Below are positions 1 to 64,000 of a DNA stretch of 64,000 bases, one piece after another. The DNA is from Candidatus Gastranaerophilales bacterium (GTDB taxonomy: Bacteria > Cyanobacteriota > Vampirovibrionia > Gastranaerophilales > Gastranaerophilaceae): NCBI GenBank assembly GCA_944323655.1, contig CALUTL010000009.1, positions 1 to 64,000 on the forward strand. Direction: 5' to 3'. The translations under genes and the position numbers were made by a program. The first letter of the stretch is position 1. The number at the start of each line of letters is the position of its first letter. Under the pieces are notes generated by a model. The model saw nothing but the letters and a program-made list of their open reading frames with translations, ran no database searches and was not told the origin of the DNA.

Positions 1-45
1 TGCGATTTTCTTTTTAATTTTCAATTTCATTTCCTTTTTTCCCTT

Positions 46-79
46 TAATTAAACGGCTTTACCAGTCGTTTTTTTTTTG
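46..79 (+). terminator. Rho-independent terminator of an upstream gene
   Basis: An 8-bp stem (AAACGGCT with AGTCGTTT, one G-T wobble) with a 5-base loop is followed by an unbroken T run. The T run sits on the plus strand, so this most likely ends a gene lying left of the window. On the minus strand the bases beyond the stem are only weakly T-rich, so it would be a poorer stop for the gene at 90-875. Confidence 0.6.
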
Positions 80-89
80 TTAAAACGAT

Positions 90-875
90 TTATTCAGAAA
101 ACACAGATAAGTTCATCAATTCTATATCATCGTAATCGGTATAAGCTGTTTGCATAAGATTTTTGCCGGTTTTAAGCGTAATTTCATTTTTTTCGCCCGG
201 TTTTATTAAATTTTGGGGGATTTTAATTTTCTGCCCGTCGCCGTTTAAGTGAATTTCGGCAATTTTATTTCCGTTAAAAAACACTTCAGGCGGGCTGGAG
301 AAGGAATTTTTAACGTTGTTTTGTCCCATAGCTCTTGCCATTGCTGTATCTATTCCTATTATTGAACCTATAACAATATAATTTGTACGATTTAAGGCTG
401 TTGAAGCCATTAAAAAAGTTTTTGTGTAAAACGGGCCTGCGGCTGAAATCTTAAAGTCGCCGGAATTTGCGGAGTTTTTGGAATAATTGTTATCCCCAAG
501 ATGCATCATCTGGGTTTCAAGCCTAATATCATTGGCGTTACTTTTTTGTATTCCGACAATTAGGGGTTTTGATGCAGTATCCTTATTTACGGTTAATGAA
601 TAGGGGCGATAACCTTCCTTTTCTACCGACATTATTGTAGGACCGTTAATTTCAGCACCAATATGAAAAGCTCCGTCCGCATCGGTAAAAGTTTTATATT
701 GAAGCTTTGGAAAAACTATTGAAGCATTTGGAACAGGTTGTTTCGTTGCGTCATCAACAACTCTGTTTCCGCTGACGGCTCCGCTTTTGGTAACCCCGCC
801 CTCTACCGTTGCACTGATTACACCTTGAGGAAAACAAAAAAATAAAAATACCAAAATTATTAAAGTTTTTTGCAT
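90..875 (-). CDS. Secreted protein with carboxypeptidase-regulatory-like domain
   Basis: 261 residues. The first ~21 form a clear Sec signal peptide (basic start, run of Leu/Ile/Phe, cleavage near VISA-T). Residues ~35-100 look like a carboxypeptidase-regulatory-like Ig fold (VSGNRVVDDATKQPVPNASI, then TDADGAFHIGA), a fold often found in exported proteins and used for binding or structural roles. The rest has no family I recognise; its end reads like a beta-rich binding module (LIKPGEKNEITLKTG). The start is supported by AAGGA a few bases upstream on the minus strand. It stands alone, divergent from the tRNA. The exported location is well supported; the function is unknown. Confidence 0.75.
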   Translation of the reverse strand: MQKTLIILVFLFFCFPQGVISATVEGGVTKSGAVSGNRVVDDATKQPVPNASIVFPKLQYKTFTDADGAFHIGAEINGPTIMSVEKEGYRPYSLTVNKDTASKPLIVGIQKSNANDIRLETQMMHLGDNNYSKNSANSGDFKISAAGPFYTKTFLMASTALNRTNYIVIGSIIGIDTAMARAMGQNNVKNSFSSPPEVFFNGNKIAEIHLNGDGQKIKIPQNLIKPGEKNEITLKTGKNLMQTAYTDYDDIELMNLSVFSE

Positions 876-968
876 AAAGAAATCCTTGCTTTTGGTATAT
901 TTTACGTTACATCAAGAAATAAATAACTGTCCTGTCAGGTAATCTAAAAGAAGTAATTAAAAAAATAA

Positions 969-997
969 TTGAAATAAAAAAATGTTTCTGTTAGTAT
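969..997 (+). promoter_or_regulatory. Probable sigma70-type promoter of tRNA-Leu
   Basis: TTGAAA (969-974), a 17-base spacer and TAGTAT (992-997) lie about 25 bases before the tRNA. Spacing is ideal and the hexamers match the consensus at 5 of 6 and 4 of 6 positions. Transcription would start near 1004. Confidence 0.5.
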
Positions 998-1022
998 AAA
1001 GTCACATGACAATTAAATTTAT

Positions 1023-1111
1023 GCCGATGTGATGAAATTGGTAGACGTGCCAGACTCAAAATCTGGTGTGGTTCACCCCACGTGCCGGTTCGACTCCGGC
1101 CATCGGCACCA
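1023..1111 (+). tRNA. tRNA-Leu (anticodon CAA)
   Basis: A 7-bp acceptor stem (GCCGATG with CATCGGC), an anticodon stem CCAGA/TCTGG around loop CTCAAAA (anticodon CAA, reading UUG), a long class II variable arm and a T arm with GGTTCGACTCC. The CCA tail is encoded at 1109-1111. The class II arm fits leucine. Confidence 0.95.
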
Positions 1112-1112
1112 T

Positions 1113-1142
1113 AAAAAAGACCTCTTAAAAGAGGTCTTTTTT
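1113..1142 (+). terminator. Rho-independent terminator of tRNA-Leu
   Basis: Near-perfect inverted repeat: AAAAAAGACCTCTT, a 2-base loop, then AAGAGGTCTTTTTT, directly after the encoded CCA. Symmetrical A and T runs could allow it to act in both directions. Confidence 0.85.
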
Positions 1143-1297
1143 ATATGAATTATTTCAGGGCGCAAAATCATGTATGATTCTTTGTTATTCAGTATAATGG
1201 AAAACCTTATCGTAAATAAAAAAGAAATGAGAAATCTTTTTCGTCAAGATTTTCCATTTATAATCATCTTTACATAAAAAACTGCCCAATCTTAAAC

Positions 1298-2680
1298 TCA
1301 ACCATAGCAATCTTCATATCTTATAATATCATCCTCTGAAATGTAATCACCTTTTTGAACTTCAATTATTTTCAACTCTTTATCATAAGGATTTTGTAAA
1401 GAATGTTTTATGCCAACAGGTATATCTATACTATCTCCTTGATACAAATTATATTCTTTGCCATCTTTTATTACAAGAGCCTGGCCTTCAAGTACTACCC
1501 AATGTTCAGAACGATAATTGTGTGATTGAATAGATAATTTGTGTTTAGGCAATACACATATTGTTTTCGTCAAATACCCCTCGCCCCTATTTTGACAGGT
1601 ATAATACCCCCAAGGCCTGAATACAGTCTTGTGTAATTTAATAGTATCACTCTGTTTTTGTTTAAGCTTTTCATACAATTTTTTAACATTCTGTGAAGAA
1701 TTTAACCCACAAGCCATTATAGCATCCTCTGTTTCTACCAGAATTATATTTTCCAATCCAGATACAGCAACTAACTCTTTTTGAGAATATATTAAGGAAT
1801 TCTTTACGTTATCTGTAATAACTTTTCCTGTCAAAACATTACCGTTTTCATCTTTTTCCTTAATATTATAAATTGCTTGCCAAGATCCCAGATCATTCCA
1901 ATCTGACTGCAATTCAACCAACGCCACCTTATCACTTTTCTCCATAACCGCATAATCTATTGAAATGGATGGCATTTTTTCATATATAGAATATTCTATT
2001 TGTGAATTGTTATTGAAATCTAATTCTGATAGTTGTTTGGCAATTTCTGGAGTATATTTTTTTAATTCATTCATGAATGTAGAAATTTTACCCATGAAAA
2101 TTCCTCCATTCCAATAATATTGGCCTGACGCAATGTATTTTTCAGCTGTTGGTAAATCCGGCTTTTCTACAAACTTATCAACTACAAACCCTTCTAATAA
2201 AGGTTTTAATGTCTTTATATAACCATACCCAGTTTCGGGATAAGTCGGCTTGATTCCAAACGTTACTATATATCCATTTTCAGCAAGTGGTATTGCCATT
2301 TTTACAGTTTTTGAAAATGCCTCATAATCTTTAATCAAATGATCCGAGGGAAGGATTATTACAATATCTTCTTCATTTTGCCTTTGTTTAAAAAATTCTA
2401 AAGAGCATGCTATCGCAGGAGCTGTATTTCTACCTATAGGCTCTGCTAGTACAACATTTTCATTACTTATTTTGTTTAATTGTAACTTTATGTCCTGTAA
2501 ATGTTTTACATTTGTAATGGTTAAAATATTGCAAGGTAAAATAAACTTAGTTAATCTTTCAAATGTTTGCTGTAACAAACTGGTATCATTATCAACACTT
2601 AATAATTGCTTTGGATACATTTCTCTTGAAAGCGGCCATAATCTGCTGCCACTGCCACCTGCCAAAATTACTGCTTTCAT
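1298..2680 (-). CDS. manC: Mannose-1-phosphate guanylyltransferase / mannose-6-phosphate isomerase
   Basis: 460 residues, the usual length for the bifunctional type II enzyme. The N-terminal nucleotidyltransferase signature GGSGSRLWPLS (residues 8-18) and FVEKP near residue 170 bind nucleotide and sugar. The C-terminal ~110 residues form the cupin phosphomannose-isomerase domain (FRPWGYYTCQNRGEGYL, then the SIQSHNYRSEHWVVLEG metal-site region). It makes GDP-mannose in the cytoplasm for surface glycans. AGGTGAGG lies just before the ATG. It is divergent from the glycan locus starting at 2942, which it probably feeds, although no GDP-mannose-modifying enzyme is visible in the window. Confidence 0.93.
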   Translation of the reverse strand: MKAVILAGGSGSRLWPLSREMYPKQLLSVDNDTSLLQQTFERLTKFILPCNILTITNVKHLQDIKLQLNKISNENVVLAEPIGRNTAPAIACSLEFFKQRQNEEDIVIILPSDHLIKDYEAFSKTVKMAIPLAENGYIVTFGIKPTYPETGYGYIKTLKPLLEGFVVDKFVEKPDLPTAEKYIASGQYYWNGGIFMGKISTFMNELKKYTPEIAKQLSELDFNNNSQIEYSIYEKMPSISIDYAVMEKSDKVALVELQSDWNDLGSWQAIYNIKEKDENGNVLTGKVITDNVKNSLIYSQKELVAVSGLENIILVETEDAIMACGLNSSQNVKKLYEKLKQKQSDTIKLHKTVFRPWGYYTCQNRGEGYLTKTICVLPKHKLSIQSHNYRSEHWVVLEGQALVIKDGKEYNLYQGDSIDIPVGIKHSLQNPYDKELKIIEVQKGDYISEDDIIRYEDCYG

Positions 2681-2809
2681 TTACACCTCACCTGCCTATA
2701 TCTAGTTGTAACGCAAATATTTAACATCCTATGATTCTATACTACATAATACTTTTACTAATCATACCATAACATAAGTATACATTAAAATATTACCCAT
2801 GCGGCTACA

Positions 2810-2839
2810 TTTATTTTTCTTTTTTGTTTATTGTATAAT
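2810..2839 (+). promoter_or_regulatory. Putative promoter of the polysaccharide locus
   Basis: A perfect TATAAT at 2834-2839 lies in the 261-bp gap between divergent manC and the first locus gene. The -35 region is poor (TTTATT or TTATTT, spacer 18 or 17). The gap is otherwise simple AT-rich DNA with no coding signal I trust. Confidence 0.4.
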
Positions 2840-2941
2840 ATCTATTAAAATTTGGAGGTATAAATTAATAATGCTTTTAAAGATTTTTATAAGATTATAA
2901 TTTAATGCTCTAATATTGCAGCTTTGAGGTAAAAAAAAATA

Positions 2942-4300
2942 ATGCTATCTAGATCAATTTTATTTATGTTAATTTTCGATGTATTTGTATTTTCTATATC
3001 ATCGAGTTTTTGGTATGAATTTTTTAATTTACCGCAAAACTTATTTTTCTTTGCCTTAGCATTAATTGTAATTACTGGTTTTGTAGTTTTATTCCTGAAA
3101 GATAATTACAAAATCAGAGAGTTCAATATTTCTTTAAAAAATTATTATTTGTTATTTGAGGGTGTAGTTTTTGCGCACATTCCTTTAACAATATTTTTGT
3201 TATTATTCAATCATAATCTGCAAATTCTGGAATTTATTGTATTAAATATTCTAACAGTCTATTTATCATTAGCAATTTATAGAAATTTATTCCATCTATA
3301 TTTGTTCAAATTCAAAAAGAATAAAAATGTCTTAATAATGGGAACAAATAAAGAAGCCAGGCTTATTGCGGATGAAATCTTGAATAAAAAAGCTCTTAAA
3401 ATGTCTGTTGTAGGCTTTGTTGATGATAAAGAAGAAGAGAATTTGGTAAAAGATTCAAATACCAAAATTTTTAATCAAGAAGAATTAAAAGATGTTATTA
3501 AAAAATATAATGTCGATATTCTAATCGTTGCAATTAAGCGTAGAATGGAAGAATCTTTGCTTACTAATATGGTTGATAATGTTCCGAATAATGTAAAAGT
3601 TTATCGCATGCCGGAATTCTATGAAATGGTAACTGGGAAATATTATGTAAGCAAAATGTCAATAAATTGGCTTTACTACGATTTTATGAACAAAAGATCT
3701 TTGGTTTATGATTTTTGCAAACGTGCTTTTGATATAATAGCTTCTCTAATTATTTTAACTGTTACAGCTCCAATCTTAGTTTATATTGGAATAAGAGTTA
3801 AAAAGACCGATGGTGGCCCTGCTATTTATACCCAAAACAGAGTTGGTAAGGGAGGAAAAGTTTTTGAAGCGTATAAATTAAGAACAATGTATTTGAATGA
3901 TTATGTGCCAAAAGCTGGTCAAATTGGTCATACAGAACCTCAAGATAAAGATAGCAGAGTTATTCCGTTTTGTAAATTTGTAAGAAAAGCTAGGTTTGAT
4001 GAAATTCCGCAAATGATAAATGTTTTAAAAGGTGAAATGTCAATAGTTGGACCACGAACAGAATGGGAAGACTTGGTGAATATATATTCAAAAGAGATAC
4101 CATATTATAAATGCCGTGAATGGTCCAAGACCGGCTGGACAGGTTGGGCACAAATTAATCAAGGACATTGTGTTTTGAATGATGATATAGCAGAAAAATT
4201 GCAATATGATTTGTATTATTTAAAACATAGAAATGTGTTGTGGGAAATCGGAATTCTAATAAAAGCAGTCTTCTTAGCTCTAGGAGGAAGACACGGATAG
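2942..4300 (+). CDS. Initiating undecaprenyl-phosphate sugar-phosphate transferase (WcaJ/WbaP type)
   Basis: 452 residues. Several N-terminal membrane segments (residues ~5-120) precede a Rossmann-like CoA-binding-type domain (VLIMGTNKEARLIADEI). The C-terminal ~220 residues are the bacterial sugar transferase domain: hydrophobic KRAFDIIASLIILTVTAP, then YKLRTMYLND, ARFDEIPQMINVLKGEMSIV and GPRTEWE. This family transfers a hexose-1-phosphate from a nucleotide sugar to undecaprenyl phosphate at the inner membrane, the first step of repeat-unit assembly. GAGGT precedes the ATG. Being first in the locus fits that job. The exact sugar cannot be read from sequence. Confidence 0.9.
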   Translation: MLSRSILFMLIFDVFVFSISSSFWYEFFNLPQNLFFFALALIVITGFVVLFLKDNYKIREFNISLKNYYLLFEGVVFAHIPLTIFLLLFNHNLQILEFIVLNILTVYLSLAIYRNLFHLYLFKFKKNKNVLIMGTNKEARLIADEILNKKALKMSVVGFVDDKEEENLVKDSNTKIFNQEELKDVIKKYNVDILIVAIKRRMEESLLTNMVDNVPNNVKVYRMPEFYEMVTGKYYVSKMSINWLYYDFMNKRSLVYDFCKRAFDIIASLIILTVTAPILVYIGIRVKKTDGGPAIYTQNRVGKGGKVFEAYKLRTMYLNDYVPKAGQIGHTEPQDKDSRVIPFCKFVRKARFDEIPQMINVLKGEMSIVGPRTEWEDLVNIYSKEIPYYKCREWSKTGWTGWAQINQGHCVLNDDIAEKLQYDLYYLKHRNVLWEIGILIKAVFLALGGRHG

Positions 4301-4403
4301 TAAGAAAATAAATGTAACAAATTCAAGATTTTTTATATAAAAGAATTTGTATTTATGATTAGATTGTAAAGAGGAAATAAAAGAATTTTTTGGGGTTTAT
4401 TAA

Positions 4404-5219
4404 ATGAAAATATTAATTTTAGCAGGTGGATTAGGGACAAGACTAGGTGAAGAGACTATTTTAAGACCAAAACCAATGGTAGAAATTGGAGGGTATCCAA
4501 TACTATGGCACATCATGAAAATATATTCACATTTTGGTTTTAATGATTTTGTTATTTTAACTGGTTACAAATCTCATATGATAAAAGAATATTTTGTTGA
4601 TTACTATCAAAGATACTCAGATTTAACTATTGATATGAAAACTAATACGATACAACTTCATAAAATGAGAACCGAGCCCTGGAAAGTTACAATGCTATAT
4701 ACTGGTCAGGACACAATGACTGGAGGTAGAATAAAAAAAGCTCAAGATTATATAGGTGATGAACCTTTTATGCTAACTTATGGCGATGGAGTCTCTAATG
4801 TAAATATCAACGAATTATTAGAAATTCATAAAAAGTCTGGTAAATTAATGACAATGACAGCAGTACAGCCTTCAGGAAGATTTGGTGCTTTAAATATTTC
4901 TACAGAGAATTTAATAACTTCATTTAAAGAAAAACCTCAAGGCGATGGGGCATGGATTAATGGTGGTTTCTTTGTTTGTGAGCCAGGTATTATGAATTAT
5001 ATAGAATCTAATAACCCTGATGAAATTTTTGAACGTAAACCATTAGAAAATATAGCAAAAGACGGACAGCTTAATGCTTATAAGCATTTTGGGTTTTGGC
5101 GTCCAATGGATACTTTGAGAGATAAGTTAGATTTAAATGAAATGTGGGCAAAAAATCAAGCTCCATGGAAAGTTTGGGATAGAGAAAATCATTTTGAAAA
5201 TTCTGGAGGAAAATTTTAG
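4404..5219 (+). CDS. rfbF: Glucose-1-phosphate cytidylyltransferase
   Basis: 271 residues, slightly over the usual ~257. The nucleotidyltransferase signature GGLGTRLGEET starts at residue 8, followed by RPKPMVEIGGYPILWHIM, typical of RfbF/DdhA. MLTYGDGVSNVNI contains the metal-binding Asp and FGFWRPMDTLRDK is the family C-terminal motif. It makes CDP-glucose from CTP and glucose-1-phosphate. It is the first of three tightly packed CDP-sugar genes (4-base gap to the next). Confidence 0.92.
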   Translation: MKILILAGGLGTRLGEETILRPKPMVEIGGYPILWHIMKIYSHFGFNDFVILTGYKSHMIKEYFVDYYQRYSDLTIDMKTNTIQLHKMRTEPWKVTMLYTGQDTMTGGRIKKAQDYIGDEPFMLTYGDGVSNVNINELLEIHKKSGKLMTMTAVQPSGRFGALNISTENLITSFKEKPQGDGAWINGGFFVCEPGIMNYIESNNPDEIFERKPLENIAKDGQLNAYKHFGFWRPMDTLRDKLDLNEMWAKNQAPWKVWDRENHFENSGGKF

Positions 5220-5222
5220 GCA

Positions 5223-6137
5223 ATGTCAAAAAAAGTTCTTATAACGGGAGGTACTGGTTTTATAGGTCGTAATGTTGTGAATGAATTAATTAAAAAAGGA
5301 TATGAAATTCATTCTCTTGTTTATCCTCCTTTTGCTCCAGAACAAAATAACTTATTTCAATATGAAATGGATCTTATGAATAGTGAAGCTGTAAAAAGTT
5401 TTTTAGAAAAACATAAATTTGAAAATTTAATACATCTTGCATGGTATGTTGGACCTAAATGTCATGTTCATAATTTTAATATAGATTGGACAATTGCAAC
5501 TTTAAACTTAGTTAAATTGTTTGTAGAGAATGGTGGAAAATGCTTTGTAGGTGCTGGGACTATTTCTGAATATGAATATAAATATGGATATTTATTAGAA
5601 GATGAAACTTCTACTGACCCACAGACTTTATATGGTAATAGTAAAAATGCAATTTTTAATATTGCAAAAGTGTATTGCAAACAAAATGGGTGTGACTTTA
5701 AATGGCCTAGAATTTTTAATTTATATGGACCCAATGAAAAATCTCAAAGGTTAATGCCCACGGTTATTAATTCTTGTTTAAAAAATGAAGATGTAAAAGT
5801 TAGTGATTGTTTAAAATATCAAGATTATCTTCATGTTGAAGATACTGCAAGTGGAATTGTTGCGGTTTTTGAAAGTGATATTTTAGGAGCTGTGAATATA
5901 TGTTCTAATAAACCCGTTCAATTAAGATATATAGTAAATAAAATAGCGGAACTTACAGATTTTAAGGGGAAAATTTTATGGGGAGCTATACCAGCAGCAT
6001 TTGGCGATGAAATCGTTGTTGGTAATAATGAAAAACTTAAATCTATAGGTTGGGCACCTAAGTATGACATAGAAAAAGGATTAAAACAAACAATAGCTTG
6101 GTGGAAAGAACATAATAAGGAGAATATAAATGTTTAA
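5223..6137 (+). CDS. NAD(P)-dependent sugar reductase/epimerase (SDR) of the CDP-6-deoxyhexose branch
   Basis: 304 residues, extended short-chain dehydrogenase. The nucleotide-binding motif GGTGFIG is at residues 9-15 and the catalytic pair YxxxK is Y137/K141 (YGNSK). It lies between rfbF and rfbG and overlaps rfbG by 8 bases, so it most likely acts on CDP-4-dehydro-6-deoxyglucose. RfbJ/RfbS-type enzymes that make abequose or paratose are related, but the 3-deoxygenation enzyme RfbH is absent here, so a 4-reductase giving a CDP-6-deoxyhexose is more likely. Product stereochemistry cannot be told. Confidence 0.8.
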   Translation: MSKKVLITGGTGFIGRNVVNELIKKGYEIHSLVYPPFAPEQNNLFQYEMDLMNSEAVKSFLEKHKFENLIHLAWYVGPKCHVHNFNIDWTIATLNLVKLFVENGGKCFVGAGTISEYEYKYGYLLEDETSTDPQTLYGNSKNAIFNIAKVYCKQNGCDFKWPRIFNLYGPNEKSQRLMPTVINSCLKNEDVKVSDCLKYQDYLHVEDTASGIVAVFESDILGAVNICSNKPVQLRYIVNKIAELTDFKGKILWGAIPAAFGDEIVVGNNEKLKSIGWAPKYDIEKGLKQTIAWWKEHNKENINV

Positions 6138-7218
6138 TAATGTATATAATGGAAAAGTCATTTTAGTAACTGGTCATACTGGTTTTAAGGGGAGTTGGCT
6201 TTCTATATGGCTTACTATGTTAGGAGCAAAAGTTATAGGATATGCTCTTGAACCATATTCTCAAAGAGGTAATTATAAAGCTTCTCATTTAGAAGAACAT
6301 TTGTATGCCGATATAAAAGGTGACATTAGAGATTATAAAAAATTAGAAGAAATTATTGAAAAATATAAACCTGAGATGATTTTTCATTTAGCGGCACAAG
6401 CTTTAGTTAGAACAGCCTATGATAATCCGAAATATACATATGAAACAAATGTTATAGGCTCTTTAAATATATTAGAAGCTGTAAGAAAATTTGATTATAT
6501 AAAAACAGTTGTTATGATAACCTCTGATAAATGTTATGAAAATGTAGAACAGATTTGGGGCTATAAAGAAACTGATAGAATGGGAGGATATGATCCATAT
6601 TCATCATCTAAAGGTTGTGCAGAATTGATGATATCCTCATATAGAAATTCATATTTTAATCCAAAAGATTATGCAAAACATGGAAAAGCTATTGCATCTG
6701 TAAGAGCAGGAAATGTAATAGGTGGTGGAGATTGGTCAGATAATAGATTGATTCCTGATTGCATAAGATTTATTGAAGAAGGGAAGGATATTGAAATAAG
6801 AAGTCCTAAAGCAACACGACCTTGGGAACATGTTTTAGAGCCATTAAGCGGTTATTTACGAGTTGGTCAAAAGTTAATAGAAGAACCTGTTAAATACTCA
6901 GAAGGTTTTAACTTTGGGCCGCAGATTGAATGTAATAAAACAGTATGGGAAGTTGTAGAGTATTTAGTAAAATACTATGGAAAAGGAAATGTTATTGATG
7001 CATCTTCTCCAAATATGGTTCATGAAAATACACTACTAAGTTTAGATGTTACAAAAGCTTATAAAATGTTAGATTGGGAAGCTAAATTATCTTTCTATGA
7101 AGCTATTGAATTTACAGTAGATTGGTATAAAGAAGCTTTAAAAAATAATGATATGTTTGAATATTGTAAAAAACAAATTCAAGCACACAATAATAAAAAA
7201 TATAATTGGGAAATTTAA
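6130..7218 (+). CDS. rfbG: CDP-glucose 4,6-dehydratase
   Basis: 362 residues, full length. It has the Rossmann motif VTGHTGFKGSWLS (from residue 13), the catalytic YSSSK (Y157, K161) and the family strings MITSDKCYEN and GNVIGGGDWSDNRLIPDC. It converts CDP-glucose to CDP-4-dehydro-6-deoxyglucose with bound NAD. It overlaps the preceding reductase gene and follows rfbF, forming a complete CDP-6-deoxyhexose module. Confidence 0.93.
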   Translation: MFNNVYNGKVILVTGHTGFKGSWLSIWLTMLGAKVIGYALEPYSQRGNYKASHLEEHLYADIKGDIRDYKKLEEIIEKYKPEMIFHLAAQALVRTAYDNPKYTYETNVIGSLNILEAVRKFDYIKTVVMITSDKCYENVEQIWGYKETDRMGGYDPYSSSKGCAELMISSYRNSYFNPKDYAKHGKAIASVRAGNVIGGGDWSDNRLIPDCIRFIEEGKDIEIRSPKATRPWEHVLEPLSGYLRVGQKLIEEPVKYSEGFNFGPQIECNKTVWEVVEYLVKYYGKGNVIDASSPNMVHENTLLSLDVTKAYKMLDWEAKLSFYEAIEFTVDWYKEALKNNDMFEYCKKQIQAHNNKKYNWEI

Positions 7219-7231
7219 AAAAGGTTTTATT

Positions 7232-8071
7232 ATGAGTAATATGAAAAAATTTAGCGTTTTGATGTCAGTTTATTATAAAGAAAAGCCGGAATATTTAGAT
7301 ATAGCTTTGAATAGTATTTTAAATCAAACTTTAATACCAGATGAGATACTTATTGTAAAAAATGGAAAACTTCCAAACGAGTTAAATGAAATAATAAATA
7401 AATATAATCAATCTTATCCTACTAAGTTAAAGATTTTATCTTGGGATGTAAATCAGCCTTTGGGTTATGCATTAAAAATAGGTGTCGAAAATTGTAGTTA
7501 TGATTATATTGCAAGAATGGATAGTGATGATATTGCAAAAAAAGACCGTTTTGAAAAACAAATGGATTTTTTAATAAACAATTCACAAGTAGATATTGTT
7601 GGAAGTTCTATTTCAGAATTTGAAGATGATCCTAATAAAATTTTATCTTATCGTGTTTTACCAGAAAAACAACAAGAAATTTATAAGTTTGCTCAATTTA
7701 GATGTCCTATGAATCATCAGACTGTTATGTTTAAAAAAGAAGCTGTATTAAAAGTTGGGAATTATATACCTTTTAAAGATATTGATGATTATTATTTATG
7801 GGGAAGAATGTTAAAAAATGGAGCTATTTTTGCAAATATTAAAGACTGCCTAGTAAATGCGAGAGCTGGAAATGCAATGTTTAAAAGAAGAGCAAATTTA
7901 ACATATTTTTTTAATAATGAATTACCTTTACAAATAGAATTTTTAAAAATAGGTTTTATAAATTGGCTCCAATTCTTGAGAAATATATTTTTAAAATTTT
8001 TGTTAAGAGCTTTGCCAACAAAGTTAATGGGCTTGTATTATAATAAATTTTTAAGAAAAAAGGGTGTATAA
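7232..8071 (+). CDS. Family 2 glycosyltransferase
   Basis: 279 residues from the preferred ATG at 7232 (AAAGG upstream). An upstream in-frame ATG at 7148 would lie inside rfbG and add a non-homologous tail. The GT-A fold is visible: KFSVLMSVYYKEKPEYLD at the start, QTLIPDEILIVKNG, and the metal-binding DSDD in YIARMDSDD, with DDYYLWGRMLKNG near residue 190. It probably adds a sugar to the lipid-linked repeat on the cytoplasmic face of the inner membrane. The C-terminal amphipathic stretch may touch the membrane. Donor and acceptor are unknown. Confidence 0.87.
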   Translation: MSNMKKFSVLMSVYYKEKPEYLDIALNSILNQTLIPDEILIVKNGKLPNELNEIINKYNQSYPTKLKILSWDVNQPLGYALKIGVENCSYDYIARMDSDDIAKKDRFEKQMDFLINNSQVDIVGSSISEFEDDPNKILSYRVLPEKQQEIYKFAQFRCPMNHQTVMFKKEAVLKVGNYIPFKDIDDYYLWGRMLKNGAIFANIKDCLVNARAGNAMFKRRANLTYFFNNELPLQIEFLKIGFINWLQFLRNIFLKFLLRALPTKLMGLYYNKFLRKKGV

Positions 8072-8073
8072 AA

Positions 8074-9126
8074 ATGAAAAAAATATTAATAGAAGATGGA
8101 TTAAGTCTAAAATTAGAAAGAGGGATTGGACAATATACAAATAATCTATATAAACTTTTAAAAGATGATTATATTGTAGAGATGCCACGAAAAACAATAT
8201 TAGAAAGAATTAATAACAGTGTTATAAGAAGACTTTTGTATATTTTATGGTTAAATACTATATTTTTATTAAAATTATCTTTTAATAAAAATATTTCAAT
8301 ATGCTTTTTCCCTGCTGTAGTTACGCCCATTATAAAATTAAAAAAAGTAAAATATATTAGTGTTATTCATGATGTTAGATCTAAAGAACATCCCGAGCTA
8401 TCAACCAAGATTCAAAATTTACATATAGATTTTGCAAATTGGTCTGCTTTAAATTTTGCAGATAAAGTTTTAACAGTTTCCAATACTATGAAAAAAGATA
8501 TTTCAAAATATTATAATGTAAAAGAAAGTAATATTGGTGTTATATATAATACATTTAGTTTAAACAATATTGATTATGATAAAACTGAAAATATTTTAAA
8601 AAAAACAAATATACAAACTAAAAAATATCTTTTATTTGTAGGAGGTTTGGATAAAAATAAAAATATAAATCTCGTAATATCAGCTTTTGAAAAAATATCT
8701 AATAATTATGAAAATTTGAAATTAATAATAGTTGGTAGAGTTGGAAATGATAAAATATCTTCTAATAATCCTAATATTATAATGACAGGTTTTATTTCTA
8801 GTAAAAATTTAAAAGTTCTTTATCGAAATGCGCTTGCATATTTATTTCCTTCTTTATATGAAGGGTTTGGAATTCCAATAATAGATGCTCAAGCATTTGG
8901 AGTACCTGTAATTTGTTCTGATATACCAGTTTTTAGAGAAGTTGCAGGAGATGGTGCGTTATTTTGTGAATTAAATACAAAAAGCTTTGCAAAGGAATTA
9001 GAAAAAATTTTAGAAGATGATGAGTTGAGAAATTCTTTAATTTTAAAAGGAAATGAAAATCAAAAAAGGTTTAGTGTAGAAAACATAAAAGAACAGCTAA
9101 AAAGTTGTTTAGAGCAAATGTCTTAA
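8074..9126 (+). CDS. Family 4 (GT-B) glycosyltransferase
   Basis: 350 residues, start 3 bases after the preceding gene. The C-terminal half carries the GT4 core: YLLFVGGLDKNKNINLVI, then FPSLYEGFGIPIIDAQAFGV with the conserved EGFGIP donor-phosphate motif, and PVICSDIPVFREVAGDGA. The N-terminal VIHDVR segment matches acceptor-domain patterns. It is a retaining nucleotide-sugar transferase working on the polysaccharide repeat. The gene is exceptionally AT-rich, with runs of Lys/Asn/Ile codons. Confidence 0.88.
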   Translation: MKKILIEDGLSLKLERGIGQYTNNLYKLLKDDYIVEMPRKTILERINNSVIRRLLYILWLNTIFLLKLSFNKNISICFFPAVVTPIIKLKKVKYISVIHDVRSKEHPELSTKIQNLHIDFANWSALNFADKVLTVSNTMKKDISKYYNVKESNIGVIYNTFSLNNIDYDKTENILKKTNIQTKKYLLFVGGLDKNKNINLVISAFEKISNNYENLKLIIVGRVGNDKISSNNPNIIMTGFISSKNLKVLYRNALAYLFPSLYEGFGIPIIDAQAFGVPVICSDIPVFREVAGDGALFCELNTKSFAKELEKILEDDELRNSLILKGNENQKRFSVENIKEQLKSCLEQMS

Positions 9127-9142
9127 ACTTATAAGAGGGAAA

Positions 9143-9379
9143 ATGAACTTAAACATTTTTAAATATTTAATATTTATAACTATAATATCACTTTTTATGC
9201 CAGCATTTACATTTCCACTATTTATTAATAATTTTTGCATAACAGTTCTTTTTGTATTAATGTTTATGGCATTATTAAAATTTCGTACTACTAAGTTTTT
9301 ATTTTTATATTTTGATGGCTTAATCTTTTATATAGAAATACTGCTGTTTAATCTTGGGACGAATAAAATTAAGGTTTAA
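9143..9379 (+). CDS. Small hydrophobic membrane protein or gene remnant
   Basis: 78 residues, almost entirely two or three membrane-spanning stretches (FKYLIFITIISLFMPAFTFP, then CITVLFVLMFMALL). AGAGGG lies before the ATG. I recognise no family. Its opening resembles the N-terminus of Wzy-type or other multi-pass proteins, so it may be the start of a decayed membrane gene. It sits directly before a frameshifted acyltransferase, which supports decay. Confidence 0.4.
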   Translation: MNLNIFKYLIFITIISLFMPAFTFPLFINNFCITVLFVLMFMALLKFRTTKFLFLYFDGLIFYIEILLFNLGTNKIKV

Positions 9380-9403
9380 TTATATTTAGAAAGCTATTGG
9401 GTA

Positions 9404-10466
9404 ATGTTAGAAAATTTTAAAATAAGAAATGATATTTTTGATTGTGCAAAAGGGCTTGGTATTATTTTTGTTGTAATGGGTCATGCTTCAGCCTTTGGAC
9501 AAAATTTTTATACGAAATTTCACGTTCTATTTTTCTTCTTTTTTGCTGGATATATGTTTAATAATTATAAACTTATTGACTTTTATAATTTAAATTTATA
9601 TATAAAAAAAATATGGAAACGTTATGCATTTACTTATATTTTATGTAATATTATTTTTTTAATGTTTTTTATAAGTATAATTTAATTACGCAAGATTTAA
9701 GATATAGCAATATCCATTTTTTAAGTCTAGATGATTTTATAATAAATGTTTTTAAATATTTATTTTTAGTTTCTTCATCTCAACAACTCTGTGGAGCTAC
9801 ATGGTTTTTGCGAACATTATTTTTTGGATTATTTACATTGGGTTGCATAAGTTATATTAGTTTAAAAATAAAAAAAAATAATCCTTTTTTTATCTCATTA
9901 TTTTAATATTTATAAGTATTCTAACAATACATATAAAATCCCATTTTTTATTTATTTTTTTTACAGCTTTAAATGCTATATTAATGGGAAATATAATAAA
10001 AAATAGCAATTTTTTAGAAAAATATTTGAATAAAATTTTTAATAATACTCTATATTCTCTTATAGTTGCTTTTTTTTCGAGTATTATAATAATGAAAGCA
10101 GAAATAATTACATTTAAAAGTATTCAAAGTCTTTTATGGACGTTTTGGGGTACACTTTTTATTTTTTGCATATCTGTATTATTAAAGAAAAAAATTAAAA
10201 TTTTTTATAATTTAATTACATATATAGGACAGCATACTCTTTCTATATTATGTTTACATTTTTTAGCTTTTAAATTAGTTTCATACTTATATATAAAGCA
10301 TTTTTCTTTAAATATGAGATTATTAGGAAATTTTCCAATTATTTCAGATGGAATTACACCTTATTATATTTGTTTTTATGTTATTATCGGAATAGGAGTA
10401 CCTTTGTTATTGGAATTTTTATATAAATATTTAAATGATATACTAAAGAATAAAGAAAATGAATAA
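9404..10466 (+). pseudogene. Acyltransferase 3 family O-acetyltransferase, broken by two frameshifts
   Basis: Three reading frames together give one multi-pass acyltransferase-3 (OafA-like) protein. Frame A (9404-9685) has the start and the key His region (CAKGLGIIFVVMGHAS). Frame B (about 9679-9906) carries SQQLCGATWFLRTLFFG, the typical WFL segment. Frame C (about 9906-10466) carries the last membrane helices. Each change fits loss of one base in a homopolymer: T7 at 9654-9660 or T6 at 9665-9670, and A9 at 9870-9878 or T7 at 9885-9891. Adding one base at each restores an uninterrupted ~350-residue protein. The family acetylates surface glycans. Real decay, phase variation and sequencing error all remain possible. 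Confidence 0.7.
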
Positions 10467-10471
10467 TTGAA

Positions 10472-10624
10472 ATGAAAAAATTATTTGATATAGATTTATT
10501 AAGTATTAAGAGGTATAAAGTGAGTGTGTATATTTTTTTAATAAAAATGGGAGAAAGTATATCGTTTGTTAATCCAAATCTTAATGTTTTAATTATAAAG
10601 CAATTAAAAGAGGGAATTGTTTAA
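10472..10624 (+). CDS. Possible 50-residue protein
   Basis: An ATG at 10472 opens a 50-codon frame (MKKLFDIDLLSIKRY...) whose stop overlaps the start of the next gene. It has a hydrophobic middle and no recognised domain. The coupling suggests it could be translated, but no strong ribosome-binding site is visible and it may be a remnant of a decayed gene. Confidence 0.25.
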   Translation: MKKLFDIDLLSIKRYKVSVYIFLIKMGESISFVNPNLNVLIIKQLKEGIV

Positions 10625-12054
10625 TGACAAAATTTTTTCTTAAAAATTTGTATTATATTTCTTTTATTTTTACATTTTTACCAATGTTAGTTATTTTCAT
10701 TATTCCGAGAACAAATGCTAACTTTTTAGTTGCATCATTTTTTTGGATTTTATTATATATTTTAATTTTTATGAAAAAACCTTTAAGATTTATAAATTTT
10801 ATAAAAAAAATTTATAAATTAAAAATTTTTAAGTTTTATCTGTGGTTCTTGTTTTTTGGAATATTGACATCTATAGTACATTATTTTTGTGGATATTATA
10901 AAGCTCCATTTAGTTATTATTTTTTTAGATTTATAAATTATTATGAGACTTCACTTCTTGTATATTTTTTACCAGTTACAAGTATATATTTAAATATAAA
11001 ATTAAAAACATTAATAAAAATCTTTTATATTCTGATATATTTAATTTTATTAGGAGGAGCAATACAATTTTTTGCTATATTCTTTGATTTAAAACCTATA
11101 TATGATATATTTGAAATTTTAGCTAATTGGCGACAAATAAGAGCAATTGACACGTGTTTTGAAGCACGTAGAGTTTTTTCTGTATTTGATGAACCAGCTA
11201 GTTTAGCAAACTTTATTTACTTAATATTACCATTTATTTACGGTTTAGTTATATCAAAATTTAGATTATTTACAAATAATTTTTATAATATTTTTTATAA
11301 AAAAAGTGTTATGATATTATTATTTGCAGTTCTAATTTTTACTAAATCACCAATATATTTAATATTCACATTAATAGAATTTTTTATATTAACAATAGTT
11401 TATCAATATAAATTTATAAAAAGATATTTCAAGCAAATTATAATATTTATAATGTTATGTGCAATAATTATTATATTTGCATTCACTTCAATAAATTTAG
11501 AAGAAACTTATTTAAAAAGAATTTTTTCAGTTGTAAGTGCAATTAATAATATAAATAATATTATTTTTATAGAACCGAGTTTGGGCACACGTATCATTTC
11601 ATTTGCATTAAATTTAGAAACTTTTAAAGCAAATCCATTATTTGGAGTTGGAATATTTAATTCTGAAACTTTCGCAAATATAAGTTTTTCTAAGGTAAAT
11701 TTGTTTTTAACAAATGAAGTTTTAGAACGATATTATAATATGCAACACCCTTATGCCATAACACTGAACTCAAGCATATTTTTTACCACTTTAGCAGAAC
11801 TTGGCTTTGTTGGTGCTTATTTCTATTTTCAATTTTTTATTCAAAATCTAAAAGACTTATTTCTCATAAGAAAAAAATATTTCGAATTAGAACAAATCTT
11901 TATTAAAAGTTTATTTTATTCCTTTATTTCATTGTTTTTTATATCATTTTATACAACAATATTTTATAGACCATTAATTCCTTTTATGCTAGGTTTATCT
12001 TTAATGGTTATTTTTAGGTCAAAATTCTTAAAAGGAAATCAAAATGATAAATAA
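10624..12054 (+). CDS. Wzy-like O-antigen polymerase / ligase family membrane protein
   Basis: 476 residues with about 10-12 predicted membrane spans and a large loop around residues 320-390 (EPSLGTRIISFALNLETFKA, then NPLFGVGIFNSETFAN). The N-P-L-F-G-x-G pattern after a loop Arg is the usual mark of the O-antigen ligase/polymerase superfamily. Next to flippase and copolymerase genes it is most likely the Wzy polymerase that joins lipid-linked repeats on the outer face of the inner membrane. Wzy sequences diverge quickly, so the call rests on topology, motif and context. Confidence 0.75.
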   Translation: MTKFFLKNLYYISFIFTFLPMLVIFIIPRTNANFLVASFFWILLYILIFMKKPLRFINFIKKIYKLKIFKFYLWFLFFGILTSIVHYFCGYYKAPFSYYFFRFINYYETSLLVYFLPVTSIYLNIKLKTLIKIFYILIYLILLGGAIQFFAIFFDLKPIYDIFEILANWRQIRAIDTCFEARRVFSVFDEPASLANFIYLILPFIYGLVISKFRLFTNNFYNIFYKKSVMILLFAVLIFTKSPIYLIFTLIEFFILTIVYQYKFIKRYFKQIIIFIMLCAIIIIFAFTSINLEETYLKRIFSVVSAINNINNIIFIEPSLGTRIISFALNLETFKANPLFGVGIFNSETFANISFSKVNLFLTNEVLERYYNMQHPYAITLNSSIFFTTLAELGFVGAYFYFQFFIQNLKDLFLIRKKYFELEQIFIKSLFYSFISLFFISFYTTIFYRPLIPFMLGLSLMVIFRSKFLKGNQNDK

Positions 12055-13282
12055 AAAAATTTTAATAATTAATCAGTTTTTTTCATTTATTGGTGGTGCA
12101 GAAGTTGTTGCTTATAATCAATATAAAAATTTGCAAAATAAGAATTTAGAAGTATATTTTTGGTCTAGCAATAAACAACCGTATTTTGAAGAAGACTATA
12201 AATATATAGAATATTTTTGCGAAGAAAATTCTGGTATTAAAAACTATTTTAAAAATCCATATAAATATTTTTATAATAATGATGCAAAAATTAAATTACA
12301 AAAATTTATAAAAAAAATAAATCCTGATATAATTCATTTGCATAATTTTTTTGTACTAACTCCTTCTATATTAGATTGTTGTAAAAATATACCAACCGTA
12401 ATGACTGTTCATGATAGTAAGTTAATTTGTCCATCTGCGCAATTTTTAATAAAAAATAAAGATTTTTGTTCTGAACAATTATGTAAAAATGGGGAATTTT
12501 ATAATTGTATACTTAATAGATGTGTAAAAAATAAACTTGAGCCAAGTTTAAGACATACTATTTATGCATATAATTTATTAAAAAAAATAAAATATGTTGA
12601 TAAATTTATAACACCATCTTATGCGCTAAAAAATTTAATATTAAATGCAAATATCGGAATAAATCAACAAAAAATATCCGTAATAAATAATTTCCTGACT
12701 AATGAGGAATTAAAAATAAAACCTAATTATACAAATTTTGGATATTTTTTATACATAGGGCGTTTATCTCCTGAAAAAGGTGTACATTATTTATTAGAAG
12801 CAATGAAAGATTTACCAAAAACTATTAAACTAAAAATTGTAGGTGTTGGGCCTAATGAATATAATTTAAAACAATATGTAAAAGAAAATAATTTATTAAA
12901 TGTAGAATTTTTGGGATTTAAAAATAGGGAAGAAATTAAAGAATTATATCAGAATTGTATTTCTACAATTTTACCTTGTAATTGGTTTGAAATTTTTGGC
13001 ATGACAAATATTGAATCATTTATTAATGGAAAACCTGTTATTGCATCAAATATTGGAGGCATTCCGGAAATTGTTGAAGATAATATAAATGGATTATTAT
13101 TTGAGCCGGGAAATGTTGAACAATTAAAAGAATGCATTCTCAAATATTGGAATAATCCAAATTTAGTTATAGAACACGGTAAAAATGGTTACCAAAAAGC
13201 AATGACACAATATACTGAGGAAAAATATTATAATGAATTAATGAAAGTTTATGAGGATATATTAAATGCAACAAAAGTGTAG
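12044..13282 (+). CDS. Family 4 (GT-B) glycosyltransferase
   Basis: 412 residues, overlapping the polymerase gene by 11 bases. The N-terminal acceptor domain has the glycine loop FFSFIGGAEVVAYNQ and IIHLHNFFVLTPSILD, followed by a Cys-rich insert (residues ~125-165 with six Cys) seen in some GT4 enzymes. The donor domain has YIGRLSPEKGVHYLLEAM, GVGPNEYNLK, and EIFGMTNIESFINGKPVIAS. It probably extends the polysaccharide repeat. The substrate is unknown. Confidence 0.87.
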   Translation: MINKKILIINQFFSFIGGAEVVAYNQYKNLQNKNLEVYFWSSNKQPYFEEDYKYIEYFCEENSGIKNYFKNPYKYFYNNDAKIKLQKFIKKINPDIIHLHNFFVLTPSILDCCKNIPTVMTVHDSKLICPSAQFLIKNKDFCSEQLCKNGEFYNCILNRCVKNKLEPSLRHTIYAYNLLKKIKYVDKFITPSYALKNLILNANIGINQQKISVINNFLTNEELKIKPNYTNFGYFLYIGRLSPEKGVHYLLEAMKDLPKTIKLKIVGVGPNEYNLKQYVKENNLLNVEFLGFKNREEIKELYQNCISTILPCNWFEIFGMTNIESFINGKPVIASNIGGIPEIVEDNINGLLFEPGNVEQLKECILKYWNNPNLVIEHGKNGYQKAMTQYTEEKYYNELMKVYEDILNATKV

Positions 13283-14486
13283 TATCTTTAATTATGTTTG
13301 GAACTCAAATAATTATGGTGCAATTTTAACCGCATATGCATTGTCAGAGATATTAAAAAATGCTAATATTGAAGTTGTTAATGCTGATTGTAAAATAATA
13401 ACTTATTTGTTAAGCCAAACAAAAAATTTAACATTTTCTACTTTTAAAAAGAATAATTTATCATTAACTGAGAATCTTAATAACTTCTTGAAAACAAATA
13501 ATACAAATAAGTTTTCCGACATTTATATAACGGGTTCAGATCAAGTATTTAGAATTGCTGGACTTGGGGAACATTTATATCAGTATCTTTTAGATTTTGT
13601 AAATGCTGACAAGAAGAAAATTTCATTTTCTGCTAGTTTTGGGGTAAACAAAGAAAAATTTTTACAAGAAACTTCTCAAGATAAGATTGAACATATGAAA
13701 ACGTCCTTAAAATCCTTTGACTTTGTTTCTGTTCGTGAAAAATCTGGAGTAGAAATTTGTAGAGATTTATTTGATGTTAAAGCAGAATGGATTCTTGACC
13801 CAGTATTTATTCTAGATAGGGCTAAGTGGGATGAGTTAATAGAGAATGCTACAAAAGATTTTTCTAATAAAATTGTTAGTTATGTTTTAGATACAAATAA
13901 AGAATATAAAAAAGCACATAAATACTTCTCTAAAAAATATAATTTCGAAGTGATAGAATTAGCTAATTCAAATGTATCTATAGAAAATTGGCTAGCATCA
14001 ATAAAAAATTGTGAATTTTTAATCACGGATTCTTTCCATGGAATGTGCTTTGCTATAATTTTCAATAAACCATTTATATGCATTACTAATCAAAAACGTG
14101 GTGCTACAAGATTTGAATCAATTTTAGAAATGTTAAATATTAAAAATCAATGTATAAATAATATTAATGAAATCTACGAAAAAGACTGTATTTTCAAAGT
14201 AGATTATGATAGAGTTAATCAAAGAATTGCAGAAGAAGCTCAAAAGGGACTAGATTTTCTAAAAAAAGCTCTTGAAGCACCAGTTAGTAAAAAAGAAGAA
14301 AAAATCCAAGCTAAAATGAGATTTTTAGAAAATAAAATATACGAATTAGAAAAAGAAGCAACATTAAAATACCAAATAAAAAAGGAGTTATGGCATTTAT
14401 GGCTTATTATTTTTCATAAATATTTACCTAAACCAATAAAAAATATAATTAGATTTATGAGGATAAAGTATGCAAGTAGAAAATAA
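13266..14486 (+). CDS. Polysaccharide pyruvyl transferase family protein
   Basis: 406 residues. The start NYVWNSNNYGAILTAYALSE and the motifs ITGSDQVFR, SFSASFGV, SVREKSGVEICRDLF, ILDPVFILDRAKWDEL and FLITDSFHGMCFAIIF mark the CsaB/WcaK-like GT-B family that moves pyruvate from phosphoenolpyruvate onto glycan sugars as a ketal. Overlaps of 17 bases with both neighbours indicate translational coupling. A coiled, Lys/Glu-rich C-terminal tail (residues ~340-370) is extra. It is clearly related to the C-terminal half of the gene at 62386-64000. Pyruvylation would give an acidic glycan; some members may transfer other groups. Confidence 0.87.
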   Translation: MQQKCSIFNYVWNSNNYGAILTAYALSEILKNANIEVVNADCKIITYLLSQTKNLTFSTFKKNNLSLTENLNNFLKTNNTNKFSDIYITGSDQVFRIAGLGEHLYQYLLDFVNADKKKISFSASFGVNKEKFLQETSQDKIEHMKTSLKSFDFVSVREKSGVEICRDLFDVKAEWILDPVFILDRAKWDELIENATKDFSNKIVSYVLDTNKEYKKAHKYFSKKYNFEVIELANSNVSIENWLASIKNCEFLITDSFHGMCFAIIFNKPFICITNQKRGATRFESILEMLNIKNQCINNINEIYEKDCIFKVDYDRVNQRIAEEAQKGLDFLKKALEAPVSKKEEKIQAKMRFLENKIYELEKEATLKYQIKKELWHLWLIIFHKYLPKPIKNIIRFMRIKYASRK

Positions 14487-15651
14487 AACAAATTGTACAG
14501 GATGCGGAGCATGCTATAATGTATGTCCAGTAAATGCAATCACTCTGCAGGGTGATGAATATGGGTTTTATAAGCCAGTAATAGATGCAAATAAGTGTAT
14601 TAATTGTGGTTTGTGTGAAAAAACTTGTCCTTTAGATAACTATAAATCTAATAATGATGAGCCAAAAGCTTATGCTTTAATTAATAAAGATGAAACAACT
14701 CGTTCAAAGTGTGCATCAGGCGGAGCATTTGCAGCCTTTGCAAAATTAATTTTAGAACAAAATGGTATTGTATATGGTGTAATTTGGAATGATGAGATTG
14801 TTGCAGTACATTCAAGAGCTGAAAATATTGAGCAATTAGAGAAAATGTACTCTTCTAAGTATGTTCAAGCAAATACCCTAGATACTTTTAAACAAGCTAA
14901 AAAAGATTTAGAAGAAAAAAAATTGGTTTTATATTCAGGAACGCCTTGTCAAATAGCGGGACTCAAATCATATTTAAAAAAAGATTATGAAAATTTAATT
15001 ACAATAGATTTAGTTTGTCATGGAGTACCTTCTCCATTAGTTTTTGAAAAATATAAAAATGAATTTATGAAAAATTTTCCAACTAATGAAAAGCTTATCA
15101 ACATAAATTTTCGTTCTAAAGTTAAAGGTTGGTCGCCATCTTTAATTACTACTACTACTACTACTACTACTGTTACTAATATGCAGGCTTCAAAAGATGA
15201 TTATATGAATGCTTTTTTAAATAATTTAAGTATTAATTCATCTTGTTTAAATTGTGAATTTAATACTCTTCCTCGTGTTGCAGATTTATCTTTAGCTGAT
15301 TTTTGGGGAGTAGATGAATGTGATAAATCTTTGAATGATAATAAAGGGACTTCTATTATTCTCGTAAATAATGATAAAGGACAAAATTTATTGAATAAAA
15401 TAGAGGGAAATTGTAAACTCCAAGAAGTTCCTCTAGAGGTTGCAACAAAAAGAAACCCTAATATTTATTCATCATCTAAAGCTCACAAAAATAGAGAAAA
15501 ATTTTTAGAATATGTCTGTGTAAAAAATAAAACACTAAAATCTGGAGTACAAAAATATCTAAAAACTCCGTTTCATATTCTTATTTACAGATTATTACCA
15601 CAGTTTATGAAAGATTTTATAAAATATAAAATCATGAAAATGGAAAAATAA
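14470..15651 (+). CDS. F420-hydrogenase beta-subunit-like (FrhB/FdhB) iron-sulfur protein
   Basis: 393 residues. Two [4Fe-4S] ferredoxin motifs open the protein: C9, C12, C15, C19 and C43, C46, C49, C53. Next come CASGGAFAAFAKLIL and the C-terminal FrhB domain (YSGTPCQIAGLKSYL, LVCHGVPSPLVFEKY, LSLADFWG). Family members reduce flavin or F420-like substrates; in glycan loci they are often paired with pyruvyl transferases, with unknown reaction. A (TAC)n microsatellite codes for eight Thr near residue 230. It overlaps the pyruvyl transferase gene by 17 bases. Confidence 0.88.
   Translation: MQVENKTNCTGCGACYNVCPVNAITLQGDEYGFYKPVIDANKCINCGLCEKTCPLDNYKSNNDEPKAYALINKDETTRSKCASGGAFAAFAKLILEQNGIVYGVIWNDEIVAVHSRAENIEQLEKMYSSKYVQANTLDTFKQAKKDLEEKKLVLYSGTPCQIAGLKSYLKKDYENLITIDLVCHGVPSPLVFEKYKNEFMKNFPTNEKLININFRSKVKGWSPSLITTTTTTTTVTNMQASKDDYMNAFLNNLSINSSCLNCEFNTLPRVADLSLADFWGVDECDKSLNDNKGTSIILVNNDKGQNLLNKIEGNCKLQEVPLEVATKRNPNIYSSSKAHKNREKFLEYVCVKNKTLKSGVQKYLKTPFHILIYRLLPQFMKDFIKYKIMKMEK
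15147..15171 (+). repeat. (TAC)n trinucleotide microsatellite inside the FrhB-like gene
   Basis: About eight tandem TAC/ACT triplets encode a poly-Thr run. Gain or loss of units would keep the frame. The protein's paralogous domain at 63649-64000 has no such run in the visible part. Confidence 0.75.
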
Positions 15652-15652
15652 T

Positions 15653-16870
15653 ATGCTTAACAAAGTAAAGAACATTGTTTCAGATAACTTATATCCAATA
15701 TCTTTATATGCAAGACAAATTGCAGGAACTCTTGTATTGTTTATTATTGCACGATATTTGTCGGTATATGATTATGGATTATTTTCAAGTTACAAAAATA
15801 TTGCCTCTTTTTGTTTTATGTTTGCAAATTTAGGTTTTGCTGACTATATACTTGTATCTTCTAAAGCTAATGTCAAGGAAGTAAAGCTAAAAATTTCATT
15901 ATTTCTATTAAATGCTATTTTAGTATGTATTTTAACCGCGATATTTTCATCTTTTTTTAAATTAGACAGTCATTTATTATTTTATTTAGTTGTAATAAGA
16001 ACTTTCTTTGATGGAACTTTTTTTGCTTTAATTCTTCCATATTTCCAAGCTACAAAAACTTTTAATACTATTGCAAAAATTAATATTGTATATGCTATTT
16101 GTATTTCTTTAATTGCAATATTTTCATACATTTTTAAACTTTCACTATATAAATTTTTATTATTAAATATTTGTCTGGGATTAATTAATTTTATTCAATG
16201 TTCATATTTTGCAAAAATCAATTACCTTTTAGTATTTAATTATATAAAACGTTTTTGCAAAATAATTGATAGAAGTATTTTGGCTTATATTGGTGTTGCA
16301 ATAGCCTCTTTCCTATATGGTCAAATACCATCATTATATGTCTCAACATATCTACCAAAAGAACAAGCCGCACTTTATTTTTCAGCATTTACAATTGCAT
16401 CTGTAATTGGTCTACTAATTGCAGCACAAATTCAAAAAATGATGCCGGATTTGATTAATAACAGTATTGAAAACATAAAATTAATACTCAAAAAAAATTT
16501 AAAAATAATGTTGATTATCACAGGCGGATTATTTTTGTTTATGCTTTTATTCGGAAAACTCATTTTATTATTACTCTATGGACAAAATTATTACGGAAAC
16601 GCTTATCCAATACTTTTAATTCTAATGTTTGGAAATATTTGTGTCGCAGAAGCAGCCGTATATGGAGCATACATAACTGCTAGTGGAAATCAAAAAAGAA
16701 AAATTCCAATGCAACTAGAAGCAACTTCGTTAACAATTTTAGGATTAATAATATTACACAAATTTGGTATATATGGAGCTGCTTTTTCATTTTTATTTGC
16801 TGCAATTTATATCTCATATAGATATACAACTTTTACTTTAAAATTAATAAAAAATAATACAAATGGCTAG
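15653..16870 (+). CDS. Wzx-like lipid-linked repeat flippase (MOP/polysaccharide biosynthesis protein)
   Basis: 405 residues with about 12 hydrophobic helices spread over the whole length and charged short loops. The opening YARQIAGTLVLFIIARYLSV and YDYGLFSSYKNIASFCFMFA match the conserved first two helices of Wzx/RfbX flippases. The start is 2 bases after the FrhB-like gene. It would turn undecaprenyl-diphosphate-linked repeats to the outer face of the inner membrane for Wzy. It is somewhat shorter than the usual 420-480. Confidence 0.82.
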   Translation: MLNKVKNIVSDNLYPISLYARQIAGTLVLFIIARYLSVYDYGLFSSYKNIASFCFMFANLGFADYILVSSKANVKEVKLKISLFLLNAILVCILTAIFSSFFKLDSHLLFYLVVIRTFFDGTFFALILPYFQATKTFNTIAKINIVYAICISLIAIFSYIFKLSLYKFLLLNICLGLINFIQCSYFAKINYLLVFNYIKRFCKIIDRSILAYIGVAIASFLYGQIPSLYVSTYLPKEQAALYFSAFTIASVIGLLIAAQIQKMMPDLINNSIENIKLILKKNLKIMLIITGGLFLFMLLFGKLILLLLYGQNYYGNAYPILLILMFGNICVAEAAVYGAYITASGNQKRKIPMQLEATSLTILGLIILHKFGIYGAAFSFLFAAIYISYRYTTFTLKLIKNNTNG

Positions 16871-16875
16871 TATTC

Positions 16876-16904
16876 TTGCGTAGTTTACACTTTTAGCTTA
16901 CAAT
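16876..16904 (+). promoter_or_regulatory. Putative promoter of the copolymerase gene
   Basis: TTGCGT (16876-16881), a 17-base spacer and TACAAT (16899-16904) lie in the 55-base gap after the flippase gene, ahead of a strong AAGGAG ribosome-binding site. This would allow separate control of chain-length regulation. Confidence 0.5.
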
Positions 16905-16925
16905 TAACTTAAAAAGGAGAGATTA

Positions 16926-18278
16926 ATGGAAAATTATAATTATAATCAGGAACTAGACGAAGAATTAACGATTGATTTTAAGAAAATCTTTTTTGCACTT
17001 TGGAGCAGAAAATTTCTTATTTTAAAAGTTTTTTTATCAGTTCTTTTATTCTTTATTTTATTGACTTTTATTTCACCTAAAAAATATAAAGTCGATGCGG
17101 ATTTATATATTAACAAAGCTAATGGAACTAACATGATGGAAATAAACCCTTATGCTATTGAAGAATTAGGTGCAGGAGGCGGCATGGCTGCGCTTATGTC
17201 TGGGGGTGGAGGGTTAACTAATGAATTAGAGTTAATGCAATCACCACTGGTTATTGATAAAGTAATTAAAGAAAATGATTTACGATATAAAAAACTTTTT
17301 GGATTATTTTCTACGAAAAAAACAGGAGAATACTTATCCACTGAAAAATTTCTAAAGAAAAACATCTCTTTTGAAAATAAAAAAGGAACAAATGTTGTAA
17401 CTATTGAATACAAATCTAAAGATCCGGAACTAGCATATAATGTTGTAAGTTCTATAATTACGAATTACATAGAATTGCATAAAGAATTGCATAGTGAAAA
17501 ATCAAAATCTGATAAAAAGATTATTGAAAATCAATATAATATCGCTAAAAAATCTTTTGATGAAAAAGTAAAAAAAGCCGATGGACTTCCTGAACAAGCA
17601 CTTGCTATGTCAGGAAATATTTCTGCAATGTCAGCTTTTTCTCGCTCAGCTCAACAAGCGTTATCTAATCTAAAAGGTCAAGTAGTTGAGGGCGAAAAAG
17701 CTAAATTGGCTCTAACAGAGGAAGCTAGTAAAGTCGCATCATTATCTTCAAAATTAGAATGGGCGAAGATGGTTGAAGAAATGTCTGATTCTTCAAAAGT
17801 TTTAGTTTTAAAAGAGCCTCAAAAATTAAGAGATTTTGAATATGCTTCTCCTAAACTTTTAATAAATATATTATTAGGCATTGTCTTTGGTGCTATTGCA
17901 GCCTTGTTTGCTGTAATTTTTGCAGAAAATGCTGATAAAAAGCTAACCTATACAATGTTAGGAGATAATATTATTTATAATATAGATAATGATTTTTCAG
18001 ATTTAAAACTTTTGCTTTTAGCAAATCAAGACAAAAAAATTGCAACAGTATGTTTTGAAAATATTCCAGGCAACATAGAAGAACAACTAAAAGCTTATAG
18101 AAATTTATCACTTGTGAAAGCTGATATTTCAAATGAGTTCGTTCAAAGTGTAAAAAATTCTGATGAAATTCTTATTTTTGCAACGATAGGAAATACTAAT
18201 TCTAAATTTTATAAACAAATTAAGACTATGCTTACTGAAATGAATAAAAAAGTAGCACTAGAATGCTTGATTAAATAA
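16926..18278 (+). CDS. Wzz-like polysaccharide copolymerase / chain-length determinant
   Basis: 450 residues. A Wzz-type N-terminal domain (LTIDFKKIFFALWSRKFLIL) runs into the first membrane helix (~residues 32-50). A long periplasmic part with coiled-coil stretches follows, then a second helix (~308-330, LINILLGIVFGAIAALFAVI). A Gly-rich insert lies near residues 80-98. The cytoplasmic tail of ~115 residues resembles the fold position of a CpsD/BY-kinase domain, but no Walker A or Tyr cluster is present, so it is not a kinase. It would set glycan chain length with Wzy. Confidence 0.83.
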   Translation: MENYNYNQELDEELTIDFKKIFFALWSRKFLILKVFLSVLLFFILLTFISPKKYKVDADLYINKANGTNMMEINPYAIEELGAGGGMAALMSGGGGLTNELELMQSPLVIDKVIKENDLRYKKLFGLFSTKKTGEYLSTEKFLKKNISFENKKGTNVVTIEYKSKDPELAYNVVSSIITNYIELHKELHSEKSKSDKKIIENQYNIAKKSFDEKVKKADGLPEQALAMSGNISAMSAFSRSAQQALSNLKGQVVEGEKAKLALTEEASKVASLSSKLEWAKMVEEMSDSSKVLVLKEPQKLRDFEYASPKLLINILLGIVFGAIAALFAVIFAENADKKLTYTMLGDNIIYNIDNDFSDLKLLLLANQDKKIATVCFENIPGNIEEQLKAYRNLSLVKADISNEFVQSVKNSDEILIFATIGNTNSKFYKQIKTMLTEMNKKVALECLIK

Positions 18279-18305
18279 TTTTTACAATTTAATAAACTTA
18301 GATAA

Positions 18306-18355
18306 AATAATATAGTAGCTAAATTGATTTAATTTCATTTTGCTACTATATTATT
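18306..18355 (+). terminator. Large stem-loop ending the polysaccharide locus
   Basis: Perfect 14-bp inverted repeat (AATAATATAGTAGC with GCTACTATATTATT), 22-base loop, followed by a short T-rich stretch. It lies 28 bases after the copolymerase stop. Confidence 0.6.
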
Positions 18356-18391
18356 TTGTGTAAATACCTCAAATTGCGGAAGTAAAAATTT

Positions 18392-19420
18392 ATGTCTAAT
18401 AGTATTAAAATCTTAGATTGTACACTTAGAGACGGCGGATATGCTAATGAATGGCTTTTCGGTGAAAAAAATATTAAAAGTATTATGCAAAATCTTATTT
18501 CTTCTAATGCTGATATTATAGAATGCGGTTTTCTAAAACCGATAATATACAACCCTAATAAAACTCTTTTTTCGTGCATTGAAGATTTAAAACATCAACT
18601 ACCTCCTAATATTGCTAACAAGAAATTTACACTTATGATTAATTTTGGAGAAGTTGATAAAGAAGATATTTCAGCCTGCAACGATCCTAATATAGCTCTC
18701 AGAATAGTTTTTAAAAAAGCTGAAATAACTGAAGCCCTTGATTATTGTAATAAATTAAAGAAAAAAGGTTATGAAATTTTCATAAACCCAATGCATACTA
18801 ATTCATATTCAATGGATGAACTTAAAGCTTTGGCTTATGAAGTAAATAAAATAGCCCCATCAGCTTTTACAATAACAGATACAACCGGTTCTATGAGCGA
18901 AAATGATGTTTTAAACATATTTGAAACCATAAATAAAAATTTATCAGCGGATATTTCCTTATGCTTCCATTCTCATAACAATCTTCAACTTTCTTTTGCT
19001 AATGCTAAAACCATTATTAATGCTTGCAAGAATAGAAATTTGATTATAGATTCAACCGTTTTTGGAATGGGAAGATGTGCCGGAAACCTTTGTACAGAAC
19101 TAATTATGCAGTACCTTAATGATAATTATAATAAAAACTATAATATACTCCCAATTTTAAAAATTATAAATACACAAATCAGCCCGATTTACCCACATAC
19201 ACCTTGGGGATATTCAATACCGTATTATCTTTCAGCTATCAATCATTGTCATCCGAATTATGCAAAATTTTTATCAGAAAAAAACGATTTAACTCTTGAA
19301 ACAATCGACATACTCTTAAAAAAAATTCCTAAGGAAAACAAATCCATATTTGACAAAGAATTAATTAATAAAATATATTCTGATATTTCTTCAATTAAAC
19401 TTATAGTAGGTAAAATTTAG
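18392..19420 (+). CDS. HMGL-like (DRE-TIM) aldolase/metallolyase
   Basis: 342 residues. The signature LDCTLRDGGYANEW (from residue ~7) holds the Arg-Asp pair that binds the 2-oxo acid and metal, and LCFHSHNNLQLSFANA holds the metal-binding His-x-His. This matches the 4-hydroxy-2-oxovalerate aldolase/isopropylmalate synthase fold, in the short form found within surface-glycan loci. I infer it condenses or cleaves a 2-oxo acid for a glycan substituent or a nonulosonate-like sugar; the substrate is unknown. It follows the copolymerase terminator, so it may have its own promoter. Confidence 0.8.
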   Translation: MSNSIKILDCTLRDGGYANEWLFGEKNIKSIMQNLISSNADIIECGFLKPIIYNPNKTLFSCIEDLKHQLPPNIANKKFTLMINFGEVDKEDISACNDPNIALRIVFKKAEITEALDYCNKLKKKGYEIFINPMHTNSYSMDELKALAYEVNKIAPSAFTITDTTGSMSENDVLNIFETINKNLSADISLCFHSHNNLQLSFANAKTIINACKNRNLIIDSTVFGMGRCAGNLCTELIMQYLNDNYNKNYNILPILKIINTQISPIYPHTPWGYSIPYYLSAINHCHPNYAKFLSEKNDLTLETIDILLKKIPKENKSIFDKELINKIYSDISSIKLIVGKI

Positions 19421-19441
19421 CCCCTATAAAAATTATTGCTT

Positions 19442-20092
19442 TTATGTAAATATTTTCACCGCTTTCAACAGAATTTCAATCAGCAATTTTTCAACAACTT
19501 TTGTTGCAGTAATATAAACACTTATTAGCAGCAACCCTAAAATATAAGCCCCCAAAACATCCGTTGGGTTATGCACCCCAATCCAAATTCTGCTTAATCC
19601 GACAAATAAAATCCAAAAAGCTGCAACTATTACTCCAAAAATTTTGCACCTTTTATTTTTACAATATTTATACAAATACCAAACCAACATACCCCAAAGA
19701 CAAAAAGTCACAAGACTATGACTTGATACAAAACTGAAACTGTCAGGATGAATTGTTGTAATTTGCAACTGAATAGGCGGTCTTGGTCTTTTTACAATTG
19801 GTTTAATTATACAATTCAACAAAAATGTAATAAGCGGAATTGAATAAATACAAATTAAATCAATCCACAATTTCTTTTTTACAAAAAATATCCCAAAACC
19901 AACTAATAGTAAAACTATCATTGCTGAATACAGTATGCAATCAGGAAGCATTGGAATCCAAAGAGGTAAAAAAGAAAGTTTTTGCTGAACAAATACGATT
20001 AAACTCCTGTCCCATTGAGTAATTATGGGACAAGAGCTTATCAAAATCAATAAAATTAAAAATATAGATAATAAAATAAATATTTTTTTCAT
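19442..20092 (-). CDS. PAP2-family membrane phosphatase
   Basis: 216 residues from the preferred ATG at 20092, one base after the stop of the radical SAM gene; a longer version would overlap that gene. Five or six membrane helices. The three phosphatase motifs are intact: KPIVKRPRPP, SSHS with the catalytic His, and SRIWIGVHNPTDVLGAY. Such enzymes remove phosphate from undecaprenyl pyrophosphate, phosphatidic acid or phosphatidylglycerophosphate on the outer face of the inner membrane. It is translationally coupled to the radical SAM gene and near a lipid kinase, which favours a lipid role. Confidence 0.87.
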   Translation of the reverse strand: MKKIFILLSIFLILLILISSCPIITQWDRSLIVFVQQKLSFLPLWIPMLPDCILYSAMIVLLLVGFGIFFVKKKLWIDLICIYSIPLITFLLNCIIKPIVKRPRPPIQLQITTIHPDSFSFVSSHSLVTFCLWGMLVWYLYKYCKNKRCKIFGVIVAAFWILFVGLSRIWIGVHNPTDVLGAYILGLLLISVYITATKVVEKLLIEILLKAVKIFT

Positions 20093-20093
20093 T

Positions 20094-21620
20094 TTACTTT
20101 GCACAACAAGCGCATTTACCATCACACTTATGCTCAGCCGATGGCATCGGACGTTCTTTTGAGCAGAAATGATCTCTGTCTATATAATATTCTCCTTCAA
20201 GCGGGAATATTGTCATCCAAAGATTTTCTCTCCAATCTTTATCAAGGATCTCTTTTACATCCTTAGAATATTTATCGATTTGAGAAGTAATTTTCGGATC
20301 AGTCAAATAAGCTGCGGCATTTTCATGCGTTTCATAAGGCTTAAATTCCTCGTAATATTTTCTAAGCACTTCAGGCCTATCAACAATCATACAAGGTCTC
20401 AGCATATTACCATCCTCATAAGGAATACCGTTTCTAATCGCACTCATAAATGGTGACGCCAAAGCTTCTGTCAATGTGCAATCCTTGAGGTTATGAGTTG
20501 CAAGGTGGACAAAAGTACAAGGCTCAACATCACCTCGTGGATTTACGTGAATATATTGTCTGCCGCCTGCAATACATCCCATCATTTCAGGGCCATCACC
20601 CCAGAAATCTACTGTCATCATAGGCAATGTGTTTCTTGCGTTATAAACAGCTTTTAAAATTTGCTGTCTTTGCTGAGCATTTGGCACCATGCTTACATCT
20701 GGACTGTCACCGACAGGTACATAGTGGAAAAACCACGACCATAGAACACCTTTATCTGATAACATTTTCATAAACTCATCTGATGTTACCTCATCGCAGT
20801 TTTGGCTTGTCGCTGTAATACTTGCGCCGAAGAATATACCTGCTTTTTTAAGCATATCCATCTTCTCCATTACCATATCAAAGCACCCTTCGCCTCTTAT
20901 GGCATCTGTATTTTCTTTCAATCCGCCAATTGAAAACATCGGTTGAACATTACCTAGTTTTTTTAACTTTTCTACTGTTTTTTCAGTAATCAAAGATCCG
21001 TTTGTGAATGTGATAAAAGTACAATCGTTAAACTCTTCTGCAAGTTCCAAAAATTCTTTTCTGGCAAAAGGTTCTCCACCTACTACTGGAATAATATGAA
21101 TTCCCATTACATCACGAGCTTCTCTGAAAATTTCTCTCCATTTTTCTTTTGTTAAATCTTCTTTTACATCATATTCATGAGCCCAGCAGCCTTTGCAGTT
21201 AAAATTACAACGTTTTGTAATACTTGCAAGTAAAACTGTCGGAGGGAAAAATCCGTTCTTTTCATTGAATGCCGAACGTTTTCTCAAATTGTCCCCATAA
21301 TATCCGTTTACGAAAAAGTTTTTAATCCATTTGTTTCTGCAATTTGGATCCAATTCTGTGAGTATTTTCTTCCACCAATAAAGATGCGGATGTTCTGATT
21401 TGAACAACCATTGCATTCTTCTTGCATGGTTTATGCCACCTTTTGAACCTGAAATTTTTTCAAAAATTTTAGCTAAATTGATAAGTTTTTCTTTACTAAA
21501 ATTATGACCTAGATAATTAAGTAAAATATCTATCGCAAAATCATTAATTTTCAATTTTATACGGTCAAATTTTCCCATAGAATTTGACTGCCATACCGTT
21601 GATTGTTTTTCTACTCTCAT
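20094..21620 (-). CDS. Radical SAM enzyme with Cys-rich C-terminus
   Basis: 508 residues. The radical SAM cluster motif CX3CX2C is C138, C142, C145 (CNFNCKGC), followed by VVGGEPFARKEFLELAEEF. A second region with NPRGDVEPCTFVH looks SPASM-like and should bind another Fe-S cluster. The final residues CDGKCACC add more Cys. The ~120-residue N-terminal helical extension is unusual for peptide-modifying SPASM enzymes. AAGGAG lies before the ATG. Coupling to a PAP2 phosphatase and divergence from a lipid kinase suggest membrane-lipid modification, but no substrate can be read. Confidence 0.85.
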   Translation of the reverse strand: MRVEKQSTVWQSNSMGKFDRIKLKINDFAIDILLNYLGHNFSKEKLINLAKIFEKISGSKGGINHARRMQWLFKSEHPHLYWWKKILTELDPNCRNKWIKNFFVNGYYGDNLRKRSAFNEKNGFFPPTVLLASITKRCNFNCKGCWAHEYDVKEDLTKEKWREIFREARDVMGIHIIPVVGGEPFARKEFLELAEEFNDCTFITFTNGSLITEKTVEKLKKLGNVQPMFSIGGLKENTDAIRGEGCFDMVMEKMDMLKKAGIFFGASITATSQNCDEVTSDEFMKMLSDKGVLWSWFFHYVPVGDSPDVSMVPNAQQRQQILKAVYNARNTLPMMTVDFWGDGPEMMGCIAGGRQYIHVNPRGDVEPCTFVHLATHNLKDCTLTEALASPFMSAIRNGIPYEDGNMLRPCMIVDRPEVLRKYYEEFKPYETHENAAAYLTDPKITSQIDKYSKDVKEILDKDWRENLWMTIFPLEGEYYIDRDHFCSKERPMPSAEHKCDGKCACCAK

Positions 21621-21686
21621 TTATATCACTCCTTACTACCTTAAATTATATTATAAACAAAAAATATTTTTAATAAATTTCCGCTA

Positions 21687-21715
21687 TTGATAACTTATAT
21701 TAAATATGCAATAAT
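21687..21715 (+). promoter_or_regulatory. Promoter giving a probable leaderless mRNA for the lipid kinase
   Basis: TTGATA (21687-21692), an exact 17-base spacer and AATAAT (21710-21715). The ATG begins 7 bases after the -10 box, where transcription is expected to start. No Shine-Dalgarno sequence lies between. Confidence 0.6.
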
Positions 21716-21721
21716 CAGGCT

Positions 21722-22582
21722 ATGAAAAAGGTTTTGATAATAAATAACCCAAACGCAGGAAGAAAAAAAGCAATAAAATATAAAAAATCTCTCATAAAAT
21801 TTCTCTTAAAACAAAATTCAGAATTTAAGAGTATTACAATAGATGAGTTGAATGAAGATTTTATAAATTGGGCTGACAATATTGTCGCAATAGGCGGAGA
21901 TGGAACTGTCAACAAAATTATACCTTTTATAATCAATACCGAAAAAATCTTAGGTATAATCCCTTGCGGTACTGCTAATCTTCTCGCTGCAAAACTCGGA
22001 ATTCCTTATAATATAAAAAAAGCTATTAAAGTAATCGCTAACCAGAATATTTCAAATATTGATACACTTAAAATCAATGATTCTTACTCGATTTTAAGAC
22101 TTGGACTCGGTTATGATTCTGATATTGTCTGCAAGACGCCTCAATCGTTAAAAAATAATTTCGGATATTTCGCATATTTCCTTGCCGGAATTCTATTTGC
22201 CCTTAGATTGAAACAAAAAAAATACAATATCTTATATGATAATAAAAAACTATCAATTTTAGCGACATGTATAATCGTTGCAAACTCAGGCAATATGTTC
22301 AAAAATATTGTATCTATATCAAATCATTGCAGACTTGATGATAGTAAATTTGATGTATTTATTTTAAAAGTTAAAAATCCGATTATGTTTTTCTTTGAAT
22401 TTTTAATGATTTTATTTAATAAAAAGCTTTCAAATTCTAAAGCTATGTATTTTCAGACCTCAGAACTTGTAATTAAGAATGATTTTACCACAGGACATAT
22501 TGACGGGGAAAAAAGAAAATTTAAGGGCGATATTGAAATAAATATCGCCCCAAAATCTATCAAAGTATTCTCAAACTTTTAA
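21722..22582 (+). CDS. Diacylglycerol-kinase-family lipid kinase
   Basis: 286 residues, standard for the YegS/DagK/LCB5 family. It opens with VLIINNPNAGRKKA, has the ATP-binding GGDGT at residues 58-62, and GIIPCGTANLLAAKLGIP, the family substrate loop. The C-terminal beta domain ends at HIDGEKRKFKGDIEI. It phosphorylates diacylglycerol or a related lipid at the membrane. It is divergent from the radical SAM/PAP2 pair and convergent with the SLBB gene, 1 base apart at the stops. It appears to be translated from a leaderless message. Confidence 0.9.
   Translation: MKKVLIINNPNAGRKKAIKYKKSLIKFLLKQNSEFKSITIDELNEDFINWADNIVAIGGDGTVNKIIPFIINTEKILGIIPCGTANLLAAKLGIPYNIKKAIKVIANQNISNIDTLKINDSYSILRLGLGYDSDIVCKTPQSLKNNFGYFAYFLAGILFALRLKQKKYNILYDNKKLSILATCIIVANSGNMFKNIVSISNHCRLDDSKFDVFILKVKNPIMFFFEFLMILFNKKLSNSKAMYFQTSELVIKNDFTTGHIDGEKRKFKGDIEINIAPKSIKVFSNF
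22525..22550 (-). terminator. Terminator of the SLBB gene embedded in the lipid kinase coding end
   Basis: Perfect 10-bp inverted repeat (GGGCGATATT with AATATCGCCC, 6-base loop). Read on the minus strand it is followed by a T-rich tract (TTAAATTTTCTTTTTT), so it fits an intrinsic terminator for the minus-strand SLBB operon, 34 bases past its stop, inside the last codons of the convergent gene. Confidence 0.6.
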
Positions 22583-22583
22583 A

Positions 22584-25049
22584 CTACCATTTGTTGATAG
22601 CAAATGCCATTACAATAATTGAGGCAATACCTTTTAAAGTATCACAAATCGGTGTAATCCAATCGTTACCCGCAATCTTTCTCGGAACAACAATAGTATC
22701 ACCAGGTTCTATATTGCTATGATTGCCGATTTTTTCTGCCCTACCGTTAACAGACACTTTATACAGCCTAAATTTATTCGCATTTGGTGTATATCCGCCA
22801 ACTTCTTTTATATAATATTTTGCATTTGCTCCTTTTTTATAAACAAAAGATTGCTCGTTATAAACTTCCCCAATTATGCTCACATGGTTTGAAGTCCTCG
22901 GTATATATATATCATCCCCGTCTTGTACTTCGATATTATCAAGATCTTTTATCTTATCAAGATCATTATCTTTAATATTCAAGGCTATTTGTCCGTTATA
23001 CTTTTTAGCGACGGTCTGGTCTTCCTCTTTCAACATACTCAACATCTCAGCCTTACTTTCCTGATCAGCTTGAGTCGGTTTATAAGCACTTGCCATACGG
23101 CCTTCAATAAGTTTTATATCTCTTTCGTTATTTTTATGAGCAAGTTCTACTTGTTTTCCTTGAAGATTTGTTCGTTTAAAAACGATCCCTCTTAAATCAG
23201 CTTCGTTTGTCAATCCGCCTGCCATTTTTATTACATCTGCAAGCCTTTTGCCTTCTACGAAAGTATATACACTCGGATGCTTTACAAAACCTGAAATTTT
23301 TACAGTCTTCATTATCTCGTTACTGCGAAGAGTTCTGAAAAAGACTTTATCTTCAGGCATCAAAGCTATTGATTTGATTCTATCAGAATTAATCATTATA
23401 TCATATAAGTAATATACTTCTGTTGTTCCACTCTGTCTTGTAATTTCAACTGCCACATTTTCTGCAGGAATTAATTTATTTGAGTTTGCAGTACCTGCAG
23501 CCAATTGCACGCTATTTTTTTCTGCTTCACCTTTTTGATAGGAAACTTCAGTTTCTTTTGAATTTACATCCGAATTTTGATCTTCTACATCAGATTCCAA
23601 AAACTGTATATCTGTCATTACATCATTCAATGTCATGTTATTTATATAAGTCAAATGTTTTGGAATATTTATACAACCATAGACATCAACAAATTGAGAA
23701 TTTGTATTCTTGTAAACATTGATTATATCTCTTGGCTGCAAAACAGGGTCATTCATTCCTGCAAAAAATTCCTTCAAGAATATCGGAATAGTTTCAATTA
23801 TATTATCTTTACCTGAAACCCTTCTGATTACAGCTTGATTTATAAAAGTTTCTTCCAAAAGTTCATCTTCGCTTTTCAAGATATCAGACAATCTCATACC
23901 CTCTTTATAAGCATAAGTTGTCGGATGCTTCACATTCCCTTGTATAGTTACAATATTTTCAGCATTGTTGTACAACTCTCTGAACTCTACTGAATCTCCG
24001 CTGTTTAAAACTTTTGATTTCGCAGATTCCCAAGCAATATTCTCAGCCGTTTTTTGTCTCAATGCAGGATTAAACCCGATTAACGTTACTTCGGAAACCT
24101 GCGTCTGTGGTAATAACCCACCTGCAAAAGTTACAATTTTTTCTAAAGTTTCACCTTGTTTTACTTCATAAATACCGGGAACTGTAACACCGTTTTTTAT
24201 GGCTGCAACATTTCCGATTTTATCTACAAAAATTTTATCATTCGGTCTTAGAATTACACCATCATCATTACCGCTGAAAAACGCTTTATATAAATCAATA
24301 CTTTTTGTCTTGCCATTTGAAACATATGAAATATTTCTCAAAGTACCGGTTTTCTTAACTCCGCCTGCTGCATTCAAAGCATCAAGAATTGATGAGTTAT
24401 TTCCAACTAAGATTTTTCCCGGTCTGTTTACCTGACCATACACAAAAACTGAAAATTCTTGCCCTGAAGCAACTGTCAATCGTATTTTCATACTTTTGTA
24501 TTTTCTTGAAGCAAGTCTGTTTACCTCAGCTTCTACATCACTGATTGAACGATTTTCAGCCTTCACCATGCCTACACCGGGCACAAAAATATTCCCTTTT
24601 GAATCTACTTCTACAGTTGATGAAGGACTTACCAAACTTGCGCCGGATAAGGCCATCACATCTACTGAATCACCATAAGAATAGATACTCACTTTTTCTC
24701 CAATATTCAATTTGTATGAATTTTCATACTTGCCTACTGCGCCTGATGGTGATGGTGCTAATGTAAATAAATCATATCCTACCTGTTGCAATACTTTGCC
24801 TGATACTTCATTTTCTTTACCGTTAAACAACTGTTCAATCGGGCTTAATTCAATTTTTGGAACTGTCTGCTCAACTGATGCTTGATAGTTATTGTTAAAC
24901 GCATCTAACCTAACAGGCTCTTCTTCTTTTTCTACTTGATTCAACCTTGAAGTAGCTGCGGTCTTATCAAGTTCTATGCTTGCAGCAATAGCCGCAGGTT
25001 CTAAACAAAACATCATTAGCAAAAATATAGTTATTATTTTTTTCATCAT
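22584..25049 (-). CDS. Polysaccharide export protein with multiple SLBB domains (Wza-like)
   Basis: 821 residues, twice the usual Wza length. It has a signal peptide (LLMMFCLEPAAIA), a poly-export domain near residues 100-190 (YKLNIGEKVSIYSYG, DVEAEVNRLASRKYK), then about five SLBB repeats recognisable by strings such as VFVYGQVNRPGKI, GNVKHPTTYAYKEGMRLSDI, GFVKHPSVYTFVEGKRLADV and VSIIGEVYNEQSFVY. The C-terminus has a short hydrophobic helix. No lipobox Cys is obvious. It would form the outer-membrane channel or periplasmic conduit for the glycan made by the 2.9-18.3 kb locus. It is last in the minus-strand cluster that starts at 29498. Confidence 0.87.
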   Translation of the reverse strand: MMKKIITIFLLMMFCLEPAAIAASIELDKTAATSRLNQVEKEEEPVRLDAFNNNYQASVEQTVPKIELSPIEQLFNGKENEVSGKVLQQVGYDLFTLAPSPSGAVGKYENSYKLNIGEKVSIYSYGDSVDVMALSGASLVSPSSTVEVDSKGNIFVPGVGMVKAENRSISDVEAEVNRLASRKYKSMKIRLTVASGQEFSVFVYGQVNRPGKILVGNNSSILDALNAAGGVKKTGTLRNISYVSNGKTKSIDLYKAFFSGNDDGVILRPNDKIFVDKIGNVAAIKNGVTVPGIYEVKQGETLEKIVTFAGGLLPQTQVSEVTLIGFNPALRQKTAENIAWESAKSKVLNSGDSVEFRELYNNAENIVTIQGNVKHPTTYAYKEGMRLSDILKSEDELLEETFINQAVIRRVSGKDNIIETIPIFLKEFFAGMNDPVLQPRDIINVYKNTNSQFVDVYGCINIPKHLTYINNMTLNDVMTDIQFLESDVEDQNSDVNSKETEVSYQKGEAEKNSVQLAAGTANSNKLIPAENVAVEITRQSGTTEVYYLYDIMINSDRIKSIALMPEDKVFFRTLRSNEIMKTVKISGFVKHPSVYTFVEGKRLADVIKMAGGLTNEADLRGIVFKRTNLQGKQVELAHKNNERDIKLIEGRMASAYKPTQADQESKAEMLSMLKEEDQTVAKKYNGQIALNIKDNDLDKIKDLDNIEVQDGDDIYIPRTSNHVSIIGEVYNEQSFVYKKGANAKYYIKEVGGYTPNANKFRLYKVSVNGRAEKIGNHSNIEPGDTIVVPRKIAGNDWITPICDTLKGIASIIVMAFAINKW

Positions 25050-25074
25050 ATCCCTTTTACTTTCAATTTAATTT

Positions 25075-26130
25075 CTACGTTATAGCAATTTCCATCAAAG
25101 ATTTAATCGCAGGCCATTCAAGCTTCCATAATCCTGAAGCATCCAGTGCATAATTTCCAACACATGCCAGCTTACAATCCTTGCATTTATTTACTGTCTC
25201 AATAAATACAGGATCTTTGATTACATCTTTTAGCGGTCTGTTTCTTACGCTTATAAACGGTTTCCTATCGTAGCAACGAAGCATATCTCCGTTTGAATAG
25301 ATTACGGTTGCAATACGTGGCCAATGACATTCATAGTATGTTTTCTTATTAATTATGTAATCCATAAAGTAATAAGAATTTCTTATAGGATAACCGTTTT
25401 TCTTTAATTCTTTTATTTTTACAAACATCTCAGCGAGCTGTTCATTTTCCAATTCTGTCTCTACAACGTTTTGAGCTTCTTCAGGTCTTGATGCTGCTTT
25501 GTTTACTGTGAAATACAACAAAATATCAGCATCTTTACAATATTGAGCAACTTCTTTTATTTGTTCAAAATTAGTTTGAGTTGATACGGTACAACATACA
25601 TAAATTCTCATCTTTGGTGAATGAATTTTATGATATTCAATACCTGACATTACTTTGTCACAAATTCCAGGCATATGACGAATATCGTCATGCGCTTTTC
25701 CGATTGCATCCAATGATACAAACATCAAATCTGTATATTTTGCAAAATCAGGGTTTGATTCCAAAAACCATCCGTTTGTCGCAATTTTCGTATAAAGTCC
25801 TGCATCGTGTGAAGCTTTACAAATTTCTGCAAAATCAGATCTTAAAAGAGGTTCCCCACCCCACAGAATACTGTCCATATAACCAATTTGACCTGCTTCT
25901 GTCAGTAATCTTACAATTTCATCAGTTGGCATATCATCTGTGCCTTTTTTAGATTTCCAAAAGCAAAAATCGCAATCACAATTACATTTGCTTGTAACCA
26001 TTAATGAAAAACATAACGGTTTTGGTGTTTTTGATAAACGACTTGCTATACACTCTAAAGCTCCTCCGCCTAAATGACGGTAATATTTAAGACGTTCTAA
26101 TGTCATCTTATTTCTTGATTCGGTTATCAT
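25075..26130 (-). CDS. Radical SAM/SPASM-type enzyme
   Basis: 351 residues. The cluster motif is C49, C53, C56 (CNCDCDFC), followed by WGGEPLLRSDFAEI, typical of the radical SAM core. A C-terminal set of Cys (CHWPR, MLRCYDRKP, CKDCKLACVG) resembles a SPASM or twitch auxiliary cluster. It is not closely similar to the radical SAM protein at 20094-21620. It lies 107 bases after the activase-related gene and 25 bases before the SLBB gene on the same strand. Substrate unknown. Confidence 0.85.
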   Translation of the reverse strand: MITESRNKMTLERLKYYRHLGGGALECIASRLSKTPKPLCFSLMVTSKCNCDCDFCFWKSKKGTDDMPTDEIVRLLTEAGQIGYMDSILWGGEPLLRSDFAEICKASHDAGLYTKIATNGWFLESNPDFAKYTDLMFVSLDAIGKAHDDIRHMPGICDKVMSGIEYHKIHSPKMRIYVCCTVSTQTNFEQIKEVAQYCKDADILLYFTVNKAASRPEEAQNVVETELENEQLAEMFVKIKELKKNGYPIRNSYYFMDYIINKKTYYECHWPRIATVIYSNGDMLRCYDRKPFISVRNRPLKDVIKDPVFIETVNKCKDCKLACVGNYALDASGLWKLEWPAIKSLMEIAIT

Positions 26131-26237
26131 CTTTCTCCCCTTATTTCGCTATATGCTCTTTGACTTAAAGATTACCACGAACATTATTTATAAACAATAA
26201 CAAAAATAATTTTATAACTGTTTTCATAAAAAAAACT

Positions 26238-27398
26238 TTACATATTATTAAACTTTTTTAGCTGCTTTCGCTTTATTAAGTCAATAAAAGCTTCAATCCT
26301 TGTGATATAACCGGCTTTTCCCGTTTGTTCATCAAGAACCAGTGAAAGAGTTGGTATATCTTCTTCTCTGCTTACTTTTGGCAGAATATTTTGAGCTACA
26401 ATTTCCGGCATACAGGAAAATGGAGAAATATGGATAATTCCATCTATTCCATGTTTGGCTGCGTAAACTGTATCTCCTATTGTTTCAATACATTCTCCGC
26501 CTATTGCTCTTTTCATATATTTTTTTGCATATCTGACAGATCTTTCTCTATGAGATTCTTTACGGTAAAAAAACGAAGGCTTTAATACGTGTTCAAGCCA
26601 ATCTCCAAACATTATTTGTCGTTGTACTTCTACTCCCATATCTCCTAATTCTTTTTCTATGTTTTGGTTTGTATATGGGTCTAATAGCACGAAAAATTCT
26701 CCGATTAAATAAACAACCGGAACTTTTTTATTTTTATCTATCGGGATTTTTTTAAAGTCTTCTATTACTTGTTTTTTAAGCTTTTTTGCTTTCCATACCG
26801 AATTTGTCTCATCAGTTATCTTGAGCCATTTGTTATAACATTTCTCAGCATCACCCTTATGCAATTCTCTTGGGCGTGTATAGAAAAGCAGGCGTTCTGC
26901 TGTATCTATTGCAAAAAATTTATTAAAGCCCAAACTGAATCCTTTGTAATATCTCCAAGGATTTATACAATGAGTTACATGCCAGAAGGCATGAAGGGTT
27001 TGTTTCATTTTACTTTTATACATATCAAAAATTACCATATCAAACTCATATCCCATTGCTTTCAATGTTTTTTGAGCCATCTTGGTATAATTTCCAAGTC
27101 TGCAAGAGCCTGGAGCTTGAAACATCATAAGCGTATTCGCACCTTTATCCAAAGCCATTATATAATTTGCAAGATTTAGTTTATAAGGCAGACAAATCCC
27201 TTCTATACTGTTTCTTACCCCTATTTCTAAAGCTTCATTACTGTTGGCAGGCGGAATCACAACCTTTGCGCCCAAAGAAAGTAAAAGAGCTTTTAGAGGA
27301 ATATCTATTCTTCCCATTCTAGGCCAGGCAATTATGCGGTCTTTTGCGGGAATTGTATTTTCCATTTTTTTCTGCTCTAACTTTTTAACTATATTCAT
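26238..27398 (-). CDS. Acyl-CoA-dehydratase-activase-related protein (COG3581-like)
   Basis: 386 residues. Conserved-looking Cys segments are ICLPYKLNLANYI, QAPGSCRLGNY, GECIETIGD and ISPFSCMPE, and the C-terminal TLSLVLDEQTGKAGYITRIE is almost the same as the end of the gene at 28407. This pattern fits the BCR/2-hydroxyacyl-CoA dehydratase-like (DUF2229/COG3580-3581) proteins, which bind a [4Fe-4S] cluster. In clostridial plasmalogen synthase PlsA, related domains are fused to an ATPase activator; no activator gene is visible here. With the partner at 28407 it may form a two-subunit redox enzyme. Confidence 0.72.
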   Translation of the reverse strand: MNIVKKLEQKKMENTIPAKDRIIAWPRMGRIDIPLKALLLSLGAKVVIPPANSNEALEIGVRNSIEGICLPYKLNLANYIMALDKGANTLMMFQAPGSCRLGNYTKMAQKTLKAMGYEFDMVIFDMYKSKMKQTLHAFWHVTHCINPWRYYKGFSLGFNKFFAIDTAERLLFYTRPRELHKGDAEKCYNKWLKITDETNSVWKAKKLKKQVIEDFKKIPIDKNKKVPVVYLIGEFFVLLDPYTNQNIEKELGDMGVEVQRQIMFGDWLEHVLKPSFFYRKESHRERSVRYAKKYMKRAIGGECIETIGDTVYAAKHGIDGIIHISPFSCMPEIVAQNILPKVSREEDIPTLSLVLDEQTGKAGYITRIEAFIDLIKRKQLKKFNNM

Positions 27399-27419
27399 AA
27401 CAGCTATACTATCACAAAA

Positions 27420-28403
27420 TTATTTAATTAAAATTGAATTTGAGAAAATCCAAGGTCTATCTTTTAAATAAACTTCTATTCGATATTTTGTTTTTTCTTG
27501 AATTGGAAATTTTAAACAATTATTAAACTCTGTATGAATAGTAGTCCCGTTTTGAATAATTCTTATTTGTGCTTTTGTTGAAAGTTTTATGATAATTGTT
27601 TTATCTTCGGTATAAATCAATGGAATATCTTTTTTTATATGACGGTTAATCATTATGTTATTACCATTTTTGATAGCTTCCAGAATAGCTCTTTTTTGTG
27701 ATTGAAAATCTTTTGGAAGCTTACTTTCTAATGTAATAACATTTGTCAATGTTTTAAAACAATCTTTGTATGGGAAGATTTTTAACGGGATTATGTATTT
27801 TGAAAATTTTAGAGCATGAGCATCGACCCCAACAATTGCAGGGATTACATGTTCAGAGTTTTTATTTAATTCATCCCACCATTTTAGAGTTTTTGGGTGA
27901 GGACCTTGTATTAATTTATTCCGAAAAATATACGAATAGGCTATTTTAAAAATATTTGATTCATCATAATTATCTGCCCAATCTGAAAACCAATTCCATA
28001 TTTCAATACCGTCAGGAATGATACTTTTATCAGTCCATTTAATAGGATGTGCTTTATTTTTTCTGTTATCTGATTCATCAGGATGAGCTGCAAATCCAAA
28101 ACCATCTTGAGCTTTAACTTCATCTATAATTTTTTGAACATCATCTTGCGGCTCTATCAATTTTTTTATGCCTAATGCGATATAATGGTCAGATTTAGAA
28201 GGCGAAATTTCTTCCCCTTTTATAACACATACACCGTTGTAAATGCCTTCTTGTATATCAAAATTATTGTGATCGGTAATTATAATCCAATCTAATTCTG
28301 CATTTTTTGCTGCTTTTGTAATTGAATCAATATCACCGCTGCCATCTGATAAATTCGTATGAATATGAATAGCACCTAAATAATTATATAATTGCTTTTC
28401 CAT
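27420..28403 (-). CDS. PHP-domain metal-dependent hydrolase
   Basis: 327 residues. All PHP motifs are visible: HIHTNLSDGSG, IITDHNNFD, KGEEISPS, FAAHPDES and GVDAHAL. They would hold a two- or three-metal site for phosphoester hydrolysis. The last ~90 residues form an extra beta-rich domain not needed for the PHP barrel. It lies 3 bases after the stop of the activase-related gene upstream and 21 bases before the next, so it is in one operon with both. The phosphoester substrate is unknown. Confidence 0.83.
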   Translation of the reverse strand: MEKQLYNYLGAIHIHTNLSDGSGDIDSITKAAKNAELDWIIITDHNNFDIQEGIYNGVCVIKGEEISPSKSDHYIALGIKKLIEPQDDVQKIIDEVKAQDGFGFAAHPDESDNRKNKAHPIKWTDKSIIPDGIEIWNWFSDWADNYDESNIFKIAYSYIFRNKLIQGPHPKTLKWWDELNKNSEHVIPAIVGVDAHALKFSKYIIPLKIFPYKDCFKTLTNVITLESKLPKDFQSQKRAILEAIKNGNNIMINRHIKKDIPLIYTEDKTIIIKLSTKAQIRIIQNGTTIHTEFNNCLKFPIQEKTKYRIEVYLKDRPWIFSNSILIK

Positions 28404-28406
28404 TGA

Positions 28407-29498
28407 TTATTTTATAGAGCTTGTAAGAATCTTTTCTTTTTTAATTTCAACAATCTTTTTATTTTGGATATGTTCCTTTGAATCAAATGATTTTTTATCC
28501 AAATGCATTCTCTTCTTTCTTAACAACATATCAGTGAAGGCCTCTATACGTGTTATAAAACCGGCCTCACCGGTATGTTCGTCTATGGTTAAGTGAATTA
28601 GAGGCATGCCTGCTTCTTTACAATGATACATCATTTCATCTACCATCAAAGAATCCGGCCCACATCCAAATGTAGATAATGCAATTATACCATCTACTTT
28701 ATTATTCAATAAATAATAAGCTGCCGTCCCTGTTAATTCCAGCTCATTTGCCCAATATTGGATTTCTCCTAGCGAATGGATTGATGAAATTGAATCGTTA
28801 TATGACACATTTAAAGATGTATATACTTTTACATTCATTTTTTCAAGCTTTCTGATAATATTCATTGAAATTCGTTCATCAAAAAGATTATATCCATGAG
28901 CCATAATTGCAACAGATATAGGTTTAACAATATCTACTGTTTTCTTGATAATTTTGCCGTTTATAGCATTCTCAAGTGCATCAGTATAACTTACACCTGA
29001 TTTTGTCATTTCCCAAAATGAATTATAAATTTTCCACCCATTATCAATTGCTTTTTTTATTTCTTGTTTGTCTGTAATCCCAAATGCGTTGGCGGTCTGC
29101 TCACAAAAATCCTTAAAACTAATATTTTCTGTCTTATCTAAGGTCGGTTCAATCATTGTAAAAGGTTTGTCTATCACATTTCTGATAATTTCAGGCAGAC
29201 CTCTTATTTTACTGCAATTGTTAATTTTATAACCTGTTGATTGGATTGATGGTATGAATATTGCTTCACAACCCTTATTTATAAGATTAATCACATGTCC
29301 TGTAAATACTTTTATAGGTAAACAAGTATCGGATACTACGTATTTACTCCCATCATTTATGGTTTTGGTGGTGGTTTTATCTGACAAAACAATTTCTATA
29401 CCCAAAGATTTAAAAAATCCATAATAAAATGGGTAGTTATGATAATATGAAATTGCCCTTGGTATTCCGACTAAATTATTTTTTAATACCTTTTTCAT
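28407..29498 (-). CDS. Acyl-CoA-dehydratase-activase-related protein (COG3580-like)
   Basis: 363 residues. It opens with VGIPRAISYYHNYPFYYGFF and has VVSDTCLPIKVFTGHVINL, NNCSKIRGLPE and LSTFGCGPDSLMVDEM, Cys positions expected to hold a [4Fe-4S] cluster. The end HLTIDEHTGEAGFITRIEAF matches the gene at 26238. Family members (COG3580) pair with COG3581 and with an ATP-driven activator in BCR/HAD-type radical enzymes. It is the first gene of a minus-strand cluster: this, PHP, second activase-related, radical SAM, SLBB. Confidence 0.72.
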   Translation of the reverse strand: MKKVLKNNLVGIPRAISYYHNYPFYYGFFKSLGIEIVLSDKTTTKTINDGSKYVVSDTCLPIKVFTGHVINLINKGCEAIFIPSIQSTGYKINNCSKIRGLPEIIRNVIDKPFTMIEPTLDKTENISFKDFCEQTANAFGITDKQEIKKAIDNGWKIYNSFWEMTKSGVSYTDALENAINGKIIKKTVDIVKPISVAIMAHGYNLFDERISMNIIRKLEKMNVKVYTSLNVSYNDSISSIHSLGEIQYWANELELTGTAAYYLLNNKVDGIIALSTFGCGPDSLMVDEMMYHCKEAGMPLIHLTIDEHTGEAGFITRIEAFTDMLLRKKRMHLDKKSFDSKEHIQNKKIVEIKKEKILTSSIK

Positions 29499-29670
29499 GA
29501 TTGTTATGTTGAATTACCTTTATTAAAAAACTCACCATTAAAGTATACAACAAGAATAAAAAATTAACATATTTTTAATAAAATAAAGTCCAATAAATGC
29601 ATTTACAATTTTCAGCTGACCATATAAAAAATGGATTTGAACAGCAAAATTAATTAATGTTACAAATATA

Positions 29671-29699
29671 TTTACTAAGCGATTCAAAAGTGCTATACT
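29671..29699 (+). promoter_or_regulatory. Putative promoter of the 158-residue leader-type gene
   Basis: TTTACT (29671-29676), 17-base spacer and TATACT (29694-29699), about 21 bases before the ATG. An AAAAGG ribosome-binding site lies between. Confidence 0.5.
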
Positions 29700-29720
29700 A
29701 GAGCAAAAAGGATTAACATT

Positions 29721-30197
29721 ATGAAAATAGCAGCAATCAACAATTCGCCAAATTTTAAAGGACTCTGGGGAGAAAAGCAAAAGTCTTTTGCAGGAAATGA
29801 ATATACCTCTTTATCATTTATTAAAAAAACATATTATCCGTTTAAAAATGAATCAAAGGAATCCATTGAAGCAAACAAAAAAGCTAATGAAGGCTATTAT
29901 CATGCTGATTGGAGAGATACAGGCGGAACGTACGTTGAAGAAAAAATTGATGTAGAGGTTAAAAAACCTCTTAGCTTTACTGAGCAGGAATTTTCAGCAT
30001 ATCGCAAATCAGGACTTGGAGCTGTAAAACTCGAAGAAGTTTCACATCCTATTGAAAAAGAACTGATAGCCAGAGGTTTGTACGGCTATATGAACAAATC
30101 TCAGGAATATCTTGATGAATTTAGCTGGCGCAGCTCGTTCGGATATAAAATACGTAACTGCTTGAAAAAACTTGGACAAAAACTTAAAAAAGTTTAA
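29721..30197 (+). CDS. Hypothetical protein with N-terminal Asn/Phe-Gly leader
   Basis: 158 residues, no family recognised. The start MKIAAINNSPNFKG has the same pattern as three following genes and one at 50283. The body is charged and soluble-looking (Trp/Tyr-rich YYHADWRDTGGTYVEE in the middle, basic KLGQKLKKV at the end) with no signal peptide or membrane helix. AAAAGG precedes the ATG. It probably belongs to the lineage-specific set of proteins sharing this leader. Confidence 0.7.
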   Translation: MKIAAINNSPNFKGLWGEKQKSFAGNEYTSLSFIKKTYYPFKNESKESIEANKKANEGYYHADWRDTGGTYVEEKIDVEVKKPLSFTEQEFSAYRKSGLGAVKLEEVSHPIEKELIARGLYGYMNKSQEYLDEFSWRSSFGYKIRNCLKKLGQKLKKV

Positions 30198-30250
30198 TTC
30201 GGCTAATTTAATTTTCAATATAAAAAAATATTATGTGTTAGACTTTCTAT

Positions 30251-31087
30251 ATGATTTCAATTGCTCCTATAAATCGACAGCTTTCTTTTAACGGAATTTC
30301 TTATCCAAAAGATTTGAACTATAAAAAGGCATTATAAAAAGGTTTAAGTGAGGCTTTCGGTATAAGCTGCAAATTGGAAGACTTAAACCCCGTTGCAGGG
30401 CCTGAAGAAGTACGATCAATTATCAGTAAACTTAAGCCCCAACAATACGAAGTCGGTGATAATTTTAGGGCAAATTTTCACATTCACACAAAGGCTTCGG
30501 ACGGAAGCTTGACACCGAAAGAATTTCTTGAACAGTGTGCCGATTGGGCTAATCGTATTTTTAAATTAAACAAATCAAAAGATGATCTGCCGGCTTTTTC
30601 TGCCGCAATTACAGATCATGACAGAGTTGCAGGCGTCAAAGAAGCTATCGCATTAATATCACAAGAACCCGATAAGTATAAGAATTTTAAATTCGTAAGC
30701 GGATGCGAATTTATGTTTCACGGTTACAAAGAGCCATACAGTGCTTTTGAAGCTGTAGGTTTAGGATTTAACCCGTTTGACAAAAACCTTCAACATTTAA
30801 TGAAAGGTTTTGCCTCTCATAACAACGTTTCAGAAGCAAAAAAGATAATTGAATCAGGCGGAATTCTTTCCTGGGCGCATCCGATTGTGACGCCGGAAAA
30901 GATTAATGAGGATTTTTTTACCTTCTTAAAGGCAAACGGAATTAACGGGGTTGAAGGGAATTACCAATATAGCAGATGGGATCAGGAGTATGTAAATTCC
31001 GTAAAACCTATTCTTGAAAAGTTTATTAAACAATTCAAGATGTTTGTCACAGGCGGAACAGACAGCCATAGAAAAACAATCTTCTAA
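30251..31087 (+). pseudogene. PHP-domain protein with Asn/Phe-Gly leader, interrupted by an in-frame stop
   Basis: Read from the ATG at 30251 the frame gives MISIAPINRQLSFNG, a leader like the neighbours', then a TAA at 30335-30337, then continues open in the same frame to 31087 (278 codons in all). A single C-to-T change from CAA (Gln) would explain the stop. The downstream part has PHP motifs HIHTKASDGSL, AAITDHDRVAG, VSGCEFMF, LSWAHPIV and TGGTDSHRK. A TTG at 30374 could restart translation of a 237-residue version. The protein ends just after the last motif, so the C-terminus may also be cut. Confidence 0.65.
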
Positions 31088-31199
31088 TTCGTTTATTTGT
31101 AAAATTATATTACAATTTTAGTGTATTTTGAACTTTGGGATTAAAAAAAAACTTTATATATATACAGTTAAAAATACTGTTTTTATGTTCATCTAGAAT

Positions 31200-31229
31200 G
31201 GAAAGGGGCGACGAGCCCCTTTCCTTTTT
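31200..31229 (+). terminator. Strong rho-independent terminator
   Basis: Perfect 10-bp GC-rich stem GGAAAGGGGC / GCCCCTTTCC with a 5-base loop and TTTTT tail, about 110 bases after the PHP stop. Confidence 0.88.
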
Positions 31230-31337
31230 GCGTTTTTATTTACCTTTTTGATAAAAGACATTTTTTGTATTGTAAATTTTTGTTTTATAATAGCAAAAAA
31301 TTCCTTGATTAGTTTTATACCAAAAAAGGAGATAGTA

Positions 31338-31709
31338 ATGCAGGTAAATTTTAACCCTTACACTAATAGACAGTCATTTGGCGCAAAATTAAGACTTAAC
31401 CACAAGGAGCTTAATCATCTGTTTTCTGAGGAGTTATCACATGAGAAAATTTACGGAAGTCTTAGAACCAGAATAGAAAAATTTAAAACGATATACCCAA
31501 ATCAGATTATAGAGGGGAATTTGATAAGTAAAGATTCTAAAAAAGTATTAGAACTGTACAACCCGAACACAAGATATACAAAATCTTTTGATTGGCCTAA
31601 ATATCCGACTTATCGGAGCGGTTTATTTGAACAAGTTTTCAAATTCCTTACGACCGATGAATCAAAAAGATTTTGGACAGATGAAACGGCTAAAAACCTT
31701 TTTGCATAA
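31338..31709 (+). CDS. Hypothetical protein with N-terminal Asn/Phe-Gly leader
   Basis: 123 residues from the ATG at 31338, chosen because AAAGGAG lies 6 bases upstream; a longer frame opening at 31248 lacks a site and adds a hydrophobic tail. The start MQVNFNPYTNRQSFGAKL carries the leader pattern. The rest is basic, with Arg/Lys/Tyr-rich strings (LYNPNTRYTKSFDWPKYP), and no domain I recognise. It is flanked by the other leader-type genes. Confidence 0.65.
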   Translation: MQVNFNPYTNRQSFGAKLRLNHKELNHLFSEELSHEKIYGSLRTRIEKFKTIYPNQIIEGNLISKDSKKVLELYNPNTRYTKSFDWPKYPTYRSGLFEQVFKFLTTDESKRFWTDETAKNLFA

Positions 31710-31762
31710 AAAGTATTAAATCTTAATAGCAAAATAATTTTTGTTCAGGTTTAAAAATAAGT

Positions 31763-32389
31763 ATGAAAATAACCCCGATTAATAATTTTAGAAAACTTTT
31801 TGGAATAACGCTTGCCGCAGGCGCAATAGCCTCAGCTCCGCTAATTTCTTCCGGCACAAACCAAGTATCAGCACAAGATACGGTTACACTCACAACTCAA
31901 GCAGTTCCTCCGCAAGGAACAACTGATCCTTTAATTTTAGAAGCCGCTCCAAGTCCTGTGGTTTTTGTTACAGGCGAAAGAAAAAAAGCAACGATAGTTG
32001 TTGATATTTCTAAAAATGTTTTATACAAATATGATGAAGACGGTGAGCCTGAAGCCGCTTACAGAATAGCTAGCGGAAAGCCCCGAACTCCGACGGATAC
32101 CGGTCTTAGAGTTGTTTTAGGGGTTGAAAGATATCCGTATAAATCAGCTCCCGCTTCAACCAAAAGACATCAAAAGCCCTGGGATTACGGCCCGAGAGCT
32201 ATTATTCTTGAAACTCTTGATCCTGTTACAGGAAAGAAAGGTTCGACCGGTGAATTTATCCACGGTAACAACAATCCCTCAAGTATCGGTAAATACGCTT
32301 CTTTAGGCTGTATGAGAATGGATAATGAGGTTATTAAAAAAGTTTCTTCTCAAGTTAAAAGAGGCGACCTTGTTCTGATTACTAAGTAA
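31763..32389 (+). CDS. L,D-transpeptidase (YkuD family)
   Basis: 208 residues. The YkuD catalytic domain covers residues ~75-207 with the active-site pattern H167-G ... S180-L-G-C183-M-R-M. It cross-links peptidoglycan stem peptides 3-3 or attaches proteins, in the periplasm. The N-terminus MKITPINNFRKLFG repeats the leader pattern of its neighbours and runs into a hydrophobic signal-peptide-like stretch (ITLAAGAIASAPLISSG). The DPVTGKKGSTGEFIHG loop is typical. No peptidoglycan-binding domain is present. Confidence 0.88.
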   Translation: MKITPINNFRKLFGITLAAGAIASAPLISSGTNQVSAQDTVTLTTQAVPPQGTTDPLILEAAPSPVVFVTGERKKATIVVDISKNVLYKYDEDGEPEAAYRIASGKPRTPTDTGLRVVLGVERYPYKSAPASTKRHQKPWDYGPRAIILETLDPVTGKKGSTGEFIHGNNNPSSIGKYASLGCMRMDNEVIKKVSSQVKRGDLVLITK

Positions 32390-32424
32390 TCCTAACCTTT
32401 TATAAAAAAATACCCCTTCTTAAA

Positions 32425-34497
32425 TTACAATTCAAGCCATAAAACACCGTATGGTGCAATTCTTAAGTGCATGGTTTTGTTCTTGAGAGAAATATTAACT
32501 TTTACATTATCTCCGTTTACAAGGTTCTTAAGAGTTGTAATATGGCCGTCATTTTTTAGGATTACATTTACGGGCAACGATATGTCCGCAACAATTTTTT
32601 CGTTCGAAAGATTGTTGATTACTAGAATTTGCTTGTCCTTATCTTTTCTTATATATGAAAAATTGGCGGGTGAATCTGTGTTTAGAGGTATAAATTCTCC
32701 TCTAGACATTACAGGAAGCGATTTTCTTAAATGAATAAGGTTTCTGACTTTTTGGTAAACTTTGCTGTTAAATTCGTAATAGTCTTTTGTTGAGCCGTAG
32801 AATAGTTTTGAAGGGACTTCGCCTCTATGAATATCTCTGGAATCAAAATAACTCAAAAGTTTAAATTTGCCTGTTTTTTGTTTAATTTTTCTTTCAGCTT
32901 CTGATTTTTGAGCGTTTTTGAAGTTGTTCGCAACCCCGACTTCATCTCCGTAATAGATTATCGGAATTCCGGGAAGCGACAATAGTATTGAAAATGCCAT
33001 CTCTATCCTGTCAGGATCTTTGTTTAAGAAGTTTGCAAGACGCCCGCTTACTCCAAAACCCTTTCTAAACCCTGCACCTTTTGAGACTAGATTGTTATAA
33101 ACAATCTCTCGCATTTCAGGAGTTGCCATCTCTAAAGTTAATTCATCGTGAACTCTTAAAAACATTGCCCAAGATGCTGTGTCAGGAATTTTTGGGGTTT
33201 CTTTCATCGCTTCGTAAAAATATTTTTTATCTCCTGTTATCAAGCTTGCCCAAATTGCCGGCATGTATGGGAAATGGTATGCAATTTGTGCTTCATCCGT
33301 TCGTTTAAATTCTTTTTTGATATTGTCTATATCAGTTTGGACTGTTCTTTCTTTTCCGAAATATTCTAAGATGTCTTTCGGAAGCTGGCATGCTTCTACT
33401 TGAATTACCGAGGATGGCGCCGTTGCTTGAATATAGTTGCTTAAAAGTTTTATTATAGCATGCGTTTTAGGCTGATTTTCCGCGTTTGTTCCTGCCGGCT
33501 TTGAAAGATAAGGAATGGCATCCATTCTGAATATATCTATTCCTAAATTGCTCCAGTAGCTTATCGTTTCTAAGCTGTAATACAAAACTTCCGGATTTTC
33601 CCAGTTTATGTCAAGCTGAAAAGGATAAAATGTATGGTAAAAATAGTAATCTTTGCCTTTTATTGTAACCTTTCTCCAATGATTTTCGGTGTTTTCTGGA
33701 AAAATCAGTCTCCTTTTGGAAACCTTACCGTCTTTTTCGTAATACTCAACAACTGTTCCTAACTTTTCATCCTGATATTTTTTGTAAACAGGCATGTCCT
33801 CTCTTACTACAAAATAATCAAGCTTAGATAAATCTCCTTTTTCTATCGCCTTAAACCAATCGTGCTCCTGTGAAAAGTGGTTTAATACTAAATCAGCTTT
33901 AATTTTGAAACCTGCTTTTTTCGCTTCGGAAATAAATTGCTTAAATTCTTCCATTCCGCCAAGCTCTTTTCGGACATCTCTCGGATCTTTTACGTCAAAG
34001 CCCGCATCCTGCATCGGTGAATCCGCAAACGGAAGCATATATAAAGTTGTTACACCTAAATCTTTAAGATATCCGAACATTTTTTCCGCATCTTTAAAAG
34101 TATTTGTGCTGTTCGGATTTTTTACTCCAAACTGGTCTATGTAAAACATATAGATAATTTCATCTTTATACCAGTCTTCAGTTCTTGAAATATCCTCTTT
34201 CTTAAGACTTTCAGCTCTCTCTTTAACCGATTTTTCGGCTATCTGCATCACGTGTTCAAAAATCTCATCACTATTGCTTTTGCCATAAATTTCAACAATG
34301 GCTTCTTTTATTTCTTTCTGCAATCTTAAAGGAACATTTTCCGTTTCATCACCTGATGGTAAATCAGTTGAATTAACTTTTGCAGTTTGAAGGTTTTCAG
34401 CAACCTCTGCATTTGCTAAAACCAATCCTGACGGGGTTATGCTGCATATTGAAAGTGCCAGTATAAGGCTTATGAAAGAAGCAACTTTTTTGTTCAT
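32425..34497 (-). CDS. Secreted GH13 alpha-amylase-family enzyme (trehalose-synthase-like core)
   Basis: 690 residues with a signal peptide (ISLILALSICSITPSGLVLA). The GH13 barrel starts at WYKDEIIYMFYIDQFG. Catalytic regions are intact: DLVLNHFS, GIDIFRMDAIPYL (nucleophile Asp), VIQVEACQLP (acid/base Glu) and LRVHDEL (third Asp). The opening (MLPFADSPMQDAGFDVKD) is most like trehalose synthase or oligo-glucosidases. An N-terminal ~90-residue helical extension is extra. It would cut or rearrange alpha-glucans outside the cytoplasm, complementing the two GH77 enzymes in the window. Confidence 0.87.
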   Translation of the reverse strand: MNKKVASFISLILALSICSITPSGLVLANAEVAENLQTAKVNSTDLPSGDETENVPLRLQKEIKEAIVEIYGKSNSDEIFEHVMQIAEKSVKERAESLKKEDISRTEDWYKDEIIYMFYIDQFGVKNPNSTNTFKDAEKMFGYLKDLGVTTLYMLPFADSPMQDAGFDVKDPRDVRKELGGMEEFKQFISEAKKAGFKIKADLVLNHFSQEHDWFKAIEKGDLSKLDYFVVREDMPVYKKYQDEKLGTVVEYYEKDGKVSKRRLIFPENTENHWRKVTIKGKDYYFYHTFYPFQLDINWENPEVLYYSLETISYWSNLGIDIFRMDAIPYLSKPAGTNAENQPKTHAIIKLLSNYIQATAPSSVIQVEACQLPKDILEYFGKERTVQTDIDNIKKEFKRTDEAQIAYHFPYMPAIWASLITGDKKYFYEAMKETPKIPDTASWAMFLRVHDELTLEMATPEMREIVYNNLVSKGAGFRKGFGVSGRLANFLNKDPDRIEMAFSILLSLPGIPIIYYGDEVGVANNFKNAQKSEAERKIKQKTGKFKLLSYFDSRDIHRGEVPSKLFYGSTKDYYEFNSKVYQKVRNLIHLRKSLPVMSRGEFIPLNTDSPANFSYIRKDKDKQILVINNLSNEKIVADISLPVNVILKNDGHITTLKNLVNGDNVKVNISLKNKTMHLRIAPYGVLWLEL

Positions 34498-34610
34498 TAT
34501 TGAATTCTAACACGTTTTTTAAGGTTTTACTTTAATTATTAACTATTATTAAGTCACCATAAAAAGCTTGCGTAAATAAGCCAAGTTTCTGATTTGTTTT
34601 TTCAGTTAAA

Positions 34611-34642
34611 AAAAAATCCTGTTTTTAAAAACAGGATTTTTT
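34611..34642. terminator. Bidirectional rho-independent terminator
   Basis: Perfect 16-bp palindromic arm pair (AAAAAATCCTGTTTTT / AAAAACAGGATTTTTT) lies just past the stop of the 1056-residue gene on the minus strand. Both ends are A/T tracts. Confidence 0.8.
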
Positions 34643-34657
34643 ATATTGTTATATGTA

Positions 34658-37600
34658 TTAATTCTGCGGAACCGCCTCTCTAATAGCTTTATCGACTTCA
34701 CTGTCGCTGAGCCCTTGTTTGAGAAGTTCTGTCTTTAAGGCATCTTTTACGGCTTTTTCGCTTGTATGGCCTTGTGTGCTTGCTGTATAGGTTTTGTCGC
34801 CGATTTTTACAGTAATGCTGCCTTTATAAGTTTCTGTTCCCGGAATTTTGGTAACAGAGACCTTTACATTCGGTTTTGTGTTACCAACCGTCGGGGCTGT
34901 TCCTGTATTGTTATTAATTTCATAAAAGTCCAGAGCTTTAGCAAAGATTTCCGGATTGAAAGTAAGTTTATATACTTTCTTAGTTTTTGGATCTACGTAT
35001 TCAATTTCTCTTTCGAAGTGTTGAATTTTAGCTCCGTCATTTTTAGAACCGGTTTCCCAGATATCTTTTCCGCCAAGATAATTTTTACGGAACCAATTAC
35101 GGAAATTTGCACTGTTTGGCGCACCGTATGCTTTCTGAAGTGTTTGCCACCCTTGATAATAAACTTTATTACCTCTCTTTTCAGGTGCCGCAACCGGTAT
35201 AGCTACTGTTTTTGTTTCCGCATTTAATCTTTCTTGATCCGGAGTTTTTTCTGAATCTATTTTAATTGTAGAAGATTGTTCCGGCGGTTTTGGCGGTGTT
35301 GTTGTTGGCGGTGTTGTCGGCGGTGTTGTCTCTTGAGTTCTGATTTCTTTTTGTGATACAACTCTCATTACTTGCGCATCACGTCTTAGACCTTCATCTC
35401 TGACCTTATTCATAGAAAATAAACCTTTGATAGTGCCTGCTAAGGCCCCAGCTCCTGCTGCTATACCATAGACGCCAAGACTACTGAATTTTGGACGAAA
35501 TTTATGCGTTTTCTCTCCTGTTTGTTCATACAATTCTCTGTCGGCATCAGGGTTTTCAACTTCACCTTTAGCGACACCCTGTTCTTTAACTTTGTGGTCA
35601 TACTCCCAGTGCCCATCCTTGCCGCTAACGTGTTCAGTCCCACTAACATGTTCAGTACCACTGACATGTTCCACACCGCTGACGTGCTCAGTACCGCTAA
35701 CGTGTTCCACACCGCTAACGTGTTCAGTACCACTGACGTGTTCTGTGCCACTGACGTGTTCTGTTCCGCTGACATGTTCTGTTCCTGAAGCATACCATGG
35801 TTCTTCGGTTGTATCTGTATGTGTACCGGCTAATATACCGTTTTCGTAGTCGTTAACTGTCCATTTATGCGTTGTAGATCCACTTGCTTCCCAAGGTACA
35901 TCAGCACTCCAAGGCACATCAGCACTCCACGGAACATCAGCTTCCCACGGAACGTCAGCACTCCACGGAACGTCAGCTTCCCAATTTACATCAGCGTTCC
36001 ACGGAACATCAGCTTCCCACGGAACATCAGCTTCCCAGTGTACATCTGTGCTCCAAGTTGCATTATCTCCTGATAAATGGTAAGTTTTCTCAAATTCCCA
36101 TGGTACTTCTACCGGTATCATTTTTGTCAGTGATGCCAGTTCGAAAATTTTTTCTGTAAACTTACAGGTCCTCATTGTTGCCATAAAGTCGGATACAAAT
36201 ACTGCTCCTGCACCTCCTAAAGCTCCAATACCTGCAGATTTAAGAACGTGGGCAATTCTCATTTGTATAGTTTTATCAGCTTCAGTTGTTATACCAGCGG
36301 CTTCCATTGCTTTCTTTATGACGCTTCGTTTTGTTTTTTGTCCGTCTGCAAGACCTCCAAATACAACACCTTCAAAACATCGGTCTACTTCTTGTAAATC
36401 ACAGAAATAATCACAACCATCCTGATTTGTTTGGTTTTCTCCGGATGTCTTACCAGCTTGTGAATATGCAAGCATTTGTTCTTTATATTTTTGCGGATTG
36501 AATACATATTTTTTGCCGCCTTGGGTTGTTACGGTTGCTGCTCTGTCATCATTCGGATCTGTAATTTCATCACAGAAAAGCGCTGGATTCAATTTAACTA
36601 ATTCTTGAACATCCGGATCTAAATTAGCAAATTGAGGTGCAGGCGTTGAATCATATTTATGTTTTTGCATGTCTATTTGTACCTGCGCCAAAGCTGAAAC
36701 TTCAACCAGTTTTTCAAAATTCTTTTCTCTGAATTCAGCTTCTTTACTTACTGAATTTTTAGCAGCTTTTTGGGCTTTTTCTTCCAAATCTTTGATTTTC
36801 TTTTGGATGTCTTCCGGTAATGCTGCATTACAGTTTTTGTTGTATTCTACTGTAAGTTCTAAATGTTGTTTTTCCAGTTCTTTCTTTTTGGTTTCGTCTG
36901 TTTCATTTTTTATCTTTTCTTCTAATTCAGCTTTTTGTTTGTTGTATTTTTCTGTCAACTCAACAATAGCCGGCATTTTGGCGTGTTTTGCTTTTAATTC
37001 GCCAATTTCTGCTTGGCATTCCTTAATTTCAGCAACACCTGAGTTTAAGTTCCTATATTTTATTGCATTAATAGCCATTTCTTCACAGGCATTTGCAATA
37101 AATTCAGAATTGTTGCCACCTATTTCATTGACAGCTTTAAATTGAGCTAAAGCTTTTAAATCATCCATTGTTAATTTTGTTAGGGTGATATCTCTTGTGT
37201 TAGATTTCTGCTCTTTTGTTTGAGTTTCTGGCGCAAAAGCTGCTTTATAATCACCCAACAAATCCGGATCATCCAGTTTGTCTTTATATTTGTCGATATA
37301 AGCTTGAGCAGATGCTTCTACTTGTTTTTGGACTTCCGGGTGGTCATTAGCGTATTTAAGTTTTAGTCGCATTGCAGAAAGCCTTTTAGCCGGATCTGAA
37401 GTATCTGTATTTTTCCACAAATCAACAAAAGTCCCTTGAAGCTGTTTTACCTCTTTGTGACATAATACTCTTATCATGTCATGCATTGCTTCAGTTTTGT
37501 TATTTGTATATCTTTCTCTAAAATAAGCTTTCCACTGTGAAGTTGTTACTTCTCGAAAATCTTTATCTCCAAGCAAAGCTGCAGTGTCAACCGGCGGCGG

Positions 37601-37828
37601 TTTTACTGTCCCGTCATCCTTTTTCTCAACAACTAAGCCTTGAATTGCAACGTTATCTTTATAATAATTGTTAATTTCTTCTGTAGAACGCCCTTTACTT
37701 AATGCTCGGGCAATCCCGGCTGCAAATCTGGCATCGTTTGTACACGCTTGTCTAATTGTGGGATCTAAATTCCTCCATTGCCTTTCAGTAAAACCTTGCG
37801 GAATTGAAGTCATCATATTACTACCCAT
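34658..37828 (-). CDS. 1056-residue protein with two hexapeptide repeat tracts
   Basis: No overall family recognised. Residues 1-250 are soluble, helical and Lys-rich; ~255-400 are coiled coil (Glu/Lys heptads). A hydrophobic Gly-rich segment (GIGALGGAGAVFVSDFMA, ~530-548) is followed by nine W-x-A-D-V-P hexapeptides (~590-648), nine G-T-E-H-V-S hexapeptides (~681-734), and a second Gly-rich segment (GVYGIAAGAGALAGTIKGLF, ~785-805). A Thr/Pro linker (TTPPTTPPTTTPPKPP) precedes a C-terminal part. Two stretches look like a duplicated small module: KKYVFNPQKYKEQMLAYSQ and VYKLTFNPEIFAKALDFYE. AAAGGA precedes the ATG. No signal peptide. It is divergent from the giant adhesin, so the two may be co-regulated. 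Confidence 0.75.
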   Translation of the reverse strand: MGSNMMTSIPQGFTERQWRNLDPTIRQACTNDARFAAGIARALSKGRSTEEINNYYKDNVAIQGLVVEKKDDGTVKPPPVDTAALLGDKDFREVTTSQWKAYFRERYTNNKTEAMHDMIRVLCHKEVKQLQGTFVDLWKNTDTSDPAKRLSAMRLKLKYANDHPEVQKQVEASAQAYIDKYKDKLDDPDLLGDYKAAFAPETQTKEQKSNTRDITLTKLTMDDLKALAQFKAVNEIGGNNSEFIANACEEMAINAIKYRNLNSGVAEIKECQAEIGELKAKHAKMPAIVELTEKYNKQKAELEEKIKNETDETKKKELEKQHLELTVEYNKNCNAALPEDIQKKIKDLEEKAQKAAKNSVSKEAEFREKNFEKLVEVSALAQVQIDMQKHKYDSTPAPQFANLDPDVQELVKLNPALFCDEITDPNDDRAATVTTQGGKKYVFNPQKYKEQMLAYSQAGKTSGENQTNQDGCDYFCDLQEVDRCFEGVVFGGLADGQKTKRSVIKKAMEAAGITTEADKTIQMRIAHVLKSAGIGALGGAGAVFVSDFMATMRTCKFTEKIFELASLTKMIPVEVPWEFEKTYHLSGDNATWSTDVHWEADVPWEADVPWNADVNWEADVPWSADVPWEADVPWSADVPWSADVPWEASGSTTHKWTVNDYENGILAGTHTDTTEEPWYASGTEHVSGTEHVSGTEHVSGTEHVSGVEHVSGTEHVSGVEHVSGTEHVSGTEHVSGKDGHWEYDHKVKEQGVAKGEVENPDADRELYEQTGEKTHKFRPKFSSLGVYGIAAGAGALAGTIKGLFSMNKVRDEGLRRDAQVMRVVSQKEIRTQETTPPTTPPTTTPPKPPEQSSTIKIDSEKTPDQERLNAETKTVAIPVAAPEKRGNKVYYQGWQTLQKAYGAPNSANFRNWFRKNYLGGKDIWETGSKNDGAKIQHFEREIEYVDPKTKKVYKLTFNPEIFAKALDFYEINNNTGTAPTVGNTKPNVKVSVTKIPGTETYKGSITVKIGDKTYTASTQGHTSEKAVKDALKTELLKQGLSDSEVDKAIREAVPQN
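35624..35786 (-). repeat. 18-bp tandem repeats coding GTEHVS units
   Basis: Nine 18-bp units; the Thr codon is replaced by Val in two units. Synonymous differences between units (ACG/ACA, GTG/GTT) show the tract is not freshly expanded. Confidence 0.9.
35884..36060 (-). repeat. 18-bp tandem repeats coding WxADVP units
   Basis: Nine full units plus a partial, alternating mainly WEADVP and WSADVP with variants WNADVN and WSTDVH at one end, a decay pattern expected at the older edge of the array. Confidence 0.9.
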
Positions 37829-38210
37829 AAGTTGTCCTTTCTGCGTTTTCTCCTACAGTACTCACGCTTTAACTTTTACACAATATGTAATTTCTTATTC
37901 GACACATCTTGCGAAAAAGTTTAATGCAATTTTAAGCACAATTTTTCTTTTTCTTGCTATACGTGGTTTTCAGGGAGAATATTTGGGTTTACATTTCTTA
38001 ATAATAGTATAATTTGAATATATTTTGGATATATTGGGCATACTATATTATATCACTTGCCCAAAAAACGTCATGAAATTATCAAAATATCAAAAATTGT
38101 AAATTTTTGTAAAAAAATACACTTTTCGCTCAAGTTTCAAGTCAAAAATTACGTTTATAAATATAAAACTATGCGAGTGTTATGTGCTAAATATAGATAA
38201 GAGGTTAAGT
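37829..38210. other. 382-bp intergenic region between divergent repeat-protein genes
   Basis: AT-rich, without a coding frame I would support. Candidate promoter pieces are TTGTGT-17-TACTGT on the minus strand and TATAAA boxes near 38155-38170 on the plus strand without a good -35. No tRNA or terminator seen. Confidence 0.4.
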
Positions 38211-41200
38211 ATGAGAAAATTACAACCAAACACAAGGAAATTAGCTCCATTGATAGTGTGTTCCTTATTGGTATCAGCAATAGGTAATGCGGCGGATGCT
38301 TCGACTATTACTGATGGTAATGGTCAAACTATTAATCCGATTCAAGACGGACATTATATGATTCGTCCTGATTTATTTAATGATAAAGTAGGATTTAAAG
38401 AATTTCAAAAATTGGAATTGTCTAAAGGTGACATTCTTGATTTTATATTTCAGGCTTACAATATAGGCGGCACCGAAGGTGGCGGTGGAACTGATATAAA
38501 CCGTTGGGATATCAATACTTTTGTAAACTTTGTAAGTGATCAAATAAAAATTGACGGTATTGTTAATGCACTTTCAAATTTGGGAGGTTCACTTAAACAG
38601 GATAGCAACTTAATATTTATATCACCAAATGGAATGGTCGTTGGTGCAAGCGGTGTACTTAACGTCGGCTCCTTAAGCACATTTACACCGACACCAGACG
38701 GTTTTATTGCTTTACGAGAAGGCATGAAGACCGTAGATCTCACACCAGCAGGTTTTGCAAACGCAGAACAAACCTCAAAAGTTTGGAACCCTAATGATGC
38801 TGCTTTGTTTGCAGGTAATGCTCCTATCGATGTAAACGGTATGATAGTAGCCAGAGGCGATGTTGAACTTAACGGCAGCAATGTTAATGTTGGAACAAAT
38901 CCAGAAGCAGGCGGTTACAATGGACTTATTATTGCAAGCGTAGCCAACAAATCCGATGTATTAACAGGTCAAACTGCTGCTGACAACTTATTTAATTCAT
39001 TAGTAAGCGCAGGTAATACAAATTCAGCCAATGAATTTTCAAGTTCAAACGGCAAAATTGTAATAACATCTTCCAAAGGAATTAACGTTGCAGATGGCGC
39101 AAAAATTAGAAATAATTCTTCAGTTCTTGGTGACACAAAACTTATAAATAATGGAACTGATGGCATAAATATTAACGGTGAAGTTTCAAATGTAAACGGT
39201 AATTTAACTATCGAAAATAATGCCGGAGCATTTGATATAGGAACAGAAGGTCTTGTTAGAAATAACGGGACTATGAACTTGACCAATAAAACTTCAGGCA
39301 CAGGCTTAACAATAGACGGAACCGTTGAGAATGACGGAACTTTAAATATAACAAACGAAAGCGGAAATAACGGGCTTAACATCGGCGGAAGCGTTACAAA
39401 CGACACCGGTGTTGCAACAGTTACAAACAGACTTGGCGGTTTGAATGTTTCCGGAACCGTAAATTCTAACGGAACAAAACTTGTTATGGATAATTACGGT
39501 AACAACGGAATTGACATTTCAGGAGCCGTAAACAACAATGCAGGCACAGGCACAATAACAAATCACACAGGAGTTGCAGGTGCATTTGATATTTCGGGAA
39601 CTGTTTATAATAACGGAACTGATATTACTTTAGACAACTTTGGAGATGCAGGGTTTAGTATTTCCGGACTTGTGGACAACGACAACGGAACGGTAACAAT
39701 CAATAACCACGAAGGCGGTTTAAATGTAGAAGCCGGCGGTAGAGTTCTAAATGACGGCACTTCATTATACATGAATAACGAAGGCACAGACGGATTTACA
39801 ATTGCAGGCCTTGTAGATAACAACAAAGGAACTGCCGAATTGATTAATGATGCCGGAAGCCTTAATATTGCATCCGGCGGCGAAGTTGAAAACGACGGCA
39901 CAAGCCTGTTGATTGAAAACAACGGTAACGGCGGGTTCAGTATCGCAGGACTTGTAGACAACAACAAAGGATCTGCAACTCTTACAAATAATACCGGTGC
40001 ACTGAATGTTCAAACCGGCGGAAAAGTAATAAATGACGGCGACAGCCTGTTAATGGAAAATCACGGAAATGGCGGATTTAGTATAGCAGGACTGGTTGAT
40101 AACAATAACGGCAATGCAACATTAACCAATGACAACGGTAATTTTGAAGTTCTAACCGGCGGTGAAATTAATAACAGCGGTACAAAGCTTACAATCAACA
40201 ACAGCGGAGCAGGTCATTTATACACCCATGCCGGAAGTTCAGTTATTAATGACGGAACAGAACTGGTTATGACAAATAACGGTGATGGCGGATTTACGAT
40301 TGCAGGTCTTGTAGACAACAACAGTGGAAATGCGACATTAACCAATACAAAAGCAGCTTTTGATATTAATGATGGGGCTGAAATCAACAACAGCGGCAAT
40401 AAATTAAGTATTGATAACAGCGGAGCCGGCGGTTTAAATCTTCATTTAGGAGCTGACGTAATTAACAGTGGTGCGGCTCTTTCTATGAACAATAGCGGAA
40501 ATGACGGATTTATACTTGACGGTAATGTAACAAGTACAAACGGTGATACTGATTTAACAAACACCAACAACGTATTTGATATAAACGGCAATGTAACAAA
40601 TTCAGGAAGCACTCTTGATGTTACAAACTCCGGTACTAACGGGCTTGATATTTCAGGAACGATAACAAATCGTAAAGGAATTGCTAATATTACAAACACA
40701 GCAGGAGCTTTAAATATTAGCGGTGATATAATCGGAGAACAACAAAACCAGTCAATTTCGATAGTAAATAAAGAAAACGGAACAGGTTTAACCATAGCAG
40801 AAGGCGGTTCCGTAGATACAATTAATAATCTTTACATAGCAAATGAAACAGGTGCAAACGGTCTGAATATAGCAGGCTCTGTAACAAATGACGGCGACAC
40901 CGATATTCAAAACAAAGCAGGACTTTTAAATATTTCCGGTACTGTCGCAAACACCGGCAATCTTGATATTTACAATCACGACACCGGAACAGGTTTTGAT
41001 ATTTCAGGCACAGTAAGTAACGCAGAAGGAATTGCAAATTTAACCAATGAAGCCGGAGATTTAGATATACTTGCAGGCGGCACAGTAAGTTCAACAGGAA
41101 CAGAATTAAATATAATCAATGACAGCAACGGCGCTTTATATGTACACAAAGACGGTAAAGTTGTAAATGACGGCAACAGCCTGACAATGACAAACTATGG

Positions 41201-44200
41201 CAGAGGCGGCTTTACTGTTGAGGGCCTTGTCGATAACAACAAAGGCAACGCAACATTAACCAATGAAGCCGGAGATTTTGATGTACTTGCGGAAGGCAGA
41301 GTTGATAACGGCACAACAGCCGGAATTCTGTCAATGACGAACAAAGGCAGCGGCAAACTTAATATTGCCGGCACCGTATACAATGCCGGTTCTGAACTTA
41401 ATATGACAAACGAAGGTTTAGGCGGATTTGTTGTTGACGGACTTGTAGACAATGACAACGGCAATGCAACTTTAACAAATACAGCAGGCAACTTTGCAAT
41501 TAATAACGAAGTCAATAACAACGGAAACAAACTTGCAATCAACAACAGCGGCAACGGAGCTTTAAATGTTCCGGGAAAAGTAATTAACACCGGAGCCGAG
41601 CTCACAATGGATAACGCTGGAGATGGCGGATTTAACATTGACGGGCTAGTTGATAACGACAACGGCAACGCAACTTTAACTAACACCTCTAATGATTTTG
41701 AAATTATAACAGGAGGCGAAGTTAATAACAGCGGCGCAAAACTTACAATCAACAACAGCGGTGACGGAAAATTAAATGTACAGACGGGTGCAAATGTCAC
41801 AAACAGCGGCACAGGTCTTGAGATGAATAACAGCGGTGACGGCGGATTTATAATCAGCGGTAACGTCACAAGTACAAACGGTGACACTGATCTTACAAAC
41901 ACAAACAATACGTTTGATATCAAAGGCACCGTAACAAATTCAGGAAGCAGCCTTGACATCACAAACTCAGGCGCAAACGGTCTTAACATTTCAGGACTTG
42001 TAGATAATGACAATGGCAATGCAACATTAACAAACGCAGCAGGCGACTTTGATGTTCTTGCCGGCGGCAAAGTTGATAATGGCACAAATGCCGGAATTCT
42101 GACAATGACAAACGAAGGCAACGGCAAACTTAATATTGCAGGCGATGTCATTAATGATGGTACCGAGCTTAATATGACAAACGAAGGTGAAGGCGGTTTT
42201 GTAATAAGCGGACTGGTTGACAACAATAAAGGTAACGCAACATTAGCTAATACAAATTCAAGCTTTGACATAGTAAGCGGCGGCAAAGTTGATAACGGCA
42301 CAAATGCCGGAATTCTGACAATGACAAACGAAGGCAACGGCAAACTTAATATTGCAGGCGATGTCATTAATGATGGTACCGAGCTTAATATGACAAACGA
42401 AGGTGAAGGCGGTTTTGTAATAAGCGGACTGGTTGACAACAATAAAGGTAACGCAACATTAGCTAATACAAATTCAAGCTTTGACATAGTAAGCGGAGGC
42501 AAAGTTGATAACTCAGGCGCAAAACTTACGATAAACAACAGCGGCAACGGAAGTTTGAATGTAAATACAGGTGCGATAGTCACAAACAGCGGCACAGGTC
42601 TTGAGATGAATAACAGCGGAGTTGGCGGCTTCTTAATAGACGGTACCGTAACAAGCAGCAACGGAGACACAGATTTAACAAATACAGCGGGAATGTTTGA
42701 CATCAACGGAACCGTAACAAACTCCGGCAACAGCCTTGATATTACAAATTCAGGAACAGACGGACTTGCGATTTCCGGAACAGTTACAAACCAAAAAGGT
42801 ACTGCAAATATTACAAATACAGCAGGCGCATTGTATATTGACGGCGATATAATCGGCGAACAAGAAAGCCAAAAACTTGCTATCACAAACAAAGGCAACG
42901 GAACAGGCTTAACCATAGACGCCGATGGTACAGTCAATAATATTAATGAACTTTCTATCTCAAACGAATCCGGAACAACAGGATTGAATATAAAAGGAAA
43001 AGTAGTTAATAACGGTAACGCTGATATTAAAAACACAGCAAAAGGCGGATTGTTAGTTAGCGGCAACGGTTCTGTAAGCAATAGCACAGGTGCTTTGAAA
43101 ATGACAAATACACAAGATAGAATGCTTGTAGAGTCAGGAGCAAAGGTAAATTCTTCAGGAACCGAATTAAATATGACAAACAGCGGTGCTGACGGAATGC
43201 ACATTCAGGGCCACGTTACAAATACAAATGCCGATGCAAAGGTTGAATTTAATAACAGCAATTCAAACATGGTTATCGGACACGAAGACACTGATGAAAA
43301 CATTCAATCAAATGCAGATATCTTAATAGCAATTCAACAAGGCAACTTGCTAAATTACTTTGCAGATAAAAACATTACCCCTGATAATGCAGGCTACAAA
43401 GATGCGACCAAAACTCTTATAACCACAACAAACGGTGCAGATCTTACAATTAATGCACAAAACGGTCAAATCGGAACAGATTTAGGACTTTGTGACGGCG
43501 GTGTCTGCACAGGTATAGGCCCAAGCGAAAGAAACCTTACAAAATCAATTAACACATCAATAGACGGTGCGATAACAGCTGACAGCACGGGCGAAAACGC
43601 ACTTGTAAATATGGCAAGCTTGGATAAGGATATGCACGTTAACAGAATTCACGCAGAAAACGGCAAAGTTATTCTTCTTGCGGATGACAAGTACAACAAA
43701 GGTGCAACAGCATACGATATTATAAACAGTTCTGCTGACAATAACACAACACCAAACCTAAAAGGTGATGCTATTTCAGCAATAGCAAGCGGCAGTATCG
43801 GCGCAAGCAAAGCTGACAGAATTACATTCATACAAACAGGAGTCGATATTGATATTGCAAATGAAAACGATGAAGCTTCAGATCCGCACAGTGCAGGTCT
43901 AAGAGAAGATCCTATCTTAGCTTCAAACGGCGGTGTTGAATTCCTTGCAATCAAGGATGTAAATATCAAAGGTCTTGACAATGCAGACGCAAGCAAAAAT
44001 GACACAAGAGTTTGTACAATTGTTTCAAGAGAAGGCTCAGTAAACGCTGAATTTTCAGGAGAAACTTATATAAAAGATGTTACAGCACAAAATGAAGTTA
44101 ACATCGTAAACAGAGGACCTGCAATATATATCGAAAATCTTGGTGGCGCACCTTCAAGATATGCTTCAACAGGTGATTATTACGGAAAATATGATGGTAT

Positions 44201-45524
44201 AGTTCCTGAAAAAGCTGATATCACAGCACTTGACCTTGGAACCCCTTCAGATCCGAACACATTTGAAAACGGACACTACCCGAATTCGACAATCGTAATT
44301 AAGAACGGTACAATTAACGGTAAAGGTTCCGTAAGCCATCCTGGAATGGATCAAGATATAACAGTAACAGCAGATAATGCTTATGTTGGCGGCTACTACT
44401 TCAACATGGGTAAACACAGATACGACGATCCAAACAATCCAAACGGATTATCACAAGTAACAAAAGATCCGACAACTAACCCAATAGTAAATGCAGGCGA
44501 TCCAGATACTCCGGTATCAATCAGAGGTAAAGCTGTAAGACCTGATGATGTAAATGAAATCGGTCAGGATGAAGGATTAAGAAGCTATTATTACTGGGAT
44601 CAAGACGGTGATGGTGATCCGACCAATAATGATCCTGATCCTGAAGGAAGCGGACAGAAAGATAATGAAGAATTTGAAGAACCGTTTGATCCGGATATAG
44701 AACATAATGACGACTTAGTCGTTCCAGAACCAGAACCAGAACCAGATCCTGATCCAGACCCAGACCCTGATCCTGATCCAGATCCTGATCCTGATCCAGA
44801 ACCAGATCCTGATCCAGACCCAGACCCTGATCCTGATCCAGAACCAGATCCTGATCCTGATCCTGATCCAGATCCAGATCCAGAACCAGATCCAGATCCT
44901 GATCCAGACCCTGATCCTGATCCAGATCCTGATCCAGATCCTGATCCTGATCCAGATCCAGATCCAGACCCTGATCCAGATCCAGATCCTGATCCAGACC
45001 CAGATCCAGATCCTGATCCTGATCCTGATCCTGATCCTGATCCAGACCCAGACCCTGATCCTGATCCAGAACCAGATCCACTACCGGTAGACAGGGACGA
45101 TGCAAAACAAACTTGGAAAAAAGAAATTGACGACAATATTTCAGTAATAGACAAACGTCAATACATAAGATTCGATATTGAAGGAAACCCAAATCCGATA
45201 GTATTTGAATCAGCACCGGAAGTCGGTGGAATACTGAACATATCAAGAGGCGGTGTCCTCCTAAGCCACGACAAAACCCTTAAAGTGGGAGATATTGTTC
45301 CGGTACACTTAAAATACGGTGATGTTGAAATAGAAGCTAATGTAAAAATAGTTTCAGCAAACGACAAAACCGCCGGAGGTGAATTCGTAGACCTTGATCT
45401 TGCAACAGCTAACAAATTATTATACTTAAGCTTGTTAATGGACGGTAACGGAAACATAAATAAAGATCAAATGTACGCAAACACTGAAAACGGCAACCTT
45501 TCAACAACAGGAGTTGATGAATAA
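38211..45524 (+). CDS. Giant TPS-type (FhaB-like) adhesin with (Asp-Pro)n stalk and C-terminal PilZ domain
   Basis: 2437 residues from the ATG at 38211 (AGAGG upstream; a GTG at 38184 lacks a site). A signal peptide (LAPLIVCSLLVSAIGNAADA) leads to a two-partner-secretion domain (~27-200) with LIFISPNGMVVGASGVLNVG. Residues ~300-1690 are dozens of degenerate repeats such as GLVDNNNGNATLTN, expected to form a beta-helix. A non-repeat region follows, then about 59 Asp/Glu-Pro dipeptides (44724-45080). The last ~110 residues are a PilZ domain: KRQYIRFD (RxxxR) and LNISRGGVLL ([D/N]xSxxG), ending GGEFVDLDLATANKL. The N-terminal half predicts export; a c-di-GMP-binding domain is normally cytoplasmic, so topology is a puzzle. 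No TpsB/FhaC transporter gene is in the window. Confidence 0.85.
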   Translation: MRKLQPNTRKLAPLIVCSLLVSAIGNAADASTITDGNGQTINPIQDGHYMIRPDLFNDKVGFKEFQKLELSKGDILDFIFQAYNIGGTEGGGGTDINRWDINTFVNFVSDQIKIDGIVNALSNLGGSLKQDSNLIFISPNGMVVGASGVLNVGSLSTFTPTPDGFIALREGMKTVDLTPAGFANAEQTSKVWNPNDAALFAGNAPIDVNGMIVARGDVELNGSNVNVGTNPEAGGYNGLIIASVANKSDVLTGQTAADNLFNSLVSAGNTNSANEFSSSNGKIVITSSKGINVADGAKIRNNSSVLGDTKLINNGTDGININGEVSNVNGNLTIENNAGAFDIGTEGLVRNNGTMNLTNKTSGTGLTIDGTVENDGTLNITNESGNNGLNIGGSVTNDTGVATVTNRLGGLNVSGTVNSNGTKLVMDNYGNNGIDISGAVNNNAGTGTITNHTGVAGAFDISGTVYNNGTDITLDNFGDAGFSISGLVDNDNGTVTINNHEGGLNVEAGGRVLNDGTSLYMNNEGTDGFTIAGLVDNNKGTAELINDAGSLNIASGGEVENDGTSLLIENNGNGGFSIAGLVDNNKGSATLTNNTGALNVQTGGKVINDGDSLLMENHGNGGFSIAGLVDNNNGNATLTNDNGNFEVLTGGEINNSGTKLTINNSGAGHLYTHAGSSVINDGTELVMTNNGDGGFTIAGLVDNNSGNATLTNTKAAFDINDGAEINNSGNKLSIDNSGAGGLNLHLGADVINSGAALSMNNSGNDGFILDGNVTSTNGDTDLTNTNNVFDINGNVTNSGSTLDVTNSGTNGLDISGTITNRKGIANITNTAGALNISGDIIGEQQNQSISIVNKENGTGLTIAEGGSVDTINNLYIANETGANGLNIAGSVTNDGDTDIQNKAGLLNISGTVANTGNLDIYNHDTGTGFDISGTVSNAEGIANLTNEAGDLDILAGGTVSSTGTELNIINDSNGALYVHKDGKVVNDGNSLTMTNYGRGGFTVEGLVDNNKGNATLTNEAGDFDVLAEGRVDNGTTAGILSMTNKGSGKLNIAGTVYNAGSELNMTNEGLGGFVVDGLVDNDNGNATLTNTAGNFAINNEVNNNGNKLAINNSGNGALNVPGKVINTGAELTMDNAGDGGFNIDGLVDNDNGNATLTNTSNDFEIITGGEVNNSGAKLTINNSGDGKLNVQTGANVTNSGTGLEMNNSGDGGFIISGNVTSTNGDTDLTNTNNTFDIKGTVTNSGSSLDITNSGANGLNISGLVDNDNGNATLTNAAGDFDVLAGGKVDNGTNAGILTMTNEGNGKLNIAGDVINDGTELNMTNEGEGGFVISGLVDNNKGNATLANTNSSFDIVSGGKVDNGTNAGILTMTNEGNGKLNIAGDVINDGTELNMTNEGEGGFVISGLVDNNKGNATLANTNSSFDIVSGGKVDNSGAKLTINNSGNGSLNVNTGAIVTNSGTGLEMNNSGVGGFLIDGTVTSSNGDTDLTNTAGMFDINGTVTNSGNSLDITNSGTDGLAISGTVTNQKGTANITNTAGALYIDGDIIGEQESQKLAITNKGNGTGLTIDADGTVNNINELSISNESGTTGLNIKGKVVNNGNADIKNTAKGGLLVSGNGSVSNSTGALKMTNTQDRMLVESGAKVNSSGTELNMTNSGADGMHIQGHVTNTNADAKVEFNNSNSNMVIGHEDTDENIQSNADILIAIQQGNLLNYFADKNITPDNAGYKDATKTLITTTNGADLTINAQNGQIGTDLGLCDGGVCTGIGPSERNLTKSINTSIDGAITADSTGENALVNMASLDKDMHVNRIHAENGKVILLADDKYNKGATAYDIINSSADNNTTPNLKGDAISAIASGSIGASKADRITFIQTGVDIDIANENDEASDPHSAGLREDPILASNGGVEFLAIKDVNIKGLDNADASKNDTRVCTIVSREGSVNAEFSGETYIKDVTAQNEVNIVNRGPAIYIENLGGAPSRYASTGDYYGKYDGIVPEKADITALDLGTPSDPNTFENGHYPNSTIVIKNGTINGKGSVSHPGMDQDITVTADNAYVGGYYFNMGKHRYDDPNNPNGLSQVTKDPTTNPIVNAGDPDTPVSIRGKAVRPDDVNEIGQDEGLRSYYYWDQDGDGDPTNNDPDPEGSGQKDNEEFEEPFDPDIEHNDDLVVPEPEPEPDPDPDPDPDPDPDPDPDPEPDPDPDPDPDPDPEPDPDPDPDPDPDPEPDPDPDPDPDPDPDPDPDPDPDPDPDPDPDPDPDPDPDPDPDPDPDPDPDPDPDPDPDPDPEPDPLPVDRDDAKQTWKKEIDDNISVIDKRQYIRFDIEGNPNPIVFESAPEVGGILNISRGGVLLSHDKTLKVGDIVPVHLKYGDVEIEANVKIVSANDKTAGGEFVDLDLATANKLLYLSLLMDGNGNINKDQMYANTENGNLSTTGVDE
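42063..42494 (+). repeat. Near-identical 216-bp tandem duplication inside the adhesin
   Basis: The segment at 42063-42278 is repeated at 42279-42494, in frame (72 codons), largely identical where I compared. The surrounding repeats are far more divergent, so this is a recent duplication. It should be checked for assembly collapse or expansion. Confidence 0.85.
44724..45080 (+). repeat. (Asp-Pro)n coding repeat, hexanucleotide GAYCCN tract
   Basis: About 59 consecutive dipeptides Asp-Pro, with Glu-Pro at intervals, encoded by mixtures of GATCCT, GATCCA and GACCC-type hexamers. It should form a stiff, extended, highly acidic stalk between the adhesin body and the PilZ domain. Confidence 0.95.
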
Positions 45525-45540
45525 AACCAAATAACTAAAT

Positions 45541-45573
45541 AAAAAGAGTCCGAAACAATCGGGCTCTTTTTTT
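45541..45573 (+). terminator. Rho-independent terminator of the adhesin gene
   Basis: Stem AAAAAGAGTCCGA / TCGGGCTCTTTTT (with one G-T wobble) and a 5-base loop, 16 bases after the adhesin stop. Confidence 0.85.
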
Positions 45574-45639
45574 AATATAGATTTTAAATAATGTTTGTGA
45601 TATAAGAATAAGTATAAGAACACATAGCTAATCCGACAA

Positions 45640-45723
45640 GTCGGAGTGGTGGAATGGTAGACACGTACGTTTCAGGTGCGTATGGAGAAATCTGTGTGGG
45701 TTCAAGTCCCATCTCCGACACCA
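45640..45723 (+). tRNA. tRNA-Leu (anticodon CAG)
   Basis: Acceptor GTCGGAG / CTCCGAC; anticodon stem TACGT/GCGTA around loop TTCAGGT (anticodon CAG, reading CUG); a long variable arm; T arm GGTTCAAGTCC; encoded CCA at 45721-45723. Confidence 0.94.
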
Positions 45724-45725
45724 TA

Positions 45726-45757
45726 AAAAAGACGATGACTTTTGTTATCGTCTTTTT
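45726..45757 (+). terminator. Rho-independent terminator of tRNA-Leu(CAG)
   Basis: Stem AAAAGACGATGAC / GTTATCGTCTTTT with a short T-rich loop and T-rich tail directly after the tRNA CCA. Confidence 0.8.
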
Positions 45758-45812
45758 ATTTGTAGATCGGTGAGTGTTTTAATTAGTTTTTTAATTATGC
45801 GTTTTTTAGCAT

Positions 45813-46274
45813 TTATTCAACCGCAAGTTTTTTATTTTGAGATTTTTCGGCAGCCATTTTGGGAGCTTTAATCTTTAAGATACCGTGTTCAAGTTTTGCA
45901 TTAGTTTTTTCAACATCAATATCCATCGGAAAATATACCGATCTTGAAAATTCGCCGTATCTGAATTCTGATTTTCTGTAAGATTTAGTATCTTCTTCAA
46001 CATCTTCTTCTTTTTTTGCGTTGATTATGATGTGATTTTTGTCAATATCAATATCAAGGTCTTCTTTTTTTACTCCCGGAAGTTCCGCTTTAACCTGATA
46101 TTCATTATCTTTTTCTTTGATTTCTACTGGAATTGTTAATTTGTCAAAATCTTCCGTAAAAATATATTCAGGAAACAGGCTGTCAAAATTACGGTTCAAA
46201 ATTGAGCTGATTTCGTCGTTTACTGATTTAATAAATCCGTCCGGTGATTTTTTAATTAAGAATTTCATATTCAT
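45813..46274 (-). CDS. Small heat-shock protein (Hsp20/alpha-crystallin)
   Basis: 153 residues. The alpha-crystallin domain covers ~48-145: IPVEIKEKDNEYQVKAELPG at the start, VKKEDLDIDID, RYGEFSRSVYFPMDIDV, and the signature AKLEHGILKIKAPK near the end. It acts as an ATP-independent holdase in the cytoplasm. A good AAGGAG site precedes the ATG. I see no CIRCE inverted repeat upstream. It is a single-gene unit between a tRNA and the AsmA-like gene. Confidence 0.92.
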   Translation of the reverse strand: MNMKFLIKKSPDGFIKSVNDEISSILNRNFDSLFPEYIFTEDFDKLTIPVEIKEKDNEYQVKAELPGVKKEDLDIDIDKNHIIINAKKEEDVEEDTKSYRKSEFRYGEFSRSVYFPMDIDVEKTNAKLEHGILKIKAPKMAAEKSQNKKLAVE

Positions 46275-46461
46275 TATCTCCTTTCAGTTTTTATTACTCT
46301 CTACACTTATTATTATCACTCCGGTTTAACTTAAATCTTAATTCTTTAACCAAAATTTAACAATCCGCCTGAAAGGCAGTTGCAAGAATATTAATGAGCA
46401 GCTTAAAATAAGACTTTACAGAGCAGGTAAAGTTTTAAAGCTAAGTAGAAATTTTAAAAAC

Positions 46462-49248
46462 CTATTTTATTCTTTTCAAAGAAGAAAGGAAGTTATAATG
46501 CTCAACATCCCCGTCAACGGTTGTTAAAAACACCTGACAATCCTTATCATCAGCGCTTATCGGGGGCAGTTGAGAAAGCTCTGCGGCATAATAATGACTG
46601 TCGTTTCGGCTGCTTAACGGAACCCTGTTTGCAAGACTGTTGAGAGATATATTCCGTAAAAATCCAGAAAATCCCTTATCTTTGTTGCTTAATTTGGTAT
46701 AAATCCTTAAGGTTGCATCTTTTGTTTCAAGGTCATATCTTCCGACAACAAAAGCGCTTAACTGTTCGGCTCTGGATTTTATCATTATATTTTCAACGAC
46801 ATTATTTTTAAGTTTGAGTTCGCCTGAAATTTTATCAAAATTACCTTCCGGCACATTTATCAAATCCATAAACGTTGAGGGGCTAATCATCGCAAGCGGG
46901 TTTCTGAAAAGTGCCGCAAATTTAAGAACATATTCAACCAACCCGATTTTTTGAATTGTACCGTTATTTACTGCAAATTTAATTTCTCCGTTAAGTTTAA
47001 GACTGTCATCGGTATTAAGTGAAATCAAGCCGCTTGCCTTTCCTGAAATTTCTCTGGGAAGTGCAAGTAAAGATGTCGCCATTATATCGCTGTTTACGTC
47101 TTTAATTCCTAAGATAATTGAATATAAATGATTTTTTAAGTCGCATTCAATTTTGGCTGACGAAATCCCTTCAGCTATATCAAAGCGGTTTGAAACAACT
47201 TTAAGAAGGTTATTTTCATCAAGCGTCATATTTGCTCCGAGATTGGAGAACTTAATTTCCTTATAAGAACCCTCTGCAACGTGAAGAATACATCTTTTTA
47301 TAATCAACATTCCGGGGTTGAATGCCTCTTGTGACATATCTCCGTTTTCATCTTCAATGTCTGCTTCAGTTGCGGTTGCAAAAGCTTCTTTATTAACCTC
47401 GGTTGATACGGTCTGATTATTGAAAGAATTTAATATACGTTCAATATCAAGTTTATCAATTTTTAAAGTTATATTGTTAACGACAATCGGGAACAGCAGT
47501 TCATTTTTGAAATCTCCTGTAAATTCGTATCCTGCACGTCTGTAACGACCGTTTGCAGTAATTTTCACTGATTCTCCGGTTGTTTCAAGGTTTGCATGTT
47601 TCACAGAAAGCCTTTGAGCTGGAATTCTTATCCCGTCAAGTTCCATATTTCCTTTAATTTTTGGGACTTTACCGGTGTTTATATAATGTAGATTTCCCGC
47701 AATAGTTCCTTTTCTAAATACTTTTTGTTGTACAAAAAGGTTCAAAAATTCACTCGGCAAGGGATTTGGGATATTAAATCCGAAATCTTTTATTATACCT
47801 GCCATTGTGACGTTTCCGTTTAGAGTGAGAATAGGTTTAATCTTAGAACCTTTTTGGATAGTTTCGGCTATATAATATTCAATTGTTTCAATATTTATAT
47901 TGTCACCTTTAAAATGCATTATTGCGCGTGCGGCACGGTCGTAGCCTGTTGGGCTGAATGACATTCCGTCTACCAGAATATCATCGCCTTTCGGAAGCTT
48001 AAACAGCACTGTCAAATCCATTTTTTCGCCGAGAGCATCAAATATAATTCGTGTTCCGCCGCCTTTGCCGACAATCGTAAACGGGAAATTAACCACTTTT
48101 GAAAGATAATTTTCCGCAAATTCGTTAGTCGCAATTGTATCTATTGTGAAATTAGTTTTTGCGGTTTTAAAGTAATCGTAAATTCCGCCGTAAATTTTCA
48201 GTGTATTGGCTTTATCTTTACCGTAATAACCTTTCACATCAGAAAAAATTATGTCTTTGTTGTCAATATTAGCAACACCGGATTCAAGTTTTATCGGAAG
48301 GTTGTTAACCGGAATTAATGAGCAGCCGAAGTCATTCAAGGTAATTTTGCCTTTGATTTTTTTGTTATAAAGCACAACACTTGAGTCAAAACTTCCTCTT
48401 AAATCCTTAAATCCGGCAAGAAGTGTACTGCCATTGCTTATAATAAGGTTGGATTCGACAATATCTATAACGTCTTTTATATTAAAGTTCTTTGTCGAAA
48501 GCTTTAAAAAGTGATTCTTTTTATTGTCAGCATAAGCGTTAACACTAACATGCGATTTATTGATAAAAAACCCGAAATCTTTTATATGAAGCGCATGATC
48601 TTCTATAAAAATTCTGTCCCTGTCAGCGCTTGCAATAGTTATTTTCTTGTTATTTTTAGCAAATTCCGTAAAAACTTTAAAGTGAATATAATTTTTTACA
48701 TCTTGATTGTTTATTTCAAAATCCTTACCTCTCAAGCGTATAAAGGTATTTGCGTCAGGTTTGTAGGTAAATAAGCTTTCTTTAACAAACATTTTTGCAC
48801 TGAAAAGATCTATATTCCAATCAAATTCGCCTTTTTCTTCGGTTTCTTGCTTTTGCTCAGGAACAAGCGACATTGCTTTATTTACATCAACAAAAATATA
48901 ATCTGCGCCAAGTTCATTTATAATTATGTGTTTGTTAAAAATATCTTCAAAAGATAGTTTAATCCCAAAATTTTCAAGATTAACGACTTCAGCGCCGTCT
49001 TTTGTAATCAAAATTTTACCGACATTAAATCCGAGATATGGATTTAAAGCCGTTTTAAGCTCAGGCTTTTCAATCACAAGGTCAAGTCCGGCATGTTTTT
49101 TTAGAGTTTTTGAAACGAAGCTTGTTGTTTTTGGATTAGCGACAACAGACGGGAGAACTTTAACGTAAGTAAACGCAGAAAGTCCGCCAATGACAACTCC
49201 TGCTCCCAAAACTATTGATAATATTTTAACCGCTTTACCAACTTTCAT
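46462..49248 (-). CDS. AsmA-like envelope protein (AsmA/YhdP superfamily)
   Basis: 928 residues from the ATG at 49248 (AGGTGA upstream); a TTG five codons earlier is less likely. A single N-terminal membrane helix (ILSIVLGAGVVIGGLSAFTY) anchors a long periplasmic part of beta-repeats. The C-terminal part is AsmA-like (SGKASGLISLNTDDSLKLNG, then LKFAALFRNPLAMISPSTFMDL). Relatives bridge the inner and outer membranes and carry phospholipids. Gram-negative envelope and length fit that role. It is divergent from the WG-repeat gene 53 bases away. Confidence 0.78.
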   Translation of the reverse strand: MKVGKAVKILSIVLGAGVVIGGLSAFTYVKVLPSVVANPKTTSFVSKTLKKHAGLDLVIEKPELKTALNPYLGFNVGKILITKDGAEVVNLENFGIKLSFEDIFNKHIIINELGADYIFVDVNKAMSLVPEQKQETEEKGEFDWNIDLFSAKMFVKESLFTYKPDANTFIRLRGKDFEINNQDVKNYIHFKVFTEFAKNNKKITIASADRDRIFIEDHALHIKDFGFFINKSHVSVNAYADNKKNHFLKLSTKNFNIKDVIDIVESNLIISNGSTLLAGFKDLRGSFDSSVVLYNKKIKGKITLNDFGCSLIPVNNLPIKLESGVANIDNKDIIFSDVKGYYGKDKANTLKIYGGIYDYFKTAKTNFTIDTIATNEFAENYLSKVVNFPFTIVGKGGGTRIIFDALGEKMDLTVLFKLPKGDDILVDGMSFSPTGYDRAARAIMHFKGDNINIETIEYYIAETIQKGSKIKPILTLNGNVTMAGIIKDFGFNIPNPLPSEFLNLFVQQKVFRKGTIAGNLHYINTGKVPKIKGNMELDGIRIPAQRLSVKHANLETTGESVKITANGRYRRAGYEFTGDFKNELLFPIVVNNITLKIDKLDIERILNSFNNQTVSTEVNKEAFATATEADIEDENGDMSQEAFNPGMLIIKRCILHVAEGSYKEIKFSNLGANMTLDENNLLKVVSNRFDIAEGISSAKIECDLKNHLYSIILGIKDVNSDIMATSLLALPREISGKASGLISLNTDDSLKLNGEIKFAVNNGTIQKIGLVEYVLKFAALFRNPLAMISPSTFMDLINVPEGNFDKISGELKLKNNVVENIMIKSRAEQLSAFVVGRYDLETKDATLRIYTKLSNKDKGFSGFLRNISLNSLANRVPLSSRNDSHYYAAELSQLPPISADDKDCQVFLTTVDGDVEHYNFLSSLKRIK

Positions 49249-49279
49249 ATCTTCACCTGACAAAATTATAACATGAAAA

Positions 49280-49301
49280 AATTTTATGCTAAAATAATAT
49301 T
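49280..49301 (+). promoter_or_regulatory. Possible -10 box placed for a leaderless start
   Basis: TAAAAT ends six bases before the ATG at 49302, the same geometry as at 21722 and 53747. No convincing -35 hexamer at 17 bases, and no Shine-Dalgarno sequence, so this is weaker than the other two. Confidence 0.35.
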
Positions 49302-50207
49302 ATGAAAAAAGGTTTGTTATTAATATTGATATGTATTTTAATTCAAGGCGGGGCTTATGCTATTGATGGTTATGCCTCCAAAAATTCCATGTCAGATATT
49401 GAAGTATACAGTGATAACGGGAAATTCGGGCTTAGAACCAAATCCGAAGAAATAATTACGGAAGCCGAATACCAGAAGCTTATTCGACTTGGCGAAACTT
49501 CTTGGATTGTCCAAAAAAGGAATAAATTCGGAATAATGGATTGTGACGGGAATTTTATTATCAAGCCCAAATACAGACACGCAGAAAGAATTTTGGGTAA
49601 GTTTGTAAAACTCGGCAACGATAACGATTACGGGATCTACGATGAAAACGGCAACACCGTTGTTTCACCCGAATATTCAAAAATAAATCTTTTATTTGGC
49701 GGGATGTTTTTAACTTATAAAAATTACAAGTACGGTGTTGTTGATTTTCAGGGAAATCAACTTATCGACAATATATGTGATGATATTTACATGCCGCAGC
49801 CAAATATAATGCGAGTGGAATATCTGGGTAAATGGTATGAAATAGAACAGGTTTCGGCAGATACTCTCACACTTCCTTCCGACATAACAGATATCAAAAC
49901 AAACAGCAATTTCAAAATAACCGAGCTTATAACAAATCCTGTTCCTGCTGCGGGATATTCGGCAGTTACGGCAACAGATTACTTCTTGAAACTGTTTTCA
50001 TCAATTTCTCCGGCTTACGAAGATACAATTGATGAACTTATGCTTTCAAAAGGGGCGGATACTGTTAATATTTTTATGAGAGCAAGCTGGATTCCGAAAT
50101 TCCCGTTTACCTACGCAAAAAATTATTACCGAAATGTCAGAACTCCGAATAACGGCCCTCTTTCCGATGTTAAAAAAGAGCTTATGCAGCAGATTAACGA
50201 AAATTAA
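49302..50207 (+). CDS. Secreted WG-repeat protein
   Basis: 301 residues. A signal peptide (LLLILICILIQGGAYA) is followed by about four WG/KWG-type repeats (residues ~35-160), recognisable by KFGIMDCDGNFIIKPKYRHA, DYGIYDENGNTVVSPEYSKI and KYGVVDFQGNQLID. The remaining ~140 residues have no family I know. WG repeats form beta modules of unclear function in exported proteins. It lies divergent from the AsmA-like gene and may be leaderless. Confidence 0.8.
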   Translation: MKKGLLLILICILIQGGAYAIDGYASKNSMSDIEVYSDNGKFGLRTKSEEIITEAEYQKLIRLGETSWIVQKRNKFGIMDCDGNFIIKPKYRHAERILGKFVKLGNDNDYGIYDENGNTVVSPEYSKINLLFGGMFLTYKNYKYGVVDFQGNQLIDNICDDIYMPQPNIMRVEYLGKWYEIEQVSADTLTLPSDITDIKTNSNFKITELITNPVPAAGYSAVTATDYFLKLFSSISPAYEDTIDELMLSKGADTVNIFMRASWIPKFPFTYAKNYYRNVRTPNNGPLSDVKKELMQQINEN

Positions 50208-50282
50208 TTTTTATAACAAAATTTCTTTTTATGGTATTATATCTGTGTAGGATAATTTTGTTTTCTGTAAAGGAGTAATATT

Positions 50283-52196
50283 TTGAGAATTTCACCAATT
50301 TCGCGTGCTGTTGCATTTGGCAGCCGTCCGTTAAACATTGAGGAACAGAAGGAATACGAAAGTATTTTAAAACAGGGTAAGGAGATTATAGGATTAACAG
50401 GGCATGACATATTTATAATGCCGTCACAAAGTCTTCCGCAAGCACCGGACAAAAACACAGGTATCGGTCATTTGACCTCTAAAACCGAACAGGAATACAT
50501 TAAATATATGCACACAATGCTCGGTTTTAATGTTTTGGAGGATTTACCCTCAGGGCAGATTGAACCTTACCCGAACGACTTTTATTGCAATTACAGAAGC
50601 ACCTCAATTGCTCTCGGAGATCATCAAATAAATCCGTTCTTACTGACGACTCCGGAATATTCAAACCTTTTAACCGAAGATGAAGCAGCCGGAATTGTCA
50701 AATCTAACACTAGAAATAACAACGAACGATTTGCAAATTTCCAAAACATAATGGGCGAAGACGGCGGAATGGATAAAGCGTTAAAAAAAGCTTACGAAAG
50801 ATTTGAACAGCTTGAAGATTCTACCCCCCTAAAACAAGCTTATAAAAAATTTAAGGACCAGAACAACGAATGGATAGATTTTCTGTATAAAGATAAAGGT
50901 GAATTTTTTAAATTCAAACAATTTTTAGCGGAAGATCATCTTCAAAAATCAAGAAAATTTTTAAATTCAATAGGAGTAAAATACTGCGGGGACTGTCTTA
51001 TCGGCGCAACAGACGATGAAGTAAAAGCTAAAATGTTAGCGTTTGACCTGGATAATTCATTAGGCTGGGTGCTTCCGATACCGAAATTTAAAGATATGGA
51101 AAACGAAAACACTGATGCTCACAGATATTTAAAATACAAAGTGCAAAATATGGCACGGCGATATGACATGATTAGATTTGATGTAGGCTGGGCTTATGTT
51201 CAGCCAAGACTAATTAGTAACAAAGATAATTCAAAAATAGAAAAGCCGTATTTTGGGGATAAGATTTTGACTCTTATAGAAAACTGGGTTAAAGAAGTAA
51301 AAGGAGAAGATTATGATCCTAAAAATCTTATATGGGAATTTGAAGCCGGCCCCGACGACTTTGAATGGGAAAAAGACGGAAAAGTTATAGATCCGATAAA
51401 CAAAAGAGTAAAAATTCTAAGTACAATGTACATGTCAAACAACTGGGGATCAAATGAAGCTTATGCAAGGCGCGGATTTGATCCTGAGTATTCGATAGTA
51501 GGTGTCGGGAATCATGATCATCAACCGCTTGCCGAAATAGCAAACAATGTTCCTTACCCTATTAAAGGCGCAGACGGCAACGTCAGTTATACAAATCCTA
51601 AAGCTGATTCCATCGAACCGTTAGCAAAACTATTTAATACAGACACAGATTTAGTGAATGTTCCTGAAGAATACGCAAAGGCAAAAGCAGCCGAAGCAAT
51701 GACAGGCAAAAACACAATGTCTTTCTTTATGGATACATTCGGCTATAAAGTACGTTTTGACAAGCACGGTTTTAATTGCGACGACACACCGACCGAAAAT
51801 TATGCTCATAAAATTCTTTATGATTTCAAAAAGCAATATCACGAAGCAGTCGAAAGCGGTTACGGGGCAAATAAAATGGATTCGCTTGAAAAAATCTTTA
51901 AAGCAAGAGGGTTAGATAAAAAGCATCCTGTTTTATATGCTTCAATAGTAAAATACAGAGATTTTCTTTACGAACAAATACCGCCAGCGGAAATTGTTTC
52001 ATTAGAAAATCTTCTTGAAAACACTGAAGAAACCTCTTTAAAAACAAAGGTTAAAAACAGATATCTTCTGCCTATAATAGCAGCAGGTGCTGTAATACTC
52101 GGTGCCGGAGCTTATTATTATACAAAACAGCATGAAAAATCAGCTTCATCAGCAGTATCAAATTCACAAAGGCCTAGTCTTGTTCAATCCGCTTAA
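50283..52196 (+). CDS. malQ: GH77 4-alpha-glucanotransferase with leader motif and C-terminal membrane helix
   Basis: 637 residues, starting with TTG behind a strong AAAGGAG. The opening MRISPISRAVAFGSRPLN carries the Asn/Phe-Gly-type leader. The GH77 core shows IRFDVGWAYVQP (nucleophile Asp), LIWEFEAGPDDFEW (acid/base Glu) and VGVGNHDHQP (third Asp), so it should be active in moving maltooligosaccharides. After the catalytic core, a hydrophobic helix (LLPIIAAGAVILGAGAYYYT) near the C-terminus suggests membrane attachment, unusual for MalQ. It differs clearly from the second GH77 enzyme at 59087. Confidence 0.85.
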   Translation: MRISPISRAVAFGSRPLNIEEQKEYESILKQGKEIIGLTGHDIFIMPSQSLPQAPDKNTGIGHLTSKTEQEYIKYMHTMLGFNVLEDLPSGQIEPYPNDFYCNYRSTSIALGDHQINPFLLTTPEYSNLLTEDEAAGIVKSNTRNNNERFANFQNIMGEDGGMDKALKKAYERFEQLEDSTPLKQAYKKFKDQNNEWIDFLYKDKGEFFKFKQFLAEDHLQKSRKFLNSIGVKYCGDCLIGATDDEVKAKMLAFDLDNSLGWVLPIPKFKDMENENTDAHRYLKYKVQNMARRYDMIRFDVGWAYVQPRLISNKDNSKIEKPYFGDKILTLIENWVKEVKGEDYDPKNLIWEFEAGPDDFEWEKDGKVIDPINKRVKILSTMYMSNNWGSNEAYARRGFDPEYSIVGVGNHDHQPLAEIANNVPYPIKGADGNVSYTNPKADSIEPLAKLFNTDTDLVNVPEEYAKAKAAEAMTGKNTMSFFMDTFGYKVRFDKHGFNCDDTPTENYAHKILYDFKKQYHEAVESGYGANKMDSLEKIFKARGLDKKHPVLYASIVKYRDFLYEQIPPAEIVSLENLLENTEETSLKTKVKNRYLLPIIAAGAVILGAGAYYYTKQHEKSASSAVSNSQRPSLVQSA

Positions 52197-52255
52197 TTAT
52201 ATTTTTAAGAAAATCTTTTTGTGATATCATTAGATAAAGCGGGGGAGTAAAATTC

Positions 52256-53026
52256 ATGAAAAAAGTTTTATTTGCAGCATTGATATTGGCACTTACGGGT
52301 GGAAACGTATATGCTTATCAAGTTGATCAGGCAGTGTTGAATACAATCAAAAACCTCCAAATCATAGACTACAATCCTTCGACGAAAATCTGGTCAAGAA
52401 ATCTCGGACTTGGGCATGAAGTTTTTAAGAAGCATATTTCAATCGGTTCCGGAAGCTATACCGAATTCACATGCGAAGATAAAACTTTTGAACTTAATAC
52501 AACCTACGAATTTTTATATTACGGTCGTTTGTATGCTTACAGCGCACATATGCTCAAATTCTTTGAATTGCTTTATGACGGAGAAACAATTAACACAAGA
52601 GAACTTTCAAAAGAGGAAGTTCAGCAGTTGTTTCCTGATGTAAAAATTCTGCTTGTATCAGAATTTAAAGATGACAAAATAGAAGTTACTTTGCCGATAT
52701 TCAGGCGTCGTGCATTTATGATATTAAACGACACTAACAGAGATTTTTATAAATATCAGTTTGAATTTTACAACCCGGAAAACAAGCTTTTTAACAACAT
52801 ATTTGAGCTTAGGATGCCAAGAACAATGGTGTTTTCACATTTCAGAAGCAAAAACAAACTGTTTCCGAAGCTTCAAGTAAAAGTAAAGCCTGTAAGAAAA
52901 GATACTGAAGCCGAAAATTACAAAGAAATTTACGGGAATTACGTTGAAACCACTCCCGAAGTTCAGGAAAACACACCAAAAGCTCAGCCAATGGATGATC
53001 CGGGAATTGATGATAACGATTTTTAA
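52256..53026 (+). CDS. Secreted hypothetical protein
   Basis: 256 residues. Clear signal peptide (VLFAALILALTGGNVYA). The mature part is beta-rich and aromatic with no family I recognise (YEFLYYGRLYAYSAHM, VTLPIFRRRAFMILND). It ends in an acidic Pro-rich tail (DDPGIDDNDF). A very strong GGGGGAG ribosome-binding site precedes the ATG. It lies alone downstream of the GH77 gene. Confidence 0.75.
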   Translation: MKKVLFAALILALTGGNVYAYQVDQAVLNTIKNLQIIDYNPSTKIWSRNLGLGHEVFKKHISIGSGSYTEFTCEDKTFELNTTYEFLYYGRLYAYSAHMLKFFELLYDGETINTRELSKEEVQQLFPDVKILLVSEFKDDKIEVTLPIFRRRAFMILNDTNRDFYKYQFEFYNPENKLFNNIFELRMPRTMVFSHFRSKNKLFPKLQVKVKPVRKDTEAENYKEIYGNYVETTPEVQENTPKAQPMDDPGIDDNDF

Positions 53027-53051
53027 TCAAAAGGTAAAAAAATAGCCAAAA

Positions 53052-53516
53052 TTAAGAATCCGATTTTTGTTTTTGCGCAATCATTTCCTCAACAATTTGG
53101 GCTGCAAACCCTATAAAATTTTCACACGGGCGGTTTTTGTAATATTCTTGAGTCCGCTTAGACGGAATCGGTGAATCCTGTTTTTCTTCAAGCCCAAGCA
53201 ATTCACGGCAAATGATTGTATCGTATTTTTGTTTAAATTTTTCGGCAAGTTCTTGGATAAGAGCATAATGCCGAGCTTTAATTTCGTCATTATCAGGCGA
53301 AGTATATCCGTATAAAATTCCGGCAATCATAAACATAGCACTCACCGCCCCGCAAACTTCTCTTAGTCTTCCCATACCGCCGCCAAAGGAAGATGAAAGT
53401 TTAAGGGCATCTTCAAACTTCATGCCTGTTTCATCGCAAAACGTGCAAAAAACCGACTGTGCGCAGTTATAACCGCTTCTGAATAATTCTCTTGCTCTTT
53501 TTTCTTTTTCACTCAT
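53052..53516 (-). CDS. C_GCAxxG_C_C family putative redox protein
   Basis: 154 residues. It has the family pattern of spaced Cys: NCAQSVFCTFC near the start, FGGGMGRLREVCGAVSAMF in the middle, IICRELLG and NRPCENF at the end. Members are thought to be redox-active or metal-binding. The function of this one is unknown. Single gene, convergent with the preceding secreted protein. Confidence 0.85.
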   Translation of the reverse strand: MSEKEKRARELFRSGYNCAQSVFCTFCDETGMKFEDALKLSSSFGGGMGRLREVCGAVSAMFMIAGILYGYTSPDNDEIKARHYALIQELAEKFKQKYDTIICRELLGLEEKQDSPIPSKRTQEYYKNRPCENFIGFAAQIVEEMIAQKQKSDS

Positions 53517-53711
53517 AAGAAGATTTTACAACAAAAAGAAATGAAAAGAGCCCTTAAACAGAGCTCGTTGGAATTAAGAATAGCTGGAAGTATGAAAAAG
53601 ATTTAACTATATTAAACGTTCATAGTATTGCAAATACAATTAGCCACTTGTGTAATATTTCAAATATGCAAAACACTTTAATTTATCCTTAAAGTTTTAT
53701 TTCTTAAAATA

Positions 53712-53740
53712 TTTACCTACGTGAATTCTTGGATTATAAT
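53712..53740 (+). promoter_or_regulatory. Promoter giving a probable leaderless mRNA for the TagA-like gene
   Basis: TTTACC (53712-53717), an exact 17-base spacer and a perfect TATAAT (53735-53740). The ATG at 53747 falls at the expected transcription start, with no ribosome-binding site between. Confidence 0.65.
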
Positions 53741-53746
53741 GGCGGT

Positions 53747-54457
53747 ATGGAAAGAGAACTTGTAAAACTTCAAAATTTGCCAATCGACACTTTTACATTT
53801 GACGAGGCGCTTGAATACACAAAAAAAGGGCAGGTAATCACAATAAATCCCGAGATGATTTTTTATGCCTCAAAGCATCCGGAATTTGCGAATATAATAA
53901 AGGAAGCCGAACTTGTAATTCCTGACGGAATCGGAGTTCAAATCGGATTAAAAATCTTAGGGCATAATGTCAGAAGAATTGCGGGAATAGAATTCGGGAG
54001 AAAAATTCTTGAAAAATATTCAGCCGAAAACAAAACCTGTGCGCTAATCGGTGCAAAGCCCGAGGTTATAGAAAAAGCGGTTGAAAATTTACAAAAAGAG
54101 GTTAAAAATATCAATATAGTTTACTCGCATGACGGATATTTCAAGGATGACAGTGAAATTTTAAATAATTTAACCGCAAGATGTCCTGATGTTGTTTTAA
54201 CAGCGCTAGGCGCCCCAAAGCAGGAGGAATTTAATTACAAAGCGAAGAAACTTCTTCCAAACACTCTATTTATCGGAGTCGGCGGAAGTTTTGACGTATG
54301 GGCGGGTGTTGTGAAAAGAGCTCCGAAAATTTATCAAAAATTAGGAATTGAATGGCTATACCGAACAGTTAAAGAACCTAAGCGATTTAGAAGAATATTT
54401 CCGACATTACCGCTATTTGTAATAAAAGTTTTAAAAGAAAGAATAATAGGAGTATAA
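53747..54457 (+). CDS. WecG/TagA/CpsF family glycosyltransferase
   Basis: 236 residues from the ATG at 53747; an in-frame TTG at 53729 lies within the promoter and is unlikely. Motifs of the family are clear: VITINPEMIFYASKHPEF, VIPDGIGVQIGLKILG, RIAGIEFGRKILE, VLTALGAPKQEEF and GVGGSFDVWAGVVKRAPK, with LGIEWLYRTVKEPKRFRRI near the end. These enzymes add N-acetylmannosamine(-uronate) to undecaprenyl-PP-GlcNAc at the inner membrane. It is first in an operon-like run with the transketolase N-half 3 bases downstream. Confidence 0.92.
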   Translation: MERELVKLQNLPIDTFTFDEALEYTKKGQVITINPEMIFYASKHPEFANIIKEAELVIPDGIGVQIGLKILGHNVRRIAGIEFGRKILEKYSAENKTCALIGAKPEVIEKAVENLQKEVKNINIVYSHDGYFKDDSEILNNLTARCPDVVLTALGAPKQEEFNYKAKKLLPNTLFIGVGGSFDVWAGVVKRAPKIYQKLGIEWLYRTVKEPKRFRRIFPTLPLFVIKVLKERIIGV

Positions 54458-54460
54458 AAT

Positions 54461-55285
54461 ATGCTTACTGATACAGAAATAAAAGAAATTAAAGCTCTCT
54501 GCAAAGAAACCAGACAAAATATAATAAAAATGGTTTACAATGCATCTTCCGGACACATCGGCGGGTCATTATCAGCAGTTGAACTGTTAACGGTTCTTTT
54601 TCACAAATGTATAAACAACATTCCTCAGTGGCACAGATCCAATGATTTTGACAAAAGAGACAGATTTGTATTATCCAAAGGGCATATTTCACCTGCTTAT
54701 TATTCGGTACTTTCTCAGCTGGGGTATTTTGAAAAAGAAGAACTTATGACCTTTAGAAAATTCGGAAGCAGGCTTCAGGGGCATCCGACGCCTTTATGTC
54801 CGGGTGTAGAAGTTGCGACGGGATCTTTAGGTCAAGGATTGTCAATCGCCTGCGGAATTGCGCTTGCGCTTAAACTAAATCAAAATAGATCAAATGTTTT
54901 CGTGCTTTTGGGTGACGGTGAACTTCAGGAAGGAAGTATTTGGGAAGGATTTATGAACGCTTCACACCGCAAACTTGACAATCTTGTTGCAATAATTGAC
55001 AGAAACAGACTTCAAATTGACGGGGAAACCGAAAAAATCAAATCACTGGATCCGTTGGATGAAAAACTGAAAGCTTTTGGCTGGGATGTAACAGAAATTG
55101 ACGGACACGATATTGAAGCCATTTACGATGCAATAGAAAAAGCGAAGAAAAACACCCGTCCGACCGCAATAATAGCAAATACAATCAAAGGCAAAGGTGT
55201 AAGCTTTATGGAAAACAACGCAGGCTGGCATGGAAAAGCTCCTAAGAAAGAAGAATTTGAAAAAGCAATGCAGGAACTTGCTTAA
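54461..55285 (+). CDS. Transketolase N-terminal (TPP pyrophosphate-binding) subunit
   Basis: 274 residues. It has GHIGGSLSAVELLTVLF, SKGHISPAYYSVLSQLGYF, TGSLGQGLSIACGIALALKL and the TPP motif GDGELQEGSIWEGFMNASHRK. This is only the first half of a transketolase; split transketolases need a C-terminal (pyrimidine-binding) subunit, which is not next to it. The following genes are a YhcH-like protein and a DXS-like enzyme. The partner may lie elsewhere, or the DXS-like protein's C-terminal half might serve, which is speculative. Confidence 0.88.
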   Translation: MLTDTEIKEIKALCKETRQNIIKMVYNASSGHIGGSLSAVELLTVLFHKCINNIPQWHRSNDFDKRDRFVLSKGHISPAYYSVLSQLGYFEKEELMTFRKFGSRLQGHPTPLCPGVEVATGSLGQGLSIACGIALALKLNQNRSNVFVLLGDGELQEGSIWEGFMNASHRKLDNLVAIIDRNRLQIDGETEKIKSLDPLDEKLKAFGWDVTEIDGHDIEAIYDAIEKAKKNTRPTAIIANTIKGKGVSFMENNAGWHGKAPKKEEFEKAMQELA

Positions 55286-55299
55286 AAAAAAGAGGGAAA

Positions 55300-55743
55300 A
55301 TGATTTACGATAAAATAGAAAACATTGATTTGTACAATATAGATAAATCCGCCGTTGAATTTATAAAAAACTTGACCGGAGATGAGGAATGCAAAAGGTA
55401 CGAAATTTCTGATAAAATTTACGCAAATATTGAGGAATACCGGACAAAAGAGTGTGGTTATTTTGAAGCTCATCAAAAATATGCAGATATACAGCTTCTT
55501 TTAACCGGAGAAGAAACAATAGAATACACATCTCTTGACGGATTAGAAATAAAGGACGCCTACAATGCTGAGAGAGATATAGCATTTTTCTATGACGGAA
55601 CTAATCCTGTAATAAAACTTCCGCTAAAGAAAGGCTTTTTTGCATTGTTGAACCCAGAAGAAGCTCATAAGCCTCAATTAATCACATCAGCCTCTTGCAA
55701 AGTGAAAAAGGTTGTCGTAAAGATTGCCAAAAACAGATACTAA
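55300..55743 (+). CDS. YhcH/YjgK/YiaL family protein
   Basis: 147 residues, full length. Family strings are YEISDKIYANIEEYRTKE, FEAHQKYADIQLLLTGEETI and LLNPEEAHKPQL, a cupin-like beta barrel with metal-binding Glu/His positions. Members are linked to sugar or sialic-acid use (beta-galactosidase beta-subunit-like). AGAGGG lies before the ATG. It is 14 bases after the transketolase subunit, probably in the same operon. Confidence 0.87.
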   Translation: MIYDKIENIDLYNIDKSAVEFIKNLTGDEECKRYEISDKIYANIEEYRTKECGYFEAHQKYADIQLLLTGEETIEYTSLDGLEIKDAYNAERDIAFFYDGTNPVIKLPLKKGFFALLNPEEAHKPQLITSASCKVKKVVVKIAKNRY

Positions 55744-55793
55744 AATCATAGCCGTTACAATTTGTTTTGATACAGCAGCAAAAGAAATAACTC

Positions 55794-55824
55794 TTGACTG
55801 ATAGCAGCTCTCAAAAGTTATAAT
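55794..55824 (+). promoter_or_regulatory. Putative promoter of the DXS-like gene
   Basis: TTGACT (55794-55799) and a perfect TATAAT (55819-55824) in the 117-base gap. The spacer is 19 bases, longer than optimal. A strong AAGGAG lies before the GTG start. Confidence 0.45.
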
Positions 55825-55860
55825 TTAAGAGTAGCAAAAAATAATAAGGAGAAGATAGCC

Positions 55861-57609
55861 GTGAACGTATTAAATAATGTAAATTCACCCCAAGACGTAA
55901 AAAAACTTACGCCGGAAGAGATGAACAAACTTGCAGCCGAAATCAGAGATGCAATATTAAACAGAGTAAACACAATCGGCGGCCACTTAGGGCCTGACTT
56001 AGGCATTGTAGAAGCGACGATTGCTCTGCATTACGTATTCAATTCGCCTGCGGATAAGATAGTATTTGATGTATCGCACCAGATATATCCTCACAAAATA
56101 ATCACAGGACGCAAAGACGGATTTTTGCATCCTGAAAACACAACCATATCGGGCTACTCAAACCCCGGGGAAAGCGAACACGACAACTTTATAATCGGCC
56201 ACACCTCAACAGCCGCAAGCCTTGCAACAGGATTAGCAAAAGCGAGAGATTTAAAAGGCGAAGATTATAACGTAATTGCGATAGTCGGCGACGGCTCAAT
56301 GAGCGGCGGCGAAGCGTTTGAAGGTTTCAACAATGCTTCTGTTCTTGACAGCAACATAATTTTAATTGTAAACGACAACGAAATGTCAATTGCCGAAACC
56401 CAAGGCGGATTATATAAAAATTTAAAAGCTTTAAGAGATTCAAACGGAAAATCAGAAAATAATATTTTTAAAGCACTGGGTTTTGATTACCTTTATGTTG
56501 ATAACGGCAATGATATTGAGACATTAATAAAAGCCTTTATGGAAGTAAAAGATACAAATCATCCGACATTAGTACATCTTCACACCCTGAAAGGTAAAGG
56601 TTACAAACAAGCAGAAGAGAACAAAGAGAAATATCACTGGACTATTCCGGGATTTATGAACGAAACAACTCAATCACAAGCTCCGTCAGAAAGTTACGAA
56701 ACTTTGACAACGGATTATCTTTTAAAGAAACACGAGGAAGATCCGACACTGATTGCGATATCCCCATCAACCCCCGGTGCATACGGATTCACGCCTGAAT
56801 TCAGACAGAAAATGGGCAAGAATTACACCGATCCCGGAATTGCTGAAGAACATGCGGTAGCTTACGCATCAGCACTTGCCAAAAACGGTGCAAAGCCTGT
56901 ATTGGCTGTAATAAGCTCCTTTATCCAGAGAACTTACGACCAGTTATCGCAAGATTTGGCTCTAAACAATTCTCCCGCAACGATTTTGGTATACTGGGGC
57001 GGATTATCACCGATGGATTCAACCCATGTCGGCTCATTTGATATCCCGATGATTTCAAATATCCCGAAAATAGTCTACCTTGCCCCGACGACAAAAGAAG
57101 AATATTTAAGAATGCTTGACTGGTCAATTGAACAGCAAGATTATTCAGTAGCAATAAGAGTGCCATTTGCAAGCTTTGTCACAACCGGAATAGAAGATAA
57201 AACCGATTATTCAATATTAAACAAATCGAAACTGGTTAAAAAAGGCAGCAAGATTGCCGTAATCGCATTGGGCGACTTCTTTAAGTTAGGTGCTGAAACG
57301 GTAGAACAGATTAAAGAAAAACTCGGTGTTGATGCAACACTTATCAATCCTGTCTATATAACGGGCTTGGATAAAGAGCTTTTGGAAAATTTAAAGAAGG
57401 ATCACGATATCGTTATAACCCTTGAAAACGGAGTTATAAACGGCGGATACGGAGAAAAGATTTCAAGATTTTACGGAAATTCCGACATGAAAGTTCTGAA
57501 CTTCGGCGGTAAAAAGGAATTTACCGACAGAATGCCTCTGGAAAAACAATATGAGCGTTATCATTTAACAAAAGAACTTATTGTTGAAGATATTTCAAAA
57601 CTTATATAA
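55861..57609 (+). CDS. 1-deoxy-D-xylulose-5-phosphate synthase-like TPP enzyme
   Basis: 582 residues from a GTG start with strong AAGGAG, about 40 shorter than usual DXS. It has GGHLGPDLGIVEATIALHYV, FDVSHQIYPHKIITGR, GHTSTAASLATGLAKARD and the TPP motif GDGSMSGGEAFEGFNNAS. The second half has GIAEEHAVAYASALAKNGAKP, SFIQRTYDQLSQDLAL and DSTHVGSFDIPMI, the last differing from the usual DXS string. True DXS feeds isoprenoid, thiamine and pyridoxal synthesis from pyruvate and glyceraldehyde-3-phosphate. Deviations and length leave open a paralogue with another acceptor. Confidence 0.78.
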   Translation: MNVLNNVNSPQDVKKLTPEEMNKLAAEIRDAILNRVNTIGGHLGPDLGIVEATIALHYVFNSPADKIVFDVSHQIYPHKIITGRKDGFLHPENTTISGYSNPGESEHDNFIIGHTSTAASLATGLAKARDLKGEDYNVIAIVGDGSMSGGEAFEGFNNASVLDSNIILIVNDNEMSIAETQGGLYKNLKALRDSNGKSENNIFKALGFDYLYVDNGNDIETLIKAFMEVKDTNHPTLVHLHTLKGKGYKQAEENKEKYHWTIPGFMNETTQSQAPSESYETLTTDYLLKKHEEDPTLIAISPSTPGAYGFTPEFRQKMGKNYTDPGIAEEHAVAYASALAKNGAKPVLAVISSFIQRTYDQLSQDLALNNSPATILVYWGGLSPMDSTHVGSFDIPMISNIPKIVYLAPTTKEEYLRMLDWSIEQQDYSVAIRVPFASFVTTGIEDKTDYSILNKSKLVKKGSKIAVIALGDFFKLGAETVEQIKEKLGVDATLINPVYITGLDKELLENLKKDHDIVITLENGVINGGYGEKISRFYGNSDMKVLNFGGKKEFTDRMPLEKQYERYHLTKELIVEDISKLI

Positions 57610-57635
57610 GAGATAAAATTTTGTTACCGATTAAA

Positions 57636-57671
57636 AATCCCGCTTTTTTTGAAAAGAGAGCGGGATTTAAA
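57636..57671 (+). terminator. Stem-loop after the DXS-like gene
   Basis: AAATCCCGCT pairs with AGCGGGATTT around an interior stretch of T and A-rich bases, 27 bases after the stop. There is no long T tail but the stem is strong. Confidence 0.6.
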
Positions 57672-57851
57672 TTGCAACAAAAATTTACAAAAAGATATTA
57701 CGAAATATTAAAAACTAATACTAAAGTATTAAGCCGCCAGAATTAGAGAGGTTAGGTCTGAAAGTTAGAATTAGAGGCGAAAATGGCGAATTTTTCCGAA
57801 TAAAAAGAGGCTGAAAATGTAACAATTAAGGGCTTCATACGATTAGAGGAC

Positions 57852-57880
57852 TTGACAATATTGGGATATAGATATAAAAT
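57852..57880 (+). promoter_or_regulatory. Near-consensus sigma70 promoter of the pilin gene
   Basis: Perfect TTGACA (57852-57857), 17-base spacer and TAAAAT (57875-57880, five of six). Transcription should start near 57887, giving a leader of about 218 bases before the pilin ATG. Confidence 0.75.
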
Positions 57881-57886
57881 AAACTT

Positions 57887-58104
57887 ATAACAAATAGTTT
57901 TGAAACACCTGCACCGAATGGGTTTACCTGATTAACGAGGGTTAAGAGGTGAAAAAGATTATACAGAGAGGTACAGGGCGAAATATTTGTACATAGTTGG
58001 TTTTCGAGCTATACGTGAAGCTCGGAGGTTATTTGGAACAAGCTGCATACGGTGAGGTATGAGGTTGTGCAGCGAGGTTCACAGTAAAAAGAAAGGTGAG
58101 AATT
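57887..58104 (+). promoter_or_regulatory. Long structured 5' untranslated leader of the pilin mRNA
   Basis: About 218 bases with several self-complementary elements: CACCT...AGGTG around 57905-57950, a GTAC...GTAC arm pair at 57971-57992, CGAGCT/AGCTCG (58005-58024, 8-base loop) and GCTGCA/TGCAGC (58042-58073). No open frame with a start site is present. It matches no riboswitch consensus I can recall. The region 57672-57851 before it holds a repeated AGAATTAGAG and nothing else I recognise. An AAAGGTGAG site closes the leader. Confidence 0.5.
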
Positions 58105-58887
58105 ATGACAAAATTCAAAGGTTTTACTCTTGCAGAAGTTTTGATCACTTTGGGTATTATTGGTGTCGTAGCAGCTATGACAATGCCTACATTGATTAAC
58201 TCAACACAAGGTGCACAGTACAAAACAGGATTTAAAAAAGCATTAACAGTTCTTTCACAAGCTGTAGTTATGAACATCGCACTTAACGACTATGATTTGT
58301 CACAGGTTGTTGCTGGCACTAACGCTACAGGTATTGATAGTACAGGTACGGCAGCTAGTGGTGCACAGTCATTATGGGATGTTTTCCATAACCGCTTGAA
58401 CATTGTAAGAGAATCAGGTAACGGTTATACAACAAATGCAGGTGATGCTGATCAATGGATTATCGTAAGTAACACAGATAAAGATGATTATGAAAAATTC
58501 GCAGATAAACACAATGGCGATGGTTTTCCCAGCTTAGCAGCCCCAGCAGGAGGAGGAGCGGTTACTTGGCCGGCTGAAACAACATTCTTGTTTATGAATG
58601 ACGGTATCACATTTATTTTCGATAACAGACAAGACACTTGCCAAAAAGCTAACACAAATATTGGTGTTGCAACAGATAACTACTGCTATGGATTTATTGA
58701 TGTAAACGGTCAAAAAGCACCGAACCGTGTTGTACAGTGTGACCAAAACTCTGCATCAGGTACAGAAGGTGATGATGCTAGAACTTGTACAGTATCCAAC
58801 CCGACAGATATCTACCCGATTGCATTGTATGACCAATCTGTAATTCCTGCATCAGCTGCAGCAAGAGCAGTTCTTTACAACAAATAA
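58105..58887 (+). CDS. Type IV pilin-like / pseudopilin with prepilin N-terminus
   Basis: 260 residues from the ATG at 58105. The prepilin peptidase site and helix are KFKGFTLAEVLITLGIIGVV, cleaved after Gly with Phe-Thr-Leu and the key Glu at +5 of the mature protein. The body is a large globular head with Cys pairs (DTCQKANTN, NYCYGF, RTCTVSNP) likely forming disulfides. It is longer than most major pilins, and the head resembles none I can name. No pilus assembly genes are next to it. The near-consensus promoter suggests high expression. Confidence 0.88.
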   Translation: MTKFKGFTLAEVLITLGIIGVVAAMTMPTLINSTQGAQYKTGFKKALTVLSQAVVMNIALNDYDLSQVVAGTNATGIDSTGTAASGAQSLWDVFHNRLNIVRESGNGYTTNAGDADQWIIVSNTDKDDYEKFADKHNGDGFPSLAAPAGGGAVTWPAETTFLFMNDGITFIFDNRQDTCQKANTNIGVATDNYCYGFIDVNGQKAPNRVVQCDQNSASGTEGDDARTCTVSNPTDIYPIALYDQSVIPASAAARAVLYNK

Positions 58888-58930
58888 TTATAAGTATATT
58901 GCGTAAATACCTCGCAGTATAAGTTACAAA

Positions 58931-58970
58931 AACATCGCAGTTTCAGTTTTGAGATTGCGATGTTTTTTAT
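58931..58970 (+). terminator. Rho-independent terminator of the pilin gene
   Basis: Perfect 9-bp stem AACATCGCA / TGCGATGTT with a 16-base loop and TTTTTAT tail, 44 bases past the stop. Confidence 0.85.
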
Positions 58971-59086
58971 GTGCAAATAATTAAAAATAAAGTTAAATTT
59001 TGCTGATACAAGTAAGTTTTTTAGTTGTAAAAAAAACTTGCTTATGCTACCATTTTCTTGTGTTATTAGGGTAAAGGGAGAAATTT

Positions 59087-60943
59087 ATGGTTTGTACACT
59101 TAATTATACTGATGTAATTCAAAAAGCACTAAAAACTCTTGATAAGAAGAATTTTGCTTTCATCATCCATGGCGGAAGTTTTCCGGCTGCCGCTGGCGAA
59201 AATACAGGGTTTGGCTCTATAAACTCAAATGGCGGTCGTGAAGTTATTGATTTTGCAAAAGGTATTTTCAATGCAATTCAGCTTGGGCCTGCGGGCAAGA
59301 CTAAAGGTTGCGATTCTTCGCCTTACACAGGAACAATATTCTCCGGCAACCCGCTTTTTATTGACTTGAAACAGCTTACAACTGACGAGTGGAACAATAT
59401 TTTATCTACTGAAACTTACAATTCTATCGTTGAATGCAATCCAAACAAAAATATAAATAAAACATCTTACTCATACATCTACAAAAAACAAAATGAAGCA
59501 CTGGAAGAAGCTTGGAATAATTTTAAAGCAAACGGAAGTGCGGAATTGAAAAAAGAATTTGAAACTTACAAGCTTGAAAACGACTACTGGCTTGATAAAG
59601 ACAGCTTGTATGAAGCGCTTTCAATAGAACATGGCAACGATTACTGGCCTCTATGGACGTCAGAAGTCGACAAAAACCTTTTTAATCCGAAGTCAAATGA
59701 AGAAAAAATTGAATATTCAAAACGTATTAACGAAATTTCTCAAAAGTATTCTGATGCAATTGAGCAGTATAAATTTGTTCAATTTGTTCTGAACAAACAA
59801 AACGAAAAGACAAGAGAATACGCTAAAAATGCAGGAATTAAAATGATAGCAGACCGTCAGGTAGCATTTTCAGACCGTGACACATGGGCTTATCAATCAC
59901 TATTCTTGGATGGTTGGATGTTAGGTTGTCCTCCGGATTACTTCTCAAAAGACGGACAGGCTTGGGGATTCCCTGTAATGAATCCTGACAGAATGTATAA
60001 TGATGACGGTTCTTTGGATGAGGGCGGAATTCTGCTTAAAAACCTTTACAAAAAGATGTTTAGAGAAAACCCGGGCGGAGTAAGAATTGACCATATTGTA
60101 GGTTTGATTGATCCTTGGGTTTACAAAGCAGGTAAAAAGCCTCGTATTGAACAAGGCGCAGGTAGATTGTATTCTTCTCCGGAGCATCCTGAACTTAAAA
60201 AATATGCTATTGCAAGGCTTGAAGATTTGGATGAAACCTTAGAAGCTGATAAAGAAAAGAGAGTTAAAACACTTTCAAATGCGCAAATTCATCTTTACGG
60301 AAGACTAATCGAAAAAATTGTTATTGCAGCCGCAGAAGAAGAAGGACTGGATAAAGATGCAATTGTTTGCGAGGATTTGGGAACTTTGACAAATCCTGTA
60401 GCTGCGGTTATGAAGGAATACGGACTTCAGGGAATGAGATTAACCCAGTTTGTTGTTCCGGAAAAACCTGAACATCCTTATCGCTGCCGCAACATAGATT
60501 CTCGCTGCTGGGCGATGGTCGGAACCCACGACAACGAACCTATTTCAATGTGGGCTGATAAAATGATTAATACTCACGAGGGTTATCTGCACGTCAAAAA
60601 CCTTGTGGAAGACTTATTTGCAGAATGCGACAATAAAGACGACTTAATTACACAATTAACAAAAGATGCTGATTTCCTAACCCAAACCAAATTGGTAGAA
60701 ATGTTTGCATCAAAAGCAGAAAATATTCAAATATTCTTCACTGATTTCTTCAAAATAAAAGATGTCTACAACAGACCAGGAACTTCAGGAGATGAAAACT
60801 GGAGCCTCAGACTTCCGGACAACTTTAAAGAATTACCGACAATTAATCTCGCAAAAATTCTTAAACTTGCAATAATCGCACGAGGAAAGGATTTTGCAGA
60901 ACAAAACAAAGCAGTAATTGATGAGTTGTCAAATATTGAATAA
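59087..60943 (+). CDS. malQ: 4-alpha-glucanotransferase (GH77)
   Basis: 618 residues, strong AAAGGGAG before the ATG. GH77 hallmarks are intact: MIADRQVAFSDRDTWAY, GVRIDHIVGLIDPWVY (nucleophile Asp), IVCEDLGTLTNPVAAVM (acid/base Glu), and MVGTHDNEPISMW (third Asp). It moves glucan segments between maltooligosaccharides in the cytoplasm. Unlike the enzyme at 50283 it lacks the leader motif and the C-terminal helix. Two distinct GH77 genes within 9 kb suggest different substrates or places of action. Confidence 0.9.
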   Translation: MVCTLNYTDVIQKALKTLDKKNFAFIIHGGSFPAAAGENTGFGSINSNGGREVIDFAKGIFNAIQLGPAGKTKGCDSSPYTGTIFSGNPLFIDLKQLTTDEWNNILSTETYNSIVECNPNKNINKTSYSYIYKKQNEALEEAWNNFKANGSAELKKEFETYKLENDYWLDKDSLYEALSIEHGNDYWPLWTSEVDKNLFNPKSNEEKIEYSKRINEISQKYSDAIEQYKFVQFVLNKQNEKTREYAKNAGIKMIADRQVAFSDRDTWAYQSLFLDGWMLGCPPDYFSKDGQAWGFPVMNPDRMYNDDGSLDEGGILLKNLYKKMFRENPGGVRIDHIVGLIDPWVYKAGKKPRIEQGAGRLYSSPEHPELKKYAIARLEDLDETLEADKEKRVKTLSNAQIHLYGRLIEKIVIAAAEEEGLDKDAIVCEDLGTLTNPVAAVMKEYGLQGMRLTQFVVPEKPEHPYRCRNIDSRCWAMVGTHDNEPISMWADKMINTHEGYLHVKNLVEDLFAECDNKDDLITQLTKDADFLTQTKLVEMFASKAENIQIFFTDFFKIKDVYNRPGTSGDENWSLRLPDNFKELPTINLAKILKLAIIARGKDFAEQNKAVIDELSNIE

Positions 60944-60963
60944 TTTGTTATTATGTTTTTGAA

Positions 60964-60994
60964 GGCGCCGTGTGCGGTGCACACGGCGCCTTTA
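60964..60994 (+). terminator. Very strong stem-loop terminator after malQ
   Basis: Perfect 12-bp GC-rich stem GGCGCCGTGTGC / GCACACGGCGCC with a 3-base loop and a short T tail, 20 bases after the stop. It stands out against the AT-rich surroundings. Confidence 0.85.
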
Positions 60995-61036
60995 TCATGA
61001 ATATTTAACACTAAATCGGGAGATTTCAGATAACTT

Positions 61037-61879
61037 ATGAAGAAGAAAAGCTTTATTGTTCTATTAATGGTTTTAACTTTAGGTTCTGCCGTATTTGCAG
61101 AAGAAATCGGCAACGATGCAAAACTTATCTATAATCAAGGCGTTGAGCTTTATAAAATGGGTGAGTACGAACGCTCTATGGAAGCATTTAATAAAGCAGT
61201 GAAACTTGCGCCGAATTATATTGATGCATACTACAATCTTGGAACTGTCTTGGAAAAACTTGAGCAGTACGATTCGGCCTTAACCGTGTTTAAGCAGATT
61301 ATAGTCCGCAAACCCGACGATTATGAAGCTGTTTATAAAGCCGCTTTGTTAAGCTCGAAGCTTGGCGAAACGGATAATGCAAAATCTTATTTGGCAATAA
61401 TTCCGCAAAGTGCACCAATTGCCCCAAAGGCTCAAGAGCTTGCGAATATGCTTCAAACAGATATGCAGACCATTAAGGCACAAGCCAAACAAAAAGAAAC
61501 TGCAAAAACTCCTGTTACACAGTCTAATAACGTCTATAACGGGATTCCAAGTCCGACGGGAATTACAACTGATATACACGGAAATGTTTACGTTGCCGGA
61601 TTTTCAAATAATACAATTTATAAAATCACTCCGCAAGGACAGAAAATTGTTTATATAAAAGATGTTCGTGTAAACGGCCCTATCGGAATGGTTAGTGATA
61701 CAGACGGAAATATTTATATCGCAAATTACAATAACAATAACGTCTTAAAAATTTCATCCACAGGCGATGTTTCGGTTCTTTTGAATAATGTTCAAAAGCC
61801 ATACGGACTTCATATTGCGGGAAATGTTTTGTACGTCTCATCTCAAGGCAGCAATTCAGTTGTTAAATATGTGTTGTAA
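61037..61879 (+). CDS. Secreted TPR/NHL-repeat protein
   Basis: 280 residues. A signal peptide (FIVLLMVLTLGSAVFA) precedes about three TPR units (~30-125; LIYNQGVELYKMGEYERSME, DAYYNLGTVLEKLEQYDSAL). A Gln/Lys-rich linker leads to about three NHL-type beta blades (GITTDIHGNVYVAGFSNNTI, GMVSDTDGNIYIANYNNNNV, GLHIAGNVLYVSSQGSNSV). A full propeller needs six or so blades, so this one must be partial or oligomerise. A periplasmic scaffold role is likely; no partner can be named. Confidence 0.82.
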   Translation: MKKKSFIVLLMVLTLGSAVFAEEIGNDAKLIYNQGVELYKMGEYERSMEAFNKAVKLAPNYIDAYYNLGTVLEKLEQYDSALTVFKQIIVRKPDDYEAVYKAALLSSKLGETDNAKSYLAIIPQSAPIAPKAQELANMLQTDMQTIKAQAKQKETAKTPVTQSNNVYNGIPSPTGITTDIHGNVYVAGFSNNTIYKITPQGQKIVYIKDVRVNGPIGMVSDTDGNIYIANYNNNNVLKISSTGDVSVLLNNVQKPYGLHIAGNVLYVSSQGSNSVVKYVL

Positions 61880-61907
61880 AATAGAATAACAATTCCGTAA
61901 ATTTTTG

Positions 61908-62216
61908 TTAGTGAATATGTTTCGGACGCAATAATAACATTTTTGTATCTTCGACAGCTTTAAGTCCATGAAGTGTTTTGGCAGGCATAACAATCATTTC
62001 ACCAACTTTCAATCTGTAAATCTTATCACCGACTGTAATATCAGCCAATCCTTCAATAATTTGAGCAACTTCGTCTTTTTCATCACAATGCAAACTTCTT
62101 TCAACTCCGGCCTTAAATGCGAGCAGAGTCAAAGAACTTTGCTCATTATCAAACACAAGTTTTTTATTAATTTTATCCGAATATTCAATATCTTTTAAAT
62201 TAATTATTTCACTCAT
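61908..62216 (-). CDS. Small cupin-domain protein
   Basis: 102 residues from the ATG at 62216; a TTG ten codons earlier gives a longer version that I consider less likely. The cupin barrel shows SLHCDEKDEVAQIIEGLADI and MPAKTLHGLKAVEDT, with His/Glu positions that can hold a metal. No enzymatic activity can be deduced. Single gene between convergent neighbours. Confidence 0.8.
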   Translation of the reverse strand: MSEIINLKDIEYSDKINKKLVFDNEQSSLTLLAFKAGVERSLHCDEKDEVAQIIEGLADITVGDKIYRLKVGEMIVMPAKTLHGLKAVEDTKMLLLRPKHIH

Positions 62217-62385
62217 TTGTTCAAAATTTCCTTTAGCTCCTGCCAATTATTATAACAGGTTTTATTTTATACTTATCAACTAATATGTTCAAGACTGTAA
62301 AGAAACATCTTATTTAATTATTTTGAACTGAAAATTTGCTCCGTGACAAACTAAAATTAATTAAAAACTTTTCCTTTGGCTTATT

Positions 62386-64000
62386 TTATAGACTTCTCTT
62401 TTTTGAAATTTTGATTCCTAAAAGAGTTATAACTTTTCTTTTATAACCATTTGAATATATATTTTTCATAGAAAAAATTCTTTCTGTGAATTTATATTTT
62501 ATTTTTTGAGAACAGAAATTAAGTTTAAAATGTGAATTGTTTAAAATATCTAATTCATTCATTAAAGAAGCTTCATTTATTTTTTTCTCAATATCAAGTG
62601 CATTATGTAAAAAATCTACAGCTTTATGCCGTTCTTCATTAAATATATTTTCCAATTGAATATTGTTATATTCAGGGAAAATATCTTCATTATCTGTTAT
62701 TAAATTAATATCATCTATAAAAATGTTATTTATGCCGAATTTATTAATCAACGATTTAAAGCGACTTGCTCCTCTAGACTTATTGATTAGGCATAAAACT
62801 TTTTTATGAAAAATTAATGAAAAACAAACCCCGTGAAAAGAATCTGTTATAAAATAAGCACAATTTTTTATTGCAGATATAAAATCTTCTGGAGAATAGT
62901 TCCCTTCATACAGATTAATAACTTCTTTGTTATATTTTTTACTAATTATAGTGCATTTGTTTTTAAATTCTTTACTATTATCTAAAATGTAAGTTACTAT
63001 TTTATCTTGAAAATCAATTGATGATTTTGCAGCTAAAATATCCCATTTCTCTTTATCTATTAAAAATACAGGATCTATAATGTGTTCTGCATTTACACCA
63101 AGTTCCTTACAAATATCAACACCACTATCTTCTCTTACGGAAATTTTATCAAATCTTTTAAAATATCTTTTAATATACTCAACTTTTTCTTTTTCTGCTT
63201 CGTCATATTTATCTGTTCCGAAACTTGCTGAAAATGCAATTCTTTTTTTAGAAAAGTCTGTATATGCCAAAAGATATTTGTCTAAAAAAGTCTTTGTATA
63301 TTCATATCTAAAAACTTGGTCAGTACCAACAATAAAATTATTTGTACAAAAATTGAGATTTTTAAAATCTTCTTCAGTCTTAACTTCGTGTGTTAAATTT
63401 AAGTATTTATTAATAAAATCTATAAAATTAGCAGAATACTCTCCGAAATGTCTATAATTTAAAATACTATAATGATATCCATTTTGTGCAAAAAATTCTT
63501 GTATAGCATAAGCGGATAGAACTGCGCCAAAATTATTTTTACTTGACCAAAGATTTGTGATAATTCCATCATATTTGTAATTACAGCAATCGTAAATATT
63601 TTGTAAAATATTTTTACTGTTGAAATTATTCCAGAAATTTTTAGACATTGGATGTTGATTAAAGGGTTTTTTAAGAATTGGATTTCCTTTTATTGCGTAT
63701 TTTATAGGAACTTTTTTGAATAATTTAAAATCATTTTTGCAGTTTTTTAAAAATTGATGTCCTTCTGAAGTATTTGTTATAACAAGAGATAAACCTTTTT
63801 TATCATCAAGTTTTTTATTATATTTTCTTATTCCCCAAAAATCCCCAATAGTTATATCGCTAACACGCTCAGGGCAGGCGTATTTACAATTATAGCAAGC
63901 ATCATTTAATCCTATATTTTCTATAAATTGCTTATAAAATAAGTTATTTTTAGAATTTTCTATAAAATCTTTTCCTTGAGATGTTTTAATATGTATAAAT
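62386..64000 (-). CDS. Fused FrhB-like / polysaccharide pyruvyl transferase protein, partial (5' end outside window)
   Basis: The frame is open from the stop at 62386 to the window edge (538 codons visible). The ATG at 63648 is internal: upstream codons read in frame through ACYNCKYACPERVSDITIGDF WG and NPILKKPFNQHP, the C-terminal signature of the FrhB/FdhB family. The downstream part is the pyruvyl transferase domain (ITNLWSSKNNFGAVLSAYAI, NFIVGTDQVFR, SFSASFGTDKYDEAE, VREDSGVDICKELG, YFITDSFHGVCFSLI). It is thus a fusion of the two activities that are separate genes at 13266-15651, in the opposite order. It probably acts on surface glycan and may belong to a second glycan locus beyond the window. 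Confidence 0.82.
   Translation of the reverse strand, partial: FIHIKTSQGKDFIENSKNNLFYKQFIENIGLNDACYNCKYACPERVSDITIGDFWGIRKYNKKLDDKKGLSLVITNTSEGHQFLKNCKNDFKLFKKVPIKYAIKGNPILKKPFNQHPMSKNFWNNFNSKNILQNIYDCCNYKYDGIITNLWSSKNNFGAVLSAYAIQEFFAQNGYHYSILNYRHFGEYSANFIDFINKYLNLTHEVKTEEDFKNLNFCTNNFIVGTDQVFRYEYTKTFLDKYLLAYTDFSKKRIAFSASFGTDKYDEAEKEKVEYIKRYFKRFDKISVREDSGVDICKELGVNAEHIIDPVFLIDKEKWDILAAKSSIDFQDKIVTYILDNSKEFKNKCTIISKKYNKEVINLYEGNYSPEDFISAIKNCAYFITDSFHGVCFSLIFHKKVLCLINKSRGASRFKSLINKFGINNIFIDDINLITDNEDIFPEYNNIQLENIFNEERHKAVDFLHNALDIEKKINEASLMNELDILNNSHFKLNFCSQKIKYKFTERIFSMKNIYSNGYKRKVITLLGIKISKKRSL

Follow-up and report, generated by a model that had tools for sequence, protein, structure and literature searches.

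A conserved N-terminal leader on unrelated proteins of Gastranaerophilales and its possible role as an export signal

Leader genes in the window

The window, i.e. the complete stretch of 64,000 nucleotides analyzed here, harbors five genes with similar N-terminal starts, all of which are located on the forward strand. Four of them are neighbors between positions 29721 and 32389 and the fifth lies at 50283; an earlier note on this DNA had drawn attention to these starts, and all five are indeed present in the sequence. The first gene (29721..30197, + strand) encodes a 158-aa protein that belongs to no Pfam family and has no assigned function. Its leader MKIAAINNSPNFKG (29721..29762, +) has a motif score of 16.1, and the segment INN..[NS]FKGLW represents the most conserved stretch of its orthologues (G049, G044, G108).

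The second gene is PHP-domain-like according to the earlier note and starts with an ATG at position 30251. The leader MISIAPINRQLSFNG (30251..30295, +) is present as claimed, but an in-frame TAA at 30335-30337 separates it from the PHP body, so that leader and hydrolase are not joined in this strain. The remaining frame is open to position 31087 (30251..31087, +). Intact orthologues with leader and PHP domain are found in G049 and G053 (L179:2878-3714, L180:707-1546), thus identifying the copy in the window as broken. The gene is apparently also broken in G084 (L193).

The intergenic segment 31146-31240 has matches of 82-92% elsewhere in the genus (G073, G077, G109) and comprises a G+C-rich hairpin and a T run. 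It corresponds to no Rfam family, the Rfam search of the window having returned two tRNAs only, and it is possibly a small RNA or a dispersed repeat.

The third gene (31338..31709, +) encodes a 123-aa protein with no Pfam family. Its leader MQVNFNPYTNRQSFGAK (31338..31388, +) is kept in four orthologues of the genus, two of which have a spacer that is seven residues longer. The fourth gene (31763..32389, +) encodes an L,D-transpeptidase (YkuD; PF03734, E=1.2e-17) with the partial leader MKITPINN, and its M-K-I-T head is followed by a signal-peptide-like hydrophobic stretch. Of the leader proposed for this protein in the earlier note, the M-x-I start holds, but the F-x-G does not: within the genus its Phe is replaced by Leu or Ile, and conservation is confined to M-x-I and the hydrophobic stretch behind it. 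The affiliation of the L,D-transpeptidase to the leader set is doubtful. The leader genes that surround it vary between species of one genus. A promoter-like element with two copies in the window precedes both the third and the fourth gene. The first copy, ATAATAGCAAAAAATTCCTTGATTAGTTTTATAC (31287..31320, +; PWM score 15.6), is separated by 17 nt from the ATG at 31338, and the second, TTAATAGCAAAATAATTTTTGTTCAGGTTTAAAA (31723..31756, +; PWM score 21.1), by 6 nt from the ATG at 31763.

The fifth gene (50283..52196, +) encodes a divergent GH77-like protein with the fold of a 4-alpha-glucanotransferase. The best Foldseek matches of its model are GH77 enzymes with E-values down to 1e-15, whereas the Pfam match to PF02446 reaches only E=0.005 and is thus very weak; the protein may be an altered enzyme. 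Its start codon at 50283 is a TTG, but orthologues with an ATG at the same place support the start, and the leader MRISPISRAVAFGS (50283..50324, +) is backed by the orthologues and the AlphaFold2 model. Nineteen GH77-like orthologues all share the residues M1, F12, R15 and L17. A partly overlapping set comprises 68 different N-termini of named records, the majority of which are labelled Candidatus Gastranaerophilales; I or V occupies residue 3 in 64 of the 68 and the Phe is retained in nearly all of them, while the spacers vary. The earlier suggestion that such starts are frequent in the order is supported. A leaderless GH77 paralogue (59087..60943, +), which is homologous to the leader-bearing GH77s and starts directly before the shared domain, provides an internal contrast.

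The leader and its upstream element

The leader opens with the consensus M-[KNQR]-[IV]-[NST]-x-[IV]-N, which is followed by an Asn-rich, acid-poor spacer and an anchor of the type [SNAT]-F-[GTK]-[GS]-[RKN]. Among the strong cases, I or V occupies residue 3 in 59 of 66 (partly by selection) and residue 6 in 44 of 63; the spacer of the 66 cases consists of 23% Asn and is almost devoid of Asp and Glu. In the composition of the leader, Asn stands at 3.7x, Ser at 2.0x and the acidic residues at about 0.2x, i.e. an approximately fivefold depletion. The spacer ranges from a few to more than 40 residues and the anchor Phe is mostly located at residues 7-30, directly preceded by S, N, A or T. Hydrophobic residues are not clearly enriched at position F+4, and most carriers have no hydrophobic helix after the Phe. 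Invariant anchor residues combined with a variable spacer are found in the GH77 family, in a 128-138-aa family and in a family of membrane proteins. The leader is modelled as disordered in two proteins, namely, in residues 1-13 of the GH77-like protein (pLDDT <50, with a well-modelled body) and in residues 1-22 of the 123-aa protein (pLDDT <50 in a low-confidence model). L037:461-1231 and its relatives have leader heads with longer spacers to a Phe-Gly-type anchor and predicted membrane segments further on.

The source genome was sampled non-randomly by 40 stretches of 20 kb in addition to the window, with gene starts set by our own gene caller, and the 762 genes called represent 44% of the genome. 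About 44 of them (5.8%) carry the leader after hand-curation, in which obvious pilin, HTH and signal-peptide matches were pruned, making the list a partly curated one. Approximately one in 20 proteins of the genome begins with the leader, and extrapolation from the sampled 44% results in roughly 85-100 carriers per genome. A blind position-specific model, which was trained on one half of the sampled genes without hand-picked examples and applied to the other half, retrieved 15 held-out genes at a score of at least 8 compared with 0.8 expected; the two halves contributed nine and six genes versus 0.39 and 0.38 expected from internal-Met peptides. The in-sample fit (38 genes at a score of at least 10 vs 0.19 expected) is optimistic because training and scoring relied on one and the same gene set. 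The regular expression proposed in the earlier note, ^M.{8,16}F[GKNA][GAS], failed to show a significant enrichment (26 seen vs 20.2 expected from internal Met; shuffle mean 15.8, maximum 24), and this and other simple expressions were dropped as too loose. A pattern at the DNA level, compared with its reversed control, is in excess in the order and also in a cyanobacterium (48 vs 11), and we gave it little weight because the reversed control is unmatched in other genomes.

A Pfam search of about 30 leader proteins yielded few families. The bodies of the leader proteins belong to unrelated families. Common ancestry of the full proteins, the cause that might have explained the pattern away, is thereby ruled out, and together with the held-out enrichment this upholds the view of a short N-terminal pattern on unrelated cargo. 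Predicted transmembrane stretches occur in about one third of the leader proteins. A Sec-type appearance is seen in two of the 44, compared with 154 of 718 other proteins. Neither a significant clustering of leader genes (four adjacent pairs vs 2.35 expected) nor a clear operon bias was detected among the sampled genes. The outlying families f3, f4 and f6 have few leaders in small samples, and family f8 of the same class, which like all families other than f1 was lightly sampled, exhibits no clear leader excess. The open-access papers searched describe neither the leader nor a type III system for this order. We conclude that the leader is real and order-wide in Gastranaerophilales.

A promoter-like element of 34 bp, TAGCAAAA-(17-18 bp)-TTTTATA, is located upstream of leader genes. 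The k-mer TAGCAAAA precedes 12 of 44 leader genes and 19 of 718 others (p=2e-8). A matrix of the complete element scores at least 9 upstream of 30 genes of the source genome, i.e. 17 of 44 leader and 13 of 735 other genes (Fisher p=1.6e-15, an in-sample value because leader genes had served to seed the matrix), and no match of at least 10 was obtained in 646 coding segments. In other genomes, the matrix retrieves, with no retraining, 12 of 50 leader genes versus 20 of 1566 others (p=3e-11), and some of these 20 resemble leader genes missed by the gene caller. In the GH77 family, the element is present upstream of 23 of 68 orthologues and of 10 of 340 flanking genes (p=1e-12). Genes selected by the element, which was itself seeded on leader genes, have I or V at residue 3 in 58% versus 17% and first 12 residues free of Asp and Glu in 67% versus 34%. 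The common on-switch of many leader genes thus lets them appear as one co-regulated set for a common destination. Invariant anchors with a variable spacer, modelled disorder and the shared element are indicative of a targeting or processing signal, in agreement with the earlier note, whose observation is confirmed and whose interpretation is partly supported.

A flagellum-derived export apparatus in Gastranaerophilales

The source genome encodes a type III export apparatus with FlhA, FlhB, FliP, FliI, FliH, FliF and FlgB/C, and no flagellin was found in it. FlhA-family proteins are present in every Gastranaerophilales genome examined. The full-length FlhAs fall into two groups of about 860-890 and about 670-740 bits, a grouping based on bit scores rather than on a tree, and many genomes harbor both. 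Among the genomes tested within the order, flagellin occurs only in those with the higher-scoring FlhA. The source genome possesses solely the lower-scoring set, designated as system B, which is kept in nearly all examined Gastranaerophilales and also present in family f8. Flagellated relatives possess it in addition to a second, flagellar set, which makes it unlikely that system B is just a decayed flagellum.

Incomplete flagellar gene sets of non-motile Gastranaerophilales have previously been interpreted as the result of flagellum loss, and ACD20 is listed with two flhA genes (PMC4040986, PMC3787301). These residual sets are probably the same genes as system B, but the occurrence of both sets together in flagellated relatives departs from the earlier reading.

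Nearly every genome of the order that was searched encodes a protein of about 490 aa that consists of FlhA_C only; family f8 yielded no such protein. Its gene adjoins the leader GH77 in the source genome, in G001, G018, G039, G052 and G064 and probably in G055, all of which belong to a part of family f1. This adjacency was rejected as a proof of linkage and counts only once, because it goes back to a single block that was passed down in this part of the family. In the flagellated G013, the FlhA_C-only gene adjoins FlgE-, FlgD- and FliK/FliJ-like genes (names from sequence). A third FlhA_C-like match of the source genome (C2:139426-140067, within a 596-aa frame) is restricted to genus g1 among the genomes listed. 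The paralogues L022:6679-8247 and L023:16405-17406, which start with MGMAASQAR[FY]LGLTARKTNVEYEGQQINQ and have no convincing Pfam assignment, are possible axial subunits of system B.

Possible functions of the leader

Our preferred reading, which we put forward tentatively and from sequence, is that the leader may act as an N-terminal signal by which a co-regulated set of effector-like proteins is exported through system B. It would be an uncleaved or late-cleaved sorting signal that is read as a linear motif, composed of a free N-terminus, small aliphatic residues at positions 3 and 6, a flexible Asn/Ser-rich and acid-poor linker and the [SNAT]-F-[GTK]-[GS]-[RKN] anchor. With many of their genes under the common promoter-like element, the carriers would be fed by the leader into the flagellum-derived apparatus, and the FlhA_C-only protein is a candidate for the leader receptor. 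The leader fits most sequence criteria of type III signals, namely, predicted disorder, an aliphatic residue 3, few acidic residues and in most cases the lack of a Sec signal. Held-out enrichment, invariant anchors, the shared element and the presence of the export genes point in the same direction, as do the order-wide FlhA_C-only protein with its place beside the leader GH77 and the turnover of leader genes around the L,D-transpeptidase.

Several observations argue against export. The promoter-like element is absent upstream of the system B genes for FlhA, FliF, FliH, FlgB and a FlgF/G-like protein, but co-regulation with the apparatus is common rather than required. System B of family f8 is accompanied by no clear excess of leaders, and transmembrane stretches in about a third of the carriers are unusual for type III cargo. 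The link between the leader and system B is circumstantial on account of these three points. Moreover, the anchor position and F+4 differ from the flagellar gate-recognition motif, and no chaperones were identified for the leader cargo. A bolder proposition is that a type III secretion system derived from the flagellum, dedicated to export and not to motility, operates in all Gastranaerophilales, has FlhA_C as its soluble receptor and exports approximately 100 co-regulated proteins per genome with the leader M-x-[IV]...F-[GTK]-[GS]; it appears somewhat unlikely to us. If true, common animal-gut bacteria would possess a secretion system and a repertoire of effectors that have gone unrecognized. 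The results suggest that the genes formerly taken for a decaying flagellum may constitute a functional export machine. Through the leader, about 5% of the proteome of an uncultured gut order becomes accessible from sequence, for the most part proteins without family assignment, and if it is an export signal, the secretome would be predictable from sequence alone.

Effector genes of Pseudomonas syringae share a regulatory box in their upstream regions. The leader proteins resemble these effectors in the unstructured polar N-terminus, the aliphatic residue 3, the scarcity of acidic residues, the unrelated bodies and the shared upstream element, but the leader, a putative export signal, is Asn-rich instead of Ser-rich, has a defined F-x-G anchor and is accompanied by machinery genes without the element. 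The three-part rule for P. syringae type III effectors requires an aliphatic residue or Pro at position 3 or 4, no acidic residue among the first 12 and more than 10% Ser within the first 50 (PMC3338616). Seven of 48 genes selected by the element conform to the full rule, versus 105 of 2025 others; Asn stands in for much of the Ser. The flagellar gate-recognition motif reads F-x-x-x-hydrophobic. Early flagellar subunits possess a bipartite export signal with a hydrophobic extreme N-terminus and a downstream motif at about residues 36-40 (PMC8983047). The leader has a comparable layout and FlhB is present here, but its F-[GTK]-[GS] anchor is mostly located at residues 7-30 and lacks a clear hydrophobic F+4. 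Sec signal peptides and type IV prepilin leaders are likewise N-terminal and of variable length, but most carriers have no hydrophobic core and the leader contains no G|F(x)4E site. Cargo peptides of encapsulins and microcompartments form short amphipathic helices, whereas the leader is modelled without a helix; its reading as an encapsulation signal has no support.

The alternative most to be reckoned with, albeit an unlikely one, is an intracellular address: the leader would be a docking tag by which a scaffold or membrane receptor gathers the co-regulated proteins inside the cell. That cytosolic-type enzymes (GH77-like, amidohydrolase) and membrane proteins all carry the leader is more easily reconciled with docking than with export, and the rarity of Sec signals and the absence of the element at system B genes suit it as well. 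However, no receptor candidate was found, and the composition of the signal, the lineage-specific cargo and the local turnover look more like an exported repertoire.

A propeptide function, with a protease that recognizes [SNAT]-F-x-[GS] and cuts off the N-terminal end to mature or activate the protein, would account for the sharp anchor at variable distance from the N-terminus and for its modelled disorder. Residues 3 and 6 are strongly conserved too, which a cleavage site alone would not need, the conservation of GH77 runs on into the body (R15, L17) and no dedicated protease was identified, so we regard this function as improbable. A still poorer prospect is that the leader is a relic of the birth of new genes, i.e. 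a 5-prime cassette of promoter and first codons that was repeatedly captured and encodes a peptide with little or no function. The co-occurrence of element and leader on unrelated bodies would be the expected outcome, but the GH77 anchors are kept although the bodies are often only 25-45% identical and the spacer drifts, and a functionless peptide would not behave in this way; the leader may nevertheless have originated by cassette capture. An origin of the pattern in low-GC codon usage and Asn-rich starts, an artefact to which the barely enriched loose expression and the cyanobacterial excess of the DNA pattern would lend some color, is largely refuted by the held-out enrichment and next to inconceivable, as the internal-Met and shuffled controls, the conservation in orthologues and the association with the promoter-like element would be unexpected from composition.
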